Below, in pieces: positions 1 through 64,000 of a DNA stretch of 64,000 bases (positions are counted from its first letter, which is position 1; the number at the start of each line of letters is the position of its first letter). The position numbers were made by a program, and so were the translations under genes. The DNA is taken from the NCBI RefSeq assembly GCF_018614075.1, contig NZ_JAGGOZ010000016.1, positions 1 through 64,000 of the forward strand, read 5' to 3'. The notes beneath the pieces were generated by a model, which saw only the letters and a list, made by a program, of their open reading frames with translations, was not told the DNA's origin and searched no databases. The DNA is from Streptomyces sp. ISL-94 (GTDB lineage Bacteria; Actinomycetota; Actinomycetes; Streptomycetales; Streptomycetaceae).

Positions 1-105
1 GAACTTCAAACAGGACCTAGTGACCAAAGTGCCGCGGTCGTCGGCGGCGAAGCCGCTGCCGCGCGGCCGCCCGGCGAGATCGCAGATCCTGACCAGCTCC
101 GACAT
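1..105 (-). CDS. N-terminus of a trypsin-like protease-domain protein (partial)
   Basis: Reading leftwards from an ATG at 103-105, an open frame of 35 codons runs off the window edge. It begins MSELVRICDLAGRPRGSGF and continues with a short ADDRGTLVT stretch. The pattern GSGF...G.LVT is typical of the first strand pair of trypsin-like serine protease domains, which in Streptomyces often head large multidomain proteins; that assignment is an inference from a very short stretch. A GGGAG ribosome-binding sequence lies about 10 bases before the ATG. The last few codons use unusual A/T-ending codons for this genome, so the edge may be less reliable. Confidence 0.45.
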   Translation of the reverse strand, partial: MSELVRICDLAGRPRGSGFAADDRGTLVTRSCLKF

Positions 106-278
106 GGCCGCACCGCTCCCCCGCAACGCCCCGTGCTCACGACGGTAGGCAGGGGAAGATCAGCACGAACAGCACGCGTGGCGAACGCGCCCCCTTACGC
201 TCCCTCCATTCACTCCGAGCGCCTGCTCGGACGGGTGAATACCAGGGTCCGGGTGGATAAGCACCTACCCGAGGGGGG
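106..278. promoter_or_regulatory. Upstream region of the leftmost gene with an inverted repeat
   Basis: No gene is visible here. The region lies between the truB terminator and the leftward gene and must hold that gene's promoter. It contains an interrupted inverted repeat, ATTCACTCCGAGC at 208-220 against GCTCGGACGGGTGAAT at 225-240, with seven perfect inner pairs and six outer pairs separated by a 3-base bulge. It could be an operator or a weak transcript hairpin; the function is not known. Confidence 0.35.
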
Positions 279-324
279 TCGTGGAGCGGTGAGCGGAAAT
301 CGATGTGCGCTCACCGCTCCACGA
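279..324 (-). terminator. Terminator of the rimP-truB operon
   Basis: A perfect inverted repeat with 17-bp arms at 279-295 and 308-324 and a 12-base loop sits 20 bp past the truB stop codon. There is no T-run, as is usual for Streptomyces. Position and strength support termination of the long leftward operon. Confidence 0.85.
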
Positions 325-344
325 CAACGAGCAGGCAGCCGGGA

Positions 345-1280
345 TCAGACGAAGACCGCGAGGGACTTGGCCTTGCCGCCCTTGCTCTCCACGAGCCCGA
401 GCAGCGTTCCGTCCGGCCCGTACACCGCCACCGTCTGGCCGGCGGCGTACGCGTCCGGCATCTCGATCCGCACGCCGTTGGCGAGCAGCGAGGCGCGCCG
501 GGCGTCCAGGTCCCAGCGCGGGAAGGCCGCGGCCGCCGCCTCGCCGATCGGCATGACGGTCAGCTCCTGCTGGAGCTGGTCCAGCGTCCGGGCCAGGTCG
601 AGCTTGTACGGGCCCACCCGCGTGCGCCGCAGCGCCGTGAGGTGCCCTCCGACGCCGAGGCCGGCGCCCAGGTCGCGGGCCAGCGCCCGGATGTACGTAC
701 CGCTGGAGCAGACGACGGAGACGACGAGGTCGACGACCTTGGTGCCGTCCTCGGCCTCCGCCTCCCGCATGTCGTACACCTGGAACGACGAGACGGTCAC
801 CGGGCGGGCCGGGATCTCGAAGTCCTCGCCGTCCCGCGCCCGCTTGTAGGAGCGCACGCCCTTGATCTTGATGGCGCTGACCTTGGACGGAACCTGCATG
901 ATCTCGCCGGTCAGCTTCGCGATCTCCGCGTCCACGCCCTCCCGGGTGACCCCGGCGGCATCCGTGGAGGAGGTGATCTCGCCCTCGGCGTCGTCCGTCA
1001 GGGTGTTCTGGCCCAGGCGGATCGTGCCGAGATACTCCTTCTCCGTGAGCGCGAGGTGGCCGAGGAGCTTGGTGGCCTTCTCGACGCCCAGGACCAGCAC
1101 GCCCGTCGCCATCGGGTCGAGCGTGCCGGCGTGCCCCACGCGGCGGGTCTTGGCGATCCCGCGCATCTTGGCGACCACGTCGTGCGACGTGAAGCCGGAC
1201 GGCTTGTCGACGATGACCAGGCCTCCCCCGGCCTCCGGCCGGGGGGTGCCCCCAGGAGTCCTCCCTGCGTTGGTGCTCAT
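345..1280 (-). CDS. truB: tRNA pseudouridine(55) synthase TruB
   Basis: This 311-residue protein isomerises uridine 55 in the T-loop of tRNAs to pseudouridine. The family signature GHAGTLDPMATG is present with the catalytic Asp at residue 55, and the KPSGFTSHDVV motif lies before it. Residues 1-20 are a Gly/Pro-rich extension before the conserved LVIVDKPSG start of the fold. The ATG at 1278-1280 overlaps the rbfA stop in an ATGA arrangement, so the two genes are probably translationally coupled. It is the last gene of the rimP-nusA-ylxR-infB-DUF503-rbfA-truB operon. Bacterial Y RNAs with tRNA-like T-loops are reported substrates of tRNA-modifying enzymes, so the RNAs near 45.3 kb are possible additional targets (inference). 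Confidence 0.97.
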   Translation of the reverse strand: MSTNAGRTPGGTPRPEAGGGLVIVDKPSGFTSHDVVAKMRGIAKTRRVGHAGTLDPMATGVLVLGVEKATKLLGHLALTEKEYLGTIRLGQNTLTDDAEGEITSSTDAAGVTREGVDAEIAKLTGEIMQVPSKVSAIKIKGVRSYKRARDGEDFEIPARPVTVSSFQVYDMREAEAEDGTKVVDLVVSVVCSSGTYIRALARDLGAGLGVGGHLTALRRTRVGPYKLDLARTLDQLQQELTVMPIGEAAAAAFPRWDLDARRASLLANGVRIEMPDAYAAGQTVAVYGPDGTLLGLVESKGGKAKSLAVFV

Positions 1281-1729
1281 TCCGCGGCTGCGTCCTCGTC
1301 GTCGTCCTCGCCCGGCTTCTTGTACGGGTCGGCCTCGCCGGCGTACTGCGCGCCGGAGGAGACCTCGCGTACCTGGGCGTCGGAGGAGCGCGCCTTGTCG
1401 AGGAGGTCCTCGATGGTCTTGGCGTTCTCCGGGAGGGCGTCCGCCACGAAGGTCAGGGTGGGCGTGAACTTGGTGCCCGCCGCCCGGCCGACCGCGGAGC
1501 GCAGGACGCCCTTGGCGCTCTCCAGGCCCGCTGCCGCGCTGGCCCGGTCCTCGTCGTCGCCGTAGACCGTGTAGAAGACCGTGGCCTCCCGCAGATCGCC
1601 GGTGACCCGGGTGTCCGTGATGGTCACGTGCGTACCGAGGCGGGGGTCCTTGACACCACGCAGCAGCTTCTCGGCCACCACCTCCCGGATGAGGTCCGCC
1701 AGCTTCTTCGCCCGCGCATTGTCGGCCAC
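1277..1729 (-). CDS. rbfA: 30S ribosome-binding factor RbfA
   Basis: This 150-residue protein is a late 30S ribosomal-subunit maturation factor that binds near the 5' end helix of 16S rRNA. The N-terminus ARAKKLADLIREVVAEKL and the central KH-like stretch with TDTRVTGDLREATVFYTVYG match the RbfA family. The C-terminal 30 residues are acidic and low in complexity (EDDDEDAAAE at the end), typical of actinobacterial RbfA. It lies 28 bp after the DUF503 gene and overlaps truB by 4 bases. The start follows from the conserved N-terminal helix. Assignment is firm. Confidence 0.96.
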   Translation of the reverse strand: MADNARAKKLADLIREVVAEKLLRGVKDPRLGTHVTITDTRVTGDLREATVFYTVYGDDEDRASAAAGLESAKGVLRSAVGRAAGTKFTPTLTFVADALPENAKTIEDLLDKARSSDAQVREVSSGAQYAGEADPYKKPGEDDDEDAAAE

Positions 1730-1757
1730 TGGTCCGTCTCCTTCTTATGTCTTGCTA

Positions 1758-2051
1758 TCAGTCTTCATCACCGTGGAGGCGCCGTCGTACGGACAGCAGC
1801 TCCACTTCCGGACGCGCCGCGACCAGCCGCTCGCAGCGGTCCAGTACATCCGAGAGGAACCCCGCGTCCCCACTCACCAAGGCGACCCCTATAAGGGCCC
1901 TGCGGTGCAGGTCCTGGTCGCCCACTTCTGCCGCGCTCACGGAGAACTTGCGTTGGAGCTCGGCGACGATGGGCCGGACGACGGAGCGTTTCTCCTTCAG
2001 CGAGTGGACGTCGCCGAGGAGCAGGTCGAAGGACAGAGTCCCCACGTACAT
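1758..2051 (-). CDS. DUF503 (YlxP-like) protein
   Basis: This is a 97-residue protein of the DUF503/YlxP family, a small ferredoxin-like fold commonly encoded between infB and rbfA. Visible family features are the start MYVGTLSFDLLL, the LKEKRSVVRPI segment and the central VGDQDLHRRALIGVALV. Its biochemical role is not established; the conserved position suggests a function in translation or ribosome assembly. It is separated from infB by about 185 bp containing two hairpins, so it may be transcribed partly independently. It is close to the usual family length and looks intact. Confidence 0.9.
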   Translation of the reverse strand: MYVGTLSFDLLLGDVHSLKEKRSVVRPIVAELQRKFSVSAAEVGDQDLHRRALIGVALVSGDAGFLSDVLDRCERLVAARPEVELLSVRRRLHGDED

Positions 2052-2114
2052 GCAGTTCCGGATATCCCGCCGGTGCGGGTTCGGTGGCCTGCCGGGCCGT
2101 CACCCGGCAGGTTC

Positions 2115-2198
2115 ACCCGGCCGCCGTACGGCCGGGTCACCAGAACCGTACACGCAACGGCCGGGGCCGATCGACGGATATTCCGCCGACCGGCCCCG
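2115..2198 (-). terminator. Two hairpins between infB and the DUF503 gene
   Basis: Two strong inverted repeats lie in the gap downstream of infB. One pairs 2162-2173 with 2187-2198 (12 bp, one G-T pair). The second pairs ACCCGGCCG at 2115-2123 with CGGCCGGGT at 2129-2137 around a 5-base loop. They would fold in the leftward transcript and may attenuate transcription after infB or stabilise processed ends. No T-run follows either. Confidence 0.55.
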
Positions 2199-2236
2199 GT
2201 GTTACGAGTTACGACACGGTGCGAACCGCCTCGCGC

Positions 2237-5359
<3,123 letters not shown>

Positions 5360-5372
5360 TTCGCTCCTTTTA

Positions 5373-5392
5373 GGTCCGGGTTACGCCGGACC
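5373..5392 (-). other. Hairpin in the infB leader
   Basis: GGTCCGG at 5373-5379 pairs with CCGGACC at 5386-5392 around a 6-base loop, just upstream of the infB ribosome-binding site. Further upstream (about 5408-5440) a 10-base unit resembling GTACTCATCG occurs three times in a row. Together these make the 148-bp ylxR-infB gap a possible site of processing or attenuation; this is inference. Confidence 0.45.
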
Positions 5393-5507
5393 GTTGCTAC
5401 TTCATGGGCGTACTCATCGCGTACTCATCGAGTGCTCATCGCAATCTCGACCTACTTCCAACTCGCGAGGTACCTGACCGCACGGGGTATCCGTGCCGTT
5501 CTCTGTC

Positions 5508-5795
5508 TTACGGTGTCGCCTCGGCCTGAACGGCCAGGGCTTTGCGCAGTTCCGTCGTGTCGAGCACTCCGACGGACCGAAGGGCCCGGGGGAACGCCCG
5601 GCGGCGGACCGCCTGGTCGACGCAGACCACGGCGGGGTGCACGTAGGCACCCCGGCCGGGCAGCGTACCGCGTGGATCGGGGACGCATTCGTCCTCGATC
5701 GCCACGATGCGCAGCAGATCGCTCTTGGCCGCTCGCTCCCGACACCCCACACAGGTTCGTTCGGGGCATGCGCGGGCTTGCGTCCGGCCAGACAC
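5508..5795 (-). CDS. ylxR: YlxR (DUF448) RNA-binding protein
   Basis: This 95-residue protein belongs to the YlxR/DUF448 family encoded between nusA and infB in many bacteria. The family core is clear: RTCVGCRERAAKSDLLRIV near the N-terminus and GRGAYVHP in the middle. YlxR proteins are described as small nucleoid- or RNA-binding proteins; a role in RNase P regulation has been reported in Firmicutes, but nothing here specifies the role. Start is GTG at 5793-5795 with a GGGGAGGT ribosome-binding site about 10 bases upstream. It lies 136 bp after nusA. Confidence 0.92.
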   Translation of the reverse strand: MSGRTQARACPERTCVGCRERAAKSDLLRIVAIEDECVPDPRGTLPGRGAYVHPAVVCVDQAVRRRAFPRALRSVGVLDTTELRKALAVQAEATP

Positions 5796-5931
5796 GCCTC
5801 AGTCTACCTCCCCGTACCGACCTCACCCCTTCAGGTGATAAATCGAACGGATGTTGTTGTTCATAGACCCCCGGTGGGGGGCCCACGGTGGTCCCTGTCT
5901 ACCGCCGGGGTAGCCCCCCGCGGTAGCGGTT

Positions 5932-6930
5932 TTATTCCCCGCCCTGCTCCGACGGCTGCTCGGTGTCGGAGCGGATGTCGATGCGCCAGCCGGTGAGCCG
6001 CGCGGCGAGGCGGGCGTTCTGGCCCTCCTTGCCGATGGCCAGCGACAGCTGGTAGTCGGGCACGGTGACCCGGGCGGAGCGGGTGTCCCAGTCGACGACC
6101 TCGACCTTGCTGACCCGGGCGGGTGACAGGGCGTTCGCGACCATCTCCGCCGGGTCGTCCGACCAGTCGACGATGTCGATCTTCTCGCCGTGCAGCTCGG
6201 CCATCACGTTGCGCACACGGCTGCCCATCGGGCCGATGCAGGCGCCCTTCGGGTTGAGGCCCGAGCGGGTGGACCGTACGGCGATCTTCGTGCGGTGACC
6301 GGCCTCACGGGCGATCGCCGAGATCTCGACGCTGCCGTCGGCGATCTCCGGGACCTCCAGCGCGAAGAGCTTCTTCACCAGGTTGGGGTGGGTGCGGGAC
6401 AGCGTCACGGACGGACCGCGGACGCCCTTCGCCACCCGCACGACGTACGCCTTCAGGCGCAGCCCGTGCGTGTACTCCTCCCCCGGGACCTGCTCCTGCA
6501 CCGGCAGCATGGCCTCCATCTTGCCGATGTCGACGAGGACGTTCTTGGGGTCCTTGCCCTGCTGGACGACGCCGGTGATGACGTCGCCCTCGCGGCCGGC
6601 GAACTCGCCGAAGGTCAGGTCGTCCTCGGCGTCGCGCAGACGCTGGAGGATCACCTGCTTGGCGGTCGTCGCCGCGATCCGGCCGAAGTCCGACGGGGTG
6701 TCGTCGAACTCCTTGGGTTCCTGGCCCTCTTCGAGGTCCCTCGGGTCTTCCGTCGCCCACACGACCACGTGACCGTTGGTGCGGTCCAGCTCGACGCGTG
6801 CGCGGCGGAAGCTCCCCTCGGTCCGGTGGTACGCGATGAGGAGGGCCGACTCGATCGCCTCGACGAGCAGGTCGAAGGAGATCTCCTTCTCCCGGACCAG
6901 ACCCCGCAGGGCACTCATGTCGATGTCCAC
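5932..6930 (-). CDS. nusA: Transcription termination/antitermination factor NusA
   Basis: This 332-residue protein binds RNA polymerase and nascent RNA and modulates pausing, termination and antitermination. The N-terminal domain begins [20 protein letters not shown]; an S1 domain follows, then KH domains with the signature [15 protein letters not shown]. It lacks the C-terminal acidic repeats of proteobacterial NusA, which is normal for actinobacteria. The frame stays open upstream into rimP, but the start is GTG at 6928-6930: it follows a GAGGAGG sequence and lies two bases after the rimP stop, consistent with coupled translation. Confidence 0.96.
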
Positions 6931-6932
6931 GG

Positions 6933-7430
6933 CTACGCCTCCTCTTCCTTCTTGTCCTTGCGGCTGAACTCGATCTCGACACGCGCCTTGGCGATGTCGG
7001 TGAAAGCAATACGGCGGGCGGTCGCCTTGCGGCCCTTCACGCCCGGGACTTCGAGGTCCAGTCCCTCGTCGTCGGCGTCGAGAATGCGGGCGATGATTTC
7101 CCCGCTCTCGGCCAGCTGGAACTTCACGAGACGGCCGATCGCCCGTACGTAGTGACGGTGCTCGGTCAGCGGGCGGTCGGCGCCCGGCGAGCTCACCTCG
7201 AGGACGTACTCGTCCTCGCCCATCACATCGGTGTCGTCGAGCCGGTCGGAGATCTCGCGACTCAGCTCGGCACACGTGTCCAGCTCCACGCCCTCGTCGG
7301 AATCCACGATGATGCGCAGCATCCGGCGCTTGCCCGCCCGGGACATCTCGATCTCTTCGAGGTCCAGGCCCTTGGCGGCCACGAGCGGCTCCAGCAATCC
7401 GCGCAGCCTGTCGCTCTGGGTGGTGCTCAT
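6933..7430 (-). CDS. rimP: Ribosome maturation factor RimP
   Basis: This 165-residue protein is needed for 30S subunit maturation. The N-terminal alpha/beta domain and the C-terminal SH3-like barrel are recognisable, including [18 protein letters not shown], the family hallmark. The C-terminus is a Lys/Glu-rich tail (RKDKKEEEA). ATG at 7428-7430 is preceded by GAGGAG. It is the first gene of the operon; the promoter must lie in the 155 bp shared with the divergent lipoprotein gene. Confidence 0.95.
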
Positions 7431-7585
7431 CCGGGTGACTCCTCGGCCGCGTGTGCTGTTGTGGTTTCGTCGTGTGTCAGGTCAAAGGGTATCCGGTCGC
7501 GGAGGGTGTTGCCGTCCGCCCTCTGGACAGGGCCCCGGGTACCGTGATCACACCCTGCCCCGCCATCACCCCCGAGGACGTCGCC

Positions 7586-8152
7586 GTGCCCTGGACCCTG
7601 CCACCCCGGCCCTCGCGGAGGAGCCTGCTCGCCGGTGCCGCCGGCGCGGCCGGTGCCGCACTGCTCACCGCGTGCTCCGACGGCCCCTCGCCCGACGGTG
7701 ACACCGCGATTCCACTCGAACGGCGGATGCGCGAGGCGGCCGTTCGTGACAGTGGGCGACTGCTGGAACGTTACGACGCCACGGCCGCGGCCCATCCGGC
7801 CCTGGCGGAGCGGCTCGCCCCGCTGCGCGGCGCCGTCGCCGCCCATGCGGCGGCCCTGGCCCCCACCCCCTCGGGCTCGCCGTCCGCGTCCCGTTCCGCG
7901 GCCCCGTCCCCGGCCCCGTCCTCGTCCGGTGCCACGGGGGTGGCAGCGCCCGCGACCGGCCCCGAGCCGGTGCCGGCCCAGGCCGAGGACGCCCTGAGCG
8001 CCCTGGCCGACGCCGAGCGCAGCCTCGCGGAGGCCCGGACCATCGACCTGGCCGGGGCCCCGGGGGAGCTGGCCCGGTTGCTGGCCTCGGTGGCCGCCTG
8101 CGGTGCCGTACACGCCCATCTGCTGACCTCGACCCCGGGAGCCAAGCCGTGA
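7586..8152 (+). CDS. Putative secreted lipoprotein
   Basis: No enzymatic family is recognised. The protein starts with a basic RRS stretch, a hydrophobic Ala/Gly helix and the lipobox LTAC (Cys30 if the GTG at 7586 is the start), so it should be lipid-anchored on the outside of the membrane. Twin arginines at residues 11-12 suggest the Tat route. The mature part (about 158 residues) has two Ala-rich helical segments separated by a Ser/Pro linker (about residues 95-130). The frame is open further upstream, but GTG at 7586 has a GAGGAC sequence before it and places the signal peptide at the N-terminus. Its stop overlaps the next start (GTGA), so it is coupled to the ferritin-like gene. Start choice is moderately certain. 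Confidence 0.7.
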   Translation: MPWTLPPRPSRRSLLAGAAGAAGAALLTACSDGPSPDGDTAIPLERRMREAAVRDSGRLLERYDATAAAHPALAERLAPLRGAVAAHAAALAPTPSGSPSASRSAAPSPAPSSSGATGVAAPATGPEPVPAQAEDALSALADAERSLAEARTIDLAGAPGELARLLASVAACGAVHAHLLTSTPGAKP

Positions 8153-8595
8153 CCCCCGCACCCTCCCCCGCCGGCCGCCCCCTGGAAGCCGCGCAGGCCG
8201 CCCTGGCCGCCGAGCACGCGGCCGCGTACGGCTACGGGGTGATCGGCGCCCGGACCGCCGGCGCCCGCGCGACGGAAGCCCGGGAGGCGTACTCCGGCCA
8301 CCTCGCGCGGCGTGACGCGCTCGCCCGGACCGTGCGGGAGCTGGGCGGTGCGCCCCGGCCCGCGGAGGCGGCGTACGCCCTGCCGTTCCAGGTGCGCACG
8401 CCCGCCGACGCCGAGCGGCTGGCCGCCGAGATCGAGGACCGGGTGGCGGGGGTGTACTCCGATCTGGTGCGGGCGTCGGAAGGCCCGCTGCGCCGCATGG
8501 CGGCCGACGCGCTGAGCGCCGCGGCCGTGCGCGCGGCACGCTGGCGTGGTGTCGGCGTAGCCTTCCCTGGGCTCACGGAACGGCGCGCGACCTAG
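8149..8595 (+). CDS. Ferritin-like domain protein (DUF4439)
   Basis: This 148-residue all-helical protein matches the ferritin-like DUF4439 family that accompanies the preceding lipoprotein gene in Streptomyces. Four amphipathic helices can be traced, for example residues 12-35, 40-65, 75-105 and 110-140. The metal-binding Glu/His set of true ferritins is not obvious, so iron storage should not be assumed. GTG at 8149 overlaps the upstream stop codon (GTGA), indicating coupled translation and perhaps a complex with the lipoprotein. Confidence 0.75.
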   Translation: MTPAPSPAGRPLEAAQAALAAEHAAAYGYGVIGARTAGARATEAREAYSGHLARRDALARTVRELGGAPRPAEAAYALPFQVRTPADAERLAAEIEDRVAGVYSDLVRASEGPLRRMAADALSAAAVRAARWRGVGVAFPGLTERRAT

Positions 8596-8634
8596 CGCGA
8601 CAGGCCCAGTCCAGCTGAAAGGGACCACGCACGC

Positions 8635-9537
8635 ATGGTTTTCGAACCGCCGCAGCGGCTTGTACGGGCGCTCGGCGAGATGCCGGAATCGGCCCACGAC
8701 GCGGACTGGATGCGGCAGTTGCCGAAGCTCGCCGAGGCCGCGCTGGCCCGGCGTGGGGTACAGGCACAGCGGGTGGCGGCCCCCGGCGGCCGCAGCAGCC
8801 TGGTCGTCCTCGTCCGGTACGCCGACGGCACCCCGGCCGCCCTGAAACTGGCGCCCCCGCAGGCCCGTCCCGACCGGGAGCTGGCCGCGCTGGCGCACTG
8901 GGCCGGATTCGGAGCCGTACGGGTCCTCGACACCCGGCACCACGAGGACGACGGGGCGCTGCTGCTGGAGCGGCTGCACCCGGAGGTCTCGCTGCGGTCG
9001 CTGCCGGAGGCGAAGGCGCTGCTGGAGGCCAGCGGCACGCTGCGCAGGCTGTGGGTGGCGCCGCCGGCCGGGCACGACTGGGAGACGGTGGCGGAGCGGA
9101 CCGAGCGGCAGTCCGCGGCGCTGCGGGCGGCCCCGGCAGACGTGCGGGCCCTGGCCGACGCGGCGCTGGCGATGCGCGAGGAGCTGGTCGCGGCCCCGCC
9201 CGAGGAGGTCCTGCTGCACGGGAACTTCCGACAGGGCAAGGTGCTCGCCGGCGAGCGTGCGCCGTGGCTGACCGTGGGTCCGGACCCGCTGACCGGCGAG
9301 CGGGCGTACGACCTGGCGCGGCTGGTCCGGGACCGGCTGGAGGACCAGGTGGCCTCCTCGGCGGGGGCGGCGGGCGCCCGGCGCCGGGTGAACAAGCTGG
9401 CCGACGCCCTGGAGGTGGACCGGGACCGGCTGCGGGGCTGGACGGTGTTCCGGGCCGTGGAGTCGGGCAACCGGGCTCTGGCGGCCGGACGGGACCGGGA
9501 CGCGGAGCAGCTGCTGGAGTTCGCGTCCTGGTTGTAG
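8635..9537 (+). CDS. APH(6)/hydroxyurea-kinase-family pseudokinase
   Basis: This 300-residue protein has the fold of streptomycin 6-phosphotransferase and hydroxyurea kinases. The N-lobe is preserved, including the beta-3 lysine in AALKLAP and an LLLERL hinge. In the C-lobe the catalytic loop that should read HGDLHxGN reads HGNFRQGK (residues 195-202), losing both the catalytic Asp and the metal-binding Asn. The next metal-binding Asp, normally IDP, is Gly in VGPDPL (residue 215). The downstream GERAYDLARLV matches the family. All three catalytic positions are therefore gone while the rest of the fold is kept, so this is probably a binding or regulatory protein, not a kinase. ATG at 8635 follows GAAAGG. 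Confidence 0.85.
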   Translation: MVFEPPQRLVRALGEMPESAHDADWMRQLPKLAEAALARRGVQAQRVAAPGGRSSLVVLVRYADGTPAALKLAPPQARPDRELAALAHWAGFGAVRVLDTRHHEDDGALLLERLHPEVSLRSLPEAKALLEASGTLRRLWVAPPAGHDWETVAERTERQSAALRAAPADVRALADAALAMREELVAAPPEEVLLHGNFRQGKVLAGERAPWLTVGPDPLTGERAYDLARLVRDRLEDQVASSAGAAGARRRVNKLADALEVDRDRLRGWTVFRAVESGNRALAAGRDRDAEQLLEFASWL

Positions 9538-9580
9538 GGCATACCGTAGAAAAGAAAGGTATGTCCGGCAGGGGGCCGTC

Positions 9581-10753
9581 ATGGTCGAAGAACTGCTGAC
9601 AGCGGGAATCGCCGCGGGCGTGGGGATCGTGGCCTACATGGGCGCCGCCGCACGGGTGGTGAAGCAGTACGAGCGGGGCCTTGTCTTCCGCTTCGGTCGG
9701 CTGCGCGACGATATCCGGGGGCCCGGCTTCACGGTGATCGTCCCGGGCGTGGACCGCCTGCGGAAGGTGAACATGCAGATCGTGACGCTGCCGGTGCCGG
9801 CCCAGGAGGGCATCACCCGGGACAACGTCACGGTGCGGGTGGACGCGGTCGTGTACTTCAAGGTGGTCGACCCGGCGAACGCGGTCGTGGCGGTGGAGGA
9901 CTACCGCTTCGCCGTCTCGCAGATGGCGCAGACCTCGCTGCGGTCGATCATCGGCAAGTCGGATCTGGACGACCTGCTGTCGAACCGGGAGATGCTCAAC
10001 CAGGGGCTGGAGCTGATGATCGACAGCCCTGCGGTGGGGTGGGGCGTGCAGATCGACCGGGTGGAGATCAAGGACGTCTCGCTGCCGGAGACGATGAAGC
10101 GGTCGATGGCGCGGCAGGCGGAGGCCGACCGGGAGCGGCGCGCGCGGGTGATCAACGCGGATGCGGAGCTCCAGGCCTCGCACAAGCTGGCGCAGGCGGC
10201 GGCGGTGATGTCGGACCAGCCGGCGGCGCTCCAGCTGCGCCTGCTGCAGACGGTCGTGGCGGTGGCCGCCGAGAAGAACTCGACGCTGGTCCTCCCGTTC
10301 CCGGTGGAACTCCTCCGCTTCCTGGAGCGCGCCGCTCCGCCTCCGGCGGGGGGCGCGGACCATCCCCCGGACGCGGCCCAGCCACCGCCTGCCCCCGGCC
10401 GACCGGCGGACACCCCGCCCCCTGGCCTCAAGGGCCCTGCGGCGGATTCCACGCCCCCCGGCATCACGGGCGCTGCGGCGGATTCCACGCCCCCCGCCGT
10501 CACCGGCCCTGCGCCGGACGCCCCGCCCCCGAGCGGGTCCGACCCGACAGCGGACGCCGCGCCCCCTGGCCTCACGGGCCTTGCGCCGGATTCCGCGCCT
10601 CCCAGCGGGACGGGCCCTTCCGGGGATGCCCTGCCTCCCGGGGACGCCGACGGGCCCGTGGCCGGGGCGGACCGGGCCGGCGATGGCTCGGGGCCGGTCC
10701 CGGGCCTGAGGCTGGACGGTTCGCCGCCCCCGGCGGAGGAGCCGCCCGGGTAA
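9581..10753 (+). CDS. SPFH/Band 7 (slipin-like) membrane protein
   Basis: This is a 390-residue member of the prohibitin/stomatin-like family. An N-terminal hydrophobic segment (about residues 5-22) anchors the SPFH domain, whose signatures YERGLVFRFGRL and GPGFTVIVPGVDRL are clear, followed by the family's coiled-coil region (RQAEADRERRARVINADAE). Residues from about 255 to 390 are a low-complexity tail of repeated Pro/Ala/Asp/Gly units of roughly 15 residues (variants of A-x-D-S-x-P-P-x-G), with no recognised domain. Slipins scaffold membrane microdomains, often with a NfeD partner; none is next to it. The ATG at 9581 has AGGGGG upstream. Confidence 0.9.
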   Translation: MVEELLTAGIAAGVGIVAYMGAAARVVKQYERGLVFRFGRLRDDIRGPGFTVIVPGVDRLRKVNMQIVTLPVPAQEGITRDNVTVRVDAVVYFKVVDPANAVVAVEDYRFAVSQMAQTSLRSIIGKSDLDDLLSNREMLNQGLELMIDSPAVGWGVQIDRVEIKDVSLPETMKRSMARQAEADRERRARVINADAELQASHKLAQAAAVMSDQPAALQLRLLQTVVAVAAEKNSTLVLPFPVELLRFLERAAPPPAGGADHPPDAAQPPPAPGRPADTPPPGLKGPAADSTPPGITGAAADSTPPAVTGPAPDAPPPSGSDPTADAAPPGLTGLAPDSAPPSGTGPSGDALPPGDADGPVAGADRAGDGSGPVPGLRLDGSPPPAEEPPG

Positions 10754-10799
10754 CCGCTGCGCGGGGCTTCCCTCCCCCACCCCGCCCCTTCCCGAAGCC

Positions 10800-11135
10800 G
10801 GGGCTCCGCCCCAGACCCCCGGACTCCGTCCGGGGAGGCCGATGGCGCTCCGCGCCCGCACCTCAACGCCGGCACGGCTGAGGCCACTGGGGCTCCGCCC
10901 CAGACCCCGCGCCTCAAACGCCGGCGAGGCTGGAGGTGGCTGCTGCCTCCTGCCTCGCGTGACACCCCAGCCCCGTCGGCGCTTGAGGCGGGGGCGCAGG
11001 GCAGAGCCTCGAACTCCCAGCCCCGTCGGCGCTTGAGGCGCGGGGCGGAGGACCGGCCTCCAGGCTCGTCGGCGTTTGGGGCGCGGGGCGGAGGACCGAA
11101 CCTCCAGGCTCGTCGGCGTCTGGGGCGCGGGGCGG
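10800..11135. repeat. Cluster of GC-rich intergenic repeat units
   Basis: The nearly 400-bp gap between the SPFH gene and proS holds no gene. It is built of related units: GGGGCTCCGCCCCAGACCCC at 10800-10819 and again at 10889-10908, the second followed by GCGCCTCAAACGCCGGCGAG; an inverse-orientation unit CCCCGTCGGCGCTTGAGGCG twice (about 10971 and 11021); and CAGGCTCGTCGGCGT twice (about 11061 and 11105). Units in opposite orientations can pair into long hairpins between the two convergent genes. The same family recurs at 28794-29035. Confidence 0.8.
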
Positions 11136-11150
11136 AGGCCCGGCGCGGGG

Positions 11151-12848
11151 TTACGTCAGGCGGGACAGGGCCTCCGGGAGGGGGAGTTCTTCGCGGGTGC
11201 CCGTGGTTCGGTGCTGGAGTTCGACCACGCCCTCGGCGGCGCGGCGGCCCGCGACGAGGATCCACGGGACTCCGATCAGCTCCGCGTCCGTGAGCTTCAC
11301 GCCCGGCGACAGCCCCGGGCGGTCGTCCAGCAGGACCCGCAGGCCCGAGCCCGCCAGGGCCGCGGCCGCCTGCTCCGCCAGCGCGAGCGGCACGGCCTTG
11401 CCCGCCGCCACCACGTGGACATCGGCCGGGGCCACCGCCGCCGGCCAGCACAGCCCGCGCTCGTCCGCCGTCTGCTCGGCCAGCGCCGCCACCGCCCGCG
11501 AGACGCCGATCCCGTACGAGCCCATCGTGACCCGGACCGGCTTGCCCTCGCGGCCCAGCACGTCCAGCCCGAAGGCGTCCGCGTACTTGCGGCCCAGCTG
11601 GAAGATGTGGCCGATCTCGATCGCCCGGCCCAGCTTCAGACCGGCGCCGCAGCGCGGGCAGGGGTCGCCCGGCTCCACCACGACCACGTCCAGGTACCGG
11701 TCCACCTCGAAGTCCCGCCCGCAGACCACGTTCCGCGCGTGCGTGTCGGCCCGGTTGGCCCCGGTCACCCAGGACGTGCCCGGGGCGACGCGCGGGTCGG
11801 CCAGGTAGCGGACCTTGTCCAGGCCCTGCGGACCCACGTAGCCCCGTACGAGATCGGGCCGGTCCACGAAGTCCTCGGCCGTCACCAGTTCCACCACCGC
11901 CGGGGCCAGGTGCTCGCCCAGCTTGCCGAGGTCCACCTCGCGGTCCCCCGGCACGCCGACGGCCACGATTTCGCCGTCCACTTTCACCAGGAGGTTCTTC
12001 AGGGTCGCCGAGGCGGGGACGCCCAGGTGCGCGGCCAGGGTCTCGATCGTCGGGGTGTCCGGGGTGTCCACCTCCTCCAGCGCCGGGTGCCCGCCGGCCA
12101 CCGGGGCGGCCAGGGCGAAGGTCACGGCCTCCGTGTTCGCCGCGTAGTCGCAGGACGGGCAGTCCACGAAGGTGTCCTCGCCCGCCTCCGCCGGCGCCAG
12201 GAACTCCTCGGACGCCGATCCGCCCATCGCCCCCGACACCGCCGACACGATCCGGTGGTCCAGGCCGAGGCGCTCGAAGATGCGGATGTAGGCCTCGCGG
12301 TGGAGCCGGTAGGACTCCGCCAGCCCCTCGTCGGACACGTCGAAGGAGTACGAGTCCTTCATCTGGAACTCGCGCCCGCGCAGCACCCCGGACCGGGGCC
12401 GCGCCTCGTCGCGGTACTTGGTCTGGATCTGGTAGAGCATGACCGGCAGGTCCTTGTACGAGGTGCACTGGTCCTTCACCACCAGGGTGAAGATCTCCTC
12501 GTGGGTGGGGCCGAGCAGGTAGTCCGCGCCCTTGCGGTCCTTGAGCCGGAACAGCAGGTCCCCGTACTCCGACCAGCGCCCGCTGACCTCGTACGGCTCC
12601 TTCGGCAGCAGCGCGGGCAGCAGCACCTCCTGCGCGCCGATGGCGTCCATCTCCTCGCGGACGATGCGCGAGACGTTGTCCAGGACCCGCTTGCCGAGCG
12701 GCAGCCACGTCCACACCCCGGCCGAGCTGCGCCGGACGTAGCCGGCGCGGACCAGGAGCCGGTGGCTGAGGGTTTCGGCGTCGGCCGGGTCCTCGCGGAG
12801 GGTCTTGGCCATGAGGCGGGACATGCGCTGCACGTGTTGCGTAGACAT
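11151..12848 (-). CDS. proS: Prolyl-tRNA synthetase
   Basis: This 565-residue class II synthetase is of the bacterial type with an inserted editing domain. Motif 2 ([22 protein letters not shown]) is split here by name only; the motif 3 region reads [17 protein letters not shown]. Between them the YbaK-like insertion (about residues 225-390) should clear mischarged Ala-tRNA(Pro). A CPRCGAG motif and an earlier CPSC pair lie near the insertion. ATG at 12846-12848 starts [20 protein letters not shown], as in other actinobacterial ProRS. It is the last gene of a minus-strand run and ends next to the repeat cluster. Confidence 0.97.
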
Positions 12849-12890
12849 GCGGCGAGGCTACCGGGGGCCGTACGGGGGCCGGAAATGGAT

Positions 12891-13433
12891 TCAGGGCCGC
12901 CGCAGCGGCAGCGGGGCGCCCATGACGGCGTACGGGAGGCTCGCGCTCGGGAAGTGGACCTGGCGGGCGAGGTCCGTGTAGCCGAGGGCCCGGTAGAGGC
13001 CGCGGGCGGGGCTCTCGGTGTCGACGGCGGAGAGGATGGAACGCTGCTCGGCGGCGTTGTCGGTGAGGCCGGTGATCAGCGCGCGGCCGACGCCGTGGCC
13101 CTGGAAGCCGGGGTGGACGTGCAGCTCGGTGATGACGAAGGAGCCGTCGAGCCAGTCCTCGTGCGCGGTGGCCCGCAGGTAGGGCTCGACGATCGTGGAC
13201 CACCAGTGGGTCCGGTCGTTGGGCATCCCGTAGACGAAGCCGGTGAGGGCGCCGTCCTCGGTGAACGCGCCGAGGGCGCGGGCGCCGCGGCACGTCATGT
13301 GGCGCTGGACGATGTAGCGGCGGATGCCGACCTCCTCCTCGCTGAGGCCGAAGGCGACGGCCTGCACGCGCAGGGCCTCGTCCACGCGGGCGGCGAGGTC
13401 GAGGGGGCCGATGCGGAGTCCGGTAGGCAGCAT
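12891..13433 (-). CDS. GNAT-family N-acetyltransferase
   Basis: This 180-residue protein has the acetyl-CoA binding signature of GNAT enzymes: VHPGFQGHGVGRALITGL in motif A, followed by SPARGLYRALGYTDLA in motif B. The substrate cannot be read from sequence. The starting ATG lies at 13431-13433. It sits 42 bp upstream of proS and 50 bp downstream of another GNAT gene, all on one strand, so the three are likely cotranscribed. Confidence 0.88.
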   Translation of the reverse strand: MLPTGLRIGPLDLAARVDEALRVQAVAFGLSEEEVGIRRYIVQRHMTCRGARALGAFTEDGALTGFVYGMPNDRTHWWSTIVEPYLRATAHEDWLDGSFVITELHVHPGFQGHGVGRALITGLTDNAAEQRSILSAVDTESPARGLYRALGYTDLARQVHFPSASLPYAVMGAPLPLRRP

Positions 13434-13483
13434 GCGGCGACCTTACTTCGGGGTACGGGGCTGCCGGTATGGCCTCGGCCGGT

Positions 13484-14329
13484 TCAGAACAGGACGCTCA
13501 TGAACGCGCCGATCTCGCGGAAGCCCACCCGCCGGTAGGAGGCCCGGGCGGCGGTGTTGAAGTCGTTCACGTAGAGGCTGACCACGGGCGCCACGTCCCG
13601 CAGGGCGTAGGCGACCACGGCGGCCATCCCGCTCTCGGAATGCCCGCGGCCGCGGAACTCCGGGGCCACCCACACGCCCTGGATCTGGCAGGCGCGGGCG
13701 GTGGCGGCGCCGATCTCCGCCTTGAAGACGACCTTGCCGTCCTCGACGCGGGCGAAGGAGCGGCCGCTGCCGACGAGCTCGGCGACGCGGGCCTGGTAGA
13801 GGAGTCCGCCGTCGCCGGCCATCGGCGAGATGCCGACCTCCTCGGTGAACATGGCCACGCAGGCGGGCATGATCAGGTCCATCTCGTCCTTGCGGACCCG
13901 GCGGACCAGGGGGTCGGGATCGACCGTGGCGGACGGGCTCTCGATGACCATGAGCGGCTGGTGGGAGCGGACGTCGCGGGCCGGGCCCCAGCTGGGCTCC
14001 AGGAGCTGCCACAGCAGCCGGGTGGCCCCGGCGGGGCCGACGATGGAGGAGCAGCGGCGGCCGGTGCGGCGGGCCCGGTCGGCGAAGGCGCGTACGGCGT
14101 CGGGTCCGGCGCAGACGGGGACCAGGTTGGCGCCGGCGTAGCAGAGGGAGCGGAGCTCGCCGTCGGCGTACCAGCCCCACATCTCGCCGCCCAGGCGCCA
14201 GGGGTCGAGTCCGGCGACCTGGACCCGGGAGGTGACGAAGGCGTTCTCGACCGGCTCGCGCCCGAGGACTTCGAGCGCGGCGTCGAGATCACTGGGCTCA
14301 AGGACCCGGGTGGTGGTCTGCGTCAACAC
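13484..14329 (-). CDS. GNAT-family N-acetyltransferase with N-terminal DUF4081 region
   Basis: This protein of about 281 residues has two parts: an N-terminal region resembling DUF4081 (LEPSDLDAALEVLGREPVEN and onward) and a C-terminal GNAT domain with WVAPEFRGRGHSESGMAAVV and SLYVNDFNTAARASYRRVGF. The final FREIGAFMSVLF is the typical end of this actinobacterial family. GTG at 14327-14329 is chosen because a GTGAGG ribosome-binding sequence precedes it and the conserved region starts at once; the open frame extends 26 codons further without conserved content. The substrate is unknown. Confidence 0.82.
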   Translation of the reverse strand: MLTQTTTRVLEPSDLDAALEVLGREPVENAFVTSRVQVAGLDPWRLGGEMWGWYADGELRSLCYAGANLVPVCAGPDAVRAFADRARRTGRRCSSIVGPAGATRLLWQLLEPSWGPARDVRSHQPLMVIESPSATVDPDPLVRRVRKDEMDLIMPACVAMFTEEVGISPMAGDGGLLYQARVAELVGSGRSFARVEDGKVVFKAEIGAATARACQIQGVWVAPEFRGRGHSESGMAAVVAYALRDVAPVVSLYVNDFNTAARASYRRVGFREIGAFMSVLF

Positions 14330-14407
14330 TGGGGCCTCACCATGCAAGTCTGCTGATCTCCGCACTGTACCCGGCGCGGGTGTCGGCTGCCGCGTCGCAG
14401 AGGTCAC

Positions 14408-14454
14408 GAAAAAGCCCCGGCCCCGCCCCCGAGCTGCGGGAACAGGGCCGGGGC
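14408..14454 (-). terminator. Terminator downstream of ispG
   Basis: GCCCCGGCCC at 14414-14423 pairs with GGGCCGGGGC at 14445-14454. In the leftward transcript the hairpin is followed directly by five U residues (the A-run at 14409-14413), a classical intrinsic terminator that is rare in this window. It lies 20 bp past the ispG stop. Confidence 0.85.
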
Positions 14455-14474
14455 ACGCCTGGGTGCCGGGGCGG

Positions 14475-15632
14475 TCAGACGCCGATGGCCACGGTGGGCT
14501 CGCCGGAGGGGATGCCGTCCTTCTCCATCTGCTCGGCGATCTTCATGGCCTCTTCGATGAGGGTCTCCACGATCTTCGACTCGGGGACGGTCTTGATGAC
14601 CTCGCCCTTCACGAAGATCTGACCCTTGCCGTTGCCGGAGGCGACGCCGAGGTCGGCCTCGCGGGCCTCGCCCGGGCCGTTGACGACGCAGCCCATGACC
14701 GCGACGCGCAGCGGGACCTCCATGCCCTCCAGGCCCGCCGTGACCTCCTCGGCCAGCTTGTACACATCCACCTGGGCGCGTCCGCAGGACGGGCAGGAGA
14801 CGATCTCCAGACGGCGCGGCTTGAGGTTCAGCGACTCCAGGATCTGGTTGCCGACCTTGACCTCCTCGACCGGCGGGGCCGACAGGGAGACGCGGATGGT
14901 GTCGCCGATGCCCTCGGACAGCAGCGCGCCGAAGGCCACGGCGGACTTGATGGTGCCCTGGAAGGCGGGGCCGGCCTCGGTGACGCCCAGGTGCAGCGGG
15001 TAGTCGCAGGCGGCGGCCAGCTGGCGGTAGGCGTTGACCATGACGACCGGGTCGTTGTGCTTGACCGAGATCTTGATGTCGCCGAAGCCGTGCTCCTCGA
15101 AGAGGGAGGCTTCCCAGAGAGCGGATTCGACGAGCGCCTCGGGGGTCGCCTTGCCGTACTTCTTCAGCAGGCGGGCGTCGAGGGAGCCGGCGTTGACGCC
15201 GATGCGGATCGGGGTGCCCGCGTCGCTCGCGGCCTTCGCGATCTCCTTGACCTTGTCGTCGAACTGCTTGATGTTGCCCGGGTTGACGCGGACGGCGGCG
15301 CAGCCGGCGTCGATCGCGGCGAACACGTACTTGGGCTGGAAGTGGATGTCGGCGATGACCGGGATCTGCGACTTCTTCGCGATGACGGCGAGGGCGTCGG
15401 CGTCGTCCTGCGTCGGGCACGCCACGCGGACGATGTTGCAGCCGGAGGCGGTCAGCTCGGCGATCTGCTGGAGCGTGGCGCCGATGTCGGAGGTACGGGT
15501 GGTGGTCATCGACTGCACCGAGATGGGCGCGTCGCCACCGACGGCCACGGAACCGACCTGGATCTTGCGGCTGACCCTGCGGTCGGCAAGCTTCGTCGGC
15601 ACGGCCGGCATTCCGAGAGAGATGGCAGTCAT
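14475..15632 (-). CDS. ispG: 4-hydroxy-3-methylbut-2-enyl-diphosphate synthase IspG (GcpE)
   Basis: This 385-residue iron-sulfur enzyme makes HMBPP from MEcPP, the penultimate step of the MEP pathway. The conserved N-terminal [10 protein letters not shown] and the C-terminal cluster ligands, CPSCGR and GCVVNGPGE, are present. The frame is open 25 codons upstream, but ATG at 15630-15632 ([12 protein letters not shown]) gives the normal length and N-terminus; the ribosome-binding site is weak. dxr of the same pathway is two genes upstream on the same strand. A 13-bp hairpin separates ispG from the protease gene, so it may have its own promoter. Confidence 0.96.
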
Positions 15633-15750
15633 CTGCTGTGCAACCCCAAGGTGTGGATCGAGGTCCCGATATCGGCGGGCTCCAGCCTTCGAGATTACGC
15701 CAATCACCGCGCGCTCCTCGCATCCGAGGGGGGTGCGCCACCCGAACGCA

Positions 15751-15781
15751 GGGAGCCGGGCACGATGTGTGCCCGGCTCCC
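15751..15781 (-). terminator. Hairpin between the site-2 protease gene and ispG
   Basis: A perfect 13-bp inverted repeat (15751-15763 with 15769-15781, 5-base loop) lies 27 bp past the protease stop. It probably ends the dxr-protease transcript; no T-run is seen. Confidence 0.75.
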
Positions 15782-15807
15782 GTGGTCGTGGGATTCTCCC
15801 GGCGGCG

Positions 15808-17109
15808 CTAGGTGATCTTGATGGGGTTCACCACGTCGGCCACCATCACGAGCAGGGTGAAGCAGATGAAGATCCCGGCCACGACGTAGGCGACGGGCAT
15901 CAGCTTCGCGACGTCGAAGGGACCGGGGTCGGGGCGCCGGAAGACCTTCGCCACGGTGCGCCGGACGGACTCCCACAGCGCGCCCGCGATGTGCCCGCCG
16001 TCGAGCGGGAGCAGCGGCAGCATGTTGAAGAGGAACAGCGAGAGGTTGAAGCCGGCCAACAGGTTGAGGAAGAAGACCAGCTGGTACTGGGCGGGGATGT
16101 CGAGGTTGAAGATCTGGCTGCTGACCCGCGCCGCGCCGACGACGCCCATCGGGCTGTCCTGCTTGCGCTCGGCGCCGTTGAAGGCCGCGTTCCACAGGTC
16201 GGGGACCTTGGACGGCAGGTCGACGAGCGACTGCACGCCGGCCGTCATCATCTCGCCCATGCGGTCGACGGACTGGTCGAAGGACTGCGGGACGTAGCCG
16301 GAGGCGGGGGCGAAGCCGAGGAAACCGGCGGTGACGTACTGGTCCTTGACGTACTTGCCGCTGCCGTCCGTCTTGGCGACCTTGTTCTCGATCAGGGTGG
16401 CGTGCAGGTCGAGGCGCTGTCCGGCCCGCTCGACGGTGATCGTGGCGGGGCCGACGGTGGCCCGGATGTCCTTCTGGAGCGCGGACCAGTCCTTCACCGG
16501 GCGCCCGTTGAAGGCGACGATCTTGTCCTTCTGCTCCAAGCCGGCCGCCTTGGCGGGGGCGGCCGGGTCACCGGAGGAACACTTGTCGCGCTTCTCGCTC
16601 TGCTGGATCACGCAGTCCGAGACCGAGCCGACCACGGTCGTCTGGGTGTTCAGCCCGAAGGCCATCAGGGTGGTGAGGAAGATCGCCACGGCCAGGACGA
16701 GGTTCATGAACGGGCCGGCGAACATCACGATCACGCGCTTCCACGGCTGGCGCGTGTAGAACAGCCGGCTCTCGTCGCCGGGCTGGAGCTCCTCGTACGC
16801 GGCCGAGCGCGCGTCCTCGATCATCGACCTGAACGGGGAGGTGGAGCGGGCGGTGACCTTGCCGTCGTCGCCGGGCGGGAACATCCCGATCATGCGGATG
16901 TAGCCGCCCATCGGGATGGCCTTGATGCCGTACTCCGTCTCGCCCTTGCTCCGCGACCAGATGGTCGGGCCGAAGCCGACCATGTACTGCGGCACGCGGA
17001 TGCCGAACAGCTTGGCCGTGGAAAGGTGCCCGAGCTCGTGCCAGGCGATGGAGATCAACAGGCCCACCGCGAAGAGCGCGACCCCGAGCACCGTCATCAG
17101 AAGTGTCAT
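15808..17109 (-). CDS. Site-2-type intramembrane metalloprotease (RseP/M50 family)
   Basis: This 433-residue M50 protease should cleave transmembrane substrates such as anti-sigma factors. The zinc motif HELGH is at residues 24-28 within the first membrane helix, and the second metal motif [12 protein letters not shown] lies near residue 370. One or more PDZ-like regions fill the centre (about residues 190-270: [20 protein letters not shown]). Four membrane helices are visible, with two at the C-terminus. The ATG overlaps the dxr stop (ATGA), a linkage common in actinobacteria and not evidence for a role in isoprenoid synthesis. Its substrate here is unknown. Confidence 0.93.
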
Positions 17110-18359
17110 GCGCCCGCCTCCACGACGGCCCGAGCCGCCATCTCCCGCGCCCGGGCCCTGGCCCAGGTCTCCGCTTCGAGGACGTCCCGGACGGTCAGGG
17201 AAGTTCCCGACTCCGGCGTCCCGTGCTCATCGACCACGGCAGAGACGGTATCCATGATTGCTGTGAACGGCAGCCGACCGGCCAGGAACGCCTCTACGCA
17301 CTCTTCGTTGGCCGCGTTGAACACGGCCGGTGCGGTGCCGCCGAGGGTGCCCACGTGCCGGGCCAGGCCCACCGACGGGAAGGCCTCGGTGTCCAGCGGG
17401 AAGAACTCCCAGGTGGACGCCTTGGTCCAGTCGAAGGCGGGGGCCGCGTCCGGGATCCGCTGGGGCCAGCCGAGGCCGATCGCGATGGGGCCGCGCATGT
17501 CCGGCGGGGTGGCCTGGGCGAGGGTGGAGCCGTCCGTGAACTCCACCATCGAGTGCACGTAGGACTGCGGATGGACGACGACCTCGATCTGCTCGAAGGG
17601 GATGTCGTAGAGCAGGTGCGCCTCGATGACCTCCAGCCCCTTGTTGACCAGGGTGGCGCTGTTCACCGTGATCACCGGGCCCATGGCCCAGGTGGGGTGG
17701 GCGAGTGCGTCCTCGACCGTGACCGCGGCCAGCTCCTCGCGGGTGCGGCCGCGGAAGGGACCGCCGGACGCGGTGACCACGAGCTTGCGTACGTCGGCGC
17801 GGGTGCCGGCGGCGAGCGCCTGGAAGAGCGCCGCGTGCTCGGAGTCCACCGGGATGATCTGGCCGGGCTTCGCGAGGGCCTTGACCAGGGGGCCGCCGAC
17901 GATCAGCGACTCCTTGTTGGCGAGGGCCAGGGTCCGGCCGGCCCGCAGCGCGGCGAGGGTCGGCGCGAGGCCGATGGAACCGGTGATGCCGTTGAGGACG
18001 GTGTGGCACTCGGAGGCGGCGAGATCGGCCGCCGCGTCGGGCCCGGCCAGGATCTCGGGCAGCGGCTCGCCGGGTCCGTACTGGGCGCTCAGCGCCTCTT
18101 TCAGGGCCGGTACGACGTCCTCGCGGGCGACGGCCACCGTCTCGACCCGCAGCAGCCGGGCCTGCTCTGCCAGCAGGCCGACCCGTCCGCCGGCGGCGGA
18201 CAGCGCGGTCACCCGGAACCGGTCGGGGTTGCGCAGGGCCAGGTCGATGGCCTGGGTGCCGATGGACCCGGTGGACCCGAGGATGACGATGTCCCGGGGG
18301 CCGGCCGCGGCGTCGAAGAGGAGGTGCGGATCGGCGAGGGGGGCTGGGCGGTCGCTCAT
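17106..18359 (-). CDS. dxr: 1-deoxy-D-xylulose-5-phosphate reductoisomerase
   Basis: This 417-residue enzyme converts DXP to MEP, the first committed step of the MEP isoprenoid pathway. The NADPH-binding motif [15 protein letters not shown] begins near residue 26. Further family signatures are [13 protein letters not shown], the metal and substrate loop [11 protein letters not shown], and the TASGGPFRG loop. ATG at 18357-18359 gives [14 protein letters not shown]; upstream codons in the open frame do not look like a Dxr N-terminus. It follows the 435-residue gene by 20 bp and overlaps the protease gene by 4 bases. Confidence 0.97.
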
Positions 18360-18379
18360 GCCCCCATTGTTGCCGCAAG

Positions 18380-19687
18380 TCAGGAGCGGCCGGACACGGA
18401 GCCCCCTTCCGTGACCCGCAGGAGAAGGTGCGGGAGCGTTCCGGCGAAGTCCGGGAGCGTGACGGCCACGCGCCACCAGGCGTCCGGATCGGCGCCGACG
18501 GCCACGGCGAACAGCCGGTCGGCCTCCGCGCGCGCGGCGAGCACCGGCGCGGCCCAGTCGTGGCGGTCGGGGTGGTTCACGTCCCCCAACCAGTGGTCCT
18601 CGTCCAGGGCCCAGCAGGCGGGCGCCTTGTGCCGGATCACGTCCTCACCAGTGAGCAGCCCTCGGGCCAGGCAGTCGCGCACCCACCGGATGTCCTCCTG
18701 GACGGACTCCATGGGCACCGCGAGGCTCGCCAGGGCCAGTTCGCGCTCCACGCCCCCGACTGGCTCGGCGGCCCTCGGCGCCAGGGAGCGCACCGCCGCG
18801 GCGAGCCCGAAGACGGCCGGTCCGTCGTCGGCGGACTCCGGCAGGGTGCCGCGCACGATCCGGGCCACGAGCACCGGGAGGGTGCCGCGGAAGGCGGGGG
18901 CGTGCCGGAGCAGCTCGGCCCAGAGCCGGGGGTCGTCCCGCAGGGGGCGCAGCGCCCGGGCGACGGCGGTTCGCATCCCGGTCCATTCGGGCAGGGACCA
19001 GCGCAGGCCCCGGGTCTCGGGGAGGTCCGCGAGCAGCAGGGTGCGGTGCGCGGGGGCGACGTGGGCGGCGAGCTCGTCGCAGGTGAGCAGCCCCATCCGG
19101 ACGGCCCTGACGGCGGGCCGGTACCAGCGGTACCCGGCCGTGTCCTGCGTACCGGCGTCGAGCAGCGCCCGGCAGACCTCGCGGGGCAGTCCGCCGACCA
19201 GCAGCAGGGCCTCGACGGCGGTGGGCGGCAGCGGCTCGCGGGCGTGTTCGCGCAGCAGCGTCCCGGCATCGAGGGGGGCGTGCGGCATCCGCAGCAGGGC
19301 GAGCGGGACCCGGGGCCGGCGCGTGTGCCGGCGCAGCAGGGCGATCAGCTCGCCGGTGGTGAACGGACCCGGGCCGACCTCCCGCAGCAGCTCGGGCGAC
19401 GGCCCGGAGCGGGCCGCGTAGCGCGCCGGTCCGGGCAGCCCGGGCAGGGGCCGTCCGACGACGTGGGGGTTGCGGGCGACGTACTGCCGGTCCTCCTCGC
19501 TGCCGTGGCGCAGCAGCAGGGTGACGGTGGAGGGCGACAGCCACTCGTCGCGGCACAGGTACTTGCGGGCCGGCGCGTCGAGCCGGCCGATCAGGTCGTC
19601 GACGACGTGGTCCGGTGCGTGGCGCAGCAGGTGCGCCACGCACCAGGCCAGCCGTCGGCTGGAGCGGTCTTCCTCGGCCGTCGGCAT
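18380..19687 (-). CDS. Hypothetical helical protein, 435 residues
   Basis: I do not recognise a family. The protein is Leu/Arg/Ala-rich and almost certainly all-helical, with repeating short helices such as LLRHAPDHVVDDLIGRL and LLREVGPGPFTTGELIALLRR, resembling HEAT- or leucine-rich-variant repeat proteins. There are no membrane segments, no signal peptide and no catalytic motif. His-Trp/Asp pairs near the C-terminus (DEDHWLGDVNHPDRHDW) stand out. It is the first gene of the dxr run, 20 bp from dxr. Start ATG at 19685-19687. Confidence 0.7.
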   Translation of the reverse strand: MPTAEEDRSSRRLAWCVAHLLRHAPDHVVDDLIGRLDAPARKYLCRDEWLSPSTVTLLLRHGSEEDRQYVARNPHVVGRPLPGLPGPARYAARSGPSPELLREVGPGPFTTGELIALLRRHTRRPRVPLALLRMPHAPLDAGTLLREHAREPLPPTAVEALLLVGGLPREVCRALLDAGTQDTAGYRWYRPAVRAVRMGLLTCDELAAHVAPAHRTLLLADLPETRGLRWSLPEWTGMRTAVARALRPLRDDPRLWAELLRHAPAFRGTLPVLVARIVRGTLPESADDGPAVFGLAAAVRSLAPRAAEPVGGVERELALASLAVPMESVQEDIRWVRDCLARGLLTGEDVIRHKAPACWALDEDHWLGDVNHPDRHDWAAPVLAARAEADRLFAVAVGADPDAWWRVAVTLPDFAGTLPHLLLRVTEGGSVSGRS

Positions 19688-19781
19688 CGCTCTCTCCGCC
19701 TTGCCCGTGCTCGTACGTGTACGGAGTTCGTACGCATACTCATCCTCGTACGTCTGTCCGACGTCCGGCGATGATCGCAGG

Positions 19782-21725
19782 TCAGCGGATGGGGCGGTGC
19801 ACGTTTTTCCGGGCGGAGGGGCCGGGGGCGGCGTCCGCGATCCAGGGGCCGTCGCCGGAGGGGTCGATGATGCCCTCCTCCAGCCAGGTGTAGGTGCCGG
19901 TCAGCACTCCTTCGACGACCTTGCGGTCGAGCTCGTCGGTGTTGGTCCAGAGCCGTCCGAAGAGCTCCTCGACGCGGATCCGGGACTGCCGGCAGAAGGC
20001 GTCGGCCAGCTGGTAGGCCTCGCGGCCGTGCTCGCCGGTGGCGCGCAGGTGCTCGGCGCGGACGCAGGCCGCACTCATCGCGAAGAGCTCGGCGCCGATG
20101 TCGACGATCCGGCCCAGGAAGCCCTGCTTGGTCTCCATCCGGCCCTGCCAGCGGGACATGGCGTAGAAGGTGGAGCGGGCGAGTTTGCGGGCGCAGCGTT
20201 CGACATAGCGCAGGTGGGTGGCGAGATCGGGGTGGCCGCTCGGGTGGAAGGCCCGGAAGCTGCCCGGGACCTGGCCGGCGCCGGTGGCCAGCTGGGGCAG
20301 CCAGCGGGCGTAGAACCCGGCGGCGCGGGCACCCGCCCTGGCCTTGTCGCCGAGCGCCTTCTCCGGGTCGATGAGGTCGCCCGCGACCGACAGGTGGGCG
20401 TCGACGGCCTCACGGGCGATCAGCAGGTGCATGATCTCCGTCGAGCCCTCGAAGATCCGGTTGATGCGCAGATCGCGGAGCATCTGCTCGGCGGGGACGG
20501 CGCGCTCGCCCCGGGCGGCGAGGGACTCGGCGGTCTCGAAGCCGCGCCCGCCGCGGATCTGGACCAGCTCGTCGGCCATCAGCCAGGTCATCTCGGATCC
20601 GTAGAGCTTGGCGAGGGCCGCCTCGATGCGGATGTCGTTGCGGTCCTCGTCGGCCATCTGGGAGGCGAGGTCCACGACCGCTTCGAGGGCGAAGGTGGTG
20701 GCGGCGATGAAGGAGATCTTGGCGCCGACGGCCTCGTGCCGCGCGACGGGGCGGCCCCACTGCTCGCGTACGCCGGACCACTCGCGGGCGATCTTCAGGC
20801 ACCACTTCCCGGCCCCGACGCACATGGCGGGCAGCGACAGCCGGCCGGTGTTGAGGGTGGTCAGGGCGATCTTGAGCCCGGCGCCCTCGGCGCCGATGCG
20901 CTGGGCCGCGGGGACCTTGACCTGGTGGAAGCGGGTCACGCCGTTCTCCAGGCCGCGCAGGCCCATGAAGGCGTTGCGGTGCTCGACGGTGACGCCGGGC
21001 GAGTCGGCCTCCACGACGAAGGCGGTGATGCCGCCGCGGTGGTTCTCGCTCTTCGGCACGCGCGCCATCACCACGAGCAGGTCGGCGACCACCCCGTTCG
21101 TGGTCCACAGCTTCACGCCGTCCAGGACGTAGCCGTCCGCCCCGTCCGGGACCGCCGTGGTGGCCAGGCGCGCCGGGTCGGAGCCCACGTCGGGCTCGGT
21201 GAGGAGGAAGGCGCTGATGGCGGTGGTGGCGCAGCGCGGCAGGTAGGTGTCCTTCTGCTCCTGCGTGCCGAAGATCTTCAGCGGCTGGGGTACGCCGATC
21301 GACTGGTGGGCCGAGAGCAGGGCGCCGATGGCGGGGCTGACCGAGCCGACGAGGGCCAGCGCCTTGTTGTAGTACACCTGCGTGAGGCCCAGGCCCCCGT
21401 ACTTGGGGTCGATCTTCATCCCGAGGGCGCCGAGCTCCTTGAGCCCGCGCACGGTCTCGTCGGGGATCTTCGCCTCGCGCTCGATGCGGGCCCCGTCGAT
21501 CTCGTTCTCGCAGAACGTCCGCAGCCGGGCCAGGAAGGCCTCGCCCCGCCGGACGTCCTCGTCCGGGGGGAGCGGGTGGGGATGGATCAGGTCGAGCCGC
21601 AGCCGCCCGAGGAAGAGCTCCTTGGCGAAGCTGGGCTTGCGCCAGTCCTGCTCCCGGGCCGCTTCCGCGACCTGCCGTGCCTCGCGCTCGGTCACCTTGG
21701 GCTGTACGGGCTGTGTTGCCGACAT
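19782..21725 (-). CDS. Acyl-CoA dehydrogenase family protein
   Basis: This 647-residue FAD enzyme is longer than the usual 380-400 residues, with C-terminal extra helices like those of very-long-chain-type bacterial homologues. The FAD and substrate signatures LLTEPDVGSDPARLAT, KLWTTNGVVADLLVVMARV and the C-terminal QIRGGRGFETAESLA (with Arg/Gly pattern) are present. IFEGSTEIMHLLIAREAV contains the usual catalytic-base neighbourhood (FEGST). The ATG at 21723-21725 follows GAGGTGAG; the frame is open 12 codons upstream without merit. No fatty-acid partner gene lies nearby, and to its right the accessory region begins. Confidence 0.93.
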   Translation of the reverse strand: MSATQPVQPKVTEREARQVAEAAREQDWRKPSFAKELFLGRLRLDLIHPHPLPPDEDVRRGEAFLARLRTFCENEIDGARIEREAKIPDETVRGLKELGALGMKIDPKYGGLGLTQVYYNKALALVGSVSPAIGALLSAHQSIGVPQPLKIFGTQEQKDTYLPRCATTAISAFLLTEPDVGSDPARLATTAVPDGADGYVLDGVKLWTTNGVVADLLVVMARVPKSENHRGGITAFVVEADSPGVTVEHRNAFMGLRGLENGVTRFHQVKVPAAQRIGAEGAGLKIALTTLNTGRLSLPAMCVGAGKWCLKIAREWSGVREQWGRPVARHEAVGAKISFIAATTFALEAVVDLASQMADEDRNDIRIEAALAKLYGSEMTWLMADELVQIRGGRGFETAESLAARGERAVPAEQMLRDLRINRIFEGSTEIMHLLIAREAVDAHLSVAGDLIDPEKALGDKARAGARAAGFYARWLPQLATGAGQVPGSFRAFHPSGHPDLATHLRYVERCARKLARSTFYAMSRWQGRMETKQGFLGRIVDIGAELFAMSAACVRAEHLRATGEHGREAYQLADAFCRQSRIRVEELFGRLWTNTDELDRKVVEGVLTGTYTWLEEGIIDPSGDGPWIADAAPGPSARKNVHRPIR

Positions 21726-21819
21726 GAGGGACTCACCTCGCCGCCGAGTCGGGTGGTTCACCGATACCAGTCGGTGCTACCTGTGAGTCGTACCCAATGT
21801 GCGCGGAATGGAAAAGGGG

Positions 21820-21927
21820 GACGGCCGGAGCCCCCGCACAGTGGTCTCCCTGCAACGCCCCTGACCTGCGGCTTCTCTCGCACCTGCGCCAATGCTCGGC
21901 GCTTCGGCCCGCATCTTCACGCATCTG
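21820..21927. repeat. Repeat copy A (accessory-region repeat)
   Basis: The 23 bp at 21820-21842 (starting GACGGCCGGAGCC) are identical to copies at 24120-24142 and 27087-27109. Copy A shares further blocks with copy B: CTGACCTGC at 21861 and CCCGCATCTTCAC at 21908. It lies exactly where similarity of the adjacent FAD oxidoreductase pseudogene to its family stops. Confidence 0.8.
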
Positions 21928-21929
21928 GC

Positions 21930-22997
21930 CGCATCCACCCGCATGATCGGCCATCGGTGTTCCATCCACCGTGGCCTCCACGGTGTCGTCGGCGATCCGT
22001 TCCGGGAAATGGGACTTCCCGTAGTAGCGGAGGCCGGTGGGGAAGAAGGCGTCGGCCGCGGCCTGAAGTTCCGTATATGCGACCGGGCCGATCCCGTCGA
22101 CAAGCGGCGGGCCGAACCGCCGCAGTGGTCGCAGCACACGCTCGCCCTCCTCCACCGACCCGATGTAACACGCGGAGATGGCGAGCAAGGGGTCGCCATC
22201 GGGCGAGGTCAGGAAGATCGCGTCGGCCGACAGCTCGTCGGGAGCCGACAGGGAGTACTCGCCGTATAAACTCAGCGCGGCCTTCGCCTTCTTCAGGGGG
22301 TGGACGACGACGCCTCCGAGCACTTCGGGGCCCACGCGGTGGAGCTGGAACTCCAAGGAGGTCGTGACCCCGAAGTTGGCTCCGGCGCCCCGCAGACCCC
22401 AAAAGAGGTCGGCGTTGTCGGACTCGTCTGCTCTCACCACCCGGCCGTCGGCGGTGACGACCTCCGCGGCCCGCAGATTGTCGCAGGAGAGGCCGTACCT
22501 CCGGGCCAGCCGGCCCACGCCGCCGCCCAAGTGAGCCCGGCGACGCCCGTGTGCGTGACGACGCCAGACGTCGTGGCCAGGCCCGATGCCTGCGTGGCTC
22601 GGTCCAGTTCCTTGAGGGTCGCACCTCCCCCGACTCGGGCCGTGCAGCGCTCCGAATCGACCGCGACACCTCGCATGGGCGAGAGGTCGATCATCAGGCC
22701 GCCGGTGCACACCGCTTTGCCCGCGATGTTGTGCCCGCCTCCTCGCACCGACACCAGCAGGTCGTGCTCACGGGCGAAGGCGACGGCCTGAACGACGTCG
22801 GCCGCTCCGGAGCAGCGGGCGATCAGCGCGGGCCGGTGGTCGTCAGGCCGTTTCCAGACTGCACGCGCCTGCTCGTACGCATGATCACCCGGGCGGAGTA
22901 GCCCGCCACGCAGCCCCGCACCCAAGCGCTCGGCAGCCGATTCATCCAGGACCACCAGGTCGCCGGTTCGCGATTGCACCTGTAGGGACGGCACCAC
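21930..22997 (-). pseudogene. Broken FAD-linked oxidoreductase (BBE/PCMH type)
   Basis: The N-terminal part starts at GTG 22995-22997 behind GGGGAGG and encodes the FAD-binding PCMH domain. It includes the flavin-attachment motif VRGGGHNIAG and the DLSPMRGVAVD strand. Near 22530 the frame breaks: ACTTGGGCGG needs one more base to read TLGGGVGRLARRYGLS, which continues in the next frame through AEVVTADGRVVRADESDNADLFWGLRGAG. After about 21940 the family-like C-terminus is lost and repeat copy A begins. So the gene has a 1-base deletion and a truncated end lacking the last quarter of the substrate domain. It is probably non-functional unless the deletion is a sequencing error, and even then it is truncated. 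Confidence 0.85.
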
Positions 22998-23419
22998 GCC
23001 TCCCCGGAATCTCTCGGGGCTCTCTCTCGTATGCCAGGCCGCCGCCCATTCGACCGCAGTGCGGAGCGGTTGACCTGGTCCCGGCGCGCGGTCTCGGCTG
23101 ACAGGGAAGGTTGCCCGGGTTACTCAACGCGGAGGCGCACCCGCGGCCTCAGTAGAGCGCGAACCCGAAGCCCGGCATCACCGGGCAGCATCTCGACGGG
23201 CACCTCGGCGCCCGCCAACTCCTCAAGGAGGACCGGCGAGGCCGGATCCTCGACGTTTCGCCTGATGGTGGCGTCCACGGACGACATGGCCCTGCGTCAC
23301 GTAGGCGTACGAGATGTTGCGGTGTGCGATCAGCGGGCTGAGGGTGGGCGGGACGGCACCGGATCCCCAGTGAGCGCGGATGAGACCGCGCACGTCGCGG
23401 TGCGCGAGGAGAGTTTGCG
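22998..23419. other. Degenerate region with no intact gene
   Basis: I see no convincing intact gene here. On the minus strand a 55-codon frame runs from ATG 23285-23287 to TAA 23120-23122 (containing LLEELAGAEVPVEMLPGDAG) and looks gene-like in composition. Just upstream on the same strand, in another frame, HRNISYAYVTQGHV continues the same kind of sequence. The two could be one small decayed gene with a frameshift near 23300; HRNISYAYV resembles a strand of ACT-type domains, but this is a guess. Confidence 0.35.
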
Positions 23420-23707
23420 ATGCGGATGATGATGAAGGCCCGCATGGACACCCAGATGTCGAATCAGGTGACCAAGGGCGGAGCGATGCCCGAGTCGCTG
23501 AAGTCGACCCTTGAGCGCCTGAAGCCGGAGGCCGCCTACTTCACCCCTGAGGGCGGGCGCACCATGATCCTCGTGTTCGACATGCAGGACAGCTCGCAGC
23601 TGCCTTCCATCGCCGACCCGTTCTTTCAGGAGATGGGCGCCGAGGTCACGTTCGAGCCGGTCATGAACCTTGATGATCTACAGAAGGGCCTTTCCGCCCT
23701 GCGGTAG
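23420..23707 (+). CDS. Small conserved hypothetical protein, 95 residues
   Basis: This compact protein starts MRMMMKARMDTQMSNQ behind an AGGAGA ribosome-binding sequence. It contains LERLKPEAAYFTPEGGRT, MILVFDMQDSSQLPSIADP and EVTFEPVMNLDDLQKGL. The pattern of beta strand, helix, two strands and helix fits a small alpha/beta-barrel (Dabb-like) fold, and I recall similar proteins in other actinomycetes without known function. It looks intact, which is notable because both neighbours are broken. No partner gene is evident. Confidence 0.7.
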   Translation: MRMMMKARMDTQMSNQVTKGGAMPESLKSTLERLKPEAAYFTPEGGRTMILVFDMQDSSQLPSIADPFFQEMGAEVTFEPVMNLDDLQKGLSALR

Positions 23708-23776
23708 CACCGCCTGAGGCCGGGTGTGCCGTAGTCAGCGGAGTTCGTCCGGGCAGGTTCGATCTTGCCGCCATTC

Positions 23777-24044
23777 TCATCCAGAGGTGCCAGCCAGGGG
23801 GAATACGGTGACCCGGATCAAGACCCTGCCCGGTGCGTCGAGGCGGACGACGACCTCCTCCGCGCCCGCCCGCTGCACCTCGGCGGGCGGGTTGGCCAGC
23901 GGGGTCGGGTTGTCGACCTCGTACAGCCGCCGGTTCTCGTCGGACCAGACCTGACTTCAGATACGGCAGCCCAACCCCGACCAGCTCCGTTTCCCGCTCC
24001 GCGCCCGAGTCGGGCACCCCGGTCCGGAGCACCGTGTAGTCCAC
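23777..24044 (-). pseudogene. C-terminal fragment of a membrane glycosyltransferase-like protein
   Basis: Two frames on the minus strand join into one recognisable protein end: DYTVLRTGVPDSGAERETEL...LPYLK (24044 to about 23958), then after a frameshift VWSDENRRLYEVDNPTPLANPPAEV...RVLIRVTVF ending at a TGA at 23777-23779. The VWSDENWRLYEV pattern is typical of the C-terminal extracellular part of large Streptomyces integral membrane proteins annotated as glycosyltransferase-like; that identification is from memory. Everything N-terminal, including all membrane helices, is missing. Repeat copy B begins about 75 bp upstream of the broken end. Confidence 0.65.
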
Positions 24045-24119
24045 CGCCCAGACGGGGTGAGCGCGGAGGACTCGCGGTGGCTGGAGGCCGGAACGGCCAC
24101 GGCCTCGATCGCCGAAAAA

Positions 24120-24225
24120 GACGGCCGGAGCCCCCGCACAGTGGACTCCTCACTGTGCTGCCGCTGACCTGCAATCTTTCTCTCACGAACGCCCGGTGGC
24201 TTCAGCCCGCATCTTCACTCATCTG
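24120..24225. repeat. Repeat copy B (accessory-region repeat)
   Basis: The same 23-bp core as copies A and C occupies 24120-24142. Read on the minus strand it is followed by five T residues. It is preceded by a small inverted repeat in which CACTGTG meets CACAGTG. The block CCCGCATCTTCAC (24206-24218) matches copy A. The minus-strand reading encodes VRERLQVSG...LCGGSGRL, a peptide I recall as a frequent false ORF in Streptomyces. Confidence 0.8.
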
Positions 24226-24326
24226 CCCTGATCTCCGCGCCTCCTCGATCACCCGTGTTCCCGTGGGAACACGGCTGGGACCGGAACATGAACCGGAGGG
24301 GGACATCGCCCAGTAGGGTGCGCCGA

Positions 24327-25502
24327 GTGAATAGTGCTTCTCGTCTCCCGGCCAGCTTCCGCCTCATCGTCACGGGGGGAGGAACCGGGGGGCACACCTA
24401 TCCCGCGTTGACCGCGATCCGCGCGCTACAGCATCGGCTGGCGGCGGACGGCAGGGCGGTCGAGGTCCTGTGGATCGGCACAGCGGACGGCTTGGAGGCT
24501 CGGGTGGCACCGGCCGAAGGCATCGCCTTCAAGACCGTGGCCACGGGCAAGATTCGACGCTCCAGCAACCCGCTCAAGATGGTGAGCCCGGCGAACATGA
24601 AGGACATGGCGCGCGTGCCGCTCGGCGTGGCCCAGGCACGGAAGATCGTCGCCGACTTCCGGCCGGATGTCGTGCTCGCCACGGGCGGATACGTGGCTGT
24701 CCCGGCCGGCCTGGCCGCCCGCATGTGCCGCCGCCCGCTGGTCCTCCACGAGCAGACCGTGCGGCTGGGCCTGGCCAACCGGAAGCTCGCGAGCTCGGCG
24801 ACGAGGATCGCGGTGTCGTCGGAGTCGTCGCTGCCGCTTCTGCCGGAGTCGGTGCGGGGCGCTGCGGTCGTCACCGGCAATCCGATCCGCCCCGAGGTGC
24901 TGACCGGGCACGCCGACAAGGCGGTGGAGGCTCTGGCCCTGCATGGCTTCGACCTGCGTCTGCCGACCGTGTACGTCACCGGCGGCGCGCAGGGCTCCCA
25001 GCAGATCAACGACGTCGTACGGGACGCCCTGCCTTGGCTGCTGGAGCGGGCGAACGTGATTCACCAGTGCGGGCCGGCCAACGTCGAAGGCCTGCGTCAG
25101 CGCGCGGCGGCTCTGCCTGTGGAGCTGTCGGGCCGGTACTACCTCGCCGGGTTCGTCGGCCCGGAGCTCCCCGACGTGCTGGCGCTGGCCGACGTCGTGG
25201 TCTCCCGGAGCGGCGCCGGGACGCTCGCCGAGCTGACCGCGCTGGGCAAGCCGGCGGTGTTCATCCCGCTCGCCTCCTCGGCCGGGAACGAGCAGGCGCA
25301 CAACGCGCGGCACCTGGAGGACGCCGGGGCCGCCGTTGCGCTGCTCGGTGAGGTGACCGCGGGGAGCCTGCGGGAGGCGGTGGGCCCCCTCCTCACCGAT
25401 CCCGCACGGCGCAAGGCGATGGCGGAGCGAGCCCGGGCGCACGGACGGCCGGACGCGGCGAACAGACTCGTGGACGTGATCCTGTCCGCCGCGTCAGGCT
25501 GA
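24327..25502 (+). CDS. MurG-like UDP-N-acetylglucosamine transferase paralogue
   Basis: This protein of about 391 residues is a GT28-family glycosyltransferase with both Rossmann halves of MurG: TGGGTGGHTYPALTAI in the N-terminal domain, VVLATGGYVAVPAGLAA, the linker region NPIRPEVL, then VTGGAQGSQQIND and VSRSGAGTLAELTALGKPAVFIPL binding the UDP-sugar. Strains of this genus keep their cell-wall murG in the division cluster, so this is probably a second paralogue serving another lipid-linked acceptor. GTG at 24327 is preferred (AGGGTG upstream), with ATG at 24288 as alternative. No glycan genes flank it; it stands alone within the eroded region. Confidence 0.85.
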   Translation: MNSASRLPASFRLIVTGGGTGGHTYPALTAIRALQHRLAADGRAVEVLWIGTADGLEARVAPAEGIAFKTVATGKIRRSSNPLKMVSPANMKDMARVPLGVAQARKIVADFRPDVVLATGGYVAVPAGLAARMCRRPLVLHEQTVRLGLANRKLASSATRIAVSSESSLPLLPESVRGAAVVTGNPIRPEVLTGHADKAVEALALHGFDLRLPTVYVTGGAQGSQQINDVVRDALPWLLERANVIHQCGPANVEGLRQRAAALPVELSGRYYLAGFVGPELPDVLALADVVVSRSGAGTLAELTALGKPAVFIPLASSAGNEQAHNARHLEDAGAAVALLGEVTAGSLREAVGPLLTDPARRKAMAERARAHGRPDAANRLVDVILSAASG

Positions 25503-25529
25503 ACGGCGCGGGTGAATCAGGAGGGAGCG

Positions 25530-25556
25530 ATGGAAGCCACCCTCGTGCGGGAATGA
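25530..25556 (+). other. Eight-codon mini-ORF with a strong ribosome-binding site
   Basis: GGAGGGAGCG precedes ATG GAA GCC ... GAA TGA, encoding MEATLVRE. It lies 27 bp past the MurG-like gene, and its stop overlaps the left arm of the fic promoter palindrome. It may be the remaining start of a cotranscribed gene cut off when the fic segment arrived, or a leader peptide. Confidence 0.4.
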
Positions 25557-25574
25557 TAGGCAGCGGGTATCATT
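25552..25574 (+). promoter_or_regulatory. Palindromic operator and probable -10 box of fic
   Basis: AATGATA at 25552-25558 and TATCATT at 25568-25574 form a perfect 7-bp inverted repeat with a 9-bp spacer. The right arm contains TATCAT (25568-25573), a good -10 element, six bases before the ATG at 25580. That spacing predicts a leaderless transcript and repression by any protein bound to the palindrome. The low G+C of this site stands out from its surroundings. Confidence 0.6.
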
Positions 25575-25579
25575 TACTC

Positions 25580-26719
25580 ATGTTGTATTCGACTCCCCGT
25601 CTCGGTTCCGACGATCACCTGGTGCTGGAACAGATCGACGGACTGCGTGAGCGCCTGCGTGATGCGGTGCAGCAGGCCCCCATGAAGTGGACCCTCGATC
25701 TGCGCAAGGCGCTGACCGCCAGCGCGATCGCCGCGTCGAACACGATCGAGGGCTATCAGGTCGACGCGAAGGATGTCGCCGACCTGATGGACGGCGAGCG
25801 CGAAGTCGAGACCAGCGACGAGAACAAGGCGGAGACCCTCGCCTACCAGCAGGCGATGACATACATCCAGTCCCTCCACGACGTCACCGACTTCCAGTAC
25901 AGCAAGGAACTCCTGAACGCGCTGCACTGGATGCTGCAGGGCCACCACCACCCGCTGCGGACAGCCGGCCAGTGGCGCAAGACCTCCATCCGCATCACCG
26001 CCCCGGGCGACGAGCTCGCCACCGACTACGACGGCCCCGACCAAGAACTCGTACCCGGCCTCATGGCGGAGCTGGTGGACTGGCTCAACGACGGCGACCT
26101 CGAAGAACACGTCCTGATCCGGGCCGCGATGGCACACCTGAACCTGGTGAAGATCCACCCGTGGTCGGACGGCAACGGCCGGATGTCCCGCTCGCTGCAG
26201 ACCCTGCTGATCGCCCGAGGCGGGGTGCTGGCTCCGGAGTTCTCCTCGATCGAGGAATGGCTGGGTATGCCCGGCAACACATGGGAGTACTACAAGGTGC
26301 TCCGCGAGGTCGGCGGACCGGTCTACTCGCCCGAGCGTGACACCCTGCCGTGGATCAAGTTCAGCCTCCTCGCCTACCACCAGCAAGCCCAGCGCGTGCA
26401 GCACCGGGTCAACCGCTCGAACGACTGCTGGATGCAGCTCATGGACCACGCCCAGGCTCACGGCATCAGCGAGCGGCAGGTCACCGCCCTCCACGAGGTG
26501 GCGATGGTGGGCCGGGTCAGGCGCTCACGCTACGAGCGGGCCGAGGCCATCAACACCCAGCAGGCCACCCGGGACCTCCAAGCCCTGACCAAGGCCGGAG
26601 TACTGACTGCGGTCGGACAGACCAAGGGCCGCCACTACACCGCCGGCCCCCGGTTCCCGCAGAACGTCCTGGCCACCGCCCGCAGGCCGCACACCATCTC
26701 CAACCCCTACACCGCGTAG
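25580..26719 (+). CDS. Fic-family AMP-transferase with inhibitory motif and C-terminal HTH
   Basis: This 379-residue Fic enzyme should transfer AMP (or another nucleotide) from ATP to a target hydroxyl. The catalytic loop HPWSDGNGRMSR begins at His193. An N-terminal inhibitory motif SNTIEG (residues 53-58, pattern S/T-x-x-x-E-G) is intact, marking the class whose inhibitory helix precedes the Fic core. After the Fic domain, residues from about 290 form a helical region and a winged-helix-like end (ATRDLQALTKAGVLTAVGQTKGRHY). ATG 25580 is chosen over ATG 25553 because the latter falls inside the promoter palindrome. No antitoxin gene adjoins it; the inhibitory motif is built in. Confidence 0.9.
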   Translation: MLYSTPRLGSDDHLVLEQIDGLRERLRDAVQQAPMKWTLDLRKALTASAIAASNTIEGYQVDAKDVADLMDGEREVETSDENKAETLAYQQAMTYIQSLHDVTDFQYSKELLNALHWMLQGHHHPLRTAGQWRKTSIRITAPGDELATDYDGPDQELVPGLMAELVDWLNDGDLEEHVLIRAAMAHLNLVKIHPWSDGNGRMSRSLQTLLIARGGVLAPEFSSIEEWLGMPGNTWEYYKVLREVGGPVYSPERDTLPWIKFSLLAYHQQAQRVQHRVNRSNDCWMQLMDHAQAHGISERQVTALHEVAMVGRVRRSRYERAEAINTQQATRDLQALTKAGVLTAVGQTKGRHYTAGPRFPQNVLATARRPHTISNPYTA

Positions 26720-26788
26720 CCGAACCCAGGACTGCCGAGAACCCGGATCTGCGGTGGCGGCCCCGGAACCGAACTCGGTTCCGGGGCC

Positions 26789-26912
26789 GATCAGCCCGTC
26801 CTGGAGCCATCTGCGGAAAAAGGCGTAGACCCGGTCCCAGGCGGGGAAGTCGACCGGCATCGCCCGCCATTTGATGCCGTTGTCCACCAGGTAGCGGATC
26901 GCGTCGATCCCG
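26789..26912 (-). mobile_element. Remnant of an IS5-type transposase N-terminus
   Basis: On the minus strand the segment IDAIRYLVDNGIKWRAMP followed by AWDRVYAFFRRWLQDGLI is characteristic of the DUF4096 N-terminal domain of IS5-family transposases. Only about 40 residues remain, with no start and no DDE catalytic domain, and no terminal inverted repeats could be identified. It is a relic showing that this interval was visited by an insertion sequence. Confidence 0.75.
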
Positions 26913-27086
26913 GGAGCGCCGACCGGAACACCCGCTCGATCAACAGACAGCATGATCGATCGAACTGCAGCTTCTTACGCAAAACTACGCATTCGCACGC
27001 GTGGCGCTTAGCCCCACGTGTTCCCACAACTCTTCAGAGACTGCCAAGAACTGGCCATTCCAGCAGGTCAACGCAGGGATAAGGAA

Positions 27087-27123
27087 GACGGCCGGAGCCC
27101 CCGCACAGTAGGCTCCGGCCGTC
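27087..27123. terminator. Repeat copy C forming a bidirectional terminator
   Basis: GACGGCCGGAGCC at 27087-27099 pairs perfectly with GGCTCCGGCCGTC at 27111-27123. The rightward reading is followed by GGCTTTTTGG. It lies 20 bp past the stop of the aldehyde dehydrogenase gene, which reads leftward, and also faces transcripts from fic. Its left arm and loop are the 23-bp core shared with repeat copies A and B. Confidence 0.85.
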
Positions 27124-27143
27124 GGCTTTTTGGCCGTACGAGA

Positions 27144-28589
27144 TCAGATGTCGAGGCCGGTCAGGACCAGGACTCGCTCGTACGTGTAGTCGTCCATCGC
27201 GTAGCGGACACCCTCGCGGCCCACACCGGACTGCTTGACGCCGCCGTACGGCATCTGGTCGGCGCGGTAGGACGGCGCGTCACCGACGATCACACCGCCG
27301 ACCTCGAGCTCGCGGTGGGCGCGGAACGCGGTCTGGATGTCGCGGGTGAAGACGCCGGTCTGCAGGCCGAACTTCGAGTCGTTGACGGCGGCGAAGGCCT
27401 CGTCGGTGCCGTCGACCTTCTGCAGCGTCAGCACCGGCCCGAAGACCTCCTCGGTGGCGAGCTTGACGCCCGCCGGAACCTCCGCGAGCACGGTGGGCTC
27501 GTAGGAGGCACCCTCGCGCTTGCCGCCGGTGAGCAGCTTGGCTCCGGCGGACACGGCCTCGTCGACCCAGGACTCGACACGCTTGGCGGCGTCCTCGGAG
27601 ACGAGGGGGCCGACGTCGGTGGCGGAGTCGGACGGGTCACCGGTGACCTGGGCCTGGACCTTCTCGACGACCTTCTCGACGAGGGTGTCGTAGACGGAGG
27701 CGTCGGCGATCACGCGCTGCACCGAGATGCAGGACTGGCCGGCCTGGTAGTTCGAGAAGGTCGCGATACGGGTCGCGGCCCAGTCGAGGTCGGCCTCGGA
27801 GGCCCAGTCGGCGAGGACGACGGCCGCGGCGTTGCCGCCGAGCTCCAGGGTGCAGTGCTTGTGGGGCACCGACTGCTGGATGGCGTAGCCGACCGTGTCG
27901 GAACCGGTGAAGGAGATGACGGGGAGGCGCTCGTCCTTGACCAGAGCGGGCATCTTGTCGTTCGCGACCGGCAGGACCGACCAGGAGCCGGCCGGGAGGT
28001 CGGTCTCGGCGAGCAGCTCACCCAGGATCAGGCCGGAGAGCGGGGTCGCCGGGGCCGGCTTCAGGATGATCGGCGCGCCGACGGCGATGGCCGGGGCCAC
28101 CTTGTGGGCGCACAGGTTCAGGGGGAAGTTGAACGGCGCGATGCCGAGGACCGGGCCCTTGACGAAGCGGCGGGTCAGCGCGAGGCGGCCGACGCCGCCG
28201 GCGTCGGTGTCGAGGCGCTGGGCGTCTCCGCCGTTGAAGCGGCGGGCCTCTTCCGCGGCGAAGCGGAACACGGACACCGCACGTCCGACCTCACCGCGGG
28301 CCCACTTGACGGGCTTGCCGTTCTCGGCGGAGATCAGCTGGGCGATCTCCTCGGTGCGCTCGACGAGCCGCTTGGACACGTGGTCCAGGGCGGCGGCCCG
28401 CACGTGGGCCGGGGTCGCGGAGAACTCCGCCGTCACGGCGTACGCCGCGGCCACGGCCTCTTCGACCTGCGCGTCGGTGGGCACGCTGACCGTGCCGACC
28501 AGCCGGCCGTCCCACGGGGAGTGGACGTCGAAGCTGTCCTGGCCGGTGGCCTGGCGGCCGGCGAGCCAGAAGGCGTGGGTGGAAGTCAT
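27144..28589 (-). CDS. NAD(P)-dependent aldehyde dehydrogenase
   Basis: This 481-residue ALDH-superfamily enzyme keeps the catalytic Cys287 in GQSCISVQR and the general base Glu249 in LELGGNA. The cofactor motif GSDTVGYAIQQ and the PFNFPLNL segment are also present. The sequence type resembles broad-substrate enzymes of the lactaldehyde/glyceraldehyde-3-phosphate group; succinate semialdehyde is a plausible substrate because gabT and a PucR regulator lie next to it, but this is inference. ATG is at 28587-28589. Terminator copy C follows the gene. Upstream is a 490-bp repeat-filled gap. Confidence 0.9.
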   Translation of the reverse strand: MTSTHAFWLAGRQATGQDSFDVHSPWDGRLVGTVSVPTDAQVEEAVAAAYAVTAEFSATPAHVRAAALDHVSKRLVERTEEIAQLISAENGKPVKWARGEVGRAVSVFRFAAEEARRFNGGDAQRLDTDAGGVGRLALTRRFVKGPVLGIAPFNFPLNLCAHKVAPAIAVGAPIILKPAPATPLSGLILGELLAETDLPAGSWSVLPVANDKMPALVKDERLPVISFTGSDTVGYAIQQSVPHKHCTLELGGNAAAVVLADWASEADLDWAATRIATFSNYQAGQSCISVQRVIADASVYDTLVEKVVEKVQAQVTGDPSDSATDVGPLVSEDAAKRVESWVDEAVSAGAKLLTGGKREGASYEPTVLAEVPAGVKLATEEVFGPVLTLQKVDGTDEAFAAVNDSKFGLQTGVFTRDIQTAFRAHRELEVGGVIVGDAPSYRADQMPYGGVKQSGVGREGVRYAMDDYTYERVLVLTGLDI

Positions 28590-28793
28590 GCGAATCCCGG
28601 CCCTTCGGATGTGTGCGGTGGGTCGTTGACTCCTCCACGGTAGGACTCCACCGGGGATTCGGTGTTTATCCGACGTGTAGTACCTGCCGCGGAGGCTGCG
28701 CCGGTTTGTCAGTGTCGGGGGGCGGCACGCCCGTGCCGGGCCCCTGCGGGGTGCTTGGCGGGGCCCTGCGGGGCGCGGCGCCGCGCCGCTGCT

Positions 28794-29035
28794 GGGGCTC
28801 CGCCCCAGTCCCCGCGCCTCAAACGCCGGCGAGGCTGGATCTGGCTGCGCCGCGCCGGCACGCGCCGGCCCACGTTTCAGCGGCGCCGGCCCATTTCAGC
28901 CTGGTCGGCACATTGCAGTCCGGCCGGCACACTCCAGCCCCGCCGGCGTTTGAGGCGCGGGGGCTCGGGGGCGGAGACCCCGGAGCGGCGCCGCACCGGC
29001 ATGCCGAGCCCCGCCGGCGATTGAGGCGCGGGGGC
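28794..29035. repeat. Second cluster of GC-rich intergenic repeat units
   Basis: The gap 28590-29079 carries no gene. GGGGCTCCGCCCCAGTCCCC at 28794-28813, followed by GCGCCTCAAACGCCGGCGAG, matches the units near 10.9 kb almost exactly. Inverse-oriented units CCCCGCCGGCGTTTGAGGCG (about 28938) and CCCCGCCGGCGATTGAGGCG (about 29009) follow. The opposite orientations could pair into a long stem in transcripts from the PucR gene. Confidence 0.8.
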
Positions 29036-29079
29036 GGGCAGCGCCCGGGGGCTCCGCGCAGCGGGTCACACCCCGGGCG

Positions 29080-30660
29080 CTACGACGGCGACGGGCTGGC
29101 CTTGAGGGCGAGCCACAGTTCCATGCGGACGTCCGCGTCGTCCAGGGAGCGGCCGAGGATCTCCTCGACCCGCTTCATCCGGTAGCGCAGGGTGTGCCGG
29201 TGCACGCCCAGGTCGGCGGCCGCCGCGTCCCACTGGCCGTGGCGGGAGAGCCACGCCTGCAGCGAGGCCACCAGGTCGCCCCGCCCGGTCGCATCGTGGT
29301 CCCGCAGGGCCCGCAGCGTACCGTCCGCGAAGGCCCGTACCGCGTCGTCGGCCAGCAGCGGCAGCACCGACCCCGCCGCCATGTCCTCGTGCTCCACCAG
29401 CGAGCGCCCCCGCCGCCGGGCCACGGCCAGCGCCTGGTCGGCCTGCTTCAGGGCCGCCGCCACCGTGCCCGGGCCCGCCGGCGCGGACAGGCCGACCACC
29501 AGCTCGTCCGGCTCCGGACCGGCGGCGTCCCGGCCGCGCCGCGCCTCGATCGCCTCCGCGTGGTCCACGCACGCCTGTACGGCCGACCCCGCGTCGGCGG
29601 CCAGCACCACGAGCCGCCCCGGCTCGGGGACGACCAGCAGCGTCTCGCCCGTACGGGCAGCCGCCGACTCCACCGCGTCGGCCAGCAGTGCCAGCCCCTC
29701 CGGCTGCGCCGTCCCCGGCAGCGCCGGCTCGGCCGCGATCAGCCGGAACGGCGCCTCCAGCAGGGCCCCGTAGAGGTCCCCGGCCACCGCCCGGGCATGG
29801 TCCGCCTCCCCCGCCAGCAGCATCCGCAGCACCGCCGCCCCCAGCCGGGACTCGGCGTCGTGCAGCGAGCGCGACCGCTCGGTGGTGAGGGTGAGGAGCG
29901 CGACCGCGGAGTGGACCGCGTACCGCTCGGCCGTGCCCAGCGGGGCCCCGGTGCCCACCGCGAGCGCGCCCCGCGGCCGCCGCCCCGTGCCCAGCGACTG
30001 GAGCTCGACCCGGTCCTCCGAGCCGCCGACCACGGCGCTCGCGGGCGCGGGCCGCTCCCGTAGCCGCTCCACATCGGGGGTGAGCCGGGCGGCCCTCCGC
30101 GCGGCCCAGTCGGGGGCGGCCGCGACGACCGCACCCGAGGTGTCGTACAGCGCGGCCCAGCCGTGCACGTGCGCCGCCAGCTTCGCCAGCAGCTCGGCGG
30201 GCCCGTCGGCGGAGAGCGCGGCGCGGGTCAGCTCCCGCTGCGCCTCGAACCCGGCGGTCACGGCCCGGTACTGGTCGGCCGCGAGGGCGGCGGAGACGGC
30301 CTTGCTGATCGCGAGGAACGGGGTCCGCCGGGGGACCTCCAGCAGCGGCATGTCCTCGGCCCGCGCCGCCTCGACCAGGGCTTCGGGGATCGCCTCGTAG
30401 TTGACGCCGATCGCGAAGCCGATCCCGACGACCCCGGCCGCCGCGAGCCGCCGTACGTAGCGGCTCATCTCCTGCGGATCCTCCGCATCCAGCTTCATCG
30501 CGGTGATCAGGAGCAGCTCCCCGCCCTCCATGTAGGGCACGGGGTCGGCGAGCTCGCTGACGTGGGCCCAGCGCACGGGGGTGTCGAGTCGGCTCTCCCC
30601 CGCCCGGACGCTGAGCTTGAGCGCCGAGTGCTGGACGAGCGAGGCGAGGGTGAGCGGCAT
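29080..30660 (-). CDS. PucR-family transcriptional regulator
   Basis: This 526-residue regulator has the standard architecture: an N-terminal PucR domain (residues 1-125, with GGELLLITAMKLDAED and RTPFLAISKAVSAAL), a central GAF/GGDEF-like region, and a C-terminal helix-turn-helix of the PucR_2 type (LGVHRHTLRYRMKRVEEILG). Such regulators sense nitrogen compounds; relatives control purine, proline or GABA catabolism. The neighbouring aldehyde dehydrogenase and gabT make GABA or polyamine catabolism the likely target. The ATG is at 30658-30660. Confidence 0.93.
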   Translation of the reverse strand: MPLTLASLVQHSALKLSVRAGESRLDTPVRWAHVSELADPVPYMEGGELLLITAMKLDAEDPQEMSRYVRRLAAAGVVGIGFAIGVNYEAIPEALVEAARAEDMPLLEVPRRTPFLAISKAVSAALAADQYRAVTAGFEAQRELTRAALSADGPAELLAKLAAHVHGWAALYDTSGAVVAAAPDWAARRAARLTPDVERLRERPAPASAVVGGSEDRVELQSLGTGRRPRGALAVGTGAPLGTAERYAVHSAVALLTLTTERSRSLHDAESRLGAAVLRMLLAGEADHARAVAGDLYGALLEAPFRLIAAEPALPGTAQPEGLALLADAVESAAARTGETLLVVPEPGRLVVLAADAGSAVQACVDHAEAIEARRGRDAAGPEPDELVVGLSAPAGPGTVAAALKQADQALAVARRRGRSLVEHEDMAAGSVLPLLADDAVRAFADGTLRALRDHDATGRGDLVASLQAWLSRHGQWDAAAADLGVHRHTLRYRMKRVEEILGRSLDDADVRMELWLALKASPSPS

Positions 30661-30834
30661 CGGTTACCAGGGGCCTTAGCGGGAGGGGGCGAGGGACGGA
30701 CGACGGGACGGGAAAGGCCGGCGCGGACTGCACCGCCAGAGAAGAGCAGCAGAGGAGCCGCCCACTCTTTTCGCCGTGTCGTATGAACGGCTCCCCTCGA
30801 TTCTGCCACCCCGTACTGGTCCGCTCAGCCCGAG

Positions 30835-32961
30835 TCAGCCCGTCGCCGCTCCCGCCAGCCGGACCAGCAGCGGAGCCGCCCGCTCCCCGCCGACCGAGGT
30901 CAGCGACAGCACCGCGTGCCCCGGCGGTACGGCGTGCGCCAGGTCCGAGGCGGACCAGCGTTCGCGCTCCACCTGGCGCACGGTGACCGCGTCCGTGGTG
31001 ACGGCCTTGCCGGTGACGAGCTTGCGGAAGGCATGGATGGCCCGGGTCAGCGGCTGGTCGGCGAAGACGGTGCGGTGGGTGACATCGCGGGTCTCCACCC
31101 ACTCGGTGCCCCAGGTCTCGGCGAACCGCTTGCCGTCCCAGGTGGTGACCCCGGAGAAGGCCATGCGGCAGCCGACCGCGCCGAGCAGCGGGGTCCGCAG
31201 CGCCTCCGGTACGTCGTCCAGGGTGCGCAGCGTGAGCAGGACCCCGGCGTTGGCGGAGCGCAGCCGCTGGATGCCCCGCACGGTCCCCGGGGTCAGCGTG
31301 TGGGAGGCGTCGTCGAAGGCGAGGAAGGCGAAGAGGGAGCGGTCGGTGCGGGCGGCCGCGGCGGCGTTGAACTGGGCGAGCAGCAGCCGCGCCAGCATGC
31401 GGGAGGCGTCCGCGTGCCCGCGCTCGGGGAGGTCGATGCGCACGCGGATCGGGTGTTCGAGGGTGCGCAGCGAGAAGGGCCTGCCCTGGCCGGTGGTGTC
31501 GAAGCCCCCGACATCGAAAAACGTGGCGAAGGCGGGGCGGTCGAGGAGGGCCACCCGGTCGGCGAGGGCGGGGCCGGGGTCGGCGGGGGCCCCGTGCTGG
31601 CGTTCCCTGGCGTCCAGCTCGCGCAGCATGGTGTGCTGGCCGGCGTCGTCCAGTGCCCGGCGCAATCCGTCGAGCACGTCCGGGACCTGGTCGAGCAGTT
31701 CGCGGAGCTCGGGCACGGCGGGGAACCGGTCGTAGGCCGTCCGGAACGGCCCGAGGAGCTGGGCGAGGGCGGTCGCGGCCCGGCGTACGTCGATCCCGGG
31801 GACATCGCCGACGAAGGCCTCGGCGAGGAGGGTGGCGGCCTCGTCGGGGTCGGTGGCGCCGCCGTACAGGTCGAGGTCGTAGACGGAGGCGGGGTCGCCG
31901 ACGCGGACCACGACGTCGTAGGCGGCGTCGGGCCCCAGCTGGGCGCCGGCCGCGCCGACGGCGACGACGGCGGCCTGGCCGGCGAGCGCCTGCAGGGCGA
32001 GGGATTCGACGACGGGCCGCACCAGCCGGCCGGTCTTTCCGCAGCCGGAGGGGCCGACGGCGAGCAGGGAGGTCCCGAGGACGTCGGGGTCGAGCGCGAG
32101 CGAGGTGCCGCGGCGGGCGTACGGGTTGCGCGGGCCGTCCTCGACGGTGCCGAGCAGCACCTGACGGGCGAGCAGATCGTGCCGGGCGGCGCGCACGGGC
32201 AGGTCCCGCGCCCCGGACGGATGTACGCAGGCCCCGGCGCCCTTGTCCCGCACGGCCTCGGCGAAGGCCCGCAGCCGGGAGGGGTCCACCCGCACCGACT
32301 CCCAGGCCCGCCGGATCCGCGCGTAGTCCACGTCGTTCATCCGCCCGGCACCGGCCTCCTTCTCCAGCCGTTCGGCCGCCTCCACCAGCCCGGCCCCGCG
32401 CACCTGCGGCCACCGCACGGCGTCCTCGGGGCCGCCCTGCTCGGGCCGGGCGGCCGGGACCACGGCCTGTACGGCCCGTGCGGCGCGGCTGCCGACGATC
32501 CGGCGGGCCAGCTCGGACCAGCGGCCGAGGCGCCCGAAGCCGACGGCGAGGGTGAGGGCCACCACGCCGTACCAGACGTACGCGGCGACGACGGAGGGGA
32601 GCGTCCCGGCCCAGGAGTCGGGCGTGAACATGTAGAGCGGCCAGAGCCAGAAGCCGCCGAGGTAGCCGTTCCACAGCAGGGACCACAGCAACAGCCCGGC
32701 CAGCAGCGCGATCAGGGCCCCGCTGATCAGCTGGCGGATCGGGGTCACCTCGGGCTCTTCGGCGGCCCGCGGCACGTGCCCGTACGACCAGACGCCCGGC
32801 CCGTCCGAGGTGCGCGGGACGCGCAGCCAGTCCTCGAGCGTGGGCCCCGCCACCGGCGCGTGGGCCGGCTTCGGCGGGAGGCCCGGAGGGGGTGGCGAGG
32901 CCGGCCGGGGGATCTGCCCGGTCCGGGGCGGGCGCGTCTCGTGCGTGCCGTCGGTGTCCAT
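30835..32961 (-). CDS. Membrane-anchored VirD4/TraG-like P-loop ATPase
   Basis: This 708-residue protein has a Pro-rich N-terminus and two membrane helices (about residues 80-105 and 125-150), then a cytoplasmic ATPase domain. Walker A is GPSGCGKT, and FLAFDDASH is the probable Walker B with an Asp where Glu is usual. The layout resembles conjugative coupling proteins and related chromosomal actinobacterial ATPases of unknown role. No relaxase, integrase or secretion genes are nearby, so it is not part of a visible conjugative element. ATG 32959-32961 is chosen; the frame runs 35 codons further without conserved content. Confidence 0.8.
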   Translation of the reverse strand: MDTDGTHETRPPRTGQIPRPASPPPPGLPPKPAHAPVAGPTLEDWLRVPRTSDGPGVWSYGHVPRAAEEPEVTPIRQLISGALIALLAGLLLWSLLWNGYLGGFWLWPLYMFTPDSWAGTLPSVVAAYVWYGVVALTLAVGFGRLGRWSELARRIVGSRAARAVQAVVPAARPEQGGPEDAVRWPQVRGAGLVEAAERLEKEAGAGRMNDVDYARIRRAWESVRVDPSRLRAFAEAVRDKGAGACVHPSGARDLPVRAARHDLLARQVLLGTVEDGPRNPYARRGTSLALDPDVLGTSLLAVGPSGCGKTGRLVRPVVESLALQALAGQAAVVAVGAAGAQLGPDAAYDVVVRVGDPASVYDLDLYGGATDPDEAATLLAEAFVGDVPGIDVRRAATALAQLLGPFRTAYDRFPAVPELRELLDQVPDVLDGLRRALDDAGQHTMLRELDARERQHGAPADPGPALADRVALLDRPAFATFFDVGGFDTTGQGRPFSLRTLEHPIRVRIDLPERGHADASRMLARLLLAQFNAAAAARTDRSLFAFLAFDDASHTLTPGTVRGIQRLRSANAGVLLTLRTLDDVPEALRTPLLGAVGCRMAFSGVTTWDGKRFAETWGTEWVETRDVTHRTVFADQPLTRAIHAFRKLVTGKAVTTDAVTVRQVERERWSASDLAHAVPPGHAVLSLTSVGGERAAPLLVRLAGAATG

Positions 32962-33211
32962 GAAACCCCTGCCCCCTGCCCTTTCCTGCGCTGCGCCGCT
33001 CAATGTAGTTGCCCGACGGCGGCCGTGGGCCCGTAGCGGTGCACCGTTTCGCCGTGCCGTCCGCACGACCCGCCCGCGCCCTTCCTATGGCCGTCACGGA
33101 CAAGGACACGCGGGCACCACTCCCGAACGGAGCATGCAGTACCCCCGCTCCCGGGCCTAGCCTGCGGACAAAGACACAAGTGCGTCCGAAAACACCCCCC
33201 AGGAGCCCTCC

Positions 33212-34558
33212 ATGACCGCTGTTCCGCAGGAGCGCCGCATCGTCACCGCGATCCCCGGCCCCAAGTCGCAGGAGCTGCAGGCGCGCCGCCTCGAGACGGT
33301 GGCCGGCGGCGTGGGCTCCGTGCTCCCCGTCTTCACGGCCCGCGCGGGCGGCGGCATCATCGAGGACGTCGACGGGAACCGCCTGATCGACTTCGGCTCC
33401 GGCATCGCCGTGACCTCCGTCGGCGCCTCCGCCGAGGCCGTCGTGCGCCGCGCCTCCGCGCAGCTCGCCGACTTCACCCACACCTGTTTCATGGTCACCC
33501 CGTACGAGGGCTACGTCGAGGTCTGCGAGGCCCTCGCCGAGCTGACGCCGGGCAACCACGCCAAGAAGTCGGCCCTGTTCAACTCCGGCGCCGAGGCCGT
33601 CGAGAACGCCGTCAAGATCGCCCGTGCGTACACCAAGCGCCAGGCCGTCGTCGTCTTCGACCACGGCTACCACGGCCGTACGAACCTCACGATGGCGCTG
33701 ACCTCGAAGAACATGCCGTACAAGCAGGGCTTCGGCCCGTTCGCCCCCGAGGTCTACCGCGTCCCGGTCGCCTACGGCTACCGCTGGCCCACCGGCGCCG
33801 AGAACTGCGGCCCCGAGGCCGCCGCCCAGGCGATCGACAACATCACCAAGCAGATCGGCGCCGAGAACGTCGCCGCGATCATCATCGAGCCGGTCCTCGG
33901 CGAGGGCGGCTTCATCGAGCCGGCCAAGGGCTTCCTCCCGGCGATCGTGAAGTTCGCCAACGACAACGGCATCGTCTTCGTCGCCGACGAGATCCAGTCC
34001 GGCTTCTGCCGCACCGGCCAGTGGTTCGCGTGCGAGGACGAGGGCATCGTCCCCGACCTGATCACCACCGCCAAGGGCATCGCGGGCGGTCTGCCGCTCG
34101 CCGCCGTGACCGGCCGCGCCGAGATCATGGACTCCGCCCACGCGGGCGGCCTGGGCGGCACCTACGGCGGCAACCCGGTGGCGTGCGCCGGTGCGCTCGG
34201 TTCCATCGAGACCATGAAGGAGCTCGACCTCAACGCCAAGGCGAAGAAGATCGAGTCCCTCATGAAGGCCCGCCTCTCCGCGATGCAGGAGAAGTACGAG
34301 ATCATCGGCGACATCCGCGGCCGCGGCGCCATGATCGCGATCGAGCTCGTCAAGGACCCGGTCTCCAAGACCCCGTTCCCGGAGGCGGCCGGCGCGCTGG
34401 CCAAGGCCTGCCACGCCGAGGGCCTGCTCGTCCTCACCTGCGGCACGTACGGCAACGTGCTCCGCTTCCTCCCGCCGATCGTCATCGGCGAGGACCTGCT
34501 GAACGAGGGCCTGGACCTCATCGAGGCCGCCTTCGCGGCCATCGGCACGGAGATCTGA
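33212..34558 (+). CDS. gabT: 4-aminobutyrate aminotransferase
   Basis: This 448-residue class III PLP aminotransferase converts GABA and 2-oxoglutarate to succinate semialdehyde and glutamate. The cofactor Lys288 lies in TTAKGIAGGLP, with FVADEIQSGFCRTG upstream of it and the substrate-side DHGYHGRTNLTMALT. Length and sequence are those of actinobacterial GabT. An AGGAG sequence precedes the ATG at 33212. It diverges from the ATPase gene across 250 bp and ends in a long hairpin. The PucR gene and an aldehyde dehydrogenase lie a few kb away. Confidence 0.95.
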   Translation: MTAVPQERRIVTAIPGPKSQELQARRLETVAGGVGSVLPVFTARAGGGIIEDVDGNRLIDFGSGIAVTSVGASAEAVVRRASAQLADFTHTCFMVTPYEGYVEVCEALAELTPGNHAKKSALFNSGAEAVENAVKIARAYTKRQAVVVFDHGYHGRTNLTMALTSKNMPYKQGFGPFAPEVYRVPVAYGYRWPTGAENCGPEAAAQAIDNITKQIGAENVAAIIIEPVLGEGGFIEPAKGFLPAIVKFANDNGIVFVADEIQSGFCRTGQWFACEDEGIVPDLITTAKGIAGGLPLAAVTGRAEIMDSAHAGGLGGTYGGNPVACAGALGSIETMKELDLNAKAKKIESLMKARLSAMQEKYEIIGDIRGRGAMIAIELVKDPVSKTPFPEAAGALAKACHAEGLLVLTCGTYGNVLRFLPPIVIGEDLLNEGLDLIEAAFAAIGTEI

Positions 34559-34585
34559 TCGACGTCTAGAACGCCCGATCGCAGT

Positions 34586-34620
34586 GCGCCCGACCGGTAC
34601 CGCCGGTAACGGTCGGGCGC
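34586..34620 (+). terminator. gabT terminator
   Basis: GCGCCCGACCG at 34586-34596 pairs with CGGTCGGGCGC at 34610-34620, and the stem extends four more pairs past one mismatch to a 3-base loop. It starts 28 bp after the gabT stop. Confidence 0.85.
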
Positions 34621-34701
34621 TGTGAAGAAGGTGTGGGGGGCCGATGGCGGGAGCGCGTTCCCGCTGTCGGTCCCCTTTTCTCTGCCGTACGGTTTCTGCA
34701 G

Positions 34702-35490
34702 ATGAGTGAGACACCCCGCTCCCGGGAAATCGGGGGCGACACCAGTACCGGGCTTCCCCAGCGCCGTATTGGGCATGCGTTCGCGCACACTCCTCACCGA
34801 TCGGACGGCCGTCCGCCCCAAACCCCCCGGGGCGTGCGGCAACCCGATCCGGGCGGCCGTCCCGGAACCATCCCCCCTGTTCCGGGACGGCCGGCCATCA
34901 TCCGGCCCGCCGTCTGCCTGGCCGCCTTGTCTCTGACGGCCTTCGCCCTGATCACCTGGCAGGTCCTGGTCGCGGGCCCCCTGCTGTCCCCCGACGAGCG
35001 CCTCAGCCGCGCCGTCGTCCGCTCCGTCCCGGACGCCGTCACCGAGCGCCTGTCGGACCTCGGCAACATCCCGGTCGCGCTCCCCGTCCTGGTCCTCGCG
35101 ATCGCGTACGCCGCCTGGCGCGGCCACCGCCCCGGCGCGGCGGCCGCGGCCCTGGCCATGGCCCTGGTGCCGGCCCTGATCGTCCCGCTCAAGGAGTGGA
35201 CCGCCCGCCCGGGCCCCCTGGAGCCCTGGGCCGCCGGCTACTACCCCTCGGGCCACACCGCCACCTCGGCCGTCGCCTACATCGCCGCGGCCCTGCTGAT
35301 CCGCCCGTACACCCGCCGCGGCTGGCCGACAGCCGCCGCCCTCCTGCTGACGGCCGCCACGGCCGCCGGCCTGATCGTCCGCGGCTGGCACTGGCCGCTC
35401 GACGTCCTGGCCAGCCTGCTGCTCTGCACGCCCCTGCTGCTGGCCGTCCGATGGGCCGTACGGCGCCGCAGTGTCAGGCCCTCCGGCTAG
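34702..35490 (+). CDS. PAP2-family membrane phosphatase
   Basis: This protein of about 262 residues carries the three acid-phosphatase motifs: KEWTARPGP (K-x6-RP type), PSGHT, and RGWHWPLDVLAS with the catalytic His and Asp. Six membrane helices flank and contain them, beginning near residue 80. The first 75 residues are Pro/Arg-rich and probably cytoplasmic. Members dephosphorylate lipid phosphates such as undecaprenyl diphosphate or phosphatidate. ATG 34702 is one choice among several; the ribosome-binding site is weak, and a later start is possible. Its stop overlaps that of the convergent chitinase pseudogene (CTAG). Confidence 0.82.
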   Translation: MSETPRSREIGGDTSTGLPQRRIGHAFAHTPHRSDGRPPQTPRGVRQPDPGGRPGTIPPVPGRPAIIRPAVCLAALSLTAFALITWQVLVAGPLLSPDERLSRAVVRSVPDAVTERLSDLGNIPVALPVLVLAIAYAAWRGHRPGAAAAALAMALVPALIVPLKEWTARPGPLEPWAAGYYPSGHTATSAVAYIAAALLIRPYTRRGWPTAAALLLTAATAAGLIVRGWHWPLDVLASLLLCTPLLLAVRWAVRRRSVRPSG

Positions 35491-36710
35491 CCGCCGAAGT
35501 ACGCGTCGAAGTTCCGGCTGAACTCCCAGCCCCCGAAGCGGTCCCAGTTGACCGACCAGGTCATCAGGCCGCGCAGGGCGGGCCAGGTGCCGTGCGTCTG
35601 GTACGTGCCGCAGTTCGTCTTCTTCGTCAGGCAGTCCAGGGCCTTGTTCACCTCGGCGGGCGGGGTGTGGCCGTTGCCCGCGTTCGCCGTGGCGGGCAGG
35701 CCGATGGCGACCTGGTCCGGGCGCAGCGCCGGGAAGACGCGGGCGGTGTTGCCCGCGACCGGGAAGCCGGTGAGCCGGTGAGCAGCATGTCGGTCATGGC
35801 GATGGGGAAGTCCGCGCCGCCCATGGAGTGGTACTGGTTGTCCAGGCCCATGATGGAGCCCGGGTTGTAGTCCTGGACGTGGAGCAGGGTGAGGTCGTCG
35901 CGCAGGGCGTGGATGACCGGGAGGTAGGCGCCGGCGCGCGGGTCCTGGCCGCCCCAGGGGCCGGAGCCGTAGTCCTGGTAGCCGAGCTGGAGGAAGAAGG
36001 TCTCGGGGGCCATGGTCAGGACGAAGTCCGGGCCGTACTTGGCCTTGAGGGTCTTCACGGCGGAGATCAGGTTGACGATCACCGGGGTGGTGGGGGCGCG
36101 GAAGTCGGTGTCGCCGGCGGCCAGGGAGAGGGAGTGGCCCTCGAAGTCGATGTCCAGGCCGTTGAGCCCGTATGCGTCGATGATCGCGCTGACGGAGGAG
36201 ACGAAGGCGTCGCGGGCGGCGGTGGTCCCGAGCTGGACCTGGCCGTTCTGGCCGCCGATCGAGATCAGGACCTTCTTGCCGGCGGCCTGCCTGGTCTTGA
36301 TGGCCGCCTTGAACCCGCCGGGGTTTCGGCGTTCGGGCACTCCGCGACCGGGCAGAGCCGGAAGCGTATGTCGCCGGAGGTCACCGAAGTCGGCTCGCCG
36401 AAGGCGAGGTTGACGACGTCCCAGGAGGCGGGCACGTCGGCCATCCGGACGTAGCCGGAGCCGTTGGCGAAGCTCGCGTGCAGGTAGCCGACCAGCGCGT
36501 GCGCCGGGAGGCCGCCACCGCCGCCACCGCCGCCGCTCGTCGTGGTCCCGGAGACGGGGGCGCTCTTGTGGGACTCGCCCGCCGCGTTCACCGCGCTGAC
36601 CTGGAAGGTGTACGTCGTGGACGCGGTGACCCCGGTGACCGTCGCCGAGGTTCCGGCCGCGCGCCCGCACACGGTGACCGGCAGTGTGCGCCGGGCGCGT
36701 GCAGGTCAGC
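35487..36710 (-). pseudogene. GH18 chitinase, truncated and frameshifted
   Basis: Three frames are needed to read this family-18 glycoside hydrolase. The first (36710 to about 36325) gives the end of a fibronectin-III domain (TYTFQVSAVNAAGES), a Gly linker and the start of the catalytic barrel (ALVGYLHASFANGSGY). The second (to about 35780) has VLISIGGQNG and the active-site strand GLDIDFEG with the catalytic Glu. The third ends in TWSVNWDRFGGWEF. The first break is a missing base near 36325. The second is an 8-bp tandem duplication, AGCCGGTG at 35765-35772 and 35773-35780. Signal peptide and any chitin-binding domain are absent; the remnant begins right at the end of the oxidase gene. Confidence 0.9.
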
Positions 36711-38124
36711 TGTCGAAGCCGAGCCCGAAGCGGTCCAGCGTCTTCAGCCACAGGTTCCGGTGGCCGCCGCGCGCGTCGGCGCGGGCCAGCGACCACTTGG
36801 TGAGCGCGATCCCGGTCCACGCGAAGGGCTCGGGCGGGAACGGCATCGGCTTCGAGCGCACCATCTCCAGGCGTGTGCGCTCGGTGGGGACGCCGTCCAG
36901 CAGGTCCAGCATCACGTCCGCGCCGAAGCGCGTGGCGCCCACGCCGAGCCCGGTGTAGCCGGCCGCGTAGGCGGCCCTCCCCGAGTACGCGGTGCCGAAG
37001 AAGGCGGAGAAGCGCGAGCAGGTGTCGATCGCACCGCCCCAGGCGTGGCTGAACTTCAGGCCCTCCAGCTGCGGGAAGCAGGTGAAGAAGTGCTCGGCGA
37101 GCTTGAGGTAGGTCTCGGGGCGGTGGTCGTACTCGGAGTCGAGCTTCCCCCGGTAGGGGTAGATGGCGTCGTAGCCGCCCCACAGGATCCGGTTGTCCCG
37201 GGTGATCCGGAAGTAGTGGAACTGGTTGGCGCTGTCGCCCAGCCCCTGCCGGTTCTTCCAGCCGATGGCCGCCAGCTGCTCCTCGGTCAGCGGCTCGGTC
37301 ATCAGCGCGTAGTCGTAGACCGGGACGGTGAAGGGGCGGATCCGCCGGACCAGTGACGGGAAGATGTTCGTGGCCAGGGCGACCCGGCGCGCGAGGATCG
37401 TGCCGTACGGGGTCTGCACGGTCATCCCGGGCCCGACCGAGGCCATCTTCAGGCCGCGGGTGTTCTCGTAGATCCGCACCCCGAGGTCCAGGCAGGCCCG
37501 CTTGAGCCCCCAGGCCAGCTTCGCCGGGTGGAGCATGGCCACCCCGTCGCGGTCCCACATGCCGGCGAGGAAGGTGGGCGAGTTCACCTCGGCGCGCACC
37601 GCGTCGCCGTCGAGGAACTCGGCGCCGCCGGCCAGGCCGAGGCGCTCGGCCTCCTGATGGAGTTCCCTCAGCTCCTCCACCTGGTGCGGTTCGGTGGCCA
37701 CGTCGATCTCGCCGGTGCGCTCGAAGTCGCAGTCGATGCCGTAGCGGGCGACCGCCTCCTCGATGGCGTCGAGGTTGCGCGCGCCCAGCTCCTCCAGCTT
37801 CGCGAGCTCACCGGGCCAGCGGGCCAGGCCGTTGGCGAGGCCGTGGGTGAGGGAGGCCGCGCAGAATCCGCCGTTGCGGCCGGAGGCGGCCCAGCCCGCC
37901 TCCTTGCTCTCGATCAGGACGACGTCCCGCTCGGGGTCCCGCTCCTTGGCGAGGAGCGCGGTCCACAGCCCGCTGTAGCCGCCGCCGATGACCAGCAGGT
38001 CGCAGCGCTCGTCGGAGGTGAGCGCCGGCTGGGGGGCGGGCTTGCCGGGGTCGTCCAGCCAGTACGAGACCGGCTTCGCTTCGGAAAGGGATTTCGCAAC
38101 ACCACGCATGGCGACTGGGGCCAT
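36706..38124 (-). CDS. FAD-dependent amine oxidoreductase (DAO family, PuuB-like)
   Basis: This 472-residue D-amino-acid-oxidase-fold flavoprotein has the dinucleotide-binding motif VIGGGYSGLWTALLAKE near residue 45, followed by WAASGRNGGFC, a combination typical of gamma-glutamylputrescine oxidases. It lies directly downstream of a polyamine ABC transporter, which supports oxidation of (glutamyl)putrescine or a related amine. ATG 38122-38124 is preferred: GGGAG lies 9 bases upstream, whereas the upstream TTG overlaps that sequence. Probable last gene of the transporter operon. Confidence 0.88.
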   Translation of the reverse strand: MAPVAMRGVAKSLSEAKPVSYWLDDPGKPAPQPALTSDERCDLLVIGGGYSGLWTALLAKERDPERDVVLIESKEAGWAASGRNGGFCAASLTHGLANGLARWPGELAKLEELGARNLDAIEEAVARYGIDCDFERTGEIDVATEPHQVEELRELHQEAERLGLAGGAEFLDGDAVRAEVNSPTFLAGMWDRDGVAMLHPAKLAWGLKRACLDLGVRIYENTRGLKMASVGPGMTVQTPYGTILARRVALATNIFPSLVRRIRPFTVPVYDYALMTEPLTEEQLAAIGWKNRQGLGDSANQFHYFRITRDNRILWGGYDAIYPYRGKLDSEYDHRPETYLKLAEHFFTCFPQLEGLKFSHAWGGAIDTCSRFSAFFGTAYSGRAAYAAGYTGLGVGATRFGADVMLDLLDGVPTERTRLEMVRSKPMPFPPEPFAWTGIALTKWSLARADARGGHRNLWLKTLDRFGLGFDS

Positions 38125-38164
38125 GGCTTCCAACTCCCTACGGAACTGACGACGTGCTCTTGAA

Positions 38165-38971
38165 CTACTTCGGTTGTGCCTTCTTGCGGCGGTTGCCGAC
38201 CATCTGGCCGGCGAGGACCACCAGCACCGCGATGACGAACATCGCCGTGCCGATGACGTTGATCTGCACAGGCGTACCGCGCTGGGCCGATCCCCACACG
38301 AACATGGGGAAGGTGACGGTGTTGCCCGAGTTGAAGTTGGTGATGATGAAGTCGTCGAACGACAGCGCGAAGGAGAGCAGCGCGCCCGCCGCGATACCGG
38401 GGGCCGCGATCGGCAGGGTGACCCTTACGAAGGTCTGCACCGGGCCCGCGTAGAGGTCGCGGGCGGCCTCCTCCAGCCTCGGGTCCATGGACAGGACACG
38501 GGCCTTGACGGCGGCGACGACGAAGCTGAGGCAGAACATGACGTGGGCGATCAGGATCGTCCAGAAGCCCAGCTGGATGCCCATGTTGAGGAAGAGGGCG
38601 AGCAGCGAGGCCGCCATCACGATCTCGGGCATGGCCATGGGGAGGAAGATCAGCGAGTTGACCGCGCCGCGCGCCCGGAAGCGGTAGCGGACCAGCGCGA
38701 AGGCGATCGCGGTCCCCAGGGCGGTGGCCGCGAGGGTGGCCCACAGGGCGATCTGGAGCGAGAGCGAGAGGGAGCCGCACAGGTCGGCGACCCCGCAGGG
38801 GTCCTTCCACGCGTCGAGCGAGAACTCCTGCCAGGCGTAGTTGAACCGTCCGGTGGGGTTGTTGAAGGAGAAGACGGTCACGACCACGTTCGGCAGGATC
38901 ATGTACGCGAGCGTGCCGAGACCGAAGATGACGACGAGATTGCGCCGCAGCCAGGTGGTGAGAGTGCGCAT
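38165..38971 (-). CDS. potC: Polyamine ABC transporter permease (PotC type)
   Basis: This 268-residue inner-membrane permease has six helices and the EAA loop EEAARDLYAGPVQTFVRVTLP, which couples to the ATPase. The ending SFDDFIITNFNSG is the familiar PotC pattern. The long open frame in which it sits extends far upstream into other genes; ATG 38969-38971 (MRTLTTWLRRNLVVIFGL) overlaps the stop of the potB-type gene by one base (TGATG). It forms the transport channel with the PotB-type permease. Confidence 0.93.
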   Translation of the reverse strand: MRTLTTWLRRNLVVIFGLGTLAYMILPNVVVTVFSFNNPTGRFNYAWQEFSLDAWKDPCGVADLCGSLSLSLQIALWATLAATALGTAIAFALVRYRFRARGAVNSLIFLPMAMPEIVMAASLLALFLNMGIQLGFWTILIAHVMFCLSFVVAAVKARVLSMDPRLEEAARDLYAGPVQTFVRVTLPIAAPGIAAGALLSFALSFDDFIITNFNSGNTVTFPMFVWGSAQRGTPVQINVIGTAMFVIAVLVVLAGQMVGNRRKKAQPK

Positions 38972-39900
38972 CAGACCAGGTCCTCCGTCCCCGCTCGGCG
39001 GATGTAGATGGTGACCATGATCAGCACGATGGCCATGAGGATGAAGGACAGCGCGGCGGCCGTCGGGTAGTCGAGGATGCGCAGGTACTGCGACTGGATG
39101 ACGTTGCCGATCATCCGGGTGTCCGTGGAGCCGAGCAGTTCGGCGTTGACGTAGTCGCCGCTCGCCGGGATGAAGGTCAGCAGGGTCCCGGAGACCACAC
39201 CCGGCATGGAGAGCGGGAAGGTCACCTTCCGGAAGACCGTGGCGGGCTTCGCGTACAGGTCCCCGGCCGCCTCGTGGAGGCGGGTGTCGATGCGCTCCAG
39301 CGAGGAGTACAGCGGCAGGATCATGAAGGGGAGGAAGTTGTACGTCAGACCGCAGACGACCGCGAGCGGCGTGGCGAGCACCCGGTCGCCCTGGGTGATG
39401 CCGATCCAGCTGGTGGCGTCGAGGAAACCGATCTTGTTGAGGACGGCGACGACCGGGCCGCCGTCGGCCAGGATCGTCTTCCAGGCCAGTGTGCGGATCA
39501 GGAAGCTGGTGAAGAACGGGGCGATGACCAGCACCAGAAGGAGATTGCGCCAGCGGCCTGCCTTGAAGGCGATCAGGTAGGCCAGCGGGTATCCGAGCAG
39601 CAGGCAGAGCACGGTGGCGGTGCCCGCGTAGAGCAGGGAGCGCAGGAACTGCGGCAGGTACTCGGTGAAGGCGTCCCAGTAGGTCTGGAAGTGCCAGGTG
39701 ACCTCGAAGCCCTCTTCGAGCGAGCCCGTCTGCACCGAGGTGGAGGCCTGGTAGACCATCGGCAGCACGAAGAAGACCAGCAGCCACAGTATGCCGGGGA
39801 GCAGCAGCCAGTACGGGATCAGCCGCTTGCGCCGGGAGGCCCTGTGCACCGGGGGTTCGGCGGGGGCGGGCGCCTGGGGCGGCGCGGCGGTGGCGGTCAT
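38971..39900 (-). CDS. potB: Polyamine ABC transporter permease (PotB type)
   Basis: This 309-residue permease has a cytoplasmic Pro-rich start, six membrane helices and the EAA-type loop HEAAGDLYAKPATVFRKVTFP. Segments APFFTSFLIRTLAWKTIL and TFIPASGDYVNAELLG are hallmarks of PotB. The ATG at 39898-39900 overlaps the ATPase gene stop in an ATGA, indicating coupled translation. Together with the PotC-, PotA- and PotD-type genes it makes a complete spermidine/putrescine importer. Confidence 0.94.
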   Translation of the reverse strand: MTATAAPPQAPAPAEPPVHRASRRKRLIPYWLLLPGILWLLVFFVLPMVYQASTSVQTGSLEEGFEVTWHFQTYWDAFTEYLPQFLRSLLYAGTATVLCLLLGYPLAYLIAFKAGRWRNLLLVLVIAPFFTSFLIRTLAWKTILADGGPVVAVLNKIGFLDATSWIGITQGDRVLATPLAVVCGLTYNFLPFMILPLYSSLERIDTRLHEAAGDLYAKPATVFRKVTFPLSMPGVVSGTLLTFIPASGDYVNAELLGSTDTRMIGNVIQSQYLRILDYPTAAALSFILMAIVLIMVTIYIRRAGTEDLV

Positions 39901-41063
39901 GCGCTCTCCCCGGCCGTCTCGACGCCCGCGTCGCCCATCGTCCCGGCAAGCATGGACTGGGCCGCGTCGAGGCCGAAGGTGTGCTCCGGGTTCCAGTGCA
40001 GGAACACCTCGGCGCCCGGCACGAGGCGGGCGTCCCGCTCGATGTTCTGGGCGTAGACCTCCAGCTCGGGGCAGACCGGGCTGTCGATGACGTACTGGGT
40101 GGAGACGCCGATGAAGGAGGAGTCGGCGATGCGGCCGGGGATCTTGTTGCGGCCGGCGGCGATGGTGTGCTCCTCGTCGGCATGGACCAGGGAGATCTTC
40201 TCCGGGCGCACTCCGACCAGCAGCTTTCCACCGGCGCGGGGGGTGGTCGAACATCGGGCGGCCGGCAGGTGCAGCGTGCTGCTGGAGGCGGAGACCACGA
40301 CCTCGGTGCCGGCGGACTCCACGGACGCCTCGATGAGGTTGGAGGTGCCGAGGAAGTTCGCGACGAAGGTGGTGCCCGGGTTCTCGTACAGCTCGGCGGG
40401 GGCGCCCAGCTGCTCGACGCGGCCGCCGTTCATCACGGCGACCGTGTCGGCCATGGTCATGGCCTCCTCCTGGTCGTGCGTGACGTGCACGAAGGTGATG
40501 CCGACCTCGGTCTGGATCCGCTTGAGCTCCAGCTGCATCTGGCGGCGCAGCTTGAGGTCGAGGGCGCCGAGGGGTTCGTCGAGGAGGAGCACCTGGGGGT
40601 GGTTGATCAGGGCGCGGGCCACCGCGACGCGCTGCTGCTGGCCGCCGGAGAGCTGGTGCGGCTTCTTGCCGGCCTGCTCGCCGAGCTGCACCAGCTCCAG
40701 CATGTCGTCGACCTGCTTCTTGACCGACTTGATGCCGCGGCGGCGCAGGCCGAAGGCGATGTTCTCGAAGATGTTCAGGTGTGGGAAGAGCGCGTAGCTC
40801 TGGAAGACCGTGTTCACCGGGCGCTTGTACGGCGGCAGGTGCGTCACCGCACGGTCGCCGAGGTGGACCGTGCCGGTGGAGGGCTCCTCCAGGCCGGCGA
40901 TCATGCGCAGGGTGGTGGTCTTCCCGCAGCCCGAGGCGCCGAGCAGGGCGAAGAAGGAGCCCTGGGGGATGGTGAGATCCAGCGGGTGCACGGCGGTGAA
41001 GGTGCCGTAGTGCTTGCTGATCCCGGCGAGGCGGACGTCGCCGCCCGCGGTCTTGTCAGTCAT
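39897..41063 (-). CDS. potA: Polyamine ABC transporter ATP-binding protein (PotA type)
   Basis: This 388-residue ATPase carries Walker [10 protein letters not shown], the signature [15 protein letters not shown], Walker [13 protein letters not shown] and the switch His in THDQEEA. The C-terminal 140 residues form the TOBE-type regulatory domain of the spermidine/putrescine subgroup ([11 protein letters not shown]). It lies between the PotB-type permease (4-base overlap) and the binding-protein gene. All catalytic residues are intact. Confidence 0.95.
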
Positions 41064-41192
41064 GGGTGGGTCCCGGGGTTGGGTGGGGGAAGGGTCAAGG
41101 GGCTGGGCGGGGCCGGCCGGAGTGCGCCGCCGCCGGAGTCGTCCGGTGGGCGGCGCCCCGGTCCTCCACGGCTTGCCACGAGGCGTCAGGCG

Positions 41193-42443
41193 TCAGGCTC
41201 CGATGAGCTTGGCGAACTTCTCTTCGTACGCCGTCTCTTCCTCGCCGGTGAGCGAGCGGAAGGCGTGTGCCTTGGCGGCCATCGCCTTGTCCGGGACGAT
41301 CAGGGGGTTGTCCGCGAGCGCGGGATCGATCTTGGCCAGCTCGTCCTTGACGCCCTCGACCGGGCAGACGTAGCTGATGAAGGCGGCCAGCTGGGCGGCG
41401 ACCGGGGGCTCGTAGTAGTAGTCGATGAGCTTCTCGGCGTTGGCCTTGTGCCGGGCGTGTGCGGGGACCAGCAGGTTGTCGCTGGAGGTGATGTATCCGG
41501 GCGCCGGGATCGCGTACTGGATGTCCGGGTTGCCGGCCTGGAGCTGGATGACGTCGCCGGCCCAGGCGAGGCAGGCGGCCAGGTCTCCCTTGTCGAGGTC
41601 GGCGGTGTAGTCGTTGCCGGTGAAGCGGCGGATCTGCTTGGTGTCCACGCCCTTCTGGAGCCGGCCGATCGCGCCGTCGAAGTCCGCGGTGGTGAAGTTC
41701 GCGGGGTCCTTGCCCTGGTCCAGCAGGGTCATGCCGACGCTGTCGCGCATCTCGGTGAGGAAGCCGACCCGGCCCTTGAGGGTGGGGTCGTCGAGCAGCT
41801 GGGTGACGGAGTCGACCTTCTTCCCGCCGGTGGCCTTGGTGTTGTAGGCGATGACGGTGTCGATGCCGGTCCACGGGTAGCTGTACGAGCGGCCCGGGTC
41901 CCAGTCGGGGGTGCGGAACTGCGGGATCAGGTTGGCGTAGGCGTGCGGCAGGTGCGAGGGGTCCAGCTTCTGCGCCCAGCCGAGGCGGATGATGCGGGCG
42001 GCGAGCCAGTCGGTGACGACGATCAGGTCGCGGCCGGTGTCCTGGCCGGCGGCGAGCTGCGGGCGGATCTTCCCGAAGAACTCGACGTTGTCGTTGATGT
42101 CCTCGGTGTACTTGACGTTGATCCCGGTCCGCTTGGTGAACTCCTCCAGGGTCGGACGGGTCTTCTCGTCGTCGCTGGTGTCCATGTACTCGGTCCAGTT
42201 GGAGAAGTTGATCTCCTTCTCCTGGGCCGAGTGGTCGTCGGAGGCCACTGCCGTGTCGCCCGCGCGCTTGGCGGGCGGGATGCCGCACCCGGCGAGGGTG
42301 GACAGACCGCCGAGGGTGAGTGCCCCGACGCCGGAGGCGCGCAGCAGCGAGCGGCGGGTGAGGGCCCCGCGCCCGCTGGTGATGCTGCGCCGCACCGCGG
42401 CGAGTTGCGCCGCCGAGAGGCGGTCGGGCTCGAACTGCTCCAT
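41193..42443 (-). CDS. potD: Polyamine-binding lipoprotein (PotD type)
   Basis: This 416-residue extracellular binding protein delivers putrescine or spermidine to the permease. It has a Tat-type signal with twin arginines (TRRSLLRASG) and the lipobox LAGC, so it is exported folded and lipid-anchored. The mature part shows the PotD pattern INFSNWTEYMD near its start, WTGIDTVIAYNTKA in the hinge region and LIDYYYEPPVAAQLA late. ATG 42441-42443 follows GAAAGGGC. It is the first gene of potD-potA-potB-potC-oxidase. A related C-terminal fragment exists at 53602-53787. Confidence 0.93.
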   Translation of the reverse strand: MEQFEPDRLSAAQLAAVRRSITSGRGALTRRSLLRASGVGALTLGGLSTLAGCGIPPAKRAGDTAVASDDHSAQEKEINFSNWTEYMDTSDDEKTRPTLEEFTKRTGINVKYTEDINDNVEFFGKIRPQLAAGQDTGRDLIVVTDWLAARIIRLGWAQKLDPSHLPHAYANLIPQFRTPDWDPGRSYSYPWTGIDTVIAYNTKATGGKKVDSVTQLLDDPTLKGRVGFLTEMRDSVGMTLLDQGKDPANFTTADFDGAIGRLQKGVDTKQIRRFTGNDYTADLDKGDLAACLAWAGDVIQLQAGNPDIQYAIPAPGYITSSDNLLVPAHARHKANAEKLIDYYYEPPVAAQLAAFISYVCPVEGVKDELAKIDPALADNPLIVPDKAMAAKAHAFRSLTGEEETAYEEKFAKLIGA

Positions 42444-42516
42444 GCGCGTTGCCCTTTCGGAAGGTGTGCCGCTGGTCAGGCGGGTCGTGGTGCCACGTGG
42501 CGGAAGCCGCACATGG

Positions 42517-44034
42517 CTACGGACGGTCCCCGAAGATCGTGCGGTGCCAGTCCTTGGCCGCCACCGCCGTGTTGTCGTACATCACGTGCTTGACCTGCGT
42601 GTACTCCTCGAAGGAGTAGGCGGACATGTCCTTGCCGAAGCCGCTGGCCTTGTAACCGCCGTGGGGCATCTCGCTGATGATCGGAATGTGGTCGTTGACC
42701 CAGACGCAGCCCGCCTTGATCTCGCGGGTGGCGCGGCCGGCGCGGTAGACGTCGCGGCTCCAGGCGGAGGCGGCGAGTCCGTAGGGGGTGTCGTTGGCGA
42801 GGGCGATGCCCTCGTCGTCGGTGTCGAAGGGCAGTACGACGAGGACGGGTCCGAAGATCTCGGACTGGACGACCTCGCTGTCCTGGGCGGCGCCGGCGAT
42901 GAGGGTGGGCCGGTAGTACGCGCCTTCGGCCAGTTCCCCGCCGGGGATCTCGCCGCCGGTGACGACGGTGGCATAGGCGCGGGCCCGCTCGACGAAGCCG
43001 GCGACCCGGTCGCGCTGGGCGTGCGAGACCAGCGGGCCGAGGTCGGTGGTGGGCGCGAAGGGGTCGCCGAGGCGGACGGTCTCCATCAGCTCGGCCACGC
43101 GCGCGACGAAGGCGTCGTGGAGGGGGCGCTGGACGTAGGCGCGGGTGGCTGCGGTGCAGTCCTGGCCGGTGTTGATGAGGGAGGCGGCGACGGCGCCGTG
43201 CGCGGCGGCCTCCAGGTCGGCGTCGTCGAAGACGAGGAAGGGGGCCTTGCCGCCGAGCTCCAGGTGGAGCCGCTTGACGGTCGCGGTGGCGATCTCGGCG
43301 ACCCGCTTGCCGACGGCGGTGGAGCCGGTGAAGGAGGTCATGACCACGTCGGGGTGGCCGACCAGGTGCTCGCCGGCGTCGCGGCCGGCCCCGGTGACGA
43401 TGTTGATCACGCCGTCGGGGAGGCCGGCGTCCTTGGCCGCCTGCGCGAACATCAGCGAGGTCAGCGGGGTGAGTTCGGCCGGCTTCAGCACGATGGTGTT
43501 GCCGGCTGCGATGGCCGGGAGGATCTTCCACGCGGCCATCTGGAGCGGGTAGTTCCAGGGCGCGATGGAGCCGACGACCCCGATGGGCTCGCGGCGTACG
43601 TAGGAGGTGTGGTCGCCGGAGTACTCGGCGGCGGCCTGCCCCTGGAGGTGGCGCGCGGCGCCCGCGAAGAAGGCGGTGTTGTCGATGGTCCCCGGTACGT
43701 CGAACTCCGTGGACAGCTTGATCGGCTTGCCGCACTGGAGGGACTCGGCGTACGCGAAGTCCTCGGCCTGCTCGGCCAGTACGGCGGCCAGCCGGTGCAG
43801 GGCGTCCGCCCGCTCGCCGGGGGTGGCGGCGGACCAGCCCGTGAAGGCCCTCTTGGCGGCGGCGACTGCCTCGTCGACGTCGGCGGTGCCCGCCAGTTCG
43901 TAGGTGAGGACCTCGTTGCGGGTGGCCGGGTCGACCACGGTGTGTGACTGTCCGGAGGTGCCGGGCCTCAGCTGCCCGTCGATGTACTGCGCGCCGTCTG
44001 CGAAGCGGTCTTTGACCTGGAAGCGGTTGCCCAT
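42517..44034 (-). CDS. Gamma-aminobutyraldehyde-type dehydrogenase
   Basis: This 505-residue aldehyde dehydrogenase has catalytic Cys293 in GQDCTAATR, LELGGKAPFLVF with the general base, and PWNYPLQMAAWK. The Cys-Thr-Ala-Ala pattern and ending (SAYSFEEYTQVKHVMYD) match bacterial 4-aminobutyraldehyde and betaine-aldehyde dehydrogenases. Context next to a polyamine importer and amine oxidase favours 4-aminobutyraldehyde or its gamma-glutamyl form. The ATG is at 44032-44034. A strong palindrome lies 29 bp upstream of the start. It is a close paralogue of the gene at 53961-55400. Confidence 0.92.
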   Translation of the reverse strand: MGNRFQVKDRFADGAQYIDGQLRPGTSGQSHTVVDPATRNEVLTYELAGTADVDEAVAAAKRAFTGWSAATPGERADALHRLAAVLAEQAEDFAYAESLQCGKPIKLSTEFDVPGTIDNTAFFAGAARHLQGQAAAEYSGDHTSYVRREPIGVVGSIAPWNYPLQMAAWKILPAIAAGNTIVLKPAELTPLTSLMFAQAAKDAGLPDGVINIVTGAGRDAGEHLVGHPDVVMTSFTGSTAVGKRVAEIATATVKRLHLELGGKAPFLVFDDADLEAAAHGAVAASLINTGQDCTAATRAYVQRPLHDAFVARVAELMETVRLGDPFAPTTDLGPLVSHAQRDRVAGFVERARAYATVVTGGEIPGGELAEGAYYRPTLIAGAAQDSEVVQSEIFGPVLVVLPFDTDDEGIALANDTPYGLAASAWSRDVYRAGRATREIKAGCVWVNDHIPIISEMPHGGYKASGFGKDMSAYSFEEYTQVKHVMYDNTAVAAKDWHRTIFGDRP

Positions 44035-44062
44035 GACGCTCTCACGCTCTCCGTAGCTACAG

Positions 44063-44080
44063 TTCGAGCTACAGCTCGAA
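44063..44080. promoter_or_regulatory. Palindrome upstream of the aminobutyraldehyde dehydrogenase gene
   Basis: TTCGAGCTACAGCTCGAA has perfect 8-bp arms with a 2-bp centre and also contains a direct repeat of GCTACAG(T/C)TCGA starting at 44056. Its place 29-46 bp before the start codon suits a repressor site. Confidence 0.6.
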
Positions 44081-44228
44081 TTGAGTGCCGATCCTGACAG
44101 AGGAGGGCCTCTCGGCCAAGTGATTCCGTTGTTGCCTTTTGATTACGCGACGGATTCGGTCGACCATGTGTCGAGGCGTGCCCGAAATCCCGTACGAACT
44201 GTCCGTGGCGACTGTCAGACTCGCGTGC

Positions 44229-44783
44229 ATGGAGATGATCGACGACCTGATCAAGCAGGTCAGCCGTGGTGAGCGGGTGAAGTTCCTGCCGTTCTGGGGC
44301 CACCGGGCCAGGCCGGACGGGACGCTCGGGCCGAGCTGTCTCAGCCAGTGGTGGCCGTCCGCTTTCACTGTGGGTGACGTCCGTTATGCGACGGCCGAGC
44401 ACTGGATGATGGCCGGGAAGGCCCGGCTCTTCGGGGACGCGGAGGCGGAGCGGGCGGCCCTCTCGGCCCGGACCCCGGCCGAGGCGAAGAAGGCCGGGCG
44501 GCTCGTGCGCGGCTTCGACGACGCGATATGGCAGCGCGAGCGGTACGAGATCGTGGTGGAGGGCAGCGTGCACAAGTTCGCCTCCGACCCGGCACTGCGC
44601 TCGTACCTGCTGACCACCGGCGACCGGGTGCTGGTGGAGGCGAGCCCGGTCGACCGCATCTGGGGCATCGGTCTGGCCCCCGACGACGAGCGCGCCCTGG
44701 ACCCGGCGAGCTGGCGCGGCCTGAACCTGCTGGGCTTCGCCCTGATGGAGGCCCGGGAGCGGCTGAGGGCCGACGCAGCGTGA
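44229..44783 (+). CDS. NADAR-family protein (YbiA/RibX-like N-glycosidase fold)
   Basis: This protein of about 184 residues is a NADAR-superfamily member. Conserved parts are FLPFWGH near the N-terminus, [27 protein letters not shown] (with the family Glu-His-Trp/Met-Met pattern), and [10 protein letters not shown] near the end. Characterised members remove damaged riboflavin-pathway intermediates by N-glycoside cleavage, and some hydrolyse ADP-ribosyl-DNA adducts; the present substrate is not defined. ATG 44229 or 44235 are the best starts. It overlaps the following Nudix gene (GTGA), suggesting a two-gene unit for nucleotide housekeeping. Confidence 0.88.
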
Positions 44784-45211
44784 CGGACCGGCAGGCAATG
44801 CCGGAGCGGCGCCGGGTCGCCGCCGTGATCATCCGGGACGGCTGCGTGCTGATGGTGCGCGAGCGCGGGCGGGGACCCGCGGGCCGGCACGACGGGCCGG
44901 AGTACTGGACCCTGCCCGGTGGCGGGCTCGAAGCCGGCGAGCAGCCCGAGGAGGCGGTCCGGCGGGAGGTGGCCGAGGAGGTGGGGCTGCGCGCCCTGGG
45001 CGTGCGGTACGCCTACGACTCGCCGTACCCCTCGGGCTGGACCTCCTGCTTCCGTGTGGACGTCGAGCCCGGCGAGCCGGTCCTCGGCGTCGACCCGGAC
45101 CTGGAGTGCGACTGCCCGCGGATGGTCGGGCTCATCTGGGTCCCGCTGTCGCGCGGGGGCGGCGACGGCGAGGTCATGGTGCCGACGCTGCTGATGGCGG
45201 CCGCGGTCTGA
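44780..45211 (+). CDS. Nudix hydrolase
   Basis: This 143-residue Nudix protein has an intact Nudix box: [20 protein letters not shown] followed by EVGL, matching G-x5-E-x7-REUxEExGU. It hydrolyses a nucleoside diphosphate linked to another moiety; the substrate cannot be read. GTG 44780 overlaps the NADAR stop codon, with ATG 44798 as alternative. The 3' end overlaps a tandem repeat containing its stop codon. The gene is directly upstream of the Y-RNA array and Ro60 gene on the same strand. Confidence 0.9.
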
Positions 45212-45245
45212 CGGGCACGGTCTGACGGGCACGGTCTGACGGGGC
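45205..45245. repeat. 14-bp tandem repeat at the end of the Nudix gene
   Basis: GGTCTGACGGGCAC occurs at 45205-45218 and 45219-45232 and again nearly complete at 45233-45245. The first unit includes the Nudix stop codon. It is a simple tandem array, probably from slippage. Confidence 0.8.
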
Positions 45246-45278
45246 GGTTAATGCGTGGCGGCGCCCGGGCCCGGCGCC

Positions 45279-45284
45279 TAACGT
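45279..45284 (+). promoter_or_regulatory. Probable -10 element of the Y-RNA array
   Basis: TAACGT ends six bases before 45291, where the outer helix of the first RNA begins, the distance expected for a -10 box and start site. The -35 region is not convincing, and a GC-rich hairpin (GGCGCC at both ends, about 45259-45278) occupies the spacer. Confidence 0.45.
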
Positions 45285-45290
45285 GATCCT

Positions 45291-45426
45291 TGTCCAGGTG
45301 CGCAGGCGAGACATACTTCCACTCTTCATGGGGCGGTCGCGGGTTCGAGTCTCGTCACCGGCTTCCGGCCGGTGTAGCTCAGTTGGCAGAGCACCACGTG
45401 GTTTCGCCGAACTCGATCTCTGGACA
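45291..45426 (+). ncRNA. Y-RNA-like RNA 1 with permuted tRNA mimic
   Basis: The outer helix is TGTCCA (45291-45296) with TGGACA (45421-45426). An internal loop follows, with GGTGCGCA on the 5' side and ACTCGATCTC on the 3' side. Helix 2 pairs GGCGAGA (45305-45311) with TTTCGCC (45402-45408). Inside lies a circularly permuted tRNA: T-arm GCGGG-TTCGAGT-CTCGT (45339-45355), acceptor 3' strand CACCGGC (45356-45362), loop TTCCG, acceptor 5' strand GCCGGTG (45368-45374), TA, then D-arm GCTC-AGTTGGCA-GAGC (45377-45392). A short anticodon-stem stub (CATGG 45327 with CCACG 45394) joins it to the Y stem. The pieces closely resemble a real tRNA (GCCGGTGTAGCTCAGTTGG start) but in reversed order, with no anticodon and no CCA end. 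The next gene but two RNAs is Ro60. Confidence 0.88.
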
Positions 45427-45439
45427 CCCACGTCACGCA

Positions 45440-45511
45440 CCTCCCGGTGCGCAGGCTGCGGCTCCTTCTTTTGCAAAGACACCAGGCCGCCGCCACCTTG
45501 ATCTCGGGAGG
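45440..45511 (+). ncRNA. Y-RNA-like RNA 2, without tRNA mimic
   Basis: Outer helix CCTCCCG (45440-45446) pairs with CGGGAGG (45505-45511). The internal loop has the same invariant GTGCGCA (45447-45453) and TTGATCT on the 3' strand. Helix 2 is GGCTGCGGC (45454-45462) with GCCGCCGCC (45486-45494), interrupted by a single mismatch at the same place as in RNA 3. The apical part is only a small hairpin, TCTTT-TGC-AAAGA. At 72 nt this is a minimal Y RNA with the predicted Ro60-binding stem but no effector module. It could be an independent RNA or a processed piece of one long transcript. Confidence 0.72.
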
Positions 45512-45525
45512 CCGTGCGTGGGGGA

Positions 45526-45675
45526 TGCCCGGTGCGCAGGCAGCGGTTACTTCGGGGACCCGGAGGTCGTGGGTTCGAACCCCACCCGGCCCCTCGCCCT
45601 CAAGGGCGACGGCCGGTGGAGCAGCCAGGCAGCTCGCCAGGTACAAGGTCCGCCGCCGACTCCTGATCTCGGGCA
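45526..45675 (+). ncRNA. Y-RNA-like RNA 3 with permuted tRNA mimic and extended acceptor arm
   Basis: Outer helix TGCCCG (45526-45531) pairs with CGGGCA (45670-45675). The internal loop has GTGCGCA and TGATCT. Helix 2 is GGCAGCGG (45539-45546) with CCGCCGCC (45650-45657). The permuted tRNA core has a perfect T-arm GTGGG-TTCGAAC-CCCAC (45569-45585), acceptor 3' strand CCGGCC (45586-45591), an extra hairpin TCGCCC-TCAA-GGGCGA (45594-45609), acceptor 5' strand GGCCGG (45611-45616), TG, and D-arm GAGC-AGCCAGGCA-GCTC (45619-45635) with the conserved GG. A stub CCCGG (45559) with CCAGG (45637) replaces the anticodon stem. It ends 50 bp before the Ro60 start codon. Confidence 0.88.
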
Positions 45676-45725
45676 CCCCTCACGTCACGCCTCCCCCGCT
45701 TCCTTTGAATTCGGGGGGATTCACC

Positions 45726-47321
45726 ATGGCTCGTTTCAACCTGCGCGCGCTCACGTCCGAGCCCGCCCCGCCCACTTCGCCCGTCCGCTCGACCCGCCGC
45801 TCCCGCACCCGGGAAGGCGGACCGGGCCGCGAACGGGATGCCCGCTCCGAGCTGTTCCTGCTCGCGGTCGCCAACTTCGTGACCCAGCGGACCTTCTACG
45901 AGAGCGGCGAAGCCCGCGACGACCGCTTCGGCGCGCTCGTGCGCCGGCTCGCGGTCGAGGATCCCGCGTGGACCGCCGGCCTGCTCGGCTGGCTGCGCGG
46001 GGACGCGAACATGCGGACCGCCTCGCTCGTCGGCGCGGCCGAGTACGTCAAGGCGCGGCTCGACGCGGGCGCCGCCGACGGGCCGTCGAACCGCCAGGTC
46101 GTGGACTCCGTACTGCGGCGGGCGGACGAGCCCGGCGAGCTGCTGGCCTACTGGACGGCGACGTACGGCCGCAACGTGCCCAAGCCGGTCAAGCGCGGCA
46201 TCGCCGACGCCGTACGCCGCCTCTACTCCGCCACCTCGCTGCTGAAGTACGACACCGCCTCCGCGCGGCGGGGATACCGCTTCGGCGACGTCCTCAACCT
46301 CGTGCACGCCTCCCCCGACCCGGCCAAGCCCTGGCAGGGCGAGCTGTTCCGCTACGCCCTCGACCGCCGGCACAGCCCCGAGACCGCGCAGGTCCCGGAC
46401 GGCAACCGGACCCTGGCCGCCCACCGGTCGCTGATGGAGCTGCCGGTCTCCGAGCGTCGCGGGGTCGTCACCGCACCGGACGGCGCCGAGCGCCTCGCGG
46501 AGGCGGGCATGACGTGGGAGGCGCTGGCCGGGTGGCTGCAGGGGCCGATGGACGCGGCCGCCTGGGAGGCGGTCATCCCGTCCATGGGCGCGATGGCGCT
46601 GCTGCGCAACCTGCGCAACTTCGACCAGGCCGGGGTTTCGGACGAGGTGGCCTCGCGGGTCGCGGCGAAGATCTCCGACCCGGAGGTCGTGGCCCGGTCG
46701 CGGCAGTTCCCCTTCCGCTACCTGGCCGCCTACCAGCACGCGCCCTCGCTGCGCTGGGCGTACCCGCTGGAGGAGGCGCTCGGGCACTCGCTGGCCAACG
46801 TACCGGCGCTGCCGGGCCGGACGCTGGTCCTCGTCGACCGTTCCGGGTCGATGTGGTCCCCGCTGTCGGAGCGCTCGCAGCTCAACCGGGCCGACGCGGC
46901 GGCCGTCTTCGGGGCGGCGGTGGCCCTGCGCGCCGAGCACGGCGACCTGGTGCAGTTCGGCTCGGACAGCCGCGCCGTTCCCTACACCCGGGGCCAGTCC
47001 GTGCTGAAGGTGCTGGAGCGGTTCGGGAGCCTCGGCGGCACCTACACGGCCAAGGCCGTGCGGGAGCACTACCGGGGCCACGACCGGGTGCTGATCGTCA
47101 CCGACGAGCAGGCCGCCTCGTACGGTTACGGCGGAGACCCGACGGTGGAGGTTGCGGAGACGGTCCCGGTGTACACCTGGAACCTGGCCGGCTACCGGGT
47201 GGGCCACGCGCCGTCCGGTTCCGCGAACCGGCACGTCTTCGGCGGGCTCACCGATGCGGCCTTCCGCATGGTGTCCCTGATCGAGGGCGGCCGGAACGCC
47301 GACTGGCCGTGGGCGGTCTGA
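45726..47321 (+). CDS. rsr: Ro60 orthologue (TROVE domain, Rsr)
   Basis: This 531-residue protein is a bacterial Ro60: an alpha-helical HEAT-like TROVE ring (about residues 25-360) that binds Y RNA outside and single-stranded RNA ends in its central hole, then a von Willebrand A domain with an intact MIDAS, DRSGSMWS at residues 371-378. Family signs include RSELFLLAVANFVTQRTFYE, MRTASLVGAAEYVKARL and PVKRGIADAVRRLY. ATG 45726 follows GGGGGG. In Deinococcus, Ro60 and a Y RNA are known to tether polynucleotide phosphorylase for structured-RNA decay. The three RNAs immediately upstream are its probable partners. No rtcB or RNase gene adjoins it here. Confidence 0.95.
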   Translation: MARFNLRALTSEPAPPTSPVRSTRRSRTREGGPGRERDARSELFLLAVANFVTQRTFYESGEARDDRFGALVRRLAVEDPAWTAGLLGWLRGDANMRTASLVGAAEYVKARLDAGAADGPSNRQVVDSVLRRADEPGELLAYWTATYGRNVPKPVKRGIADAVRRLYSATSLLKYDTASARRGYRFGDVLNLVHASPDPAKPWQGELFRYALDRRHSPETAQVPDGNRTLAAHRSLMELPVSERRGVVTAPDGAERLAEAGMTWEALAGWLQGPMDAAAWEAVIPSMGAMALLRNLRNFDQAGVSDEVASRVAAKISDPEVVARSRQFPFRYLAAYQHAPSLRWAYPLEEALGHSLANVPALPGRTLVLVDRSGSMWSPLSERSQLNRADAAAVFGAAVALRAEHGDLVQFGSDSRAVPYTRGQSVLKVLERFGSLGGTYTAKAVREHYRGHDRVLIVTDEQAASYGYGGDPTVEVAETVPVYTWNLAGYRVGHAPSGSANRHVFGGLTDAAFRMVSLIEGGRNADWPWAV

Positions 47322-47328
47322 GCCCGGC

Positions 47329-48015
47329 TCAGACCTTCTCGTGCACCTGGGAGTTCGAGTACGGGCTGTCGTGGTCCGAATCGCTCCCCCGGTCGCCGAG
47401 CAGGAGACCGCCGATCACGAGCGCGATCATCAGGATGCTGATCACGATGCCGACCGTGCCCAGGATGATGCCGGCCAGTGCCATCGAACCGTTGTCGGCC
47501 TCGCCGCGCCGGGCTTTGCCGCGGCCCAGCACGCCGAAGATGACCGCCGGGACTCCGAACAGGAGGCCCAGGTAGCAGGTGATCACGCCGATGATGCCGA
47601 GGACGAGGGCGGTGATGGCGAAGCCGTTGCTCGGCAGGGGCCCGTACTGCGGGTACCCGGCGTATCCCGGATACCCCGGGTAGCCGGGCTGACCCGGATA
47701 TCCGGCCTGCCCGGGGTCTCCGGGATAGCCCGCGTCACCCGGGTACCCGTATCCCGGCATGGCCGGTGGCGTGGGCGGGCCGGGGTAACCGTAGGCGGCC
47801 GGCGCGGGCCCGGTGACCGGCGGCGCGTCCGCCACCGGGGACGCGAGCGGCGCGAACGGGGTCGGTGGGGCGTCGGCGGGTATCCCCGCGAGCGTCGGCT
47901 GGTCGTGCACGGACGGCGGACCCGACACCCCCGGCGCCCCCGGCTTGCCCAGATCGACCGCCGGCCGCTCCGGCGGCGCCCATGGGTCTCGCTGCTCGGA
48001 ACTGTTCTCGGTCAT
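47329..48015 (-). CDS. DUF4190 membrane protein with Pro/Gly/Tyr-rich N-terminus
   Basis: This 228-residue protein has a cytoplasmic N-terminal half of low complexity, rich in PGYPGYPG-type repeats (about residues 60-120), then the DUF4190 region with two hydrophobic helices (GFAITALVLGIIGVITCYLGLLFG and SMALAGIILGTVGIVISILMIALV, each broken here at natural helix ends). The pattern GVLGRGKARRGEADNG between the helices is characteristic. Function is unknown; such proteins are abundant in Streptomyces. It converges on the Ro60 gene, with only 7 bp between stops. Confidence 0.88.
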   Translation of the reverse strand: MTENSSEQRDPWAPPERPAVDLGKPGAPGVSGPPSVHDQPTLAGIPADAPPTPFAPLASPVADAPPVTGPAPAAYGYPGPPTPPAMPGYGYPGDAGYPGDPGQAGYPGQPGYPGYPGYAGYPQYGPLPSNGFAITALVLGIIGVITCYLGLLFGVPAVIFGVLGRGKARRGEADNGSMALAGIILGTVGIVISILMIALVIGGLLLGDRGSDSDHDSPYSNSQVHEKV

Positions 48016-48125
48016 ACGGCACCCCCCTCTCGTACAGCCATGCTAAGCGCTGCCACCGACAGTCACCGGCCTGCCTACGATGAAGCCCGACCTGCCCGTA
48101 CGCGCGTCCTCCCGGAGGCAACCCC

Positions 48126-49151
48126 ATGACCGACCTGCACCCCTTCATCGCGGGGCTGCCCAAGGCGGAACTCCACGTCCACCACGTCGGCTCGGCATCG
48201 CCGCGCATCGTCGCCGAGCTCGCCGCCCGGCACCCCGACTCGAAGGTCCCCACCGACCCCGAGGCGCTCGCCGACTACTTCACCTTCACCGACTTCGCGC
48301 ACTTCATCGAGGTCTACCTGTCGGTCGTCGACCTGGTCCGCACCCCCGACGACGTACGCACCCTGACCTTCGAGGTCGCCCGCGACATGGCCCGGCAGAA
48401 CATCCGCTACGCCGAGCTGACCATCACCCCGTACTCCTCCACCCGCCGCGGCATCGAGGAGAAGGCCTTCATGGCGGCCATCGAGGACGCCCGCAGGGAC
48501 GCCGAGGCCGAACTGGGCGTCATCCTGCGCTGGTGCTTCGACATCCCCGGCGAGGCCGGCCTGGAGGCCGCGGCCGAGACCGCCCGCCTCGCCGTCGACC
48601 TGCGCCCCGAGGGCCTGGTCTCCTTCGGCCTCGGCGGCCCCGAGGGCGGCGTGCCGCGCCCGCAGTTCAAGCCGTACTTCGACCGGGCCCGGGCCGCCGG
48701 CCTGCACAGCGTGCCGCACGCCGGCGAGACCACCGGCCCGGAGACGGTCTGGGACGCCATCCGCGAGCTCGGCGCCGAGCGCATCGGCCACGGCACCAGC
48801 GCCACCCAGGACCCGGAGCTCCTCGCGTACCTGGCGGAGCACCGCATCGCGCTGGAGGTCTGCCCGACGTCCAACATCGCGACCCGGGCCGTCACCGACC
48901 TGGACCTGCACCCCGTCAAGGAGATGGTGGCCGCGGGCGTGCTCGTCACCATCAACAGCGACGACCCGCCGATGTTCGGCTCCGACCTCAACAACGAGTA
49001 CGCGGTGGCCGCCCGCCTCCTGGACCTCGACGAGCGCGGCTTGGCGCAGCTCGCGAAGAACGCGGTCGAGGCCTCCTTCCTGGATCCGGCCGGCAAGGCG
49101 AAGCTCACCGCGGAGATCGACGGGTACACCGCAGAATGGCTCGCGCGCTGA
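48126..49151 (+). CDS. Adenosine deaminase family enzyme, probably aminodeoxyfutalosine deaminase
   Basis: This 341-residue metal-dependent deaminase has the N-terminal zinc motif ELHVHHVGS (His17, His19), where classical adenosine deaminases read HxHLDG. HAGE and NSDDP supply the other active-site residues. From memory, a Streptomyces avermitilis enzyme of this group was shown to deaminate 6-aminodeoxyfutalosine in the alternative menaquinone pathway; the altered HVHH motif and Streptomyces origin make that the most likely role, adenosine deamination being the alternative. GGAGG lies before the ATG. It is transcribed toward the phosphodiesterase gene. Confidence 0.85.
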   Translation: MTDLHPFIAGLPKAELHVHHVGSASPRIVAELAARHPDSKVPTDPEALADYFTFTDFAHFIEVYLSVVDLVRTPDDVRTLTFEVARDMARQNIRYAELTITPYSSTRRGIEEKAFMAAIEDARRDAEAELGVILRWCFDIPGEAGLEAAAETARLAVDLRPEGLVSFGLGGPEGGVPRPQFKPYFDRARAAGLHSVPHAGETTGPETVWDAIRELGAERIGHGTSATQDPELLAYLAEHRIALEVCPTSNIATRAVTDLDLHPVKEMVAAGVLVTINSDDPPMFGSDLNNEYAVAARLLDLDERGLAQLAKNAVEASFLDPAGKAKLTAEIDGYTAEWLAR

Positions 49152-49187
49152 CGTCCCCTTGATCCGGCCGGCCCCGAGAATGGGGCC

Positions 49188-49877
49188 ATGCGAACCCTGA
49201 CTGCCGTCGGCCACCGCGGCGATCCCTACCGTGTCCGTGAGAACACCCTCTTCTCGATCCGCTCCGCCTTCGCACGCGGGGCGGACGCAGTGGAGATCGA
49301 CGTACGGCTGACCCGTGACGGGGTGCCGGTCCTCCTCCACGACGAGACGCTCGAGCGGCTGTGGGGCCATGACGTGCGGCTCGACGCCGTCACGGCCCCA
49401 CAGCTCGAGGAGTTGACGGAGGGCGGGATTCCGACGCTGCGCGACGCCCTGATGGCGGCCGGGGCGGGCCGGGTGATGATCGACCTGCCCGGTGCGAGCG
49501 CCGAGTCGGTACGGACGGTCGTGGACCAGGTCCGCGAGTGCGGGGCGCGCGAGCGCGCGTACTACTGCGCGGGCCCGAACACCATGCTGGCGGTCCGCGC
49601 CGCCGATCCGGGCGCGGAGATCGCGCTGACCTGGACCACGCTGTCGCCGCCCCGCCGGGTGCTGATCGACGCGGTGGCCCCGCGCTGGCTCAACTACCGC
49701 TTCGGGCTGGTGAGCCGGGAACTGACGGACGCCCTGCACCGGGACGGGCTGCTGGTGTCGGCGTGGACGGCGGACACGAAGCGGACGATGCGGGGGCTCC
49801 TCAAGGCCGGGGTCGACTCGATCACCACGAACCGGGTGGACGCGCTGGCCGCCGTACGGGCCGAGCTCGGCCGGTGA
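49188..49877 (+). CDS. Glycerophosphodiester phosphodiesterase family protein
   Basis: This 229-residue TIM-barrel enzyme hydrolyses glycerophosphodiesters. The catalytic segments are present: GHRGDPYRVRENTLFS at residues 6-21 and EIDVRLTRDGVPVLLHDETLERL near residue 40, with the metal ligands Glu and Asp and the second catalytic His. No signal peptide is present, so it is cytoplasmic. It is 36 bp downstream of the deaminase gene and overlaps the histidine kinase start (GTGA), forming a run with the two-component system. Confidence 0.9.
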   Translation: MRTLTAVGHRGDPYRVRENTLFSIRSAFARGADAVEIDVRLTRDGVPVLLHDETLERLWGHDVRLDAVTAPQLEELTEGGIPTLRDALMAAGAGRVMIDLPGASAESVRTVVDQVRECGARERAYYCAGPNTMLAVRAADPGAEIALTWTTLSPPRRVLIDAVAPRWLNYRFGLVSRELTDALHRDGLLVSAWTADTKRTMRGLLKAGVDSITTNRVDALAAVRAELGR

Positions 49878-51040
49878 TACGCGCCTTACGGGAGGCGGTC
49901 CTCGGAGCCGATCCGCGGTGGCAGGACCTGGGGCTGACGGTGCTCGTGCAGCTGGCCGTCACGATGCCGTTCGTCGTGCCCCGGTCGCCCGGACTCCCGC
50001 CCGTGACCTGGGCCTCGTACGCAATGACCACGCTCGCCGTGCTGCCCCTGGTCTGGCGGCGACGGGCACCGGTCGGTGTCCTGGCGGCGATCCTGGTCGT
50101 CGGAGGTGTCTACAAGGTCGCTCTCGACGGGCCGGGCCAGCCGCTGCCGTACGCGGGCCTCATCGCCTTCTACACCGTCGCCCTGCAGTGCACGCCGCGG
50201 GTCCGCGCGGCCGTGGGACTGGCCTCCGTGGCGGGGGTCGCGCTGTCGGTGGGCTGGGAGACGGGGACGGCGCGGGAGCTGCTGTTCACCCTCTTCGTCT
50301 CGGCGGCGGCCTACGCCCTGGGACGGCTCCAGCACACCCGGCAGGCCTATACCGAGGCCGTCGAGGCCCGCGCCGCCGAACTGGAGCGGGCCAACCGGAT
50401 CGAGGCGGAGCAGGCTGCCGCACGCGAACGGGCGAGGATCGCACGGGAGATGCACGACATCCTCTCGCACGCGGTCAGCATCATGATCGTGCAGGCGGAG
50501 GCCGGGCCGGTGGCCGTGCGCAGGGCCCCGGAACGGGCCGAGGCGGCCTTCGAGGCGATCGCGGAGACGGGGCGCGACGCGATGGCGCAGCTGCGCGCGA
50601 TGCTGGGTGTGCTGCGCACCGATGAGGCCGCCCCCAGGAGCCCGCAGCCGCGGATCGCCGGGCTGCCGGAGCTGGTGGACCGGGTACGGGCCAGCGGTCT
50701 GCGGGTGTCGTACGCGCGGACGGGCGCGGTGCGCGAGCTGCCGGCCGCGCTGGAGGCGACGGTGCACCGGGTGGTACAGGAGGCGCTGACCAATGTGGTG
50801 AAGCACGCCGGGGCTTCGGCGGTGGATGTGACGCTCGCGTACGGGCCGGAGGCGCTCACGGTGGCGGTGACGGACGACGGCCGGGGGCCCGGCGCCGCCT
50901 CGGGCGGGCACGGGCTGATCGGCATCCGCGAGCGGGCGGCGGCGCACGGCGGAACCGCCGAGTCCGGCCCGGGGCCGGACGGCGTCGGGTACTCGGTCCG
51001 GGTGGTGCTTGTAACCTCGCCGCTGGAGGTGGGGAATTGA
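49874..51040 (+). CDS. Two-component sensor histidine kinase (NarL-partner type)
   Basis: This 388-residue kinase has four to five N-terminal membrane helices (about residues 15-150) with little extracellular sequence, a coiled-coil, a HisKA_3 dimerisation domain with phospho-accepting His194 in REMHDILSHAVS, and a HATPase domain ending DDGRGPGAASGGHGLIGIRERA. The signal is unknown but probably membrane-related. The GTG at 49874 overlaps the phosphodiesterase stop; its own stop overlaps the response-regulator start (TTGA), so the three are coupled. Confidence 0.92.
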   Translation: MIRALREAVLGADPRWQDLGLTVLVQLAVTMPFVVPRSPGLPPVTWASYAMTTLAVLPLVWRRRAPVGVLAAILVVGGVYKVALDGPGQPLPYAGLIAFYTVALQCTPRVRAAVGLASVAGVALSVGWETGTARELLFTLFVSAAAYALGRLQHTRQAYTEAVEARAAELERANRIEAEQAAARERARIAREMHDILSHAVSIMIVQAEAGPVAVRRAPERAEAAFEAIAETGRDAMAQLRAMLGVLRTDEAAPRSPQPRIAGLPELVDRVRASGLRVSYARTGAVRELPAALEATVHRVVQEALTNVVKHAGASAVDVTLAYGPEALTVAVTDDGRGPGAASGGHGLIGIRERAAAHGGTAESGPGPDGVGYSVRVVLVTSPLEVGN

Positions 51041-51711
51041 CGATCCGTGTGGTGGTGGCCGACGATCAGGAGCTGGTGCGCAGCGGGTTCGCGATGATCC
51101 TCGACGTCCAGGAGGACATCGAGGTCGTGGCGGAGGTCGGTGACGGCGCGGCGGCGGTGGAGGCGGTGGCCCGGCTCGCACCGGACGTGGCGCTGCTGGA
51201 CATCCGGATGCCGGTGCTGGACGGAATCGAGGCGTGCCGGAGGATCTCCGCCGGGAGCGGGTGCCGCACGGTGATGCTCACGACCTTCGACTCGGACGAG
51301 TACGTCTACGAGGCGTTGCACGCGGGGGCGAGCGGGTTCCTGCTCAAGGACGTGCGGCGGGACGATCTGGTGCACGCGGTACGGGTGGTGGCGGCGGGCG
51401 AGTCCCTGCTGGCGCCTTCGGTGGCTCGGCGGCTGATCGAGGAGTACACGGCGGTGACGGGGGCGGCGCGGGCTGCGCTCCCGGCGGACCGGCTGGAGGT
51501 GCTGACGGCGCGGGAGCGGGAGACGCTGCTGCATCTGGGGCGGGGACTGTCGAACGCGGAGATCGCGGCGGCGCTGGTGGTGAGCGAGCACACGGTCAAG
51601 TCGCACGTGGGGAACGTGCTGGCGAAGCTGGGGCTGCGGGACCGGATCCAGGCGGTGATCTGCGCGTACGAGACGGGCCTGATCGCGGCGGGTACTCCCT
51701 CTGGGGAGTGA
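51037..51711 (+). CDS. NarL/FixJ-family response regulator
   Basis: This 224-residue regulator has a receiver domain with Asp55 (LLDIRMPVLDG) as phosphorylation site and a LuxR-type helix-turn-helix (LTARERETLLHLGRGLSNAE, HTVKSHVGNVLAKLGL). It starts at a TTG (51037) behind GGAGGTGGGG, overlapping the kinase stop. It is the cognate partner of the preceding kinase; targets are unknown, though the adjacent secreted serine hydrolase is a candidate. Confidence 0.93.
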   Translation: MTIRVVVADDQELVRSGFAMILDVQEDIEVVAEVGDGAAAVEAVARLAPDVALLDIRMPVLDGIEACRRISAGSGCRTVMLTTFDSDEYVYEALHAGASGFLLKDVRRDDLVHAVRVVAAGESLLAPSVARRLIEEYTAVTGAARAALPADRLEVLTARERETLLHLGRGLSNAEIAAALVVSEHTVKSHVGNVLAKLGLRDRIQAVICAYETGLIAAGTPSGE

Positions 51712-51859
51712 GGGAACGGCGTGTCGCCTCCCTCTCGCCGGTGAGTTGTCGTACCGGTGAAGACCCCTCTCGGGGGTGATCCGCAACTACCCCTCTGACC
51801 AGCAGCATTGAGTCATCGGGGCCGCAGTGGCCACGGTGAACTCACAGGGGGATTCCACC

Positions 51860-53053
51860 ATGAAGGCTCGCACGCGCACGCTGATCGCCGCCGCCCTGGT
51901 TCTGGGCGTCGCGTCCGGACCCGTCGTCGCCCACGCCGCTCCGGTTCCCGCCCCGGCGGGGGTCGGGGTCGCCGCGCCCCTCGTCTCGACCCCGCCGAAC
52001 GCCGCGGCACTGGAGCGGGCGGTCGCCGGCCTCGGAGCGGAGAACAAGGACGCGACGGCCGCGCTGGTCCGCGTCGGGGGTACGAGCGGCAGCTGGCGGG
52101 GCAGTGCCGGTGTCGCGGACATCGGCACCGGGCGGGAGGCCGTCGAGCAGGGGCGGTTCCGGGCCGGGTCGGTGACCAAGACCTTCACCGCGGCTGTGGT
52201 GCTCCAGCTGGTGGCCGAGGGCCGGGTGGATCTGGACAGGCCGGTCCGGTGGTACCTGCCCGGGACCGTCCCCGACGCCTACGGCTCGGTCACCGTGCGG
52301 CAGCTGCTCGACTACACCAGCGGCATACCGGCGGCGGACGGCCCGGGCGACTCGTTCGAGGCGCAGTGGGAGCACCGCTTCGATGTGACCGACCCGCATG
52401 ACCAGCTGGCCAACGCCTTCGCGAAGAAACCGGAGTTCGCCCCGGGCGCGGCCCAGCACTACCTGAACATCGGCTACACGGTGCTGGGCGTGCTCATCGA
52501 GAAGGTGACGGGCACTTCGTACGAGGAGGCAGTCGCCCGGCGCATCCTGAAGCCGCTGGGCCTGCACCAGACCTCCTTCCCGGCCCGGACGCAGACGAAG
52601 ATCCACGGTCCGCACAACCGGGGCTACCAGGCGATGGCGAAGGCGGACGGCTCCAGGGAGCTGCGGGATGTGACCGAGTGGAACTCCTCGGACCGGTGGG
52701 CGGCGGGGGACATCATCTCGACCACGGCCGATCTGGAGCGGTTCACCAGGGCCCTGTTCGGCGGGCGGATCGTGCCGAAGGCCCAGCTGGAGGAGATGTT
52801 CACGGTCCCCGCGGTGAAGAACTTCACCAACGGGAAGGACGCGACCCTGACTGCGGGGCTGTCCAGGATCGTGCTGCCGGACGGCACGGTGGCGTGGGGC
52901 AAGACGGGCGGCCGGTACGGCTACAACACCGCGATAGGCGCGACCCGCGACCTGTCCCGCACCCTGGTGTACTCGGTCAACTCCACCGACGCGAAGGGCG
53001 AGGACATGAACCCGGTCGCCCTCGGCATCGTGGTGGCGGCCTTCGCGCGGTAG
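51860..53053 (+). CDS. Secreted serine hydrolase, beta-lactamase/DD-peptidase family
   Basis: This 397-residue exported protein has an N-terminal signal peptide (MKARTRTLIAAALVLG ... AHA) and a class C/DD-carboxypeptidase domain. The active-site Ser104-x-x-Lys107 is in GSVTKTF, the second motif is YLN, and the third is KTG in AWGKTGGRYGY. It may act on peptidoglycan D-Ala peptides or small amides; no lactam-specific sign is seen. ATG 51860 behind AGGGGG is preferred over the upstream ATG because it starts the signal peptide. It follows the two-component genes by 148 bp and may be under their control. Confidence 0.9.
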   Translation: MKARTRTLIAAALVLGVASGPVVAHAAPVPAPAGVGVAAPLVSTPPNAAALERAVAGLGAENKDATAALVRVGGTSGSWRGSAGVADIGTGREAVEQGRFRAGSVTKTFTAAVVLQLVAEGRVDLDRPVRWYLPGTVPDAYGSVTVRQLLDYTSGIPAADGPGDSFEAQWEHRFDVTDPHDQLANAFAKKPEFAPGAAQHYLNIGYTVLGVLIEKVTGTSYEEAVARRILKPLGLHQTSFPARTQTKIHGPHNRGYQAMAKADGSRELRDVTEWNSSDRWAAGDIISTTADLERFTRALFGGRIVPKAQLEEMFTVPAVKNFTNGKDATLTAGLSRIVLPDGTVAWGKTGGRYGYNTAIGATRDLSRTLVYSVNSTDAKGEDMNPVALGIVVAAFAR

Positions 53054-53058
53054 CCCAC

Positions 53059-53523
53059 CTACGCCGGCATCGCCTCAAGGCGCTTGATCATGCGGCGGAG
53101 CACCAGCAGCGGGATCACCCCGAAGGCACCGAACGACATGTCGATGACGCTCCACCCGAAGGGGATCCCGCGGATCGGGCCGCAGATGAGGGCCAGCGGG
53201 ATGATGCCGGCGCAGGCGATCATGCCGGCTTCGACGATCCAGATGTTGCGGACCGGGTCGCGGTGGACGCCGTAGAAGAAGACGGCGATGACGAGGTGGG
53301 CGAAGGCGAGCCAGTCGGTGCCGTAGAGGAGGAAGGGGTACTCGGCATCGGCCCGCTCCAGCCCGTCGCCCACCCGCCGGAGCCACTCGTTGTCCACCAG
53401 TGCGTTGGCCCAGTGGAGCTCACCGACCAGGGGGAAGGCCGTGAGACCGCTGATCACCAGGCAGACGAGGAACAGGATCAACCAGGCACGGATCCGCCGC
53501 TGAAGGGCGCTTCTCTCGCTCAT
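53059..53523 (-). CDS. Small four-helix membrane protein, 154 residues
   Basis: Function unknown. Four hydrophobic segments are visible: residues 12-32, 70-90, 100-120 and 125-142, with short charged loops (YGVHRDPVRNIWIVEAG). Relatives are common in actinobacteria, but I know no role. The ATG at 53521-53523 is preceded within 60 bp by two identical 12-bp palindromes, so expression is probably tightly regulated. The frame is open upstream through a PotD remnant, but that part is unrelated. It converges on the serine hydrolase gene. Confidence 0.8.
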   Translation of the reverse strand: MSERSALQRRIRAWLILFLVCLVISGLTAFPLVGELHWANALVDNEWLRRVGDGLERADAEYPFLLYGTDWLAFAHLVIAVFFYGVHRDPVRNIWIVEAGMIACAGIIPLALICGPIRGIPFGWSVIDMSFGAFGVIPLLVLRRMIKRLEAMPA

Positions 53524-53544
53524 GGAAGGAAGCGTACACAGAAA

Positions 53545-53580
53545 TTGAACATGTTCAGCCAAATTGCTGAACATGTTCAA
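53545..53580. promoter_or_regulatory. Double palindromic operator
   Basis: TGAACATGTTCA, itself a perfect 12-bp palindrome, occurs at 53546-53557 and 53568-53579. The two lie within a larger inverted repeat (14-bp arms 53545-53558 and 53567-53580). Centre spacing is 22 bp, two helical turns, so two dimers would bind the same face 22 bp upstream of the membrane-protein start. No regulator gene adjoins it. Confidence 0.75.
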
Positions 53581-53601
53581 GTCGCCCCCGGTCCCTGATC
53601 G

Positions 53602-53787
53602 GAGTCCGACGATCGCGTTCCACCGCCTGGCGAGGGACCGCCGCTCGGTGGTGGAGATGTCCCGGGCCACGACGAGCCGACGGCGCGTCGCGTCGTCGGG
53701 GAAGACCACCGGGTTCTCGGCGAGTTCGGCGGTCTCCCTGTCGTCGGAGCCGGCCAGGACCTCGCGGGCGGCCGGGACCGGGCATAC
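53602..53787 (-). pseudogene. C-terminal remnant of a polyamine-binding protein (PotD type)
   Basis: Sixty-two codons on the minus strand encode the end of a PotD-like protein: VCPVPAAREVLAGSDDRE, then AENPVVFPDDATRRRL and RRWNAIVGL. The equivalent end of the intact PotD at 41.2 kb reads VCPVEGVKDEL ... DNPLIVPDKAM, so the relation is clear. The rest of the gene is gone; a twin-arginine-like LDFSRRDALAA in another frame near 53840 may be a scrap of the original N-terminus. It lies just downstream of the second aldehyde dehydrogenase gene, where a transporter operon has probably been lost. Confidence 0.8.
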
Positions 53788-53878
53788 GGGGGCAGGCCCG
53801 CGGCGCCGAGGCAGCCAGCGCGTCGCGGCGGGAGAAGTCGAGCCGAGGCATGGCCAAAGCCTCAACAAGCGCGAAAGA

Positions 53879-53909
53879 GCGGGCAATAGACATGGTGTCT
53901 ACTGCCCGC
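53879..53909. terminator. Terminator of the second aldehyde dehydrogenase gene
   Basis: Arms of 14 bp at 53879-53892 and 53896-53909 pair with a single mismatch around a 3-base loop. It lies 51 bp beyond the dehydrogenase stop on the minus strand and upstream of the PotD remnant. Confidence 0.85.
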
Positions 53910-53960
53910 CCCTTCAGCGCTGTGCTGTGATCAATGCGCGGATGCCGCAGATGCGACCGA

Positions 53961-55400
53961 TCAGCTGTCGAGCGAGGTCATCACGTGCTTGATGCGCGTG
54001 TAGTCCTCGAAACCGTAGGCGGAGAGGTCCTTGCCGTAGCCGGACTTCTTGAAGCCGCCGTGCGGCATCTCGGCGACGAGCGGGATGTGGGTGTTGATCC
54101 ACACGCAGCCGAAGTCGAGGTTCTTGGACATCCGCATCGCGCGGCCGTGGTCCTTGGTCCACACGGAGGAGGCGAGGGCGAACTCGACGCCGTTCGCGTA
54201 CTCCACGGCCTGCTTCTCGTCCGTGAAGGACTGGACGGTGATGACGGGGCCGAAGACCTCGTTCTGGATGATCTCGTCGTCCTGCTTGAGGCCGGAGACC
54301 ACGGTCGGGGCGTAGAAGTAGCCCTTCTCGCCGACCTGGTGACCGCCCGCCTCGACCTTGGCGTGCGCGGGGAGGCGCTCGATGAAGCCCGCGACCTGCT
54401 TGAGCTGGTTCGGGTTGTTCAGCGGGCCGTACAGCACGTCCTCGTCGTCCGGCTGGCCGGTCTTGGTGTCGGCGGCGGCCTTGGCGAGCGCGGCCACGAA
54501 CTCGTCGTGGATCGACTCGTGGACGAGCACGCGGGTGGCGGCGGTGCAGTCCTGACCGGCGTTGAAGTAGCCCGCGACCGCGATGTCCTCGACGGCCTTG
54601 ACGATGTTCGCGTCCTCGAAGACCACGACCGGGGCCTTGCCGCCGAGCTCCAGGTGGACGCGCTTGACGTCCTTCGAGGCGCTCTCGGCGACCTGCATGC
54701 CCGCGCGCACCGAGCCGGTGATGGAGGCCATCGCCGGGGTGGAGTGCTCGACCATCGCCTTGCCGGTCTCGCGGTCGCCGCAGACGACGTTGAAGACGCC
54801 CTTGGGCAGGATCGAGTCGATGATCTCGGCCATCAGGACGGTGGAGGCGGGGGTGGTGTCCGAGGGCTTGAGGACCACGGTGTTGCCCGCGGCGATCGCC
54901 GGGGCGAACTTCCACACGGCCATCATCATCGGGTAGTTCCAGGGCGCGACCTGGGCACATACGCCGACCGGCTCACGGCGGATGATCGAGGTCATCCCCT
55001 CCATGTACTCGCCGGCCGAGCGGCCTTCGAGCAGGCGGGCGGCGCCCGCGAAGAAGCGGATCTGGTCCACCATCGGCGGCAGCTCCTCGCTGGCCGTCAG
55101 GCCCAGCGGCTTGCCGGTGTTCTCCGACTCGGCGGCGACGAGCTCGTCCGCGCGCGCCTCGAAGGCGTCCGCGATCTTCAGCAGGGCCTTCTGCCGGTCC
55201 GAGGGCGTGGTGTCACGCCAGCCCGGGAACGCGGCCGCGGCGGCGGCCATGGCGGCGTCGACATCGGCCTGGCCCGAGAGCGGGGCAGTGGCGTACACCT
55301 CGCCGGTGGCGGGGTTGACCACCTCGGTGGTCCGCCCGTCAGCGGCGTCCTTGAACTCCCCGCCGATGTAGTTGCGCAGACGACGCAGTTCCGTGGTCAC
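53961..55400 (-). CDS. Gamma-aminobutyraldehyde dehydrogenase
   Basis: This 479-residue aldehyde dehydrogenase has Cys285 in GQDCTAATR, the base in LELGGKAPVVVF and PWNYPMMMAVWK. The end (SAYGFEDYTRIKHVMTSLD) and overall sequence match bacterial 4-aminobutyraldehyde dehydrogenase (PatD/PuuC group). GTG 55398-55400 gives MTTELRRLRNYIGGEF; the frame runs 16 codons further upstream. It diverges from the Lrp-type regulator and faces the putrescine-type aminotransferase two genes away, a complete putrescine-to-GABA route. Paralogue of 42517-44034. Confidence 0.92.
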   Translation of the reverse strand: MTTELRRLRNYIGGEFKDAADGRTTEVVNPATGEVYATAPLSGQADVDAAMAAAAAAFPGWRDTTPSDRQKALLKIADAFEARADELVAAESENTGKPLGLTASEELPPMVDQIRFFAGAARLLEGRSAGEYMEGMTSIIRREPVGVCAQVAPWNYPMMMAVWKFAPAIAAGNTVVLKPSDTTPASTVLMAEIIDSILPKGVFNVVCGDRETGKAMVEHSTPAMASITGSVRAGMQVAESASKDVKRVHLELGGKAPVVVFEDANIVKAVEDIAVAGYFNAGQDCTAATRVLVHESIHDEFVAALAKAAADTKTGQPDDEDVLYGPLNNPNQLKQVAGFIERLPAHAKVEAGGHQVGEKGYFYAPTVVSGLKQDDEIIQNEVFGPVITVQSFTDEKQAVEYANGVEFALASSVWTKDHGRAMRMSKNLDFGCVWINTHIPLVAEMPHGGFKKSGYGKDLSAYGFEDYTRIKHVMTSLDS

Positions 55401-55498
55401 TCCAGCCACACTCCTGATCACATGTCCATCGATTGAGACTGCTCCCAAGGGTAGCCCCTCGGCGGACGCTTTCGACAGAGCCGGACACGAGTAACTAC

Positions 55499-55544
55499 GA
55501 AATCAGTGAGATCGACGGCGCCAAACGACGGATTTCATTGATTC
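55499..55544. promoter_or_regulatory. Imperfect inverted repeat in the dehydrogenase-Lrp intergenic region
   Basis: GAAATCAGTGAGATC (55499-55513) is mirrored by GATTTCATTGATTC (55531-55544), 12 of 14 positions pairing. The site is A/T-rich for this genome and lies between divergent promoters, as expected for an Lrp/AsnC autoregulatory site. Confidence 0.55.
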
Positions 55545-55569
55545 CATCTTGCGGAACAGACGACTCCTC

Positions 55570-56073
55570 GTGCACAGTGAGGTCGTGGTCAGTCGAAGCG
55601 CAGATTCCAGGAACAGACAACCGTCCCCTTCGGTCGATGCTGTGTCCCTGGCGATCATCGAGCAACTGCAGGAGGACGGTCGCCGTCCCTACGCAGCGAT
55701 CGGCAAGGCCGTAGGCCTGTCCGAGGCGGCCGTACGCCAGCGCGTACAGAAGCTGCTCGACCAGGGCGTCATGCAGATCGTCGCCGTCACCGACCCGCTC
55801 ACCGTGGGCCTGCGACGCCAGGCCATGGTCGGCATCAACGTCGAGGGAGACCTCGACCCGGTCGCGGACGCGCTCACCGCCATGGCGGAGTGCGAATACG
55901 TGGTGATGACCGCAGGATCGTTCGACCTGATGGTGGAGATCGTCTGTGAGGACGACGACCACCTGCTCGAAACGATCAACAAGAAGATCCGCACGCTCCC
56001 CGGCGTGCGATCAACCGAAAGCTTCGTCTACCTGAAGCTGAAGAAGCAGACCTACATGTGGGGAACTCGATAG
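55570..56073 (+). CDS. Lrp/AsnC-family transcriptional regulator
   Basis: This 167-residue regulator has an N-terminal helix-turn-helix (IIEQLQEDGRRPYAAIGKAV, AAVRQRVQKLLDQGVM) and a C-terminal RAM ligand-binding domain (MVEIVCEDDDHLLETINKKI). GTG 55570 (VHSEVVVSRSAD) is preferred from similarity remembered for Streptomyces homologues; ATG 55549 or a later GTG cannot be excluded. It lies 3 bp before the aminotransferase gene and opposite the dehydrogenase. It probably corresponds to the S. coelicolor polyamine regulator I know as EpuRI; that link is from memory. Confidence 0.9.
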   Translation: MHSEVVVSRSADSRNRQPSPSVDAVSLAIIEQLQEDGRRPYAAIGKAVGLSEAAVRQRVQKLLDQGVMQIVAVTDPLTVGLRRQAMVGINVEGDLDPVADALTAMAECEYVVMTAGSFDLMVEIVCEDDDHLLETINKKIRTLPGVRSTESFVYLKLKKQTYMWGTR

Positions 56074-56076
56074 CCC

Positions 56077-57438
56077 GTGAGCCAGGACCTCTCCAAAACC
56101 GCGTACGACCACCTGTGGATGCACTTCACCCGCATGTCGTCATACGAGAACGCACCCGTCCCCACCATCGTGCGTGGTGAGGGCACCTACATCTTCGACG
56201 ACAAGGGCAAGCGCTACCTCGACGGTCTCGCCGGACTGTTCGTGGTCAACGCTGGTCACGGCCGCAAGGAACTGGCCGAGGTCGCCTACAAGCAGGCGCA
56301 GGAACTCGCGTTCTTCCCCATCTGGTCGTACGCGCACCCCAAGGCCGTGGAGCTCGCCGAGCGCCTCGCCCACTACGCCCCGGGCGACCTGAACAAGGTC
56401 TTCTTCACCACCGGTGGCGGCGAGGCCGTCGAGACGGCCTGGAAGCTCGCCAAGCAGTACTTCAAGCTGCAGGGCAAGCACACCAAGTACAAGGTCATCT
56501 CGCGTGCGGTCGCCTACCACGGCACCCCGCAGGGCGCCCTGTCCATCACCGGCCTGCCGGCCCTGAAGGCCCCCTTCGAGCCGCTGGTCCCCGGCGCGCA
56601 CAAGGTGGTCAACACCAACATCTACCGCGCCCCGATCTACGGCGACGACCCCGAGGCCTTCGGCCGCTGGTGCGCCGACCAGATCGAGCAGGAGATCCTG
56701 TTCGAGGGCGCCGACACCGTCGCCGCCGTCTTCCTGGAGCCGGTGCAGAACGCCGGTGGCTGCTTCCCGCCGCCGCCCGGGTACTTCCAGCGGGTCCGCG
56801 AGATCTGCGACGAGTACGACGTGCTGCTCGTCTCCGACGAGACGATCTGCGCCTTCGGCCGACTCGGCACGATGTTCGCCTGTGACAAGTTCGACTACAT
56901 CCCGGACATGATCACCTGCGCCAAGGGCATGACCTCGGGCTACTCCCCGATCGGCGCCTGCATCATCTCGGACCGCCTCGCGGAGCCCTTCTACAAGGGC
57001 GACAACACCTTCCTGCACGGCTACACCTTCGGCGGCCACCCGGTCTCCTCGGCGGTCGCGCTGGCCAACCTCGACATCTTCGACAAGGAAGGCCTCAACC
57101 AGCACGTGCTGGACAACGAGGACGCCTTCTTCTCGACGCTGAAGAAGCTGCACGACCTGCCGATCGTCGGCGACGTCCGCGGCAACGGCTACTTCTACGG
57201 CATCGAGCTCGTCAAGGACAAGGCCACCAAGGAGTCCTTCACGGACGAGGAGACGGAGCGCGTGCTCTACGGCTTCCTCTCCAAGGCGCTCTTCGACAAC
57301 GGCCTGTACTGCCGGGCCGACGACCGCGGCGACCCGGTCATCCAGCTGGCCCCGCCGCTGATCGCGGACCAGAGCACCTTCGACGAGATCGAAGGCATCC
57401 TGCGCTCGGTGCTCACCGAGGCGTGGACCAAGCTCTAG
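56077..57438 (+). CDS. Class III aminotransferase, putrescine/omega-amine type
   Basis: This 453-residue PLP enzyme has the cofactor Lys283 in CAKGMTSGYSPIGA, the Asp in LLVSDETICAFGRLG, and the N-terminal substrate region FTRMSSYENAPVPTIVRGEG. The sequence type (aspartate aminotransferase family protein with PQGALSITGLP) fits omega-amine:pyruvate or putrescine aminotransferases. With the divergent aminobutyraldehyde dehydrogenase it would turn putrescine into GABA. GTG 56077 follows the regulator stop by 3 bp, so the two are cotranscribed. A hairpin terminator follows. Confidence 0.93.
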   Translation: MSQDLSKTAYDHLWMHFTRMSSYENAPVPTIVRGEGTYIFDDKGKRYLDGLAGLFVVNAGHGRKELAEVAYKQAQELAFFPIWSYAHPKAVELAERLAHYAPGDLNKVFFTTGGGEAVETAWKLAKQYFKLQGKHTKYKVISRAVAYHGTPQGALSITGLPALKAPFEPLVPGAHKVVNTNIYRAPIYGDDPEAFGRWCADQIEQEILFEGADTVAAVFLEPVQNAGGCFPPPPGYFQRVREICDEYDVLLVSDETICAFGRLGTMFACDKFDYIPDMITCAKGMTSGYSPIGACIISDRLAEPFYKGDNTFLHGYTFGGHPVSSAVALANLDIFDKEGLNQHVLDNEDAFFSTLKKLHDLPIVGDVRGNGYFYGIELVKDKATKESFTDEETERVLYGFLSKALFDNGLYCRADDRGDPVIQLAPPLIADQSTFDEIEGILRSVLTEAWTKL

Positions 57439-57464
57439 GGACCAGGCTCCACCTAGTCCGATCA

Positions 57465-57515
57465 CACGGCCCGGATCCTTCGTTCGAGTGAGAACGCGGG
57501 GGTCCGGGCCGCGTG
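57465..57515 (+). terminator. Aminotransferase terminator
   Basis: CACGGCCCGGATCC (57465-57478) pairs with GGTCCGGGCCGCGTG (57501-57515) with one bulge, enclosing a 22-base loop, 26 bp past the stop. Confidence 0.7.
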
Positions 57516-57611
57516 CTGTCACCATCCAAGACGTTCGTCTCTTTTCATCTCAGTGCGGCGCCAGTGACTTCCGCGGGCCCCGCTTCGTTCCCCCGGACGG
57601 AGGTGTACGCC

Positions 57612-58373
57612 ATGGTGGCTCCACCGGACCAGGCCCCGCCGGACAATGATGTCCTCTGGGCACGGTCCCTTCATTACTCCCACAGCGGCTCGCCCGGCCT
57701 GATCGGAGTCTCCGTCGGAGTCCGCCAGGGCGAGATCCTGGCGCTGACCGGCCCGCGCGGCAGCGGCAAGACCACCTTGCTGCACTGCCTGTCCGGGCGG
57801 CTGCGGCCCGACCAGGGCGAGGTCTGGTTCAACAGCGCCCCCGTGCACACCATGGGAGCCGTGGCCCGCGAACGGCTGCGCCGCGACCGGTTCGGCTGGA
57901 TCGGCCCCGAGCCGCAGCTGCTGCCCGAGCTGAAGGTCTGGGAGAACGCGGCCCTGCCGCTGCTGATCGCCGGCGCCTCCCACCGCAGCGCCAAGCACGC
58001 CGCCTGCGCATGGCTGGACCGCCTCGACATCGGCGGCTTCGCGCGCAAGCGCCCCTCCGCACTCAACCGCGCCGAGTCCCAGCGCGTGGCCCTGGCCCGG
58101 GCCCTGGTCAACGAGCCCGCGGTGATCTTCGCCGACGAGCCCACGGCCCCCCTGCACCGGACCGAGCGCGCCCTGCTGCTCCGCACGCTGACCACCGCGG
58201 CCCGCTCCCACGGCATCACCGTGCTGCTGGCCACCCTCGACGAGGAGACCGCGGCCGCCGCCGACCGCCGGCTGGCCCTGCTCGACGGCCGCACCGCCGC
58301 CGCCGCCGGAGCCCTGGCCTCCCCCGCCGCCGACACCCCGGAGGGCCAGACCGCGTGCTCGCTCTCCGCCTAG
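57612..58373 (+). CDS. ABC transporter ATP-binding protein with degenerate signature motif
   Basis: This 253-residue ATPase resembles the MacB/LolD-type partners of FtsX-like permeases. Walker A is intact (GPRGSGKTT) and Walker B reads AVIFADEPT. However, the signature LSGGQ is replaced by LNRAE (SALNRAESQRVALARAL), the D-loop region reads APLH where GALD is usual, and the switch His is missing (LLATLDEET). Such changes suggest weak or asymmetric ATP hydrolysis. ATG 57612 follows GGAGG; the frame is open 33 codons upstream. It overlaps the permease gene by 19 bp. Confidence 0.85.
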   Translation: MVAPPDQAPPDNDVLWARSLHYSHSGSPGLIGVSVGVRQGEILALTGPRGSGKTTLLHCLSGRLRPDQGEVWFNSAPVHTMGAVARERLRRDRFGWIGPEPQLLPELKVWENAALPLLIAGASHRSAKHAACAWLDRLDIGGFARKRPSALNRAESQRVALARALVNEPAVIFADEPTAPLHRTERALLLRTLTTAARSHGITVLLATLDEETAAAADRRLALLDGRTAAAAGALASPAADTPEGQTACSLSA

Positions 58374-59428
58374 CCCGCGGCTCCCGGCCGCTGGTCCAGC
58401 TGCGCCGGCTGCTCGTCGCCGCCGCCTCGGCCGGCACCGGGTTCCTCCTCCTGTACGTGCTCGCGGAGGCGGTGGCGCGGCCCGCCGGATCGTTCCCTCG
58501 CCTGCTGTGGGCCCTGGTCCCGCTCGCCTTCACCGTGCAGCTCGCCGTCGCCGTGGCCCGGACCGACCCCGCCACCCGGCCCCGGGACGGGCTGGACGCC
58601 GCCGGGCTGGGGCCCGTACGGCTCGGCCTGGTCGCCGCGGTCTCCACCGCCATCGCCTGCACCCTGGGCGGCGCCCTGGCCCTGGCCGCCTTCCTCCACC
58701 TGCGCGGCGACCTGACCGGGCTGCCGTTCGACGGCGCCGGGGCCCGGCTGCTCCACGCCGACCGGCCGCTGCCCGTCGCGGCCGCCCTCACCCTGCTGGC
58801 CCTGATCCCCCTGACGGCCTCGGCCGCCACCGCCGGCACCGCGCGCCGGCGCACGGTGCCGGCTCCGCAGACCGGGCTTCCCTGGGGCATCGCGCTGACC
58901 GCCTGCGGGCTCGCGGTGGAGGCCTACGCCGGACGCGGCGGCCCCGGCATGCTCGCGGGCTGGTCACTCACCGCCATCGGCCTCGCCCTCGCCGGGCCGG
59001 GCCTGGCCTACGCCTGCGGGGCGCTGCTCCAGGCGGTACGCCCGGGCGGCCTCCGGCTGCTGGCCGGCCGGGCCCTCCAGGAGGAGGCGCCCCGGCTCGG
59101 CGCGCCCCTCGGGGTGCTGTGCGCGGTCGGCGCGGGCGCCCTGACCGCGCTGACCCTGCGCGACCAGGGCGGGCTGCTCGTCCCGCTCGGTGCGCTGACC
59201 GGCCCGGCGGCGGCCCTGGTGGCGCTGTGCGCGGCCGCGACCCTTCTCACATCCGCGGTGGAGGTCCGGCAGGGCCGCGCCGCCGTCCGCGAGGCCCTGC
59301 TCGGCATGGGCGCACCGGCCAAGGTCCTCCGTACGGCGGCGAGTTTGCGGGCCACCGCGCTGGTGGCCGGGTGCGTACCGCTCAGCTGGGGTGTGGCACA
59401 GCTGACGTCCCTGGCCCTGACCCGCTGA
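58355..59428 (+). CDS. Integral membrane permease, partner of the degenerate ABC ATPase
   Basis: This 357-residue protein has about eight to ten hydrophobic helices, very rich in Ala/Leu/Gly, and the general arrangement of FtsX-like permeases, though no strong signature is visible. An RQGRAAVREALLGMGAP stretch near residue 300 resembles the coupling region of FtsX-type domains. GTG 58355 follows GGAGGG and overlaps the ATPase gene. Substrate unknown. Confidence 0.75.
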   Translation: MLALRLARGSRPLVQLRRLLVAAASAGTGFLLLYVLAEAVARPAGSFPRLLWALVPLAFTVQLAVAVARTDPATRPRDGLDAAGLGPVRLGLVAAVSTAIACTLGGALALAAFLHLRGDLTGLPFDGAGARLLHADRPLPVAAALTLLALIPLTASAATAGTARRRTVPAPQTGLPWGIALTACGLAVEAYAGRGGPGMLAGWSLTAIGLALAGPGLAYACGALLQAVRPGGLRLLAGRALQEEAPRLGAPLGVLCAVGAGALTALTLRDQGGLLVPLGALTGPAAALVALCAAATLLTSAVEVRQGRAAVREALLGMGAPAKVLRTAASLRATALVAGCVPLSWGVAQLTSLALTR

Positions 59429-59454
59429 CGCGGGCAGCCCTTAGGGTGGGCCGA

Positions 59455-60546
59455 ATGGTCAACGCAGACATCGAGATCGAGACGCTCGCAGAATTCGACC
59501 AGGTCGTGGCCCGCGGCTCGCTCAGCGGCTACCGGATCCAGTCGGTCAACCTGCTGGAGCGGACCTTCGCGCTGCTGTCCGCCGACACCTCGGCCGCCGT
59601 GTTCCTGGGCTGCGCGATGGAGCCGGACGCCTCGGTGAAGGTCCGCGCCGACGGTGCGCTGGTCTTCCCGCCGGTCCCGGACCTGCCGTTCAACCCGTAC
59701 CGCGGCTTGCTCTACACGCCCGAGGAGCTGTTCGCCGGGCTGCCCGGCGGCTACGAGGCCACCCCGGACGCCCAGGCGTACGCCTGGTTCCAGGAGACCA
59801 AGGCCGACGGCGACATCTTCTCCTCGATGCTCCGCTCCCTCCACGACGACGCCATCTCCGACGCCCTCGACGAGCACCTCGCCGGCGCCCGGGTGGTGGG
59901 CGTGATGGGCGGCCACGCCATGGCCCGCGGCGGCAGCGACTACCGCGGCGCGGCGGAGCTGGGCCGGGCGCTGACCCGGTCCGGGCTCACGGTGGCCACC
60001 GGGGGCGGCCCCGGCGCCATGGAGGCCGCCAACCTCGGCGCCTACCTGGCCCCGGCCCGGGACGAGGCCCTTGCGGAGGCCTTGGAGCTGCTGGCCAAGG
60101 CCCCGTCCTTCGCGCCGTCGGTGTCCGACTGGGCGCGGGCGGCCTTCGCCGTACGGGAGCGCTGGCCCGACGGCGGCGATTCGGTGGGCATCCCGACCTG
60201 GTTCTACGGGCACGAGCCGCCGAACGCCTTCGCGGGGCACATCGGCAAGTACTTCGCGAACGCCACCCGGGAGGACGGCCTGCTGGCCCGTTCCACCGCG
60301 GGCGTGGTGTTCCTGCCGGGTGCGGCCGGCACGGTCCAGGAGGTCTTCGACAGCGCGACGCCGAACTACTACGCGTCGCGCGGCGAGCCTGCACCGATGG
60401 TCCTGGTCGACCGGGCCCACTGGACGGAGCACCTCCCGGCATGGCCCCTGCTCCGGGCGCTGGCGCGCGGCCGGGCGATGGAGTCCCGGATCGCCCTCGT
60501 GGACTGCGTGGACGAGGTCCCGGACGCCCTCGCCGCAATGGCCTGA
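59455..60546 (+). CDS. LOG-family-like Rossmann protein
   Basis: This 363-residue protein contains a lysine-decarboxylase-like/LOG Rossmann fold from about residue 140: VGVMGGHAMARGG, the nucleotide-binding ATGGGPGAMEAAN and FLPGAAGTVQEVF, the last replacing the usual PGGxGTxxE. The N-terminal 130 residues (IETLAEFDQVVARGSLSGYR) are an extra domain with no name known to me. LOG enzymes release free bases from nucleoside 5'-monophosphates; whether this one does is open. ATG 59455 follows AGGGTGGG. It stands alone, with an inverted repeat after it. Confidence 0.82.
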   Translation: MVNADIEIETLAEFDQVVARGSLSGYRIQSVNLLERTFALLSADTSAAVFLGCAMEPDASVKVRADGALVFPPVPDLPFNPYRGLLYTPEELFAGLPGGYEATPDAQAYAWFQETKADGDIFSSMLRSLHDDAISDALDEHLAGARVVGVMGGHAMARGGSDYRGAAELGRALTRSGLTVATGGGPGAMEAANLGAYLAPARDEALAEALELLAKAPSFAPSVSDWARAAFAVRERWPDGGDSVGIPTWFYGHEPPNAFAGHIGKYFANATREDGLLARSTAGVVFLPGAAGTVQEVFDSATPNYYASRGEPAPMVLVDRAHWTEHLPAWPLLRALARGRAMESRIALVDCVDEVPDALAAMA

Positions 60547-60570
60547 CGTCCGGAAGCAACTTCCCGGCCC

Positions 60571-60616
60571 GTTCACACGTCTGGCAGAGGTACCGCAAAA
60601 CCTGCCAGACGTGAAC
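60571..60616 (+). promoter_or_regulatory. Long inverted repeat abutting a ribosome-binding site
   Basis: GTTCACACGTCTGGCAG (60571-60587) pairs with CTGCCAGACGTGAAC (60602-60616), 15 pairs with a 2-base bulge. The GGAG ribosome-binding sequence of the next gene follows at once (60617-60620). It could terminate the LOG-like gene, act as an operator, or be a 5'-leader hairpin controlling translation. Confidence 0.65.
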
Positions 60617-60626
60617 GGAGCCTTTG

Positions 60627-61532
60627 GTGCTCATAGGCCTGCTGACCGCTGTCGCGGCGTCCATCTGCTACGGCACGGGATCCGTGCTGCAAGCCGTCGG
60701 ATCTCGCCGCGCCGCCCGGATGTCCCCGCCCACGGCCGGGGTGACGGCGCACGGCGGACCCAATCTGTCGTCCACCGCCAAAGCCGCGATGACCTGGGAG
60801 TTCATCGTCGGGACGATCCTGGACTTCGTGGGCTTCGGCCTCGGCGCGCTGGCGGCCCGGCTCCTGCCCCTGTTCCTGTCCCAGACGGTGATCAGCGCCA
60901 ACCTGGTGATCACGGCCGTGCTGAGCGTGAAGATGCTGGGCATCCGGCTGAGCCGCAAGGAGTGGACGTCGATCGGAGTCGTCTGCACCGCGCTGGTGCT
61001 GCTGGCGACGGCGGCGGGCCACGAGGGCGGCCACCACGCGCCGATGTCCACGCACTGGTGGCTGCTGGGGATCACGCTGCTGCTGATGGCGGGCGGCACG
61101 GTGGCCGTACGCCTCCTCGGAGGCGGCGCGGCGATCCTGGCGGGTCTGCTGTCGGGCCTGGGCTTCGGAGCGCTGGGCGTCGGCGTGCGGATCCTGGACG
61201 GCGTCGACCCCTTCGACCTCGGCACGCTGCTCTGCGACCCGGCCCTCTGCGCCATCCTGGTGGCGGGCGTCGGCGGCATGTACCTGCACACGGTCGCCCT
61301 CCAGATCGGCTCGGTGAACGGGGCGACGGCGGCCCTGGTCGTCGGCGAGACGGTCCTGCCGGGCGCGATCGGCGTCCTGTGGCTCGGCGACGCCTCCCGC
61401 CCGGGCCTGGCCTGGCTGGCGGTCCTCGGCTTCGTCCTGGCCGTCACGGGCGCGGTGGCGGTCGCCTGGTACGGCAAGCACGAGGGTGCCGAGGAGGAGG
61501 CCGGGGCCCCGGTGCCCGAGGCGGTGGCGTAG
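60627..61532 (+). CDS. Multi-helix membrane transporter (DMT/NIPA-like)
   Basis: This 301-residue protein has nine to ten membrane helices and the two-fold layout of the drug/metabolite transporter superfamily. The start VLIGLLTAVAASICYGTGSVLQAVGSRR resembles NIPA-like and EamA proteins. A cytoplasmic His/Gly loop (AAGHEGGHHAPMSTHWW) lies at the middle. The substrate is unknown; magnesium is the substrate of animal NIPA proteins, which need not hold here. GTG 60627 or TTG 60624 are possible starts, GTG having the better spacing to GGAG. Confidence 0.78.
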   Translation: MLIGLLTAVAASICYGTGSVLQAVGSRRAARMSPPTAGVTAHGGPNLSSTAKAAMTWEFIVGTILDFVGFGLGALAARLLPLFLSQTVISANLVITAVLSVKMLGIRLSRKEWTSIGVVCTALVLLATAAGHEGGHHAPMSTHWWLLGITLLLMAGGTVAVRLLGGGAAILAGLLSGLGFGALGVGVRILDGVDPFDLGTLLCDPALCAILVAGVGGMYLHTVALQIGSVNGATAALVVGETVLPGAIGVLWLGDASRPGLAWLAVLGFVLAVTGAVAVAWYGKHEGAEEEAGAPVPEAVA

Positions 61533-61618
61533 CCCGGCGGGTTCACCTGGTCGGCCCGTCCCCGGTGGTGCCGCGGTGGCGGCTGCCGCTTGCTGGACGG
61601 GGGAGAAAGCGAGGGTTC

Positions 61619-62224
61619 ATGGAACCCACCAGCGAGCGGCTGCGGACTCCGTGGGCCGCGGGAATGGCCGGAATCGCCTTCGCGGTACTGCTCGCGGTGG
61701 CGATCGTGCTGATGCGGATCGCCGTGCCGTCGGGGAACGGCGCCGAAGCGGCCATCGATCCGGACCGGCGCTGGGCGGTACGGCTGGCCCTGGAGATCGT
61801 GCCCTTCGCGGGGATCTTCTTCCTCTGGTTCATGGGCGCCCTGCGCGCCCACACGGGCGAGGCCGAGGACAAGTTCCTCGCCACCGTGTTCCTCGGCAGC
61901 GGGTTCGTCTTCGTCGCCACGCTGTTCGTCGCCGCCGGGGCGGCCGGCACCGTGCTGGCGCAGGACACGCCCTCCGATTTCGGCCGCCACTACGCGTACA
62001 CGGTCCTCGCGACCTACTCCATGCGGATGGCGGCCGTCTTCGTCTTCTCGACCTCGACGATCGGGCGGCGGCTCGGGGTCTTCCCGCGGCCGCTGGCCCT
62101 GCTGGGGGCCGTCGTCGCCCTGGTGCTGATCGTGGTGGGGTCCGGTGTGCCCTGGTCCGAGCTGGTGTTCCCGGCCTGGGCCCTCGTCGTCAGCGTCCAC
62201 ATCCTGCGCACCCGGCTGCGCTAG
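61619..62224 (+). CDS. Five-helix membrane protein, 201 residues
   Basis: This hypothetical membrane protein has helices at about residues 12-34, 58-76, 85-110, 120-145 and 150-190. Conserved-looking loops are ALRAHTGEAEDKFLATVFLG and [19 protein letters not shown]. Similar proteins occur throughout actinobacteria with no function known to me. ATG 61619 follows GAGGG. Not part of an evident operon. Confidence 0.75.
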   Translation: MEPTSERLRTPWAAGMAGIAFAVLLAVAIVLMRIAVPSGNGAEAAIDPDRRWAVRLALEIVPFAGIFFLWFMGALRAHTGEAEDKFLATVFLGSGFVFVATLFVAAGAAGTVLAQDTPSDFGRHYAYTVLATYSMRMAAVFVFSTSTIGRRLGVFPRPLALLGAVVALVLIVVGSGVPWSELVFPAWALVVSVHILRTRLR

Positions 62225-62392
62225 CCGGCGCCCGGACCCCCTACACCCACCATGACCTGCGGGTTCACCTCCTGGGAGGCTGCACCCGGCTCCCGCGCGC
62301 ATGCTGGATGAGGAAGGGCGAAGAGGGGGACCGGGGACTCGGGAATGACGGGGATGACGGGGATGATCGGGCCACGGAAGGGCTGATCTTGC

Positions 62393-62629
62393 ATGAGGCT
62401 TGTCGTCGACCTCAATCGCTGCCAGGGATACGCGCAGTGCGCGTTCCTCGCTCCGGATGTGTTCGCCATGCACGGAGACGAGTCACTGCTCTACAACCCG
62501 CAGGCCGACGAGGAGCAGCGGGAGGACATCGCGCGCGCCGTCGCCGCCTGCCCGGTCGGGGCGATCCTCGTCGAATACGACGCGCCGGACGCGCCCGTAC
62601 TCACCCCGGAGGTGCCCGGTGAGCGGTGA
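62393..62629 (+). CDS. Ferredoxin of the P450-partner type
   Basis: This 78-residue ferredoxin has three cysteines in place, Cys10, Cys16 (CQGYAQC) and Cys53 (ACPVGAI), the C-x5-C...CP pattern of single-cluster [3Fe-4S] (or site-variant [4Fe-4S]) ferredoxins that feed cytochromes P450. It overlaps the reductase gene by 11 bp, an electron-transfer pair. No P450 gene lies within the window; it may be beyond the right edge. ATG at 62393 follows GGAAGG. Confidence 0.92.
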   Translation: MRLVVDLNRCQGYAQCAFLAPDVFAMHGDESLLYNPQADEEQREDIARAVAACPVGAILVEYDAPDAPVLTPEVPGER

Positions 62630-64000
62630 CGGAAGCCTGGAGCACCTCAAGCGCGAGGGCCGCATCGTCGTCGTCGGCGCTTCCCTGGCCGGCTTGCGCG
62701 CGGCCGAGACCATGCGGGAGAAGGGCTTCGCCGGGTCTCTGACGATGATCGGCGACGAGCCGTACGAGCCGTACGACCGGCCCCCGCTGTCCAAGCAGGT
62801 CCTGCTGGGAAAGGCCACCGCGGACCGTACCGCGCTCCCCCGCCGCCGGGACATCGACGCGAGGTGGCGCCTCGGCGTCCCCGCCTCCGGCCTGGACATG
62901 GCGGCCCGGCGCGTGCGCCTCGCCGACGGCGACGAGGTGGAGTACGACCGGCTGCTGATCGCCACCGGCGTACGGGCCCGGCCCTGGCCGAACGAGGACG
63001 AGGGCGCCCTCGACGGCGTGTTCGTCCTGCGCACCCGTGACGACGGCGCCGCGCTGGAGCGCAGCCTCGCGGCCGGTCCGCGCCGGGTGCTGGTCATCGG
63101 AGCCGGCTTCACCGGGTCCGAGATCGCCTCCGCCTGCCGGGAGCGCGGTCTTCCCGTCACCGTCGCCGAGCGGGGCGCCGCACCCCTGGTCGGCGCGCTC
63201 GGCGGGGTCATCGGCGAGGTAGCGGCCGAGATGCACCGCGAGAACGGGGTGGACCTGCGCACCGGGGTCATGGTCACCGGGCTGGAGGGCGACCCCTCGG
63301 AGCGCGTCCGCGCCGCCCACCTCTCCGACGGCGCCACCGTCGAGGCCGACGTGGTGGTCGTCTCGCTCGGCGCGCAGCGCAACACCGAATGGCTCGCCGG
63401 GTCCGGACTGGGTGCGGGTCCCCGGGGCATCGCCTGTGACGCGGGCTGCCGGGCCTTCGACATCTGGGGCATCGTCACCGACGACATCTATGTGGCGGGT
63501 GACGTGGCCCGTTCCCCGCACGCGCTCTTCGGGTACCAGTTCCTGTCCCTGGAGCACTGGGGCAACGCCGTCGCCCAGGCCGAGACGGCGGCGCACAACA
63601 TGCTCAGCGAAGGCATGGACCGCCGCCCCCACGTGTGGGTCCCTGCCTTCTGGTCCTCCCAGTTCGGCGTGAACATCAAGTCCGTCGGCGTGCCCCCGAT
63701 GGGGACGGAGATCCTCATCGCGCAGGGCTCGCGCGACGAGCGCCGGTTCAGTGCCGTGTACGGGTACCAGGGGCGGGTCATCGCCGCCGTCACCTTCGAC
63801 CAGTCGCGGTGGCTGCCGTTCTACCAGCACCTGATCGAGACGACCGCGCCGTTCCCGCCGGAGTTCACCACCGTGGACCGCAGGCCGGAGGGCCACAAGC
63901 CGATGCCGGCGGACTTCCCGGACCCGTCGGTGCCCACGCACGGACCGACCATCACGCTGAGCGGGTACTCGCCGGCGGACCGGAAGATGACCTTCACCCC
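62619..64000 (+). CDS. FAD-dependent ferredoxin reductase (partial at window end)
   Basis: At least 460 residues of an NAD(P)H:ferredoxin oxidoreductase are present. The FAD motif VVVGASLAGLRAAETMRE is at the N-terminus, EPYDRPPLSKQVLLG follows, the NADH motif VLVIGAGFTGSEIASACRE lies near residue 150, and YVAGDVARSP with the following FGYQFLSLEHWGNAVAQA completes the fold. It matches reductases partnered with P450-type ferredoxins. GTG 62619 follows GGAGG and overlaps the ferredoxin gene. The normal family core (about 400 residues) is complete; an extra C-terminal portion continues past the edge. Confidence 0.93.
   Translation, partial: MSGDGSLEHLKREGRIVVVGASLAGLRAAETMREKGFAGSLTMIGDEPYEPYDRPPLSKQVLLGKATADRTALPRRRDIDARWRLGVPASGLDMAARRVRLADGDEVEYDRLLIATGVRARPWPNEDEGALDGVFVLRTRDDGAALERSLAAGPRRVLVIGAGFTGSEIASACRERGLPVTVAERGAAPLVGALGGVIGEVAAEMHRENGVDLRTGVMVTGLEGDPSERVRAAHLSDGATVEADVVVVSLGAQRNTEWLAGSGLGAGPRGIACDAGCRAFDIWGIVTDDIYVAGDVARSPHALFGYQFLSLEHWGNAVAQAETAAHNMLSEGMDRRPHVWVPAFWSSQFGVNIKSVGVPPMGTEILIAQGSRDERRFSAVYGYQGRVIAAVTFDQSRWLPFYQHLIETTAPFPPEFTTVDRRPEGHKPMPADFPDPSVPTHGPTITLSGYSPADRKMTFT

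What the first reader, a model, noticed from the sequence alone, without database searches (positions are those of the whole stretch)
45312..45401. RNA 1 contains a circularly permuted tRNA
The order is T-arm (GCGGG-TTCGAGT-CTCGT), acceptor 3' strand CACCGGC, a 5-base loop, acceptor 5' strand GCCGGTG, TA, then D-arm GCTC-AGTTGGCA-GAGC. All seven acceptor pairs are Watson-Crick, and the T-loop and D-loop residues that form the tRNA elbow are present. The anticodon arm is reduced to a stub joined to the Y stem and the tRNA ends are closed by a loop. This is an acceptor-capped tRNA mimic, so tRNA-modifying enzymes such as TruB (encoded in this window) might act on it.
Basis: partly seen in the sequence, partly recalled or inferred. 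Interest (0 to 1): 0.88.

Follow-up and report, generated by a model that had tools for sequence, protein, structure and literature searches.

The report
Y RNA carrying a permuted whole tRNA
Just upstream of a bacterial Ro60 gene (rsr) in Streptomyces lies a small Y RNA that carries a rearranged but essentially complete copy of a tRNA, including an anticodon-like arm absent from the standard model of bacterial Y RNAs, and a sister Y RNA nearby has swapped in different tRNAs in different species.

Summary
Window 45312-45401 lies in a Y RNA (RNA A, 45292-45426), the first of three tandem Y RNAs (A, B, C) upstream of rsr, a Ro60/TROVE gene. A circularly permuted tRNA-like domain is already the hallmark of bacterial YrlA RNAs, which are modified by TruB and DusA, so the core idea is known. 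The Rfam YrlA model matches here below its cut-off.

In 61 Streptomyces RNAs, RNAalifold recovers all four tRNA arms with canonical spacing, including a covarying 5-bp/7-nt anticodon-like hairpin (C32, U33 and A38 invariant; triplet variable) and a 5-nt variable loop. The break is between tRNA positions 26 and 27. This form recurs in other genera, where it is usually closest to tRNA-Asn read across a tandem gene junction.

RNA C's module resembles initiator tRNA in the window, but tRNA-Leu (with long variable arm), Arg or Lys in other species. Its type is scattered on the rsr tree, so the module is swapped.

Expression, Rsr binding and modification are inferred. The original YrlA papers were not readable here, so novelty is provisional.

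The parts
45279..45284 (+). -10-like hexamer TAACGT, 7 nt before the start of RNA A; a TAnnnT hexamer precedes RNA A in many homologues
   Evidence: sequence; the sigma-70 consensus scan found nothing, so this is tentative
45292..45426 (+). RNA A ('RNA 1'): YrlA-type Y RNA; outer Y stem 45292-45297 with 45420-45425, inner Y stem 45305-45312 with 45401-45408
   Evidence: Rfam YrlA 34 bits (E 1.4e-5, below gathering); 61-species alignment and consensus structure; full-length model match 138 bits
45317..45333 (+). anticodon-like arm UUCCA-CUCUUCA-UGGGG (5 bp, 7-nt loop; C32, U33, A38 conserved; triplet CUU at 45324-45326)
   Evidence: RNAalifold; stem covaries CCA/UGG, CGA/UCG, CCG/CGG
45334..45338 (+). 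variable loop CGGUC, canonical 5 nt with G46 and C48
45339..45355 (+). T arm GCGGG-UUCGAGU-CUCGU (U54, U55, C56, A58 present)
45356..45374 (+). acceptor stem closed by a 5-nt loop: CACCGGC-UUCCG-GCCGGUG
   Evidence: 4 of 7 pairs have double changes
45375..45392 (+). linker UA (positions 8-9) and D arm GCUC-AGUUGGCA-GAGC (A14, G15, G18, G19)
45440..45511 (+). RNA B: Y RNA-like hairpin without a tRNA-like module
   Evidence: fold z -2.57; present upstream of rsr in most loci
45526..45675 (+). RNA C ('RNA 2'): second YrlA-type RNA; module closest to initiator tRNA-fMet, acceptor extended by a hairpin; Y stem joins at the anticodon stem
   Evidence: Rfam YrlA 26.9 bits; isotype ranking; consensus fold of elongator-type RNA C homologues
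45726..47321 (+). rsr: Ro60-like TROVE-domain protein (531 aa)
   Evidence: Pfam TROVE E 4.6e-14; only rsr in the genome

Best explanation
RNA A is a YrlA-type bacterial Y RNA, partner of the Rsr (Ro60) protein encoded 300 nt downstream. Its lower helix is the Ro-binding Y stem. Its head is a circularly permuted but complete tRNA cloverleaf (order: anticodon-like arm, 5-nt variable loop, T arm, acceptor 3' strand, short loop, acceptor 5' strand, D arm), inserted so that the Y stem leaves the tRNA between positions 26 and 27. The head probably folds into an L-shaped tRNA elbow, is modified by TruB and Dus, and serves as the tRNA-like effector domain of an Rsr particle that handles structured or damaged RNA. 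The anticodon-like arm extends the mimicry to proteins that hold the anticodon arm. The module most likely originated from the junction of two tandem tRNA genes (anticodon arm of the first to D arm of the second), probably tRNA-Asn, placed in the loop of a simple Y hairpin such as RNA B. Shown: sequence, conserved and covarying structure, synteny with rsr, match to tandem tRNA junctions. Inferred: transcription, Rsr binding, modification, function and origin.
For: TROVE gene adjacent. Rfam YrlA matches to both RNAs, E 1.4e-5 and 1.6e-3 in the 701-base search. Consensus fold of 61 RNAs, without any hint, gives all four tRNA arms with canonical 2-nt (8-9), 5-nt (variable loop) and 0-nt (T/acceptor) spacing. 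99.7% cells paired, 12 pairs with double changes, slid controls 0-1. Loop positions C32, U33, A38 are invariant columns of the alignment. Residues for the tRNA tertiary pairs U8-A14, G15-C48, G18-U55 and G19-C56 are all present in the window sequence. rsr lies near RNA A in 32 of 34 further model-matched loci, and the anticodon-like arm recurs in more distant genomes. The RNA A model matches the tandem tRNA-Asn pair of this genome from nt 27 of the first gene to nt 26 of the second, 61 bits. In 6 of 8 arm-bearing RNA A homologues from more distant genomes tRNA-Asn is the best tRNA in this linear order. YrlA binding of Rsr and PNPase and modification by TruB/DusA: PMC8394870.
Against: No expression data. 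Rfam scores are below the gathering cut-off (34 and 26.9 against 69). Single-sequence folding of the window RNA is only mildly better than shuffles (z -1.4) and prefers a shifted hairpin over the anticodon-like arm. Two close relatives (L009, L016) lack that arm, so it is dispensable. The 5' half of its stem overlaps the conserved UACUUC element of the Y stem, which Rsr may bind instead. The tandem-junction match also means the YrlA and RNA A models give false positives on tandem tRNAs.
Confidence: 0.8

Rival explanations
1. It is a permuted tRNA gene of the algal or archaeal sort: the RNA is cut, circularised and matured to a translating tRNA.
For: Same order of halves; short acceptor loops (1-74 nt) occur in real permuted tRNA genes (PMC3978253); full cloverleaf with a 7-nt anticodon loop.
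Against: The ends at 26/27 run into a conserved, covarying Y stem, not into a known splice site. The triplet varies widely between species (32 changes of loop type over 61 RNAs on the rsr tree), which a decoding tRNA would not tolerate. C37 in the window is unusual for a tRNA. The genome has ordinary tRNAs for these codons, and permuted tRNA genes are reported from algae and archaea.
Confidence: 0.03
2. It is a decayed remnant of two tandem tRNA genes without function.
For: Tandem tRNA-Asn genes give the same arm order and match the YrlA and RNA A models.
Against: No tRNA halves flank it (ARAGORN finds none here). Compensatory changes in acceptor, T, anticodon-like and Y stems across 61 species. 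Conserved with rsr in most loci, also in more distant genomes.
Confidence: 0.03
3. The anticodon-like hairpin is only a linker hairpin whose loop resembles an anticodon loop by chance; RNA A is an ordinary YrlA.
For: Lost in L009 and L016; stem short with two U-G pairs; overlaps the UACUUC element; triplet not conserved.
Against: Exact 5-bp/7-nt geometry and a 5-nt variable loop to the T stem; C32, U33, A38 invariant while 34-36 vary; 48 of 61 loops equal real anticodon loops among the genome's tRNAs; same form in more distant genomes, with tRNA-Asn best in 6 of 8.
Confidence: 0.25
4. The anticodon-like arm with a changing triplet is a decoy for anticodon nucleases or other tRNA-attacking enzymes, and module swapping in RNA C is part of the same arms race.
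For: Triplet and module types turn over fast against the rsr tree. Competitive inhibition of an anticodon nuclease by YrlA was suggested for Salmonella (PMC7790460).
Against: No nuclease identified here; turnover could be drift plus recombination.
Confidence: 0.15

Closest known systems
YrlA bacterial Y RNA (Rfam RF02553; Salmonella YrlA structure PDB 6CU1 as cited in PMC8394870)
   Same: Ro-binding stem; permuted T arm, acceptor hairpin, D arm; encoded beside rsr; tRNA-like head reported to be modified by TruB and DusA
   Different: RNA A adds a full-size anticodon-like arm and canonical variable loop, moving the permutation point to 26/27; scores far below Rfam's cut-off; RNA C heads resemble different tRNAs in different species, including class II tRNA-Leu with a long variable arm
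Deinococcus Y RNA / Rsr-PNPase particle (RYPER; as described in PMC7790460 and PMC8394870)
   Same: rsr with Y RNA; the likely working partner
   Different: PNPase tethering not tested in Streptomyces; three tandem Y RNAs of two permutation forms plus one plain hairpin
Circularly permuted tRNA genes of algae and archaea (PMC3978253)
   Same: 3' half of the tRNA precedes the 5' half, joined by a short acceptor loop
   Different: those mature to translating tRNAs through bulge-helix-bulge processing and a circular intermediate; here the ends are held in a conserved Y stem
tmRNA
   Same: a stable RNA with a tRNA-like domain
   Different: the tRNA-like part is formed by the RNA's own 5' and 3' ends and is aminoacylated with alanine (PMC3985003 abstract; own knowledge); no Y stem or rsr link

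Membership tests
YrlA (bacterial Y RNA) | encoded next to a Ro60/rsr gene | tested here: met
   TROVE gene at 45726-47321; rsr close to RNA A in 32 of 34 further model-matched loci
YrlA (bacterial Y RNA) | tRNA-like domain in the order T arm, acceptor hairpin, D arm | tested here: met
YrlA (bacterial Y RNA) | long terminal stem pairing the 5' and 3' ends (Ro-binding stem) | tested here: met
   helices 1 and 2 of the consensus structure, 99.4-99.7% of cells paired
YrlA (bacterial Y RNA) | score at or above Rfam RF02553 gathering threshold (69 bits) | tested here: not met
   34.0 and 26.9 bits; this is a database threshold, not a biological definition
YrlA (bacterial Y RNA) | no separate anticodon arm (as in the Rfam consensus structure) | tested here: not met
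   7-nt-loop anticodon-like arm in 61 of 64 RNA A homologues; RNA C follows the classic form. I treat this as a variant, not as exclusion from the family
YrlA (bacterial Y RNA) | binds Rsr; modified by TruB and Dus | not testable with these tools
   TruB and Dus genes are in the genome
Circularly permuted tRNA gene | 3' half precedes 5' half | tested here: met
Circularly permuted tRNA gene | bulge-helix-bulge at the junction of the termini | not tested
   no explicit search was run; the termini lie in a conserved Y stem instead
Circularly permuted tRNA gene | matures to a functional tRNA of fixed anticodon | not testable with these tools
   variable triplet between species argues against it

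The most novel reading that the evidence does not exclude
Actinobacterial Ro60 particles carry Y RNAs whose heads are whole tRNAs captured in permuted order from tandem tRNA gene junctions and repeatedly exchanged between tRNA families. RNA A presents a real anticodon arm, with a fast-changing triplet, that is recognised by anticodon-arm enzymes or nucleases, so the particle samples or shields the cell's tRNA pool.
Probability: 0.2. Interest if true: 0.85.

Novelty: new variant of a known kind. Interest (0 to 1): 0.62.

Why it matters
Bacterial Y RNAs are known tRNA mimics, but what the mimic is for is open. A genus-wide set with a complete permuted cloverleaf, a variable anticodon-like triplet and heads swapped between elongator, initiator and class II tRNAs makes this testable: it names which tRNA features are kept (elbow, acceptor, U33) and which are free (triplet, isotype). 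It also offers a simple genetic route, a tandem tRNA junction, by which a permuted tRNA can arise without RNA splicing.

Tried and rejected
A second YrlA hit in the genome (40.6 bits, G000:C67) proved to be the junction of two tandem tRNA-Asn genes, not a Y RNA; weak RNA A model hits covering only model positions 26-105 in other genomes were discounted for the same reason. Chen 2014, Wang 2018 and Sim 2018 on YrlA are not in the library. A search for Ro60 plus Streptomyces plus Y RNA papers gave none. No promoter or terminator consensus was found. Regular expressions first mis-typed some RNA C heads (L004, L008, L020, L035, L073); these were corrected before the tree counts. The expression used presupposes C32, U33 and A38, so their invariance is taken from the alignment columns and from the fact that the only three non-matching RNAs are L005 (6-nt loop) and L009, L016 (arm deleted). 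The last part of the script stopped on an indexing error after the results used here were printed. Isotype ranking of some very distant heads (L165, L170, L172 upstream copies) gave no clear winner.

Full report
Setting. The window is from a Streptomyces genome (contig C59 of the 7.4 Mb assembly). At 45726-47321 (+) lies a 531-aa TROVE-domain protein (Pfam E 4.6e-14), the bacterial Ro60 orthologue Rsr and the only one in the genome. The finding sits 300 nt upstream of it.

Observation. A scan of the + strand for this permuted order gave two hits, both upstream of rsr: 45339 (RNA A) and 45569 (RNA C). The minus strand gave one poor hit. Sixty shuffles gave one comparably strict hit.

What it is. 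At a relaxed threshold Rfam matches both RNAs to YrlA (RF02553; 34.0 bits, E 1.4e-5 and 26.9 bits, E 1.6e-3 in 701 bases), below the gathering score of 69. The order T arm, acceptor hairpin, D arm is the YrlA order, as the Rfam structure line shows. The review PMC8394870 states that YrlA is a substrate of DusA and TruB and cites a solved structure of Salmonella YrlA, 6CU1. TruB is in this window (690-1160, minus) and a Dus gene elsewhere in the genome.

Three Y RNAs. In 80 rsr loci of other Streptomyces the upstream region typically holds RNA A (GUCCAGGUGCG...CUCUGGAC, with tRNA-like head), RNA B (CCUCCCGGUGCG...CUCGGGAGG, plain hairpin) and RNA C (GCCCGGUGCG...CUCGGGC, with tRNA-like head). 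Some species have lost A, B or C.

The anticodon-like arm. Sixty-four RNA A sequences were extracted and 61 aligned. RNAalifold, given no hint, folds them into the Y stem plus four arms: UUCCA-CUNNNAA-UGGGG (5 bp, 7 nt), a 5-nt variable loop, T arm, acceptor hairpin, two nucleotides and D arm, that is, every arm and spacer of a canonical tRNA. Counting pairs: 99.7% of cells paired, 12 pairs with changes on both sides, 0-1 when partners are slid. In the anticodon-like stem the changes are CCA/UGG, CGA/UCG and CCG/CGG. Loop positions 32 (C), 33 (U) and 38 (A) are invariant alignment columns; 34-36 vary: CAU 16, GAU 12, CUU 11 plus 3 with C37 (the window among these), GUU 7 and others. Forty-eight of 61 loops equal anticodon loops of real ANN-decoding tRNAs listed (U36-A37-A38, the context of t6A modification, own knowledge). 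The window has CUCUUCA. Two relatives (L009, L016) lack the arm. RNA C is the classic form: its Y stem continues from a covarying 5-bp anticodon stem.

Reach. A covariance model of RNA A finds full-length matches in Streptomycetaceae and in other families of the class. Of 35 fetched loci one is the window's own; in 32 of the other 34 an rsr match lies within the 3 kb held. The arm-bearing form recurs in more distant genomes.

Origin. The only other YrlA-model hit in this genome is the junction of two tandem tRNA-Asn genes. The RNA A model matches the same place from nucleotide 27 of the first gene to 26 of the second, exactly the module's borders, with 61 bits. The genes are separated by a few bases, so the acceptor strands of neighbours can pair across a short loop. 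Compared in linear tandem order with 40 own tRNA sequences, the arm-bearing RNA A homologues of more distant genomes are closest to tRNA-Asn in 6 of 8 cases. I infer that the head came from a tandem tRNA junction. This also warns that YrlA models ring on tandem tRNAs.

Head swapping in RNA C. Un-permuted and compared with the genome's tRNAs, RNA C heads fall into distinct groups. Window, L001, L011, L014, L016 and L056 are best matched by initiator tRNA. For 17 of 18 of another group tRNA-Leu is best, with a Leu-type D arm and a long variable arm seen in the consensus fold. L019, L027 and L032 match tRNA-Arg(ACG) (L032: 37.4 against 19.7 for the next isotype). L004, L003, L006, L010 and L012 match tRNA-Lys(CTT). 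On the rsr tree the Leu type needs 11 changes among 35 rows of one clade, against 12.2 expected for shuffled labels, and the fMet type 6 changes for 6 rows: the head type is essentially uncoupled from the rsr lineage. Shared derived letters among Leu heads (mostly GGAAGAC where tRNA-Leu has GGCAGAC) suggest few captures followed by recombination between species (inference).

Function. By analogy with YrlA and the Rsr-PNPase particle (PMC7790460, PMC8394870), RNA A most likely docks on Rsr by its Y stem and presents a tRNA-like head. Whether that head tethers PNPase, gates Rsr or baits tRNA enzymes and nucleases is open. The complete cloverleaf makes anticodon-arm binders candidates.

Limits. 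No expression or binding data; single-sequence folding of the window RNA is unremarkable and prefers a shifted hairpin; the key YrlA papers were not readable, so I cannot exclude that parts of this were noted there.

Noticed in passing
window 45526-45675 (RNA C): Second YrlA-type RNA with an initiator-tRNA-like head and an acceptor extended by a GC-rich hairpin; head type is swapped between species (Leu, Arg, Lys, fMet).
   Followed up: yes
window 45440-45511 (RNA B): Plain Y RNA-like hairpin without a tRNA head between the two tRNA-like Y RNAs; some species have lost A, B or C.
   Followed up: partly
L081 1475-1628 (own genome, contig C67): Tandem tRNA-Asn genes separated by a few bases score 40.6 bits with the YrlA model and 61 bits with the RNA A model: a source of false positives and a possible origin of the module.
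   Followed up: yes
L066 (S. aurantiacus), acceptor loop of RNA C: The acceptor loop is expanded to about 50 nt made of near-repeats of GATGTGTCAGAATTC.
   Followed up: no
L172, L167, L166, L165 (more distant actinobacterial genomes): Several YrlA-like RNAs in tandem before rsr, with D arms resembling other tRNAs (TCGTCTAGTGGCC as in tRNA-Glu; TGGTGTAACGGCAGCA as in tRNA-Gln or Gly).
   Followed up: partly
window 34700-34805 (+): Match to Rfam Scr5676, a Streptomyces sRNA (68.6 bits).
   Followed up: no
window 7946-8032 (-): ARAGORN calls a tRNA-Leu(CAG) here that Rfam does not support; probably a false call in GC-rich sequence.
   Followed up: no
L025 and L033, upstream of rsr: In place of RNA A only a shortened stretch (CGTCCGGACGCGCAGGCAGGACCTGCTTCCG...) remains, apparently a truncated Y RNA without a tRNA head.
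   Followed up: no

Follow-up and report, generated by a model that had tools for sequence, protein, structure and literature searches.

RNA3, which comes third and last among the Y RNAs leading into a TROVE-domain (Ro60) gene of Streptomyces sp. ISL-94, is very probably a bacterial Y RNA that would dock on Ro60 and hold out a sealed, circularly permuted look-alike of a tRNA. Its tRNA part differs in kind between Streptomyces species as if it had been repeatedly swapped, and comparison of related loci points to exchange between lineages. Y RNAs that mimic tRNAs are known, as is their permuted topology; what appears to be new is a mimic that can be swapped, that switches type and that sometimes carries an extended arm.

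A row of three Y RNAs ahead of Ro60

In the window, the whole stretch of 64,000 nucleotides analysed here, the interval between a NUDIX gene and Ro60 carries the Y-stem motif three times (GGTGCGCAGGC... with TGATCTCGGG or a similar sequence), marking RNA1, RNA2 and RNA3, a layout that is kept beside Ro60 in most orthologous loci. For comparison we used the region 5' of Ro60 from more than 150 loci, and a covariance model, R1, was built from 30 RNA3 rows that include the window copy, RNA1 being outside the training set. The features of the locus are as follows.

45279..45284, + strand: TAACGT, a -10-like element just 5' of RNA1 (TANNNT conserved)
45292..45425, + strand: RNA1, a Y RNA with a class-I tRNA domain and without the acceptor extension (model R1 90.7 bits; Rfam YrlA 34 bits, gathering score 69)
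45441..45510, + strand: RNA2, a short Y RNA consisting of the Y stem alone, without a tRNA domain (Y core GGTGCGCAGGC, 3' TTGATCTCGGGAG; conserved in relatives)
45526..45675, + strand: RNA3, a full Y RNA, corrected boundaries (model R1 118.8 bits, this copy being among the 30 training rows; Rfam YrlA 26.9 bits over the full length, below gathering)
45726..47321, + strand: Ro60/Rsr orthologue (TROVE domain), 531 codons (Pfam TROVE E 4.6e-14; PDB TROVE proteins E 3e-30)

Ro60 here shares 83-90% protein identity with its Streptomyces orthologues, and the DNA of the window is itself Streptomyces-like. All 102 distinct upstream sequences have a TANNNT element 4-9 nt 5' of RNA1, and the spacers between RNA2 and RNA3 measure 12-18 nt, so that there would seem to be no room for another full promoter. 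Together the conserved element and the short spacers most naturally suggest that transcription starts from a single promoter and that the shared leader is then processed, TAACGT being the probable single promoter of an RNA1-RNA2-RNA3-Ro60 transcript.

The earlier note on this DNA had placed its tRNA mimic at 45547-45649, which is the mid-part of RNA3 and omits the Y stem; the true extent is about 45526-45675. It had also described RNA1 and RNA3 as different in sequence and the same in architecture, a likeness borne out by the R1 match to RNA1, except that RNA1 has no extension of the acceptor arm.

NADAR and NUDIX genes lie 5' of the RNA locus (window 44139-45212). We rejected them as partners of Ro60, as they are found within 2 kb in just 17 and 5 of 80 loci, in a close clade only. 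The window also contains, at 34700-34805, a small RNA already known from Streptomyces, Rfam Scr5676.

A permuted tRNA body closed by a Y stem

From 5' to 3', RNA3 runs through the Y stem 5' strand, UACUUC, anticodon-stem strand 39-43, the variable loop, the T-arm and the acceptor 3' strand, and then through the extension hairpin, the acceptor 5' strand, the D-arm, anticodon-stem strand 27-31 and the Y stem 3' strand. Sequence, pairing and covariation show its tRNA domain to be a whole tRNA body, circularly permuted, with the Y stem standing where the anticodon loop would be. The parts are listed below.

45526..45546, + strand: Y stem, 5' strand (presumed Ro60-binding); near-invariant among 30 aligned homologues, pairs with 45650-45675
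45548..45553, + strand: UACUUC, junction of Y stem and anticodon stem; UACUU invariant in 30 of 30 aligned RNA3s
45559..45563, + strand: anticodon-stem strand 39-43, CCCGG; covaries in 96 class-I RNA3s
45564..45568, + strand: variable loop AGGTC, directly after anticodon-stem strand 39-43
45569..45585, + strand: T-arm GTGGG-TTCGAAC-CCCAC; five T-stem pairs in 134 of 134 distinct RNA3s
45586..45591, + strand: acceptor stem 3' strand CCGGCC, pairs with 45611-45616
45594..45609, + strand: extension hairpin TCGCCC-TCAA-GGGCGA, which caps the acceptor stem; extended arm in nine loci
45611..45616, + strand: acceptor stem 5' strand GGCCGG, pairs with 45586-45591
45619..45635, + strand: D-arm GAGC-AGCCAGGCA-GCTC, with an A11:U24 pair and GG in the loop (from sequence and fold)
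45637..45641, + strand: anticodon-stem strand 27-31, CCAGG; CCGGG in relatives (G29-31:C39-41), from comparison with them
45650..45675, + strand: Y stem, 3' strand, with conserved CTGATCTCGGG (from the alignment of 30 and pairing)

UACUUC recurs in RNA1, and its counterpart in RNA2 is UCCUUC.

Folding energy set against shuffles gives modest extra stability (z -1.15 for the span of the earlier note, z -1.98 for 45525-45678), so that single-sequence folding alone would not prove the structure. Across 30 RNA3 homologues, however, a 34-pair structure has 96.3% of its cells paired, compared with 86.1% in column shuffles and 31-52% in slid controls; none of 500 shuffles was as high on any measure, and both sides have changed at 19 pairs. 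Helices 1 and 2, the paired 5' and 3' ends that form the Y stem, are paired in 99% and 90% of cells, acceptor pairs 1-7 form in 95-100% of RNA3s, mostly with several pair types, and the anticodon stem is paired in 85-99% of the 96 class-I RNA3s, with exchange among U-A, C-G and G-C. Positions 32-38 in the class-I RNA3s are mostly C-A, a combination that is common in real tRNAs.

Once the tRNA order was restored and an anticodon loop invented, ARAGORN called a tRNA in 96/96 class-I RNA3s, compared with 1/96 in native order and 0 when shuffled; at the native locus it called none, as expected for a permuted domain. Rfam gave no match at the RNA3 locus at gathering scores, and we set aside matches to tRNA-Sec and an Mg-riboswitch (E ~1) as chance overlaps. 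Covariation, which extends over the Y, anticodon, T, acceptor and D stems, the model matches and the un-permutation test support the earlier view that RNA3 has a structure under selection and is a second tRNA mimic that has diverged, and the T-arm, the D-arm with GG in its loop, and the acceptor stem with its hairpin, all first pointed out there, are present and fold as claimed.

The tRNA that is mimicked differs between species

When RNA3 bodies are scored against the tRNAs of the window's own genome, the best match varies by species and includes Arg-ACG, Lys-CTT, Leu-CAG, Asn, Trp, His and, in the group of the window, initiator Met. The body of L122 scores 91 with Arg-ACG (runner-up 47) and that of L094 scores 84 with Lys-CTT (runner-up 60), and Leu-CAG is the best match for 35 RNA3 sequences; many assignments have small margins, the margin being at least 8 in 59 of 134. 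In the 38 sequences with a Leu-type D-arm there is usually also a long variable arm, and its hairpin varies in sequence from species to species. The stem of this arm averages 5.7 versus 4.1 in shuffles; the excess is modest, since chance pairing is frequent in a G+C-rich stretch of 22 nt.

The two halves, D and T, are widely separated in the Y RNA and stand in inverted order, and they agree on the tRNA type to a degree that none of 2000 re-pairings reached. With the anticodon stem left out, the profile correlation still exceeded all 2000 re-pairings, also without Leu, and a weaker measure without Leu was matched by 39/2000. The acceptor stem of RNA3 does not track the mimicked tRNA.

For the window copy the best joint match is fMet, with a modest initiator identity of 53/73. 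The likeness to initiator tRNA-fMet lies in the D-arm (GGAGCAG..GG..AGCTCG), in the variable loop AGGTC and, among relatives, in G29-31:C39-41, whereas RNA3 differs in being permuted, in having no anticodon loop and in its unrelated, capped acceptor stem. Initiator tRNAs have three G-C pairs at 29-31:39-41, and these are found in L003, L091, L104, L106, L237 and L240; in the window the anticodon stem (45637-45641/45559-45563) is kept with a single A-C mismatch, A29-C41. The A11:U24 pair of the window RNA3 agrees with R11:Y24, a named feature of initiator tRNAs (PMC9976931), and Streptomyces tRNA-Asp has the same pair here, as well as the D stem GGAGC/GCTC; this sharing, the modest identity and the mismatch weigh against the initiator reading. 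The mismatched 1-72 position that initiators have at an open acceptor end is absent from RNA3, in which the acceptor end is closed by a hairpin.

The acceptor extension belongs to a restricted set of loci

The stretch from T-stem to D-arm measures 30-31 nt in the window and eight other loci; other lengths are 14-15 nt (five pairs and a loop), 17-20 nt (seven pairs and a UUCG-like loop) and, in one locus, 25 nt. Two of the nine extended loci, L106 and L238, encode the same Ro60 protein and are probably one organism from two collections. The earlier note had named the absence of the extension, or the loss of its pairing, in close relatives as the observation that would refute its reading. The extension is restricted to the nine loci, the other scored RNA3s having 14-25 nt (L156, with 64 nt, apart), and it is missing from several close relatives (for example L002, L004-L008 and L092-L096); because of these relatives, it is best read as an allele of a lineage and not as a general part of RNA3. 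All nine extended copies have an initiator-like body (D-arm GGAGCAG..GG..AGCTCG and ACCCGGAGG[T/C]C), and initiator-like bodies also occur without the extension, in L005, L101, L286 and L294.

The extended arm folds in every extended copy, in two registers. On the question of whether it covaries, its length and the arm itself are kept, but the covariation found by comparative folding is thin, with one clearly compensatory change: the G-C pair of the window corresponds to A-U in L240, and elsewhere to A-C or A-A. Only L091 departs from the otherwise constant inner CCC/GGG.

Could the hairpin be a signal in the transcript rather than a part of the mimic? It is strong and G+C, and closely spaced RNAs presumably need processing, as a transcription terminator or an RNase processing signal would imply. 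There is no T-run after it, however, it is enclosed by the two strands of the acceptor stem, which covary, and RNA3 homologues that lack it retain the same flanks. We consider a signal of either kind very improbable, and the first two points lead us to reject the terminator.

In L156 the acceptor arm of RNA3 contains a short repeat (TGTGTCAGAATTC) and is expanded to 64 nt.

Exchange of the tRNA body between lineages

RNA1 keeps one type, with a single type of D-arm across genomes, where the RNA3 body changes kind between species. Among pairs of loci whose Ro60 DNA is 86-96% identical, body identity falls below 0.7 for RNA3 in 31 of 145 and for RNA1 in none, the pairs being non-independent. L091 (initiator type, extended) and L093 (Lys type, without the extension) are 92-100% identical over most of RNA1, RNA2 and the start of Ro60, whereas their RNA3 domains are 42-55% identical. 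Parsimony on the Ro60 protein tree gives at least 13 changes between Leu and non-Leu, and 42 changes of best-match label, a count inflated by uncertain labels. On the Ro60 gene tree, a single clade is rejected both for the initiator-type loci (p 1.9e-50) and for the extended loci (p-AU 6e-5), these groups having been named post hoc and Ro60 being a gene that may itself recombine. Vertical descent of the extension from one origin on the Ro60 tree was rejected; horizontal spread of one allele was not.

What would rewrite the tRNA part of one RNA and spare its neighbour? One answer refines, and does not oppose, the explanation we prefer. The RNA3 slot might be a hypervariable cassette holding a decoy, tethered to Ro60, that copies a single tRNA species in each case (initiator, Arg, Lys, long-variable-arm Leu or another), an isoacceptor-specific bait or inhibitor for tRNA-attacking nucleases or toxins that diversifying selection swaps between Streptomyces lineages; the acceptor extension would be a further specificity element, the long sealed arm serving as part of the disguise or as a block to an acceptor-end enzyme. 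Consistent with this, the body switches type beside a constant RNA1, its two halves agree on one tRNA type to an extent not seen on re-pairing, and the swap is limited to the tRNA domain between near-identical flanks; for YrlA, moreover, a role as competitive inhibitor of an anticodon nuclease has been proposed (PMC7790460). Yet the toxin or nuclease is hypothetical, the anticodon loop that many anticodon nucleases need is missing from RNA3, and recombination without selection for identity could also give rapid change, and we put the decoy forward tentatively, as a rather unlikely refinement.

The other answer, which we regard as possible and short of probable, is that a generic L-shape suffices, that the body is occasionally rewritten by recombining tRNA or foreign RNA3, and that the extension is a tolerated hitch-hiking insertion. 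An acceptor stem that does not follow the mimicked tRNA fits such rewriting, as does the wide variation in acceptor length (14, 17-20, 25, 30-31 and even 64 nt), and tandem tRNA-Asn genes of the same genome already show the permuted topology. It fits less well with the nine loci in which the length and hairpin of the extension are kept despite sequence change, with two separated halves and an anticodon stem that all point to one tRNA type, and with an RNA1 that is not rewritten in the same locus. Both readings of the body type and the long arm are live.

The tandem tRNA-Asn genes, in the window's own genome (L206, G000:C67:59400-59860), match the permuted model at their junction with 42 bits. 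Tandem genes for the same tRNA present the permuted topology at such a junction, and they are a possible origin of mimics of this kind.

Known relatives and a proposed mechanism

RNA3 has the features of a bacterial Y RNA (Yrl): an adjoining Ro60/Rsr (TROVE) gene, a conserved end stem, and T, acceptor and D arms. With YrlA (Rfam RF02553; Salmonella YrlA, 6CU1) it shares the Y stem, the permuted T-acceptor-D domain and the adjoining Ro60/Rsr gene, and the circularly permuted tRNA order is already known from structure 6CU1 (PMC11472068). The Rfam YrlA matches to RNA1 and RNA3 are weak but correctly placed, and RNA3 differs from the family in scoring below its cut-off (26.9, with RNA1 at 34 and gathering at 69), a shortfall that reflects the limited reach of one curated model and not a biological defining feature. 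RNA3 differs from YrlA further in its initiator-like body, in an anticodon stem that tracks the tRNA type, in the lengthened acceptor arm of this lineage, and in a slot that holds different tRNA types in different species. The tRNA-like domain of tmRNA is likewise a tRNA mimic inside a longer RNA, but its acceptor end is open and receives alanine, whereas that of RNA3 is sealed by a hairpin.

YrlA is gripped at its stem by Rsr; PNPase binds to its tRNA-like domain, which DusA and TruB modify (PMC8394870). In the mechanism we propose for RNA3, its paired ends form the stem through which it would dock on the Ro60 ring, the product of the adjoining 3' gene, and its outer part is a permuted tRNA body. 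The Y stem takes the place of the anticodon loop and a hairpin seals the acceptor end, and Ro60 would thus hold a tRNA look-alike that can be neither charged nor used in decoding. Such a look-alike may recruit or divert proteins that recognise the tRNA elbow and the D and T arms, candidate partners being modification enzymes, PNPase and possibly tRNA-attacking nucleases; in this lineage it has an initiator-like body and a sealed acceptor arm lengthened by a second hairpin.

RNA3 suggests that tRNA mimicry by Y RNAs reaches the anticodon stem and long-variable-arm (Leu-type) tRNAs, neither of which is described in the literature examined, which did not extend to the main primary papers (among them Chen et al. 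2014); nor does that literature describe the extension, an anticodon stem that tracks the tRNA type, or a switch of type between sister lineages. Few partners are known for the tRNA-like part of bacterial Y RNAs, and an RNA3 slot that changes between near-sister species beside a constant RNA1 is a natural experiment, whose contrast could separate partners that track the body type from those that track the Y stem.

Short Y RNAs also occur apart from this locus. Ro60 paralogues (about 72% identical; L078-L081) each have one short Y RNA 5' of the gene, without a tRNA domain. The same genome as the window holds an orphan short Y RNA (L269:1501-1591; G000:C130:96640-96730), flanked by metK-like and priA-like ORFs, and a similar sequence is found in G053 and G039.
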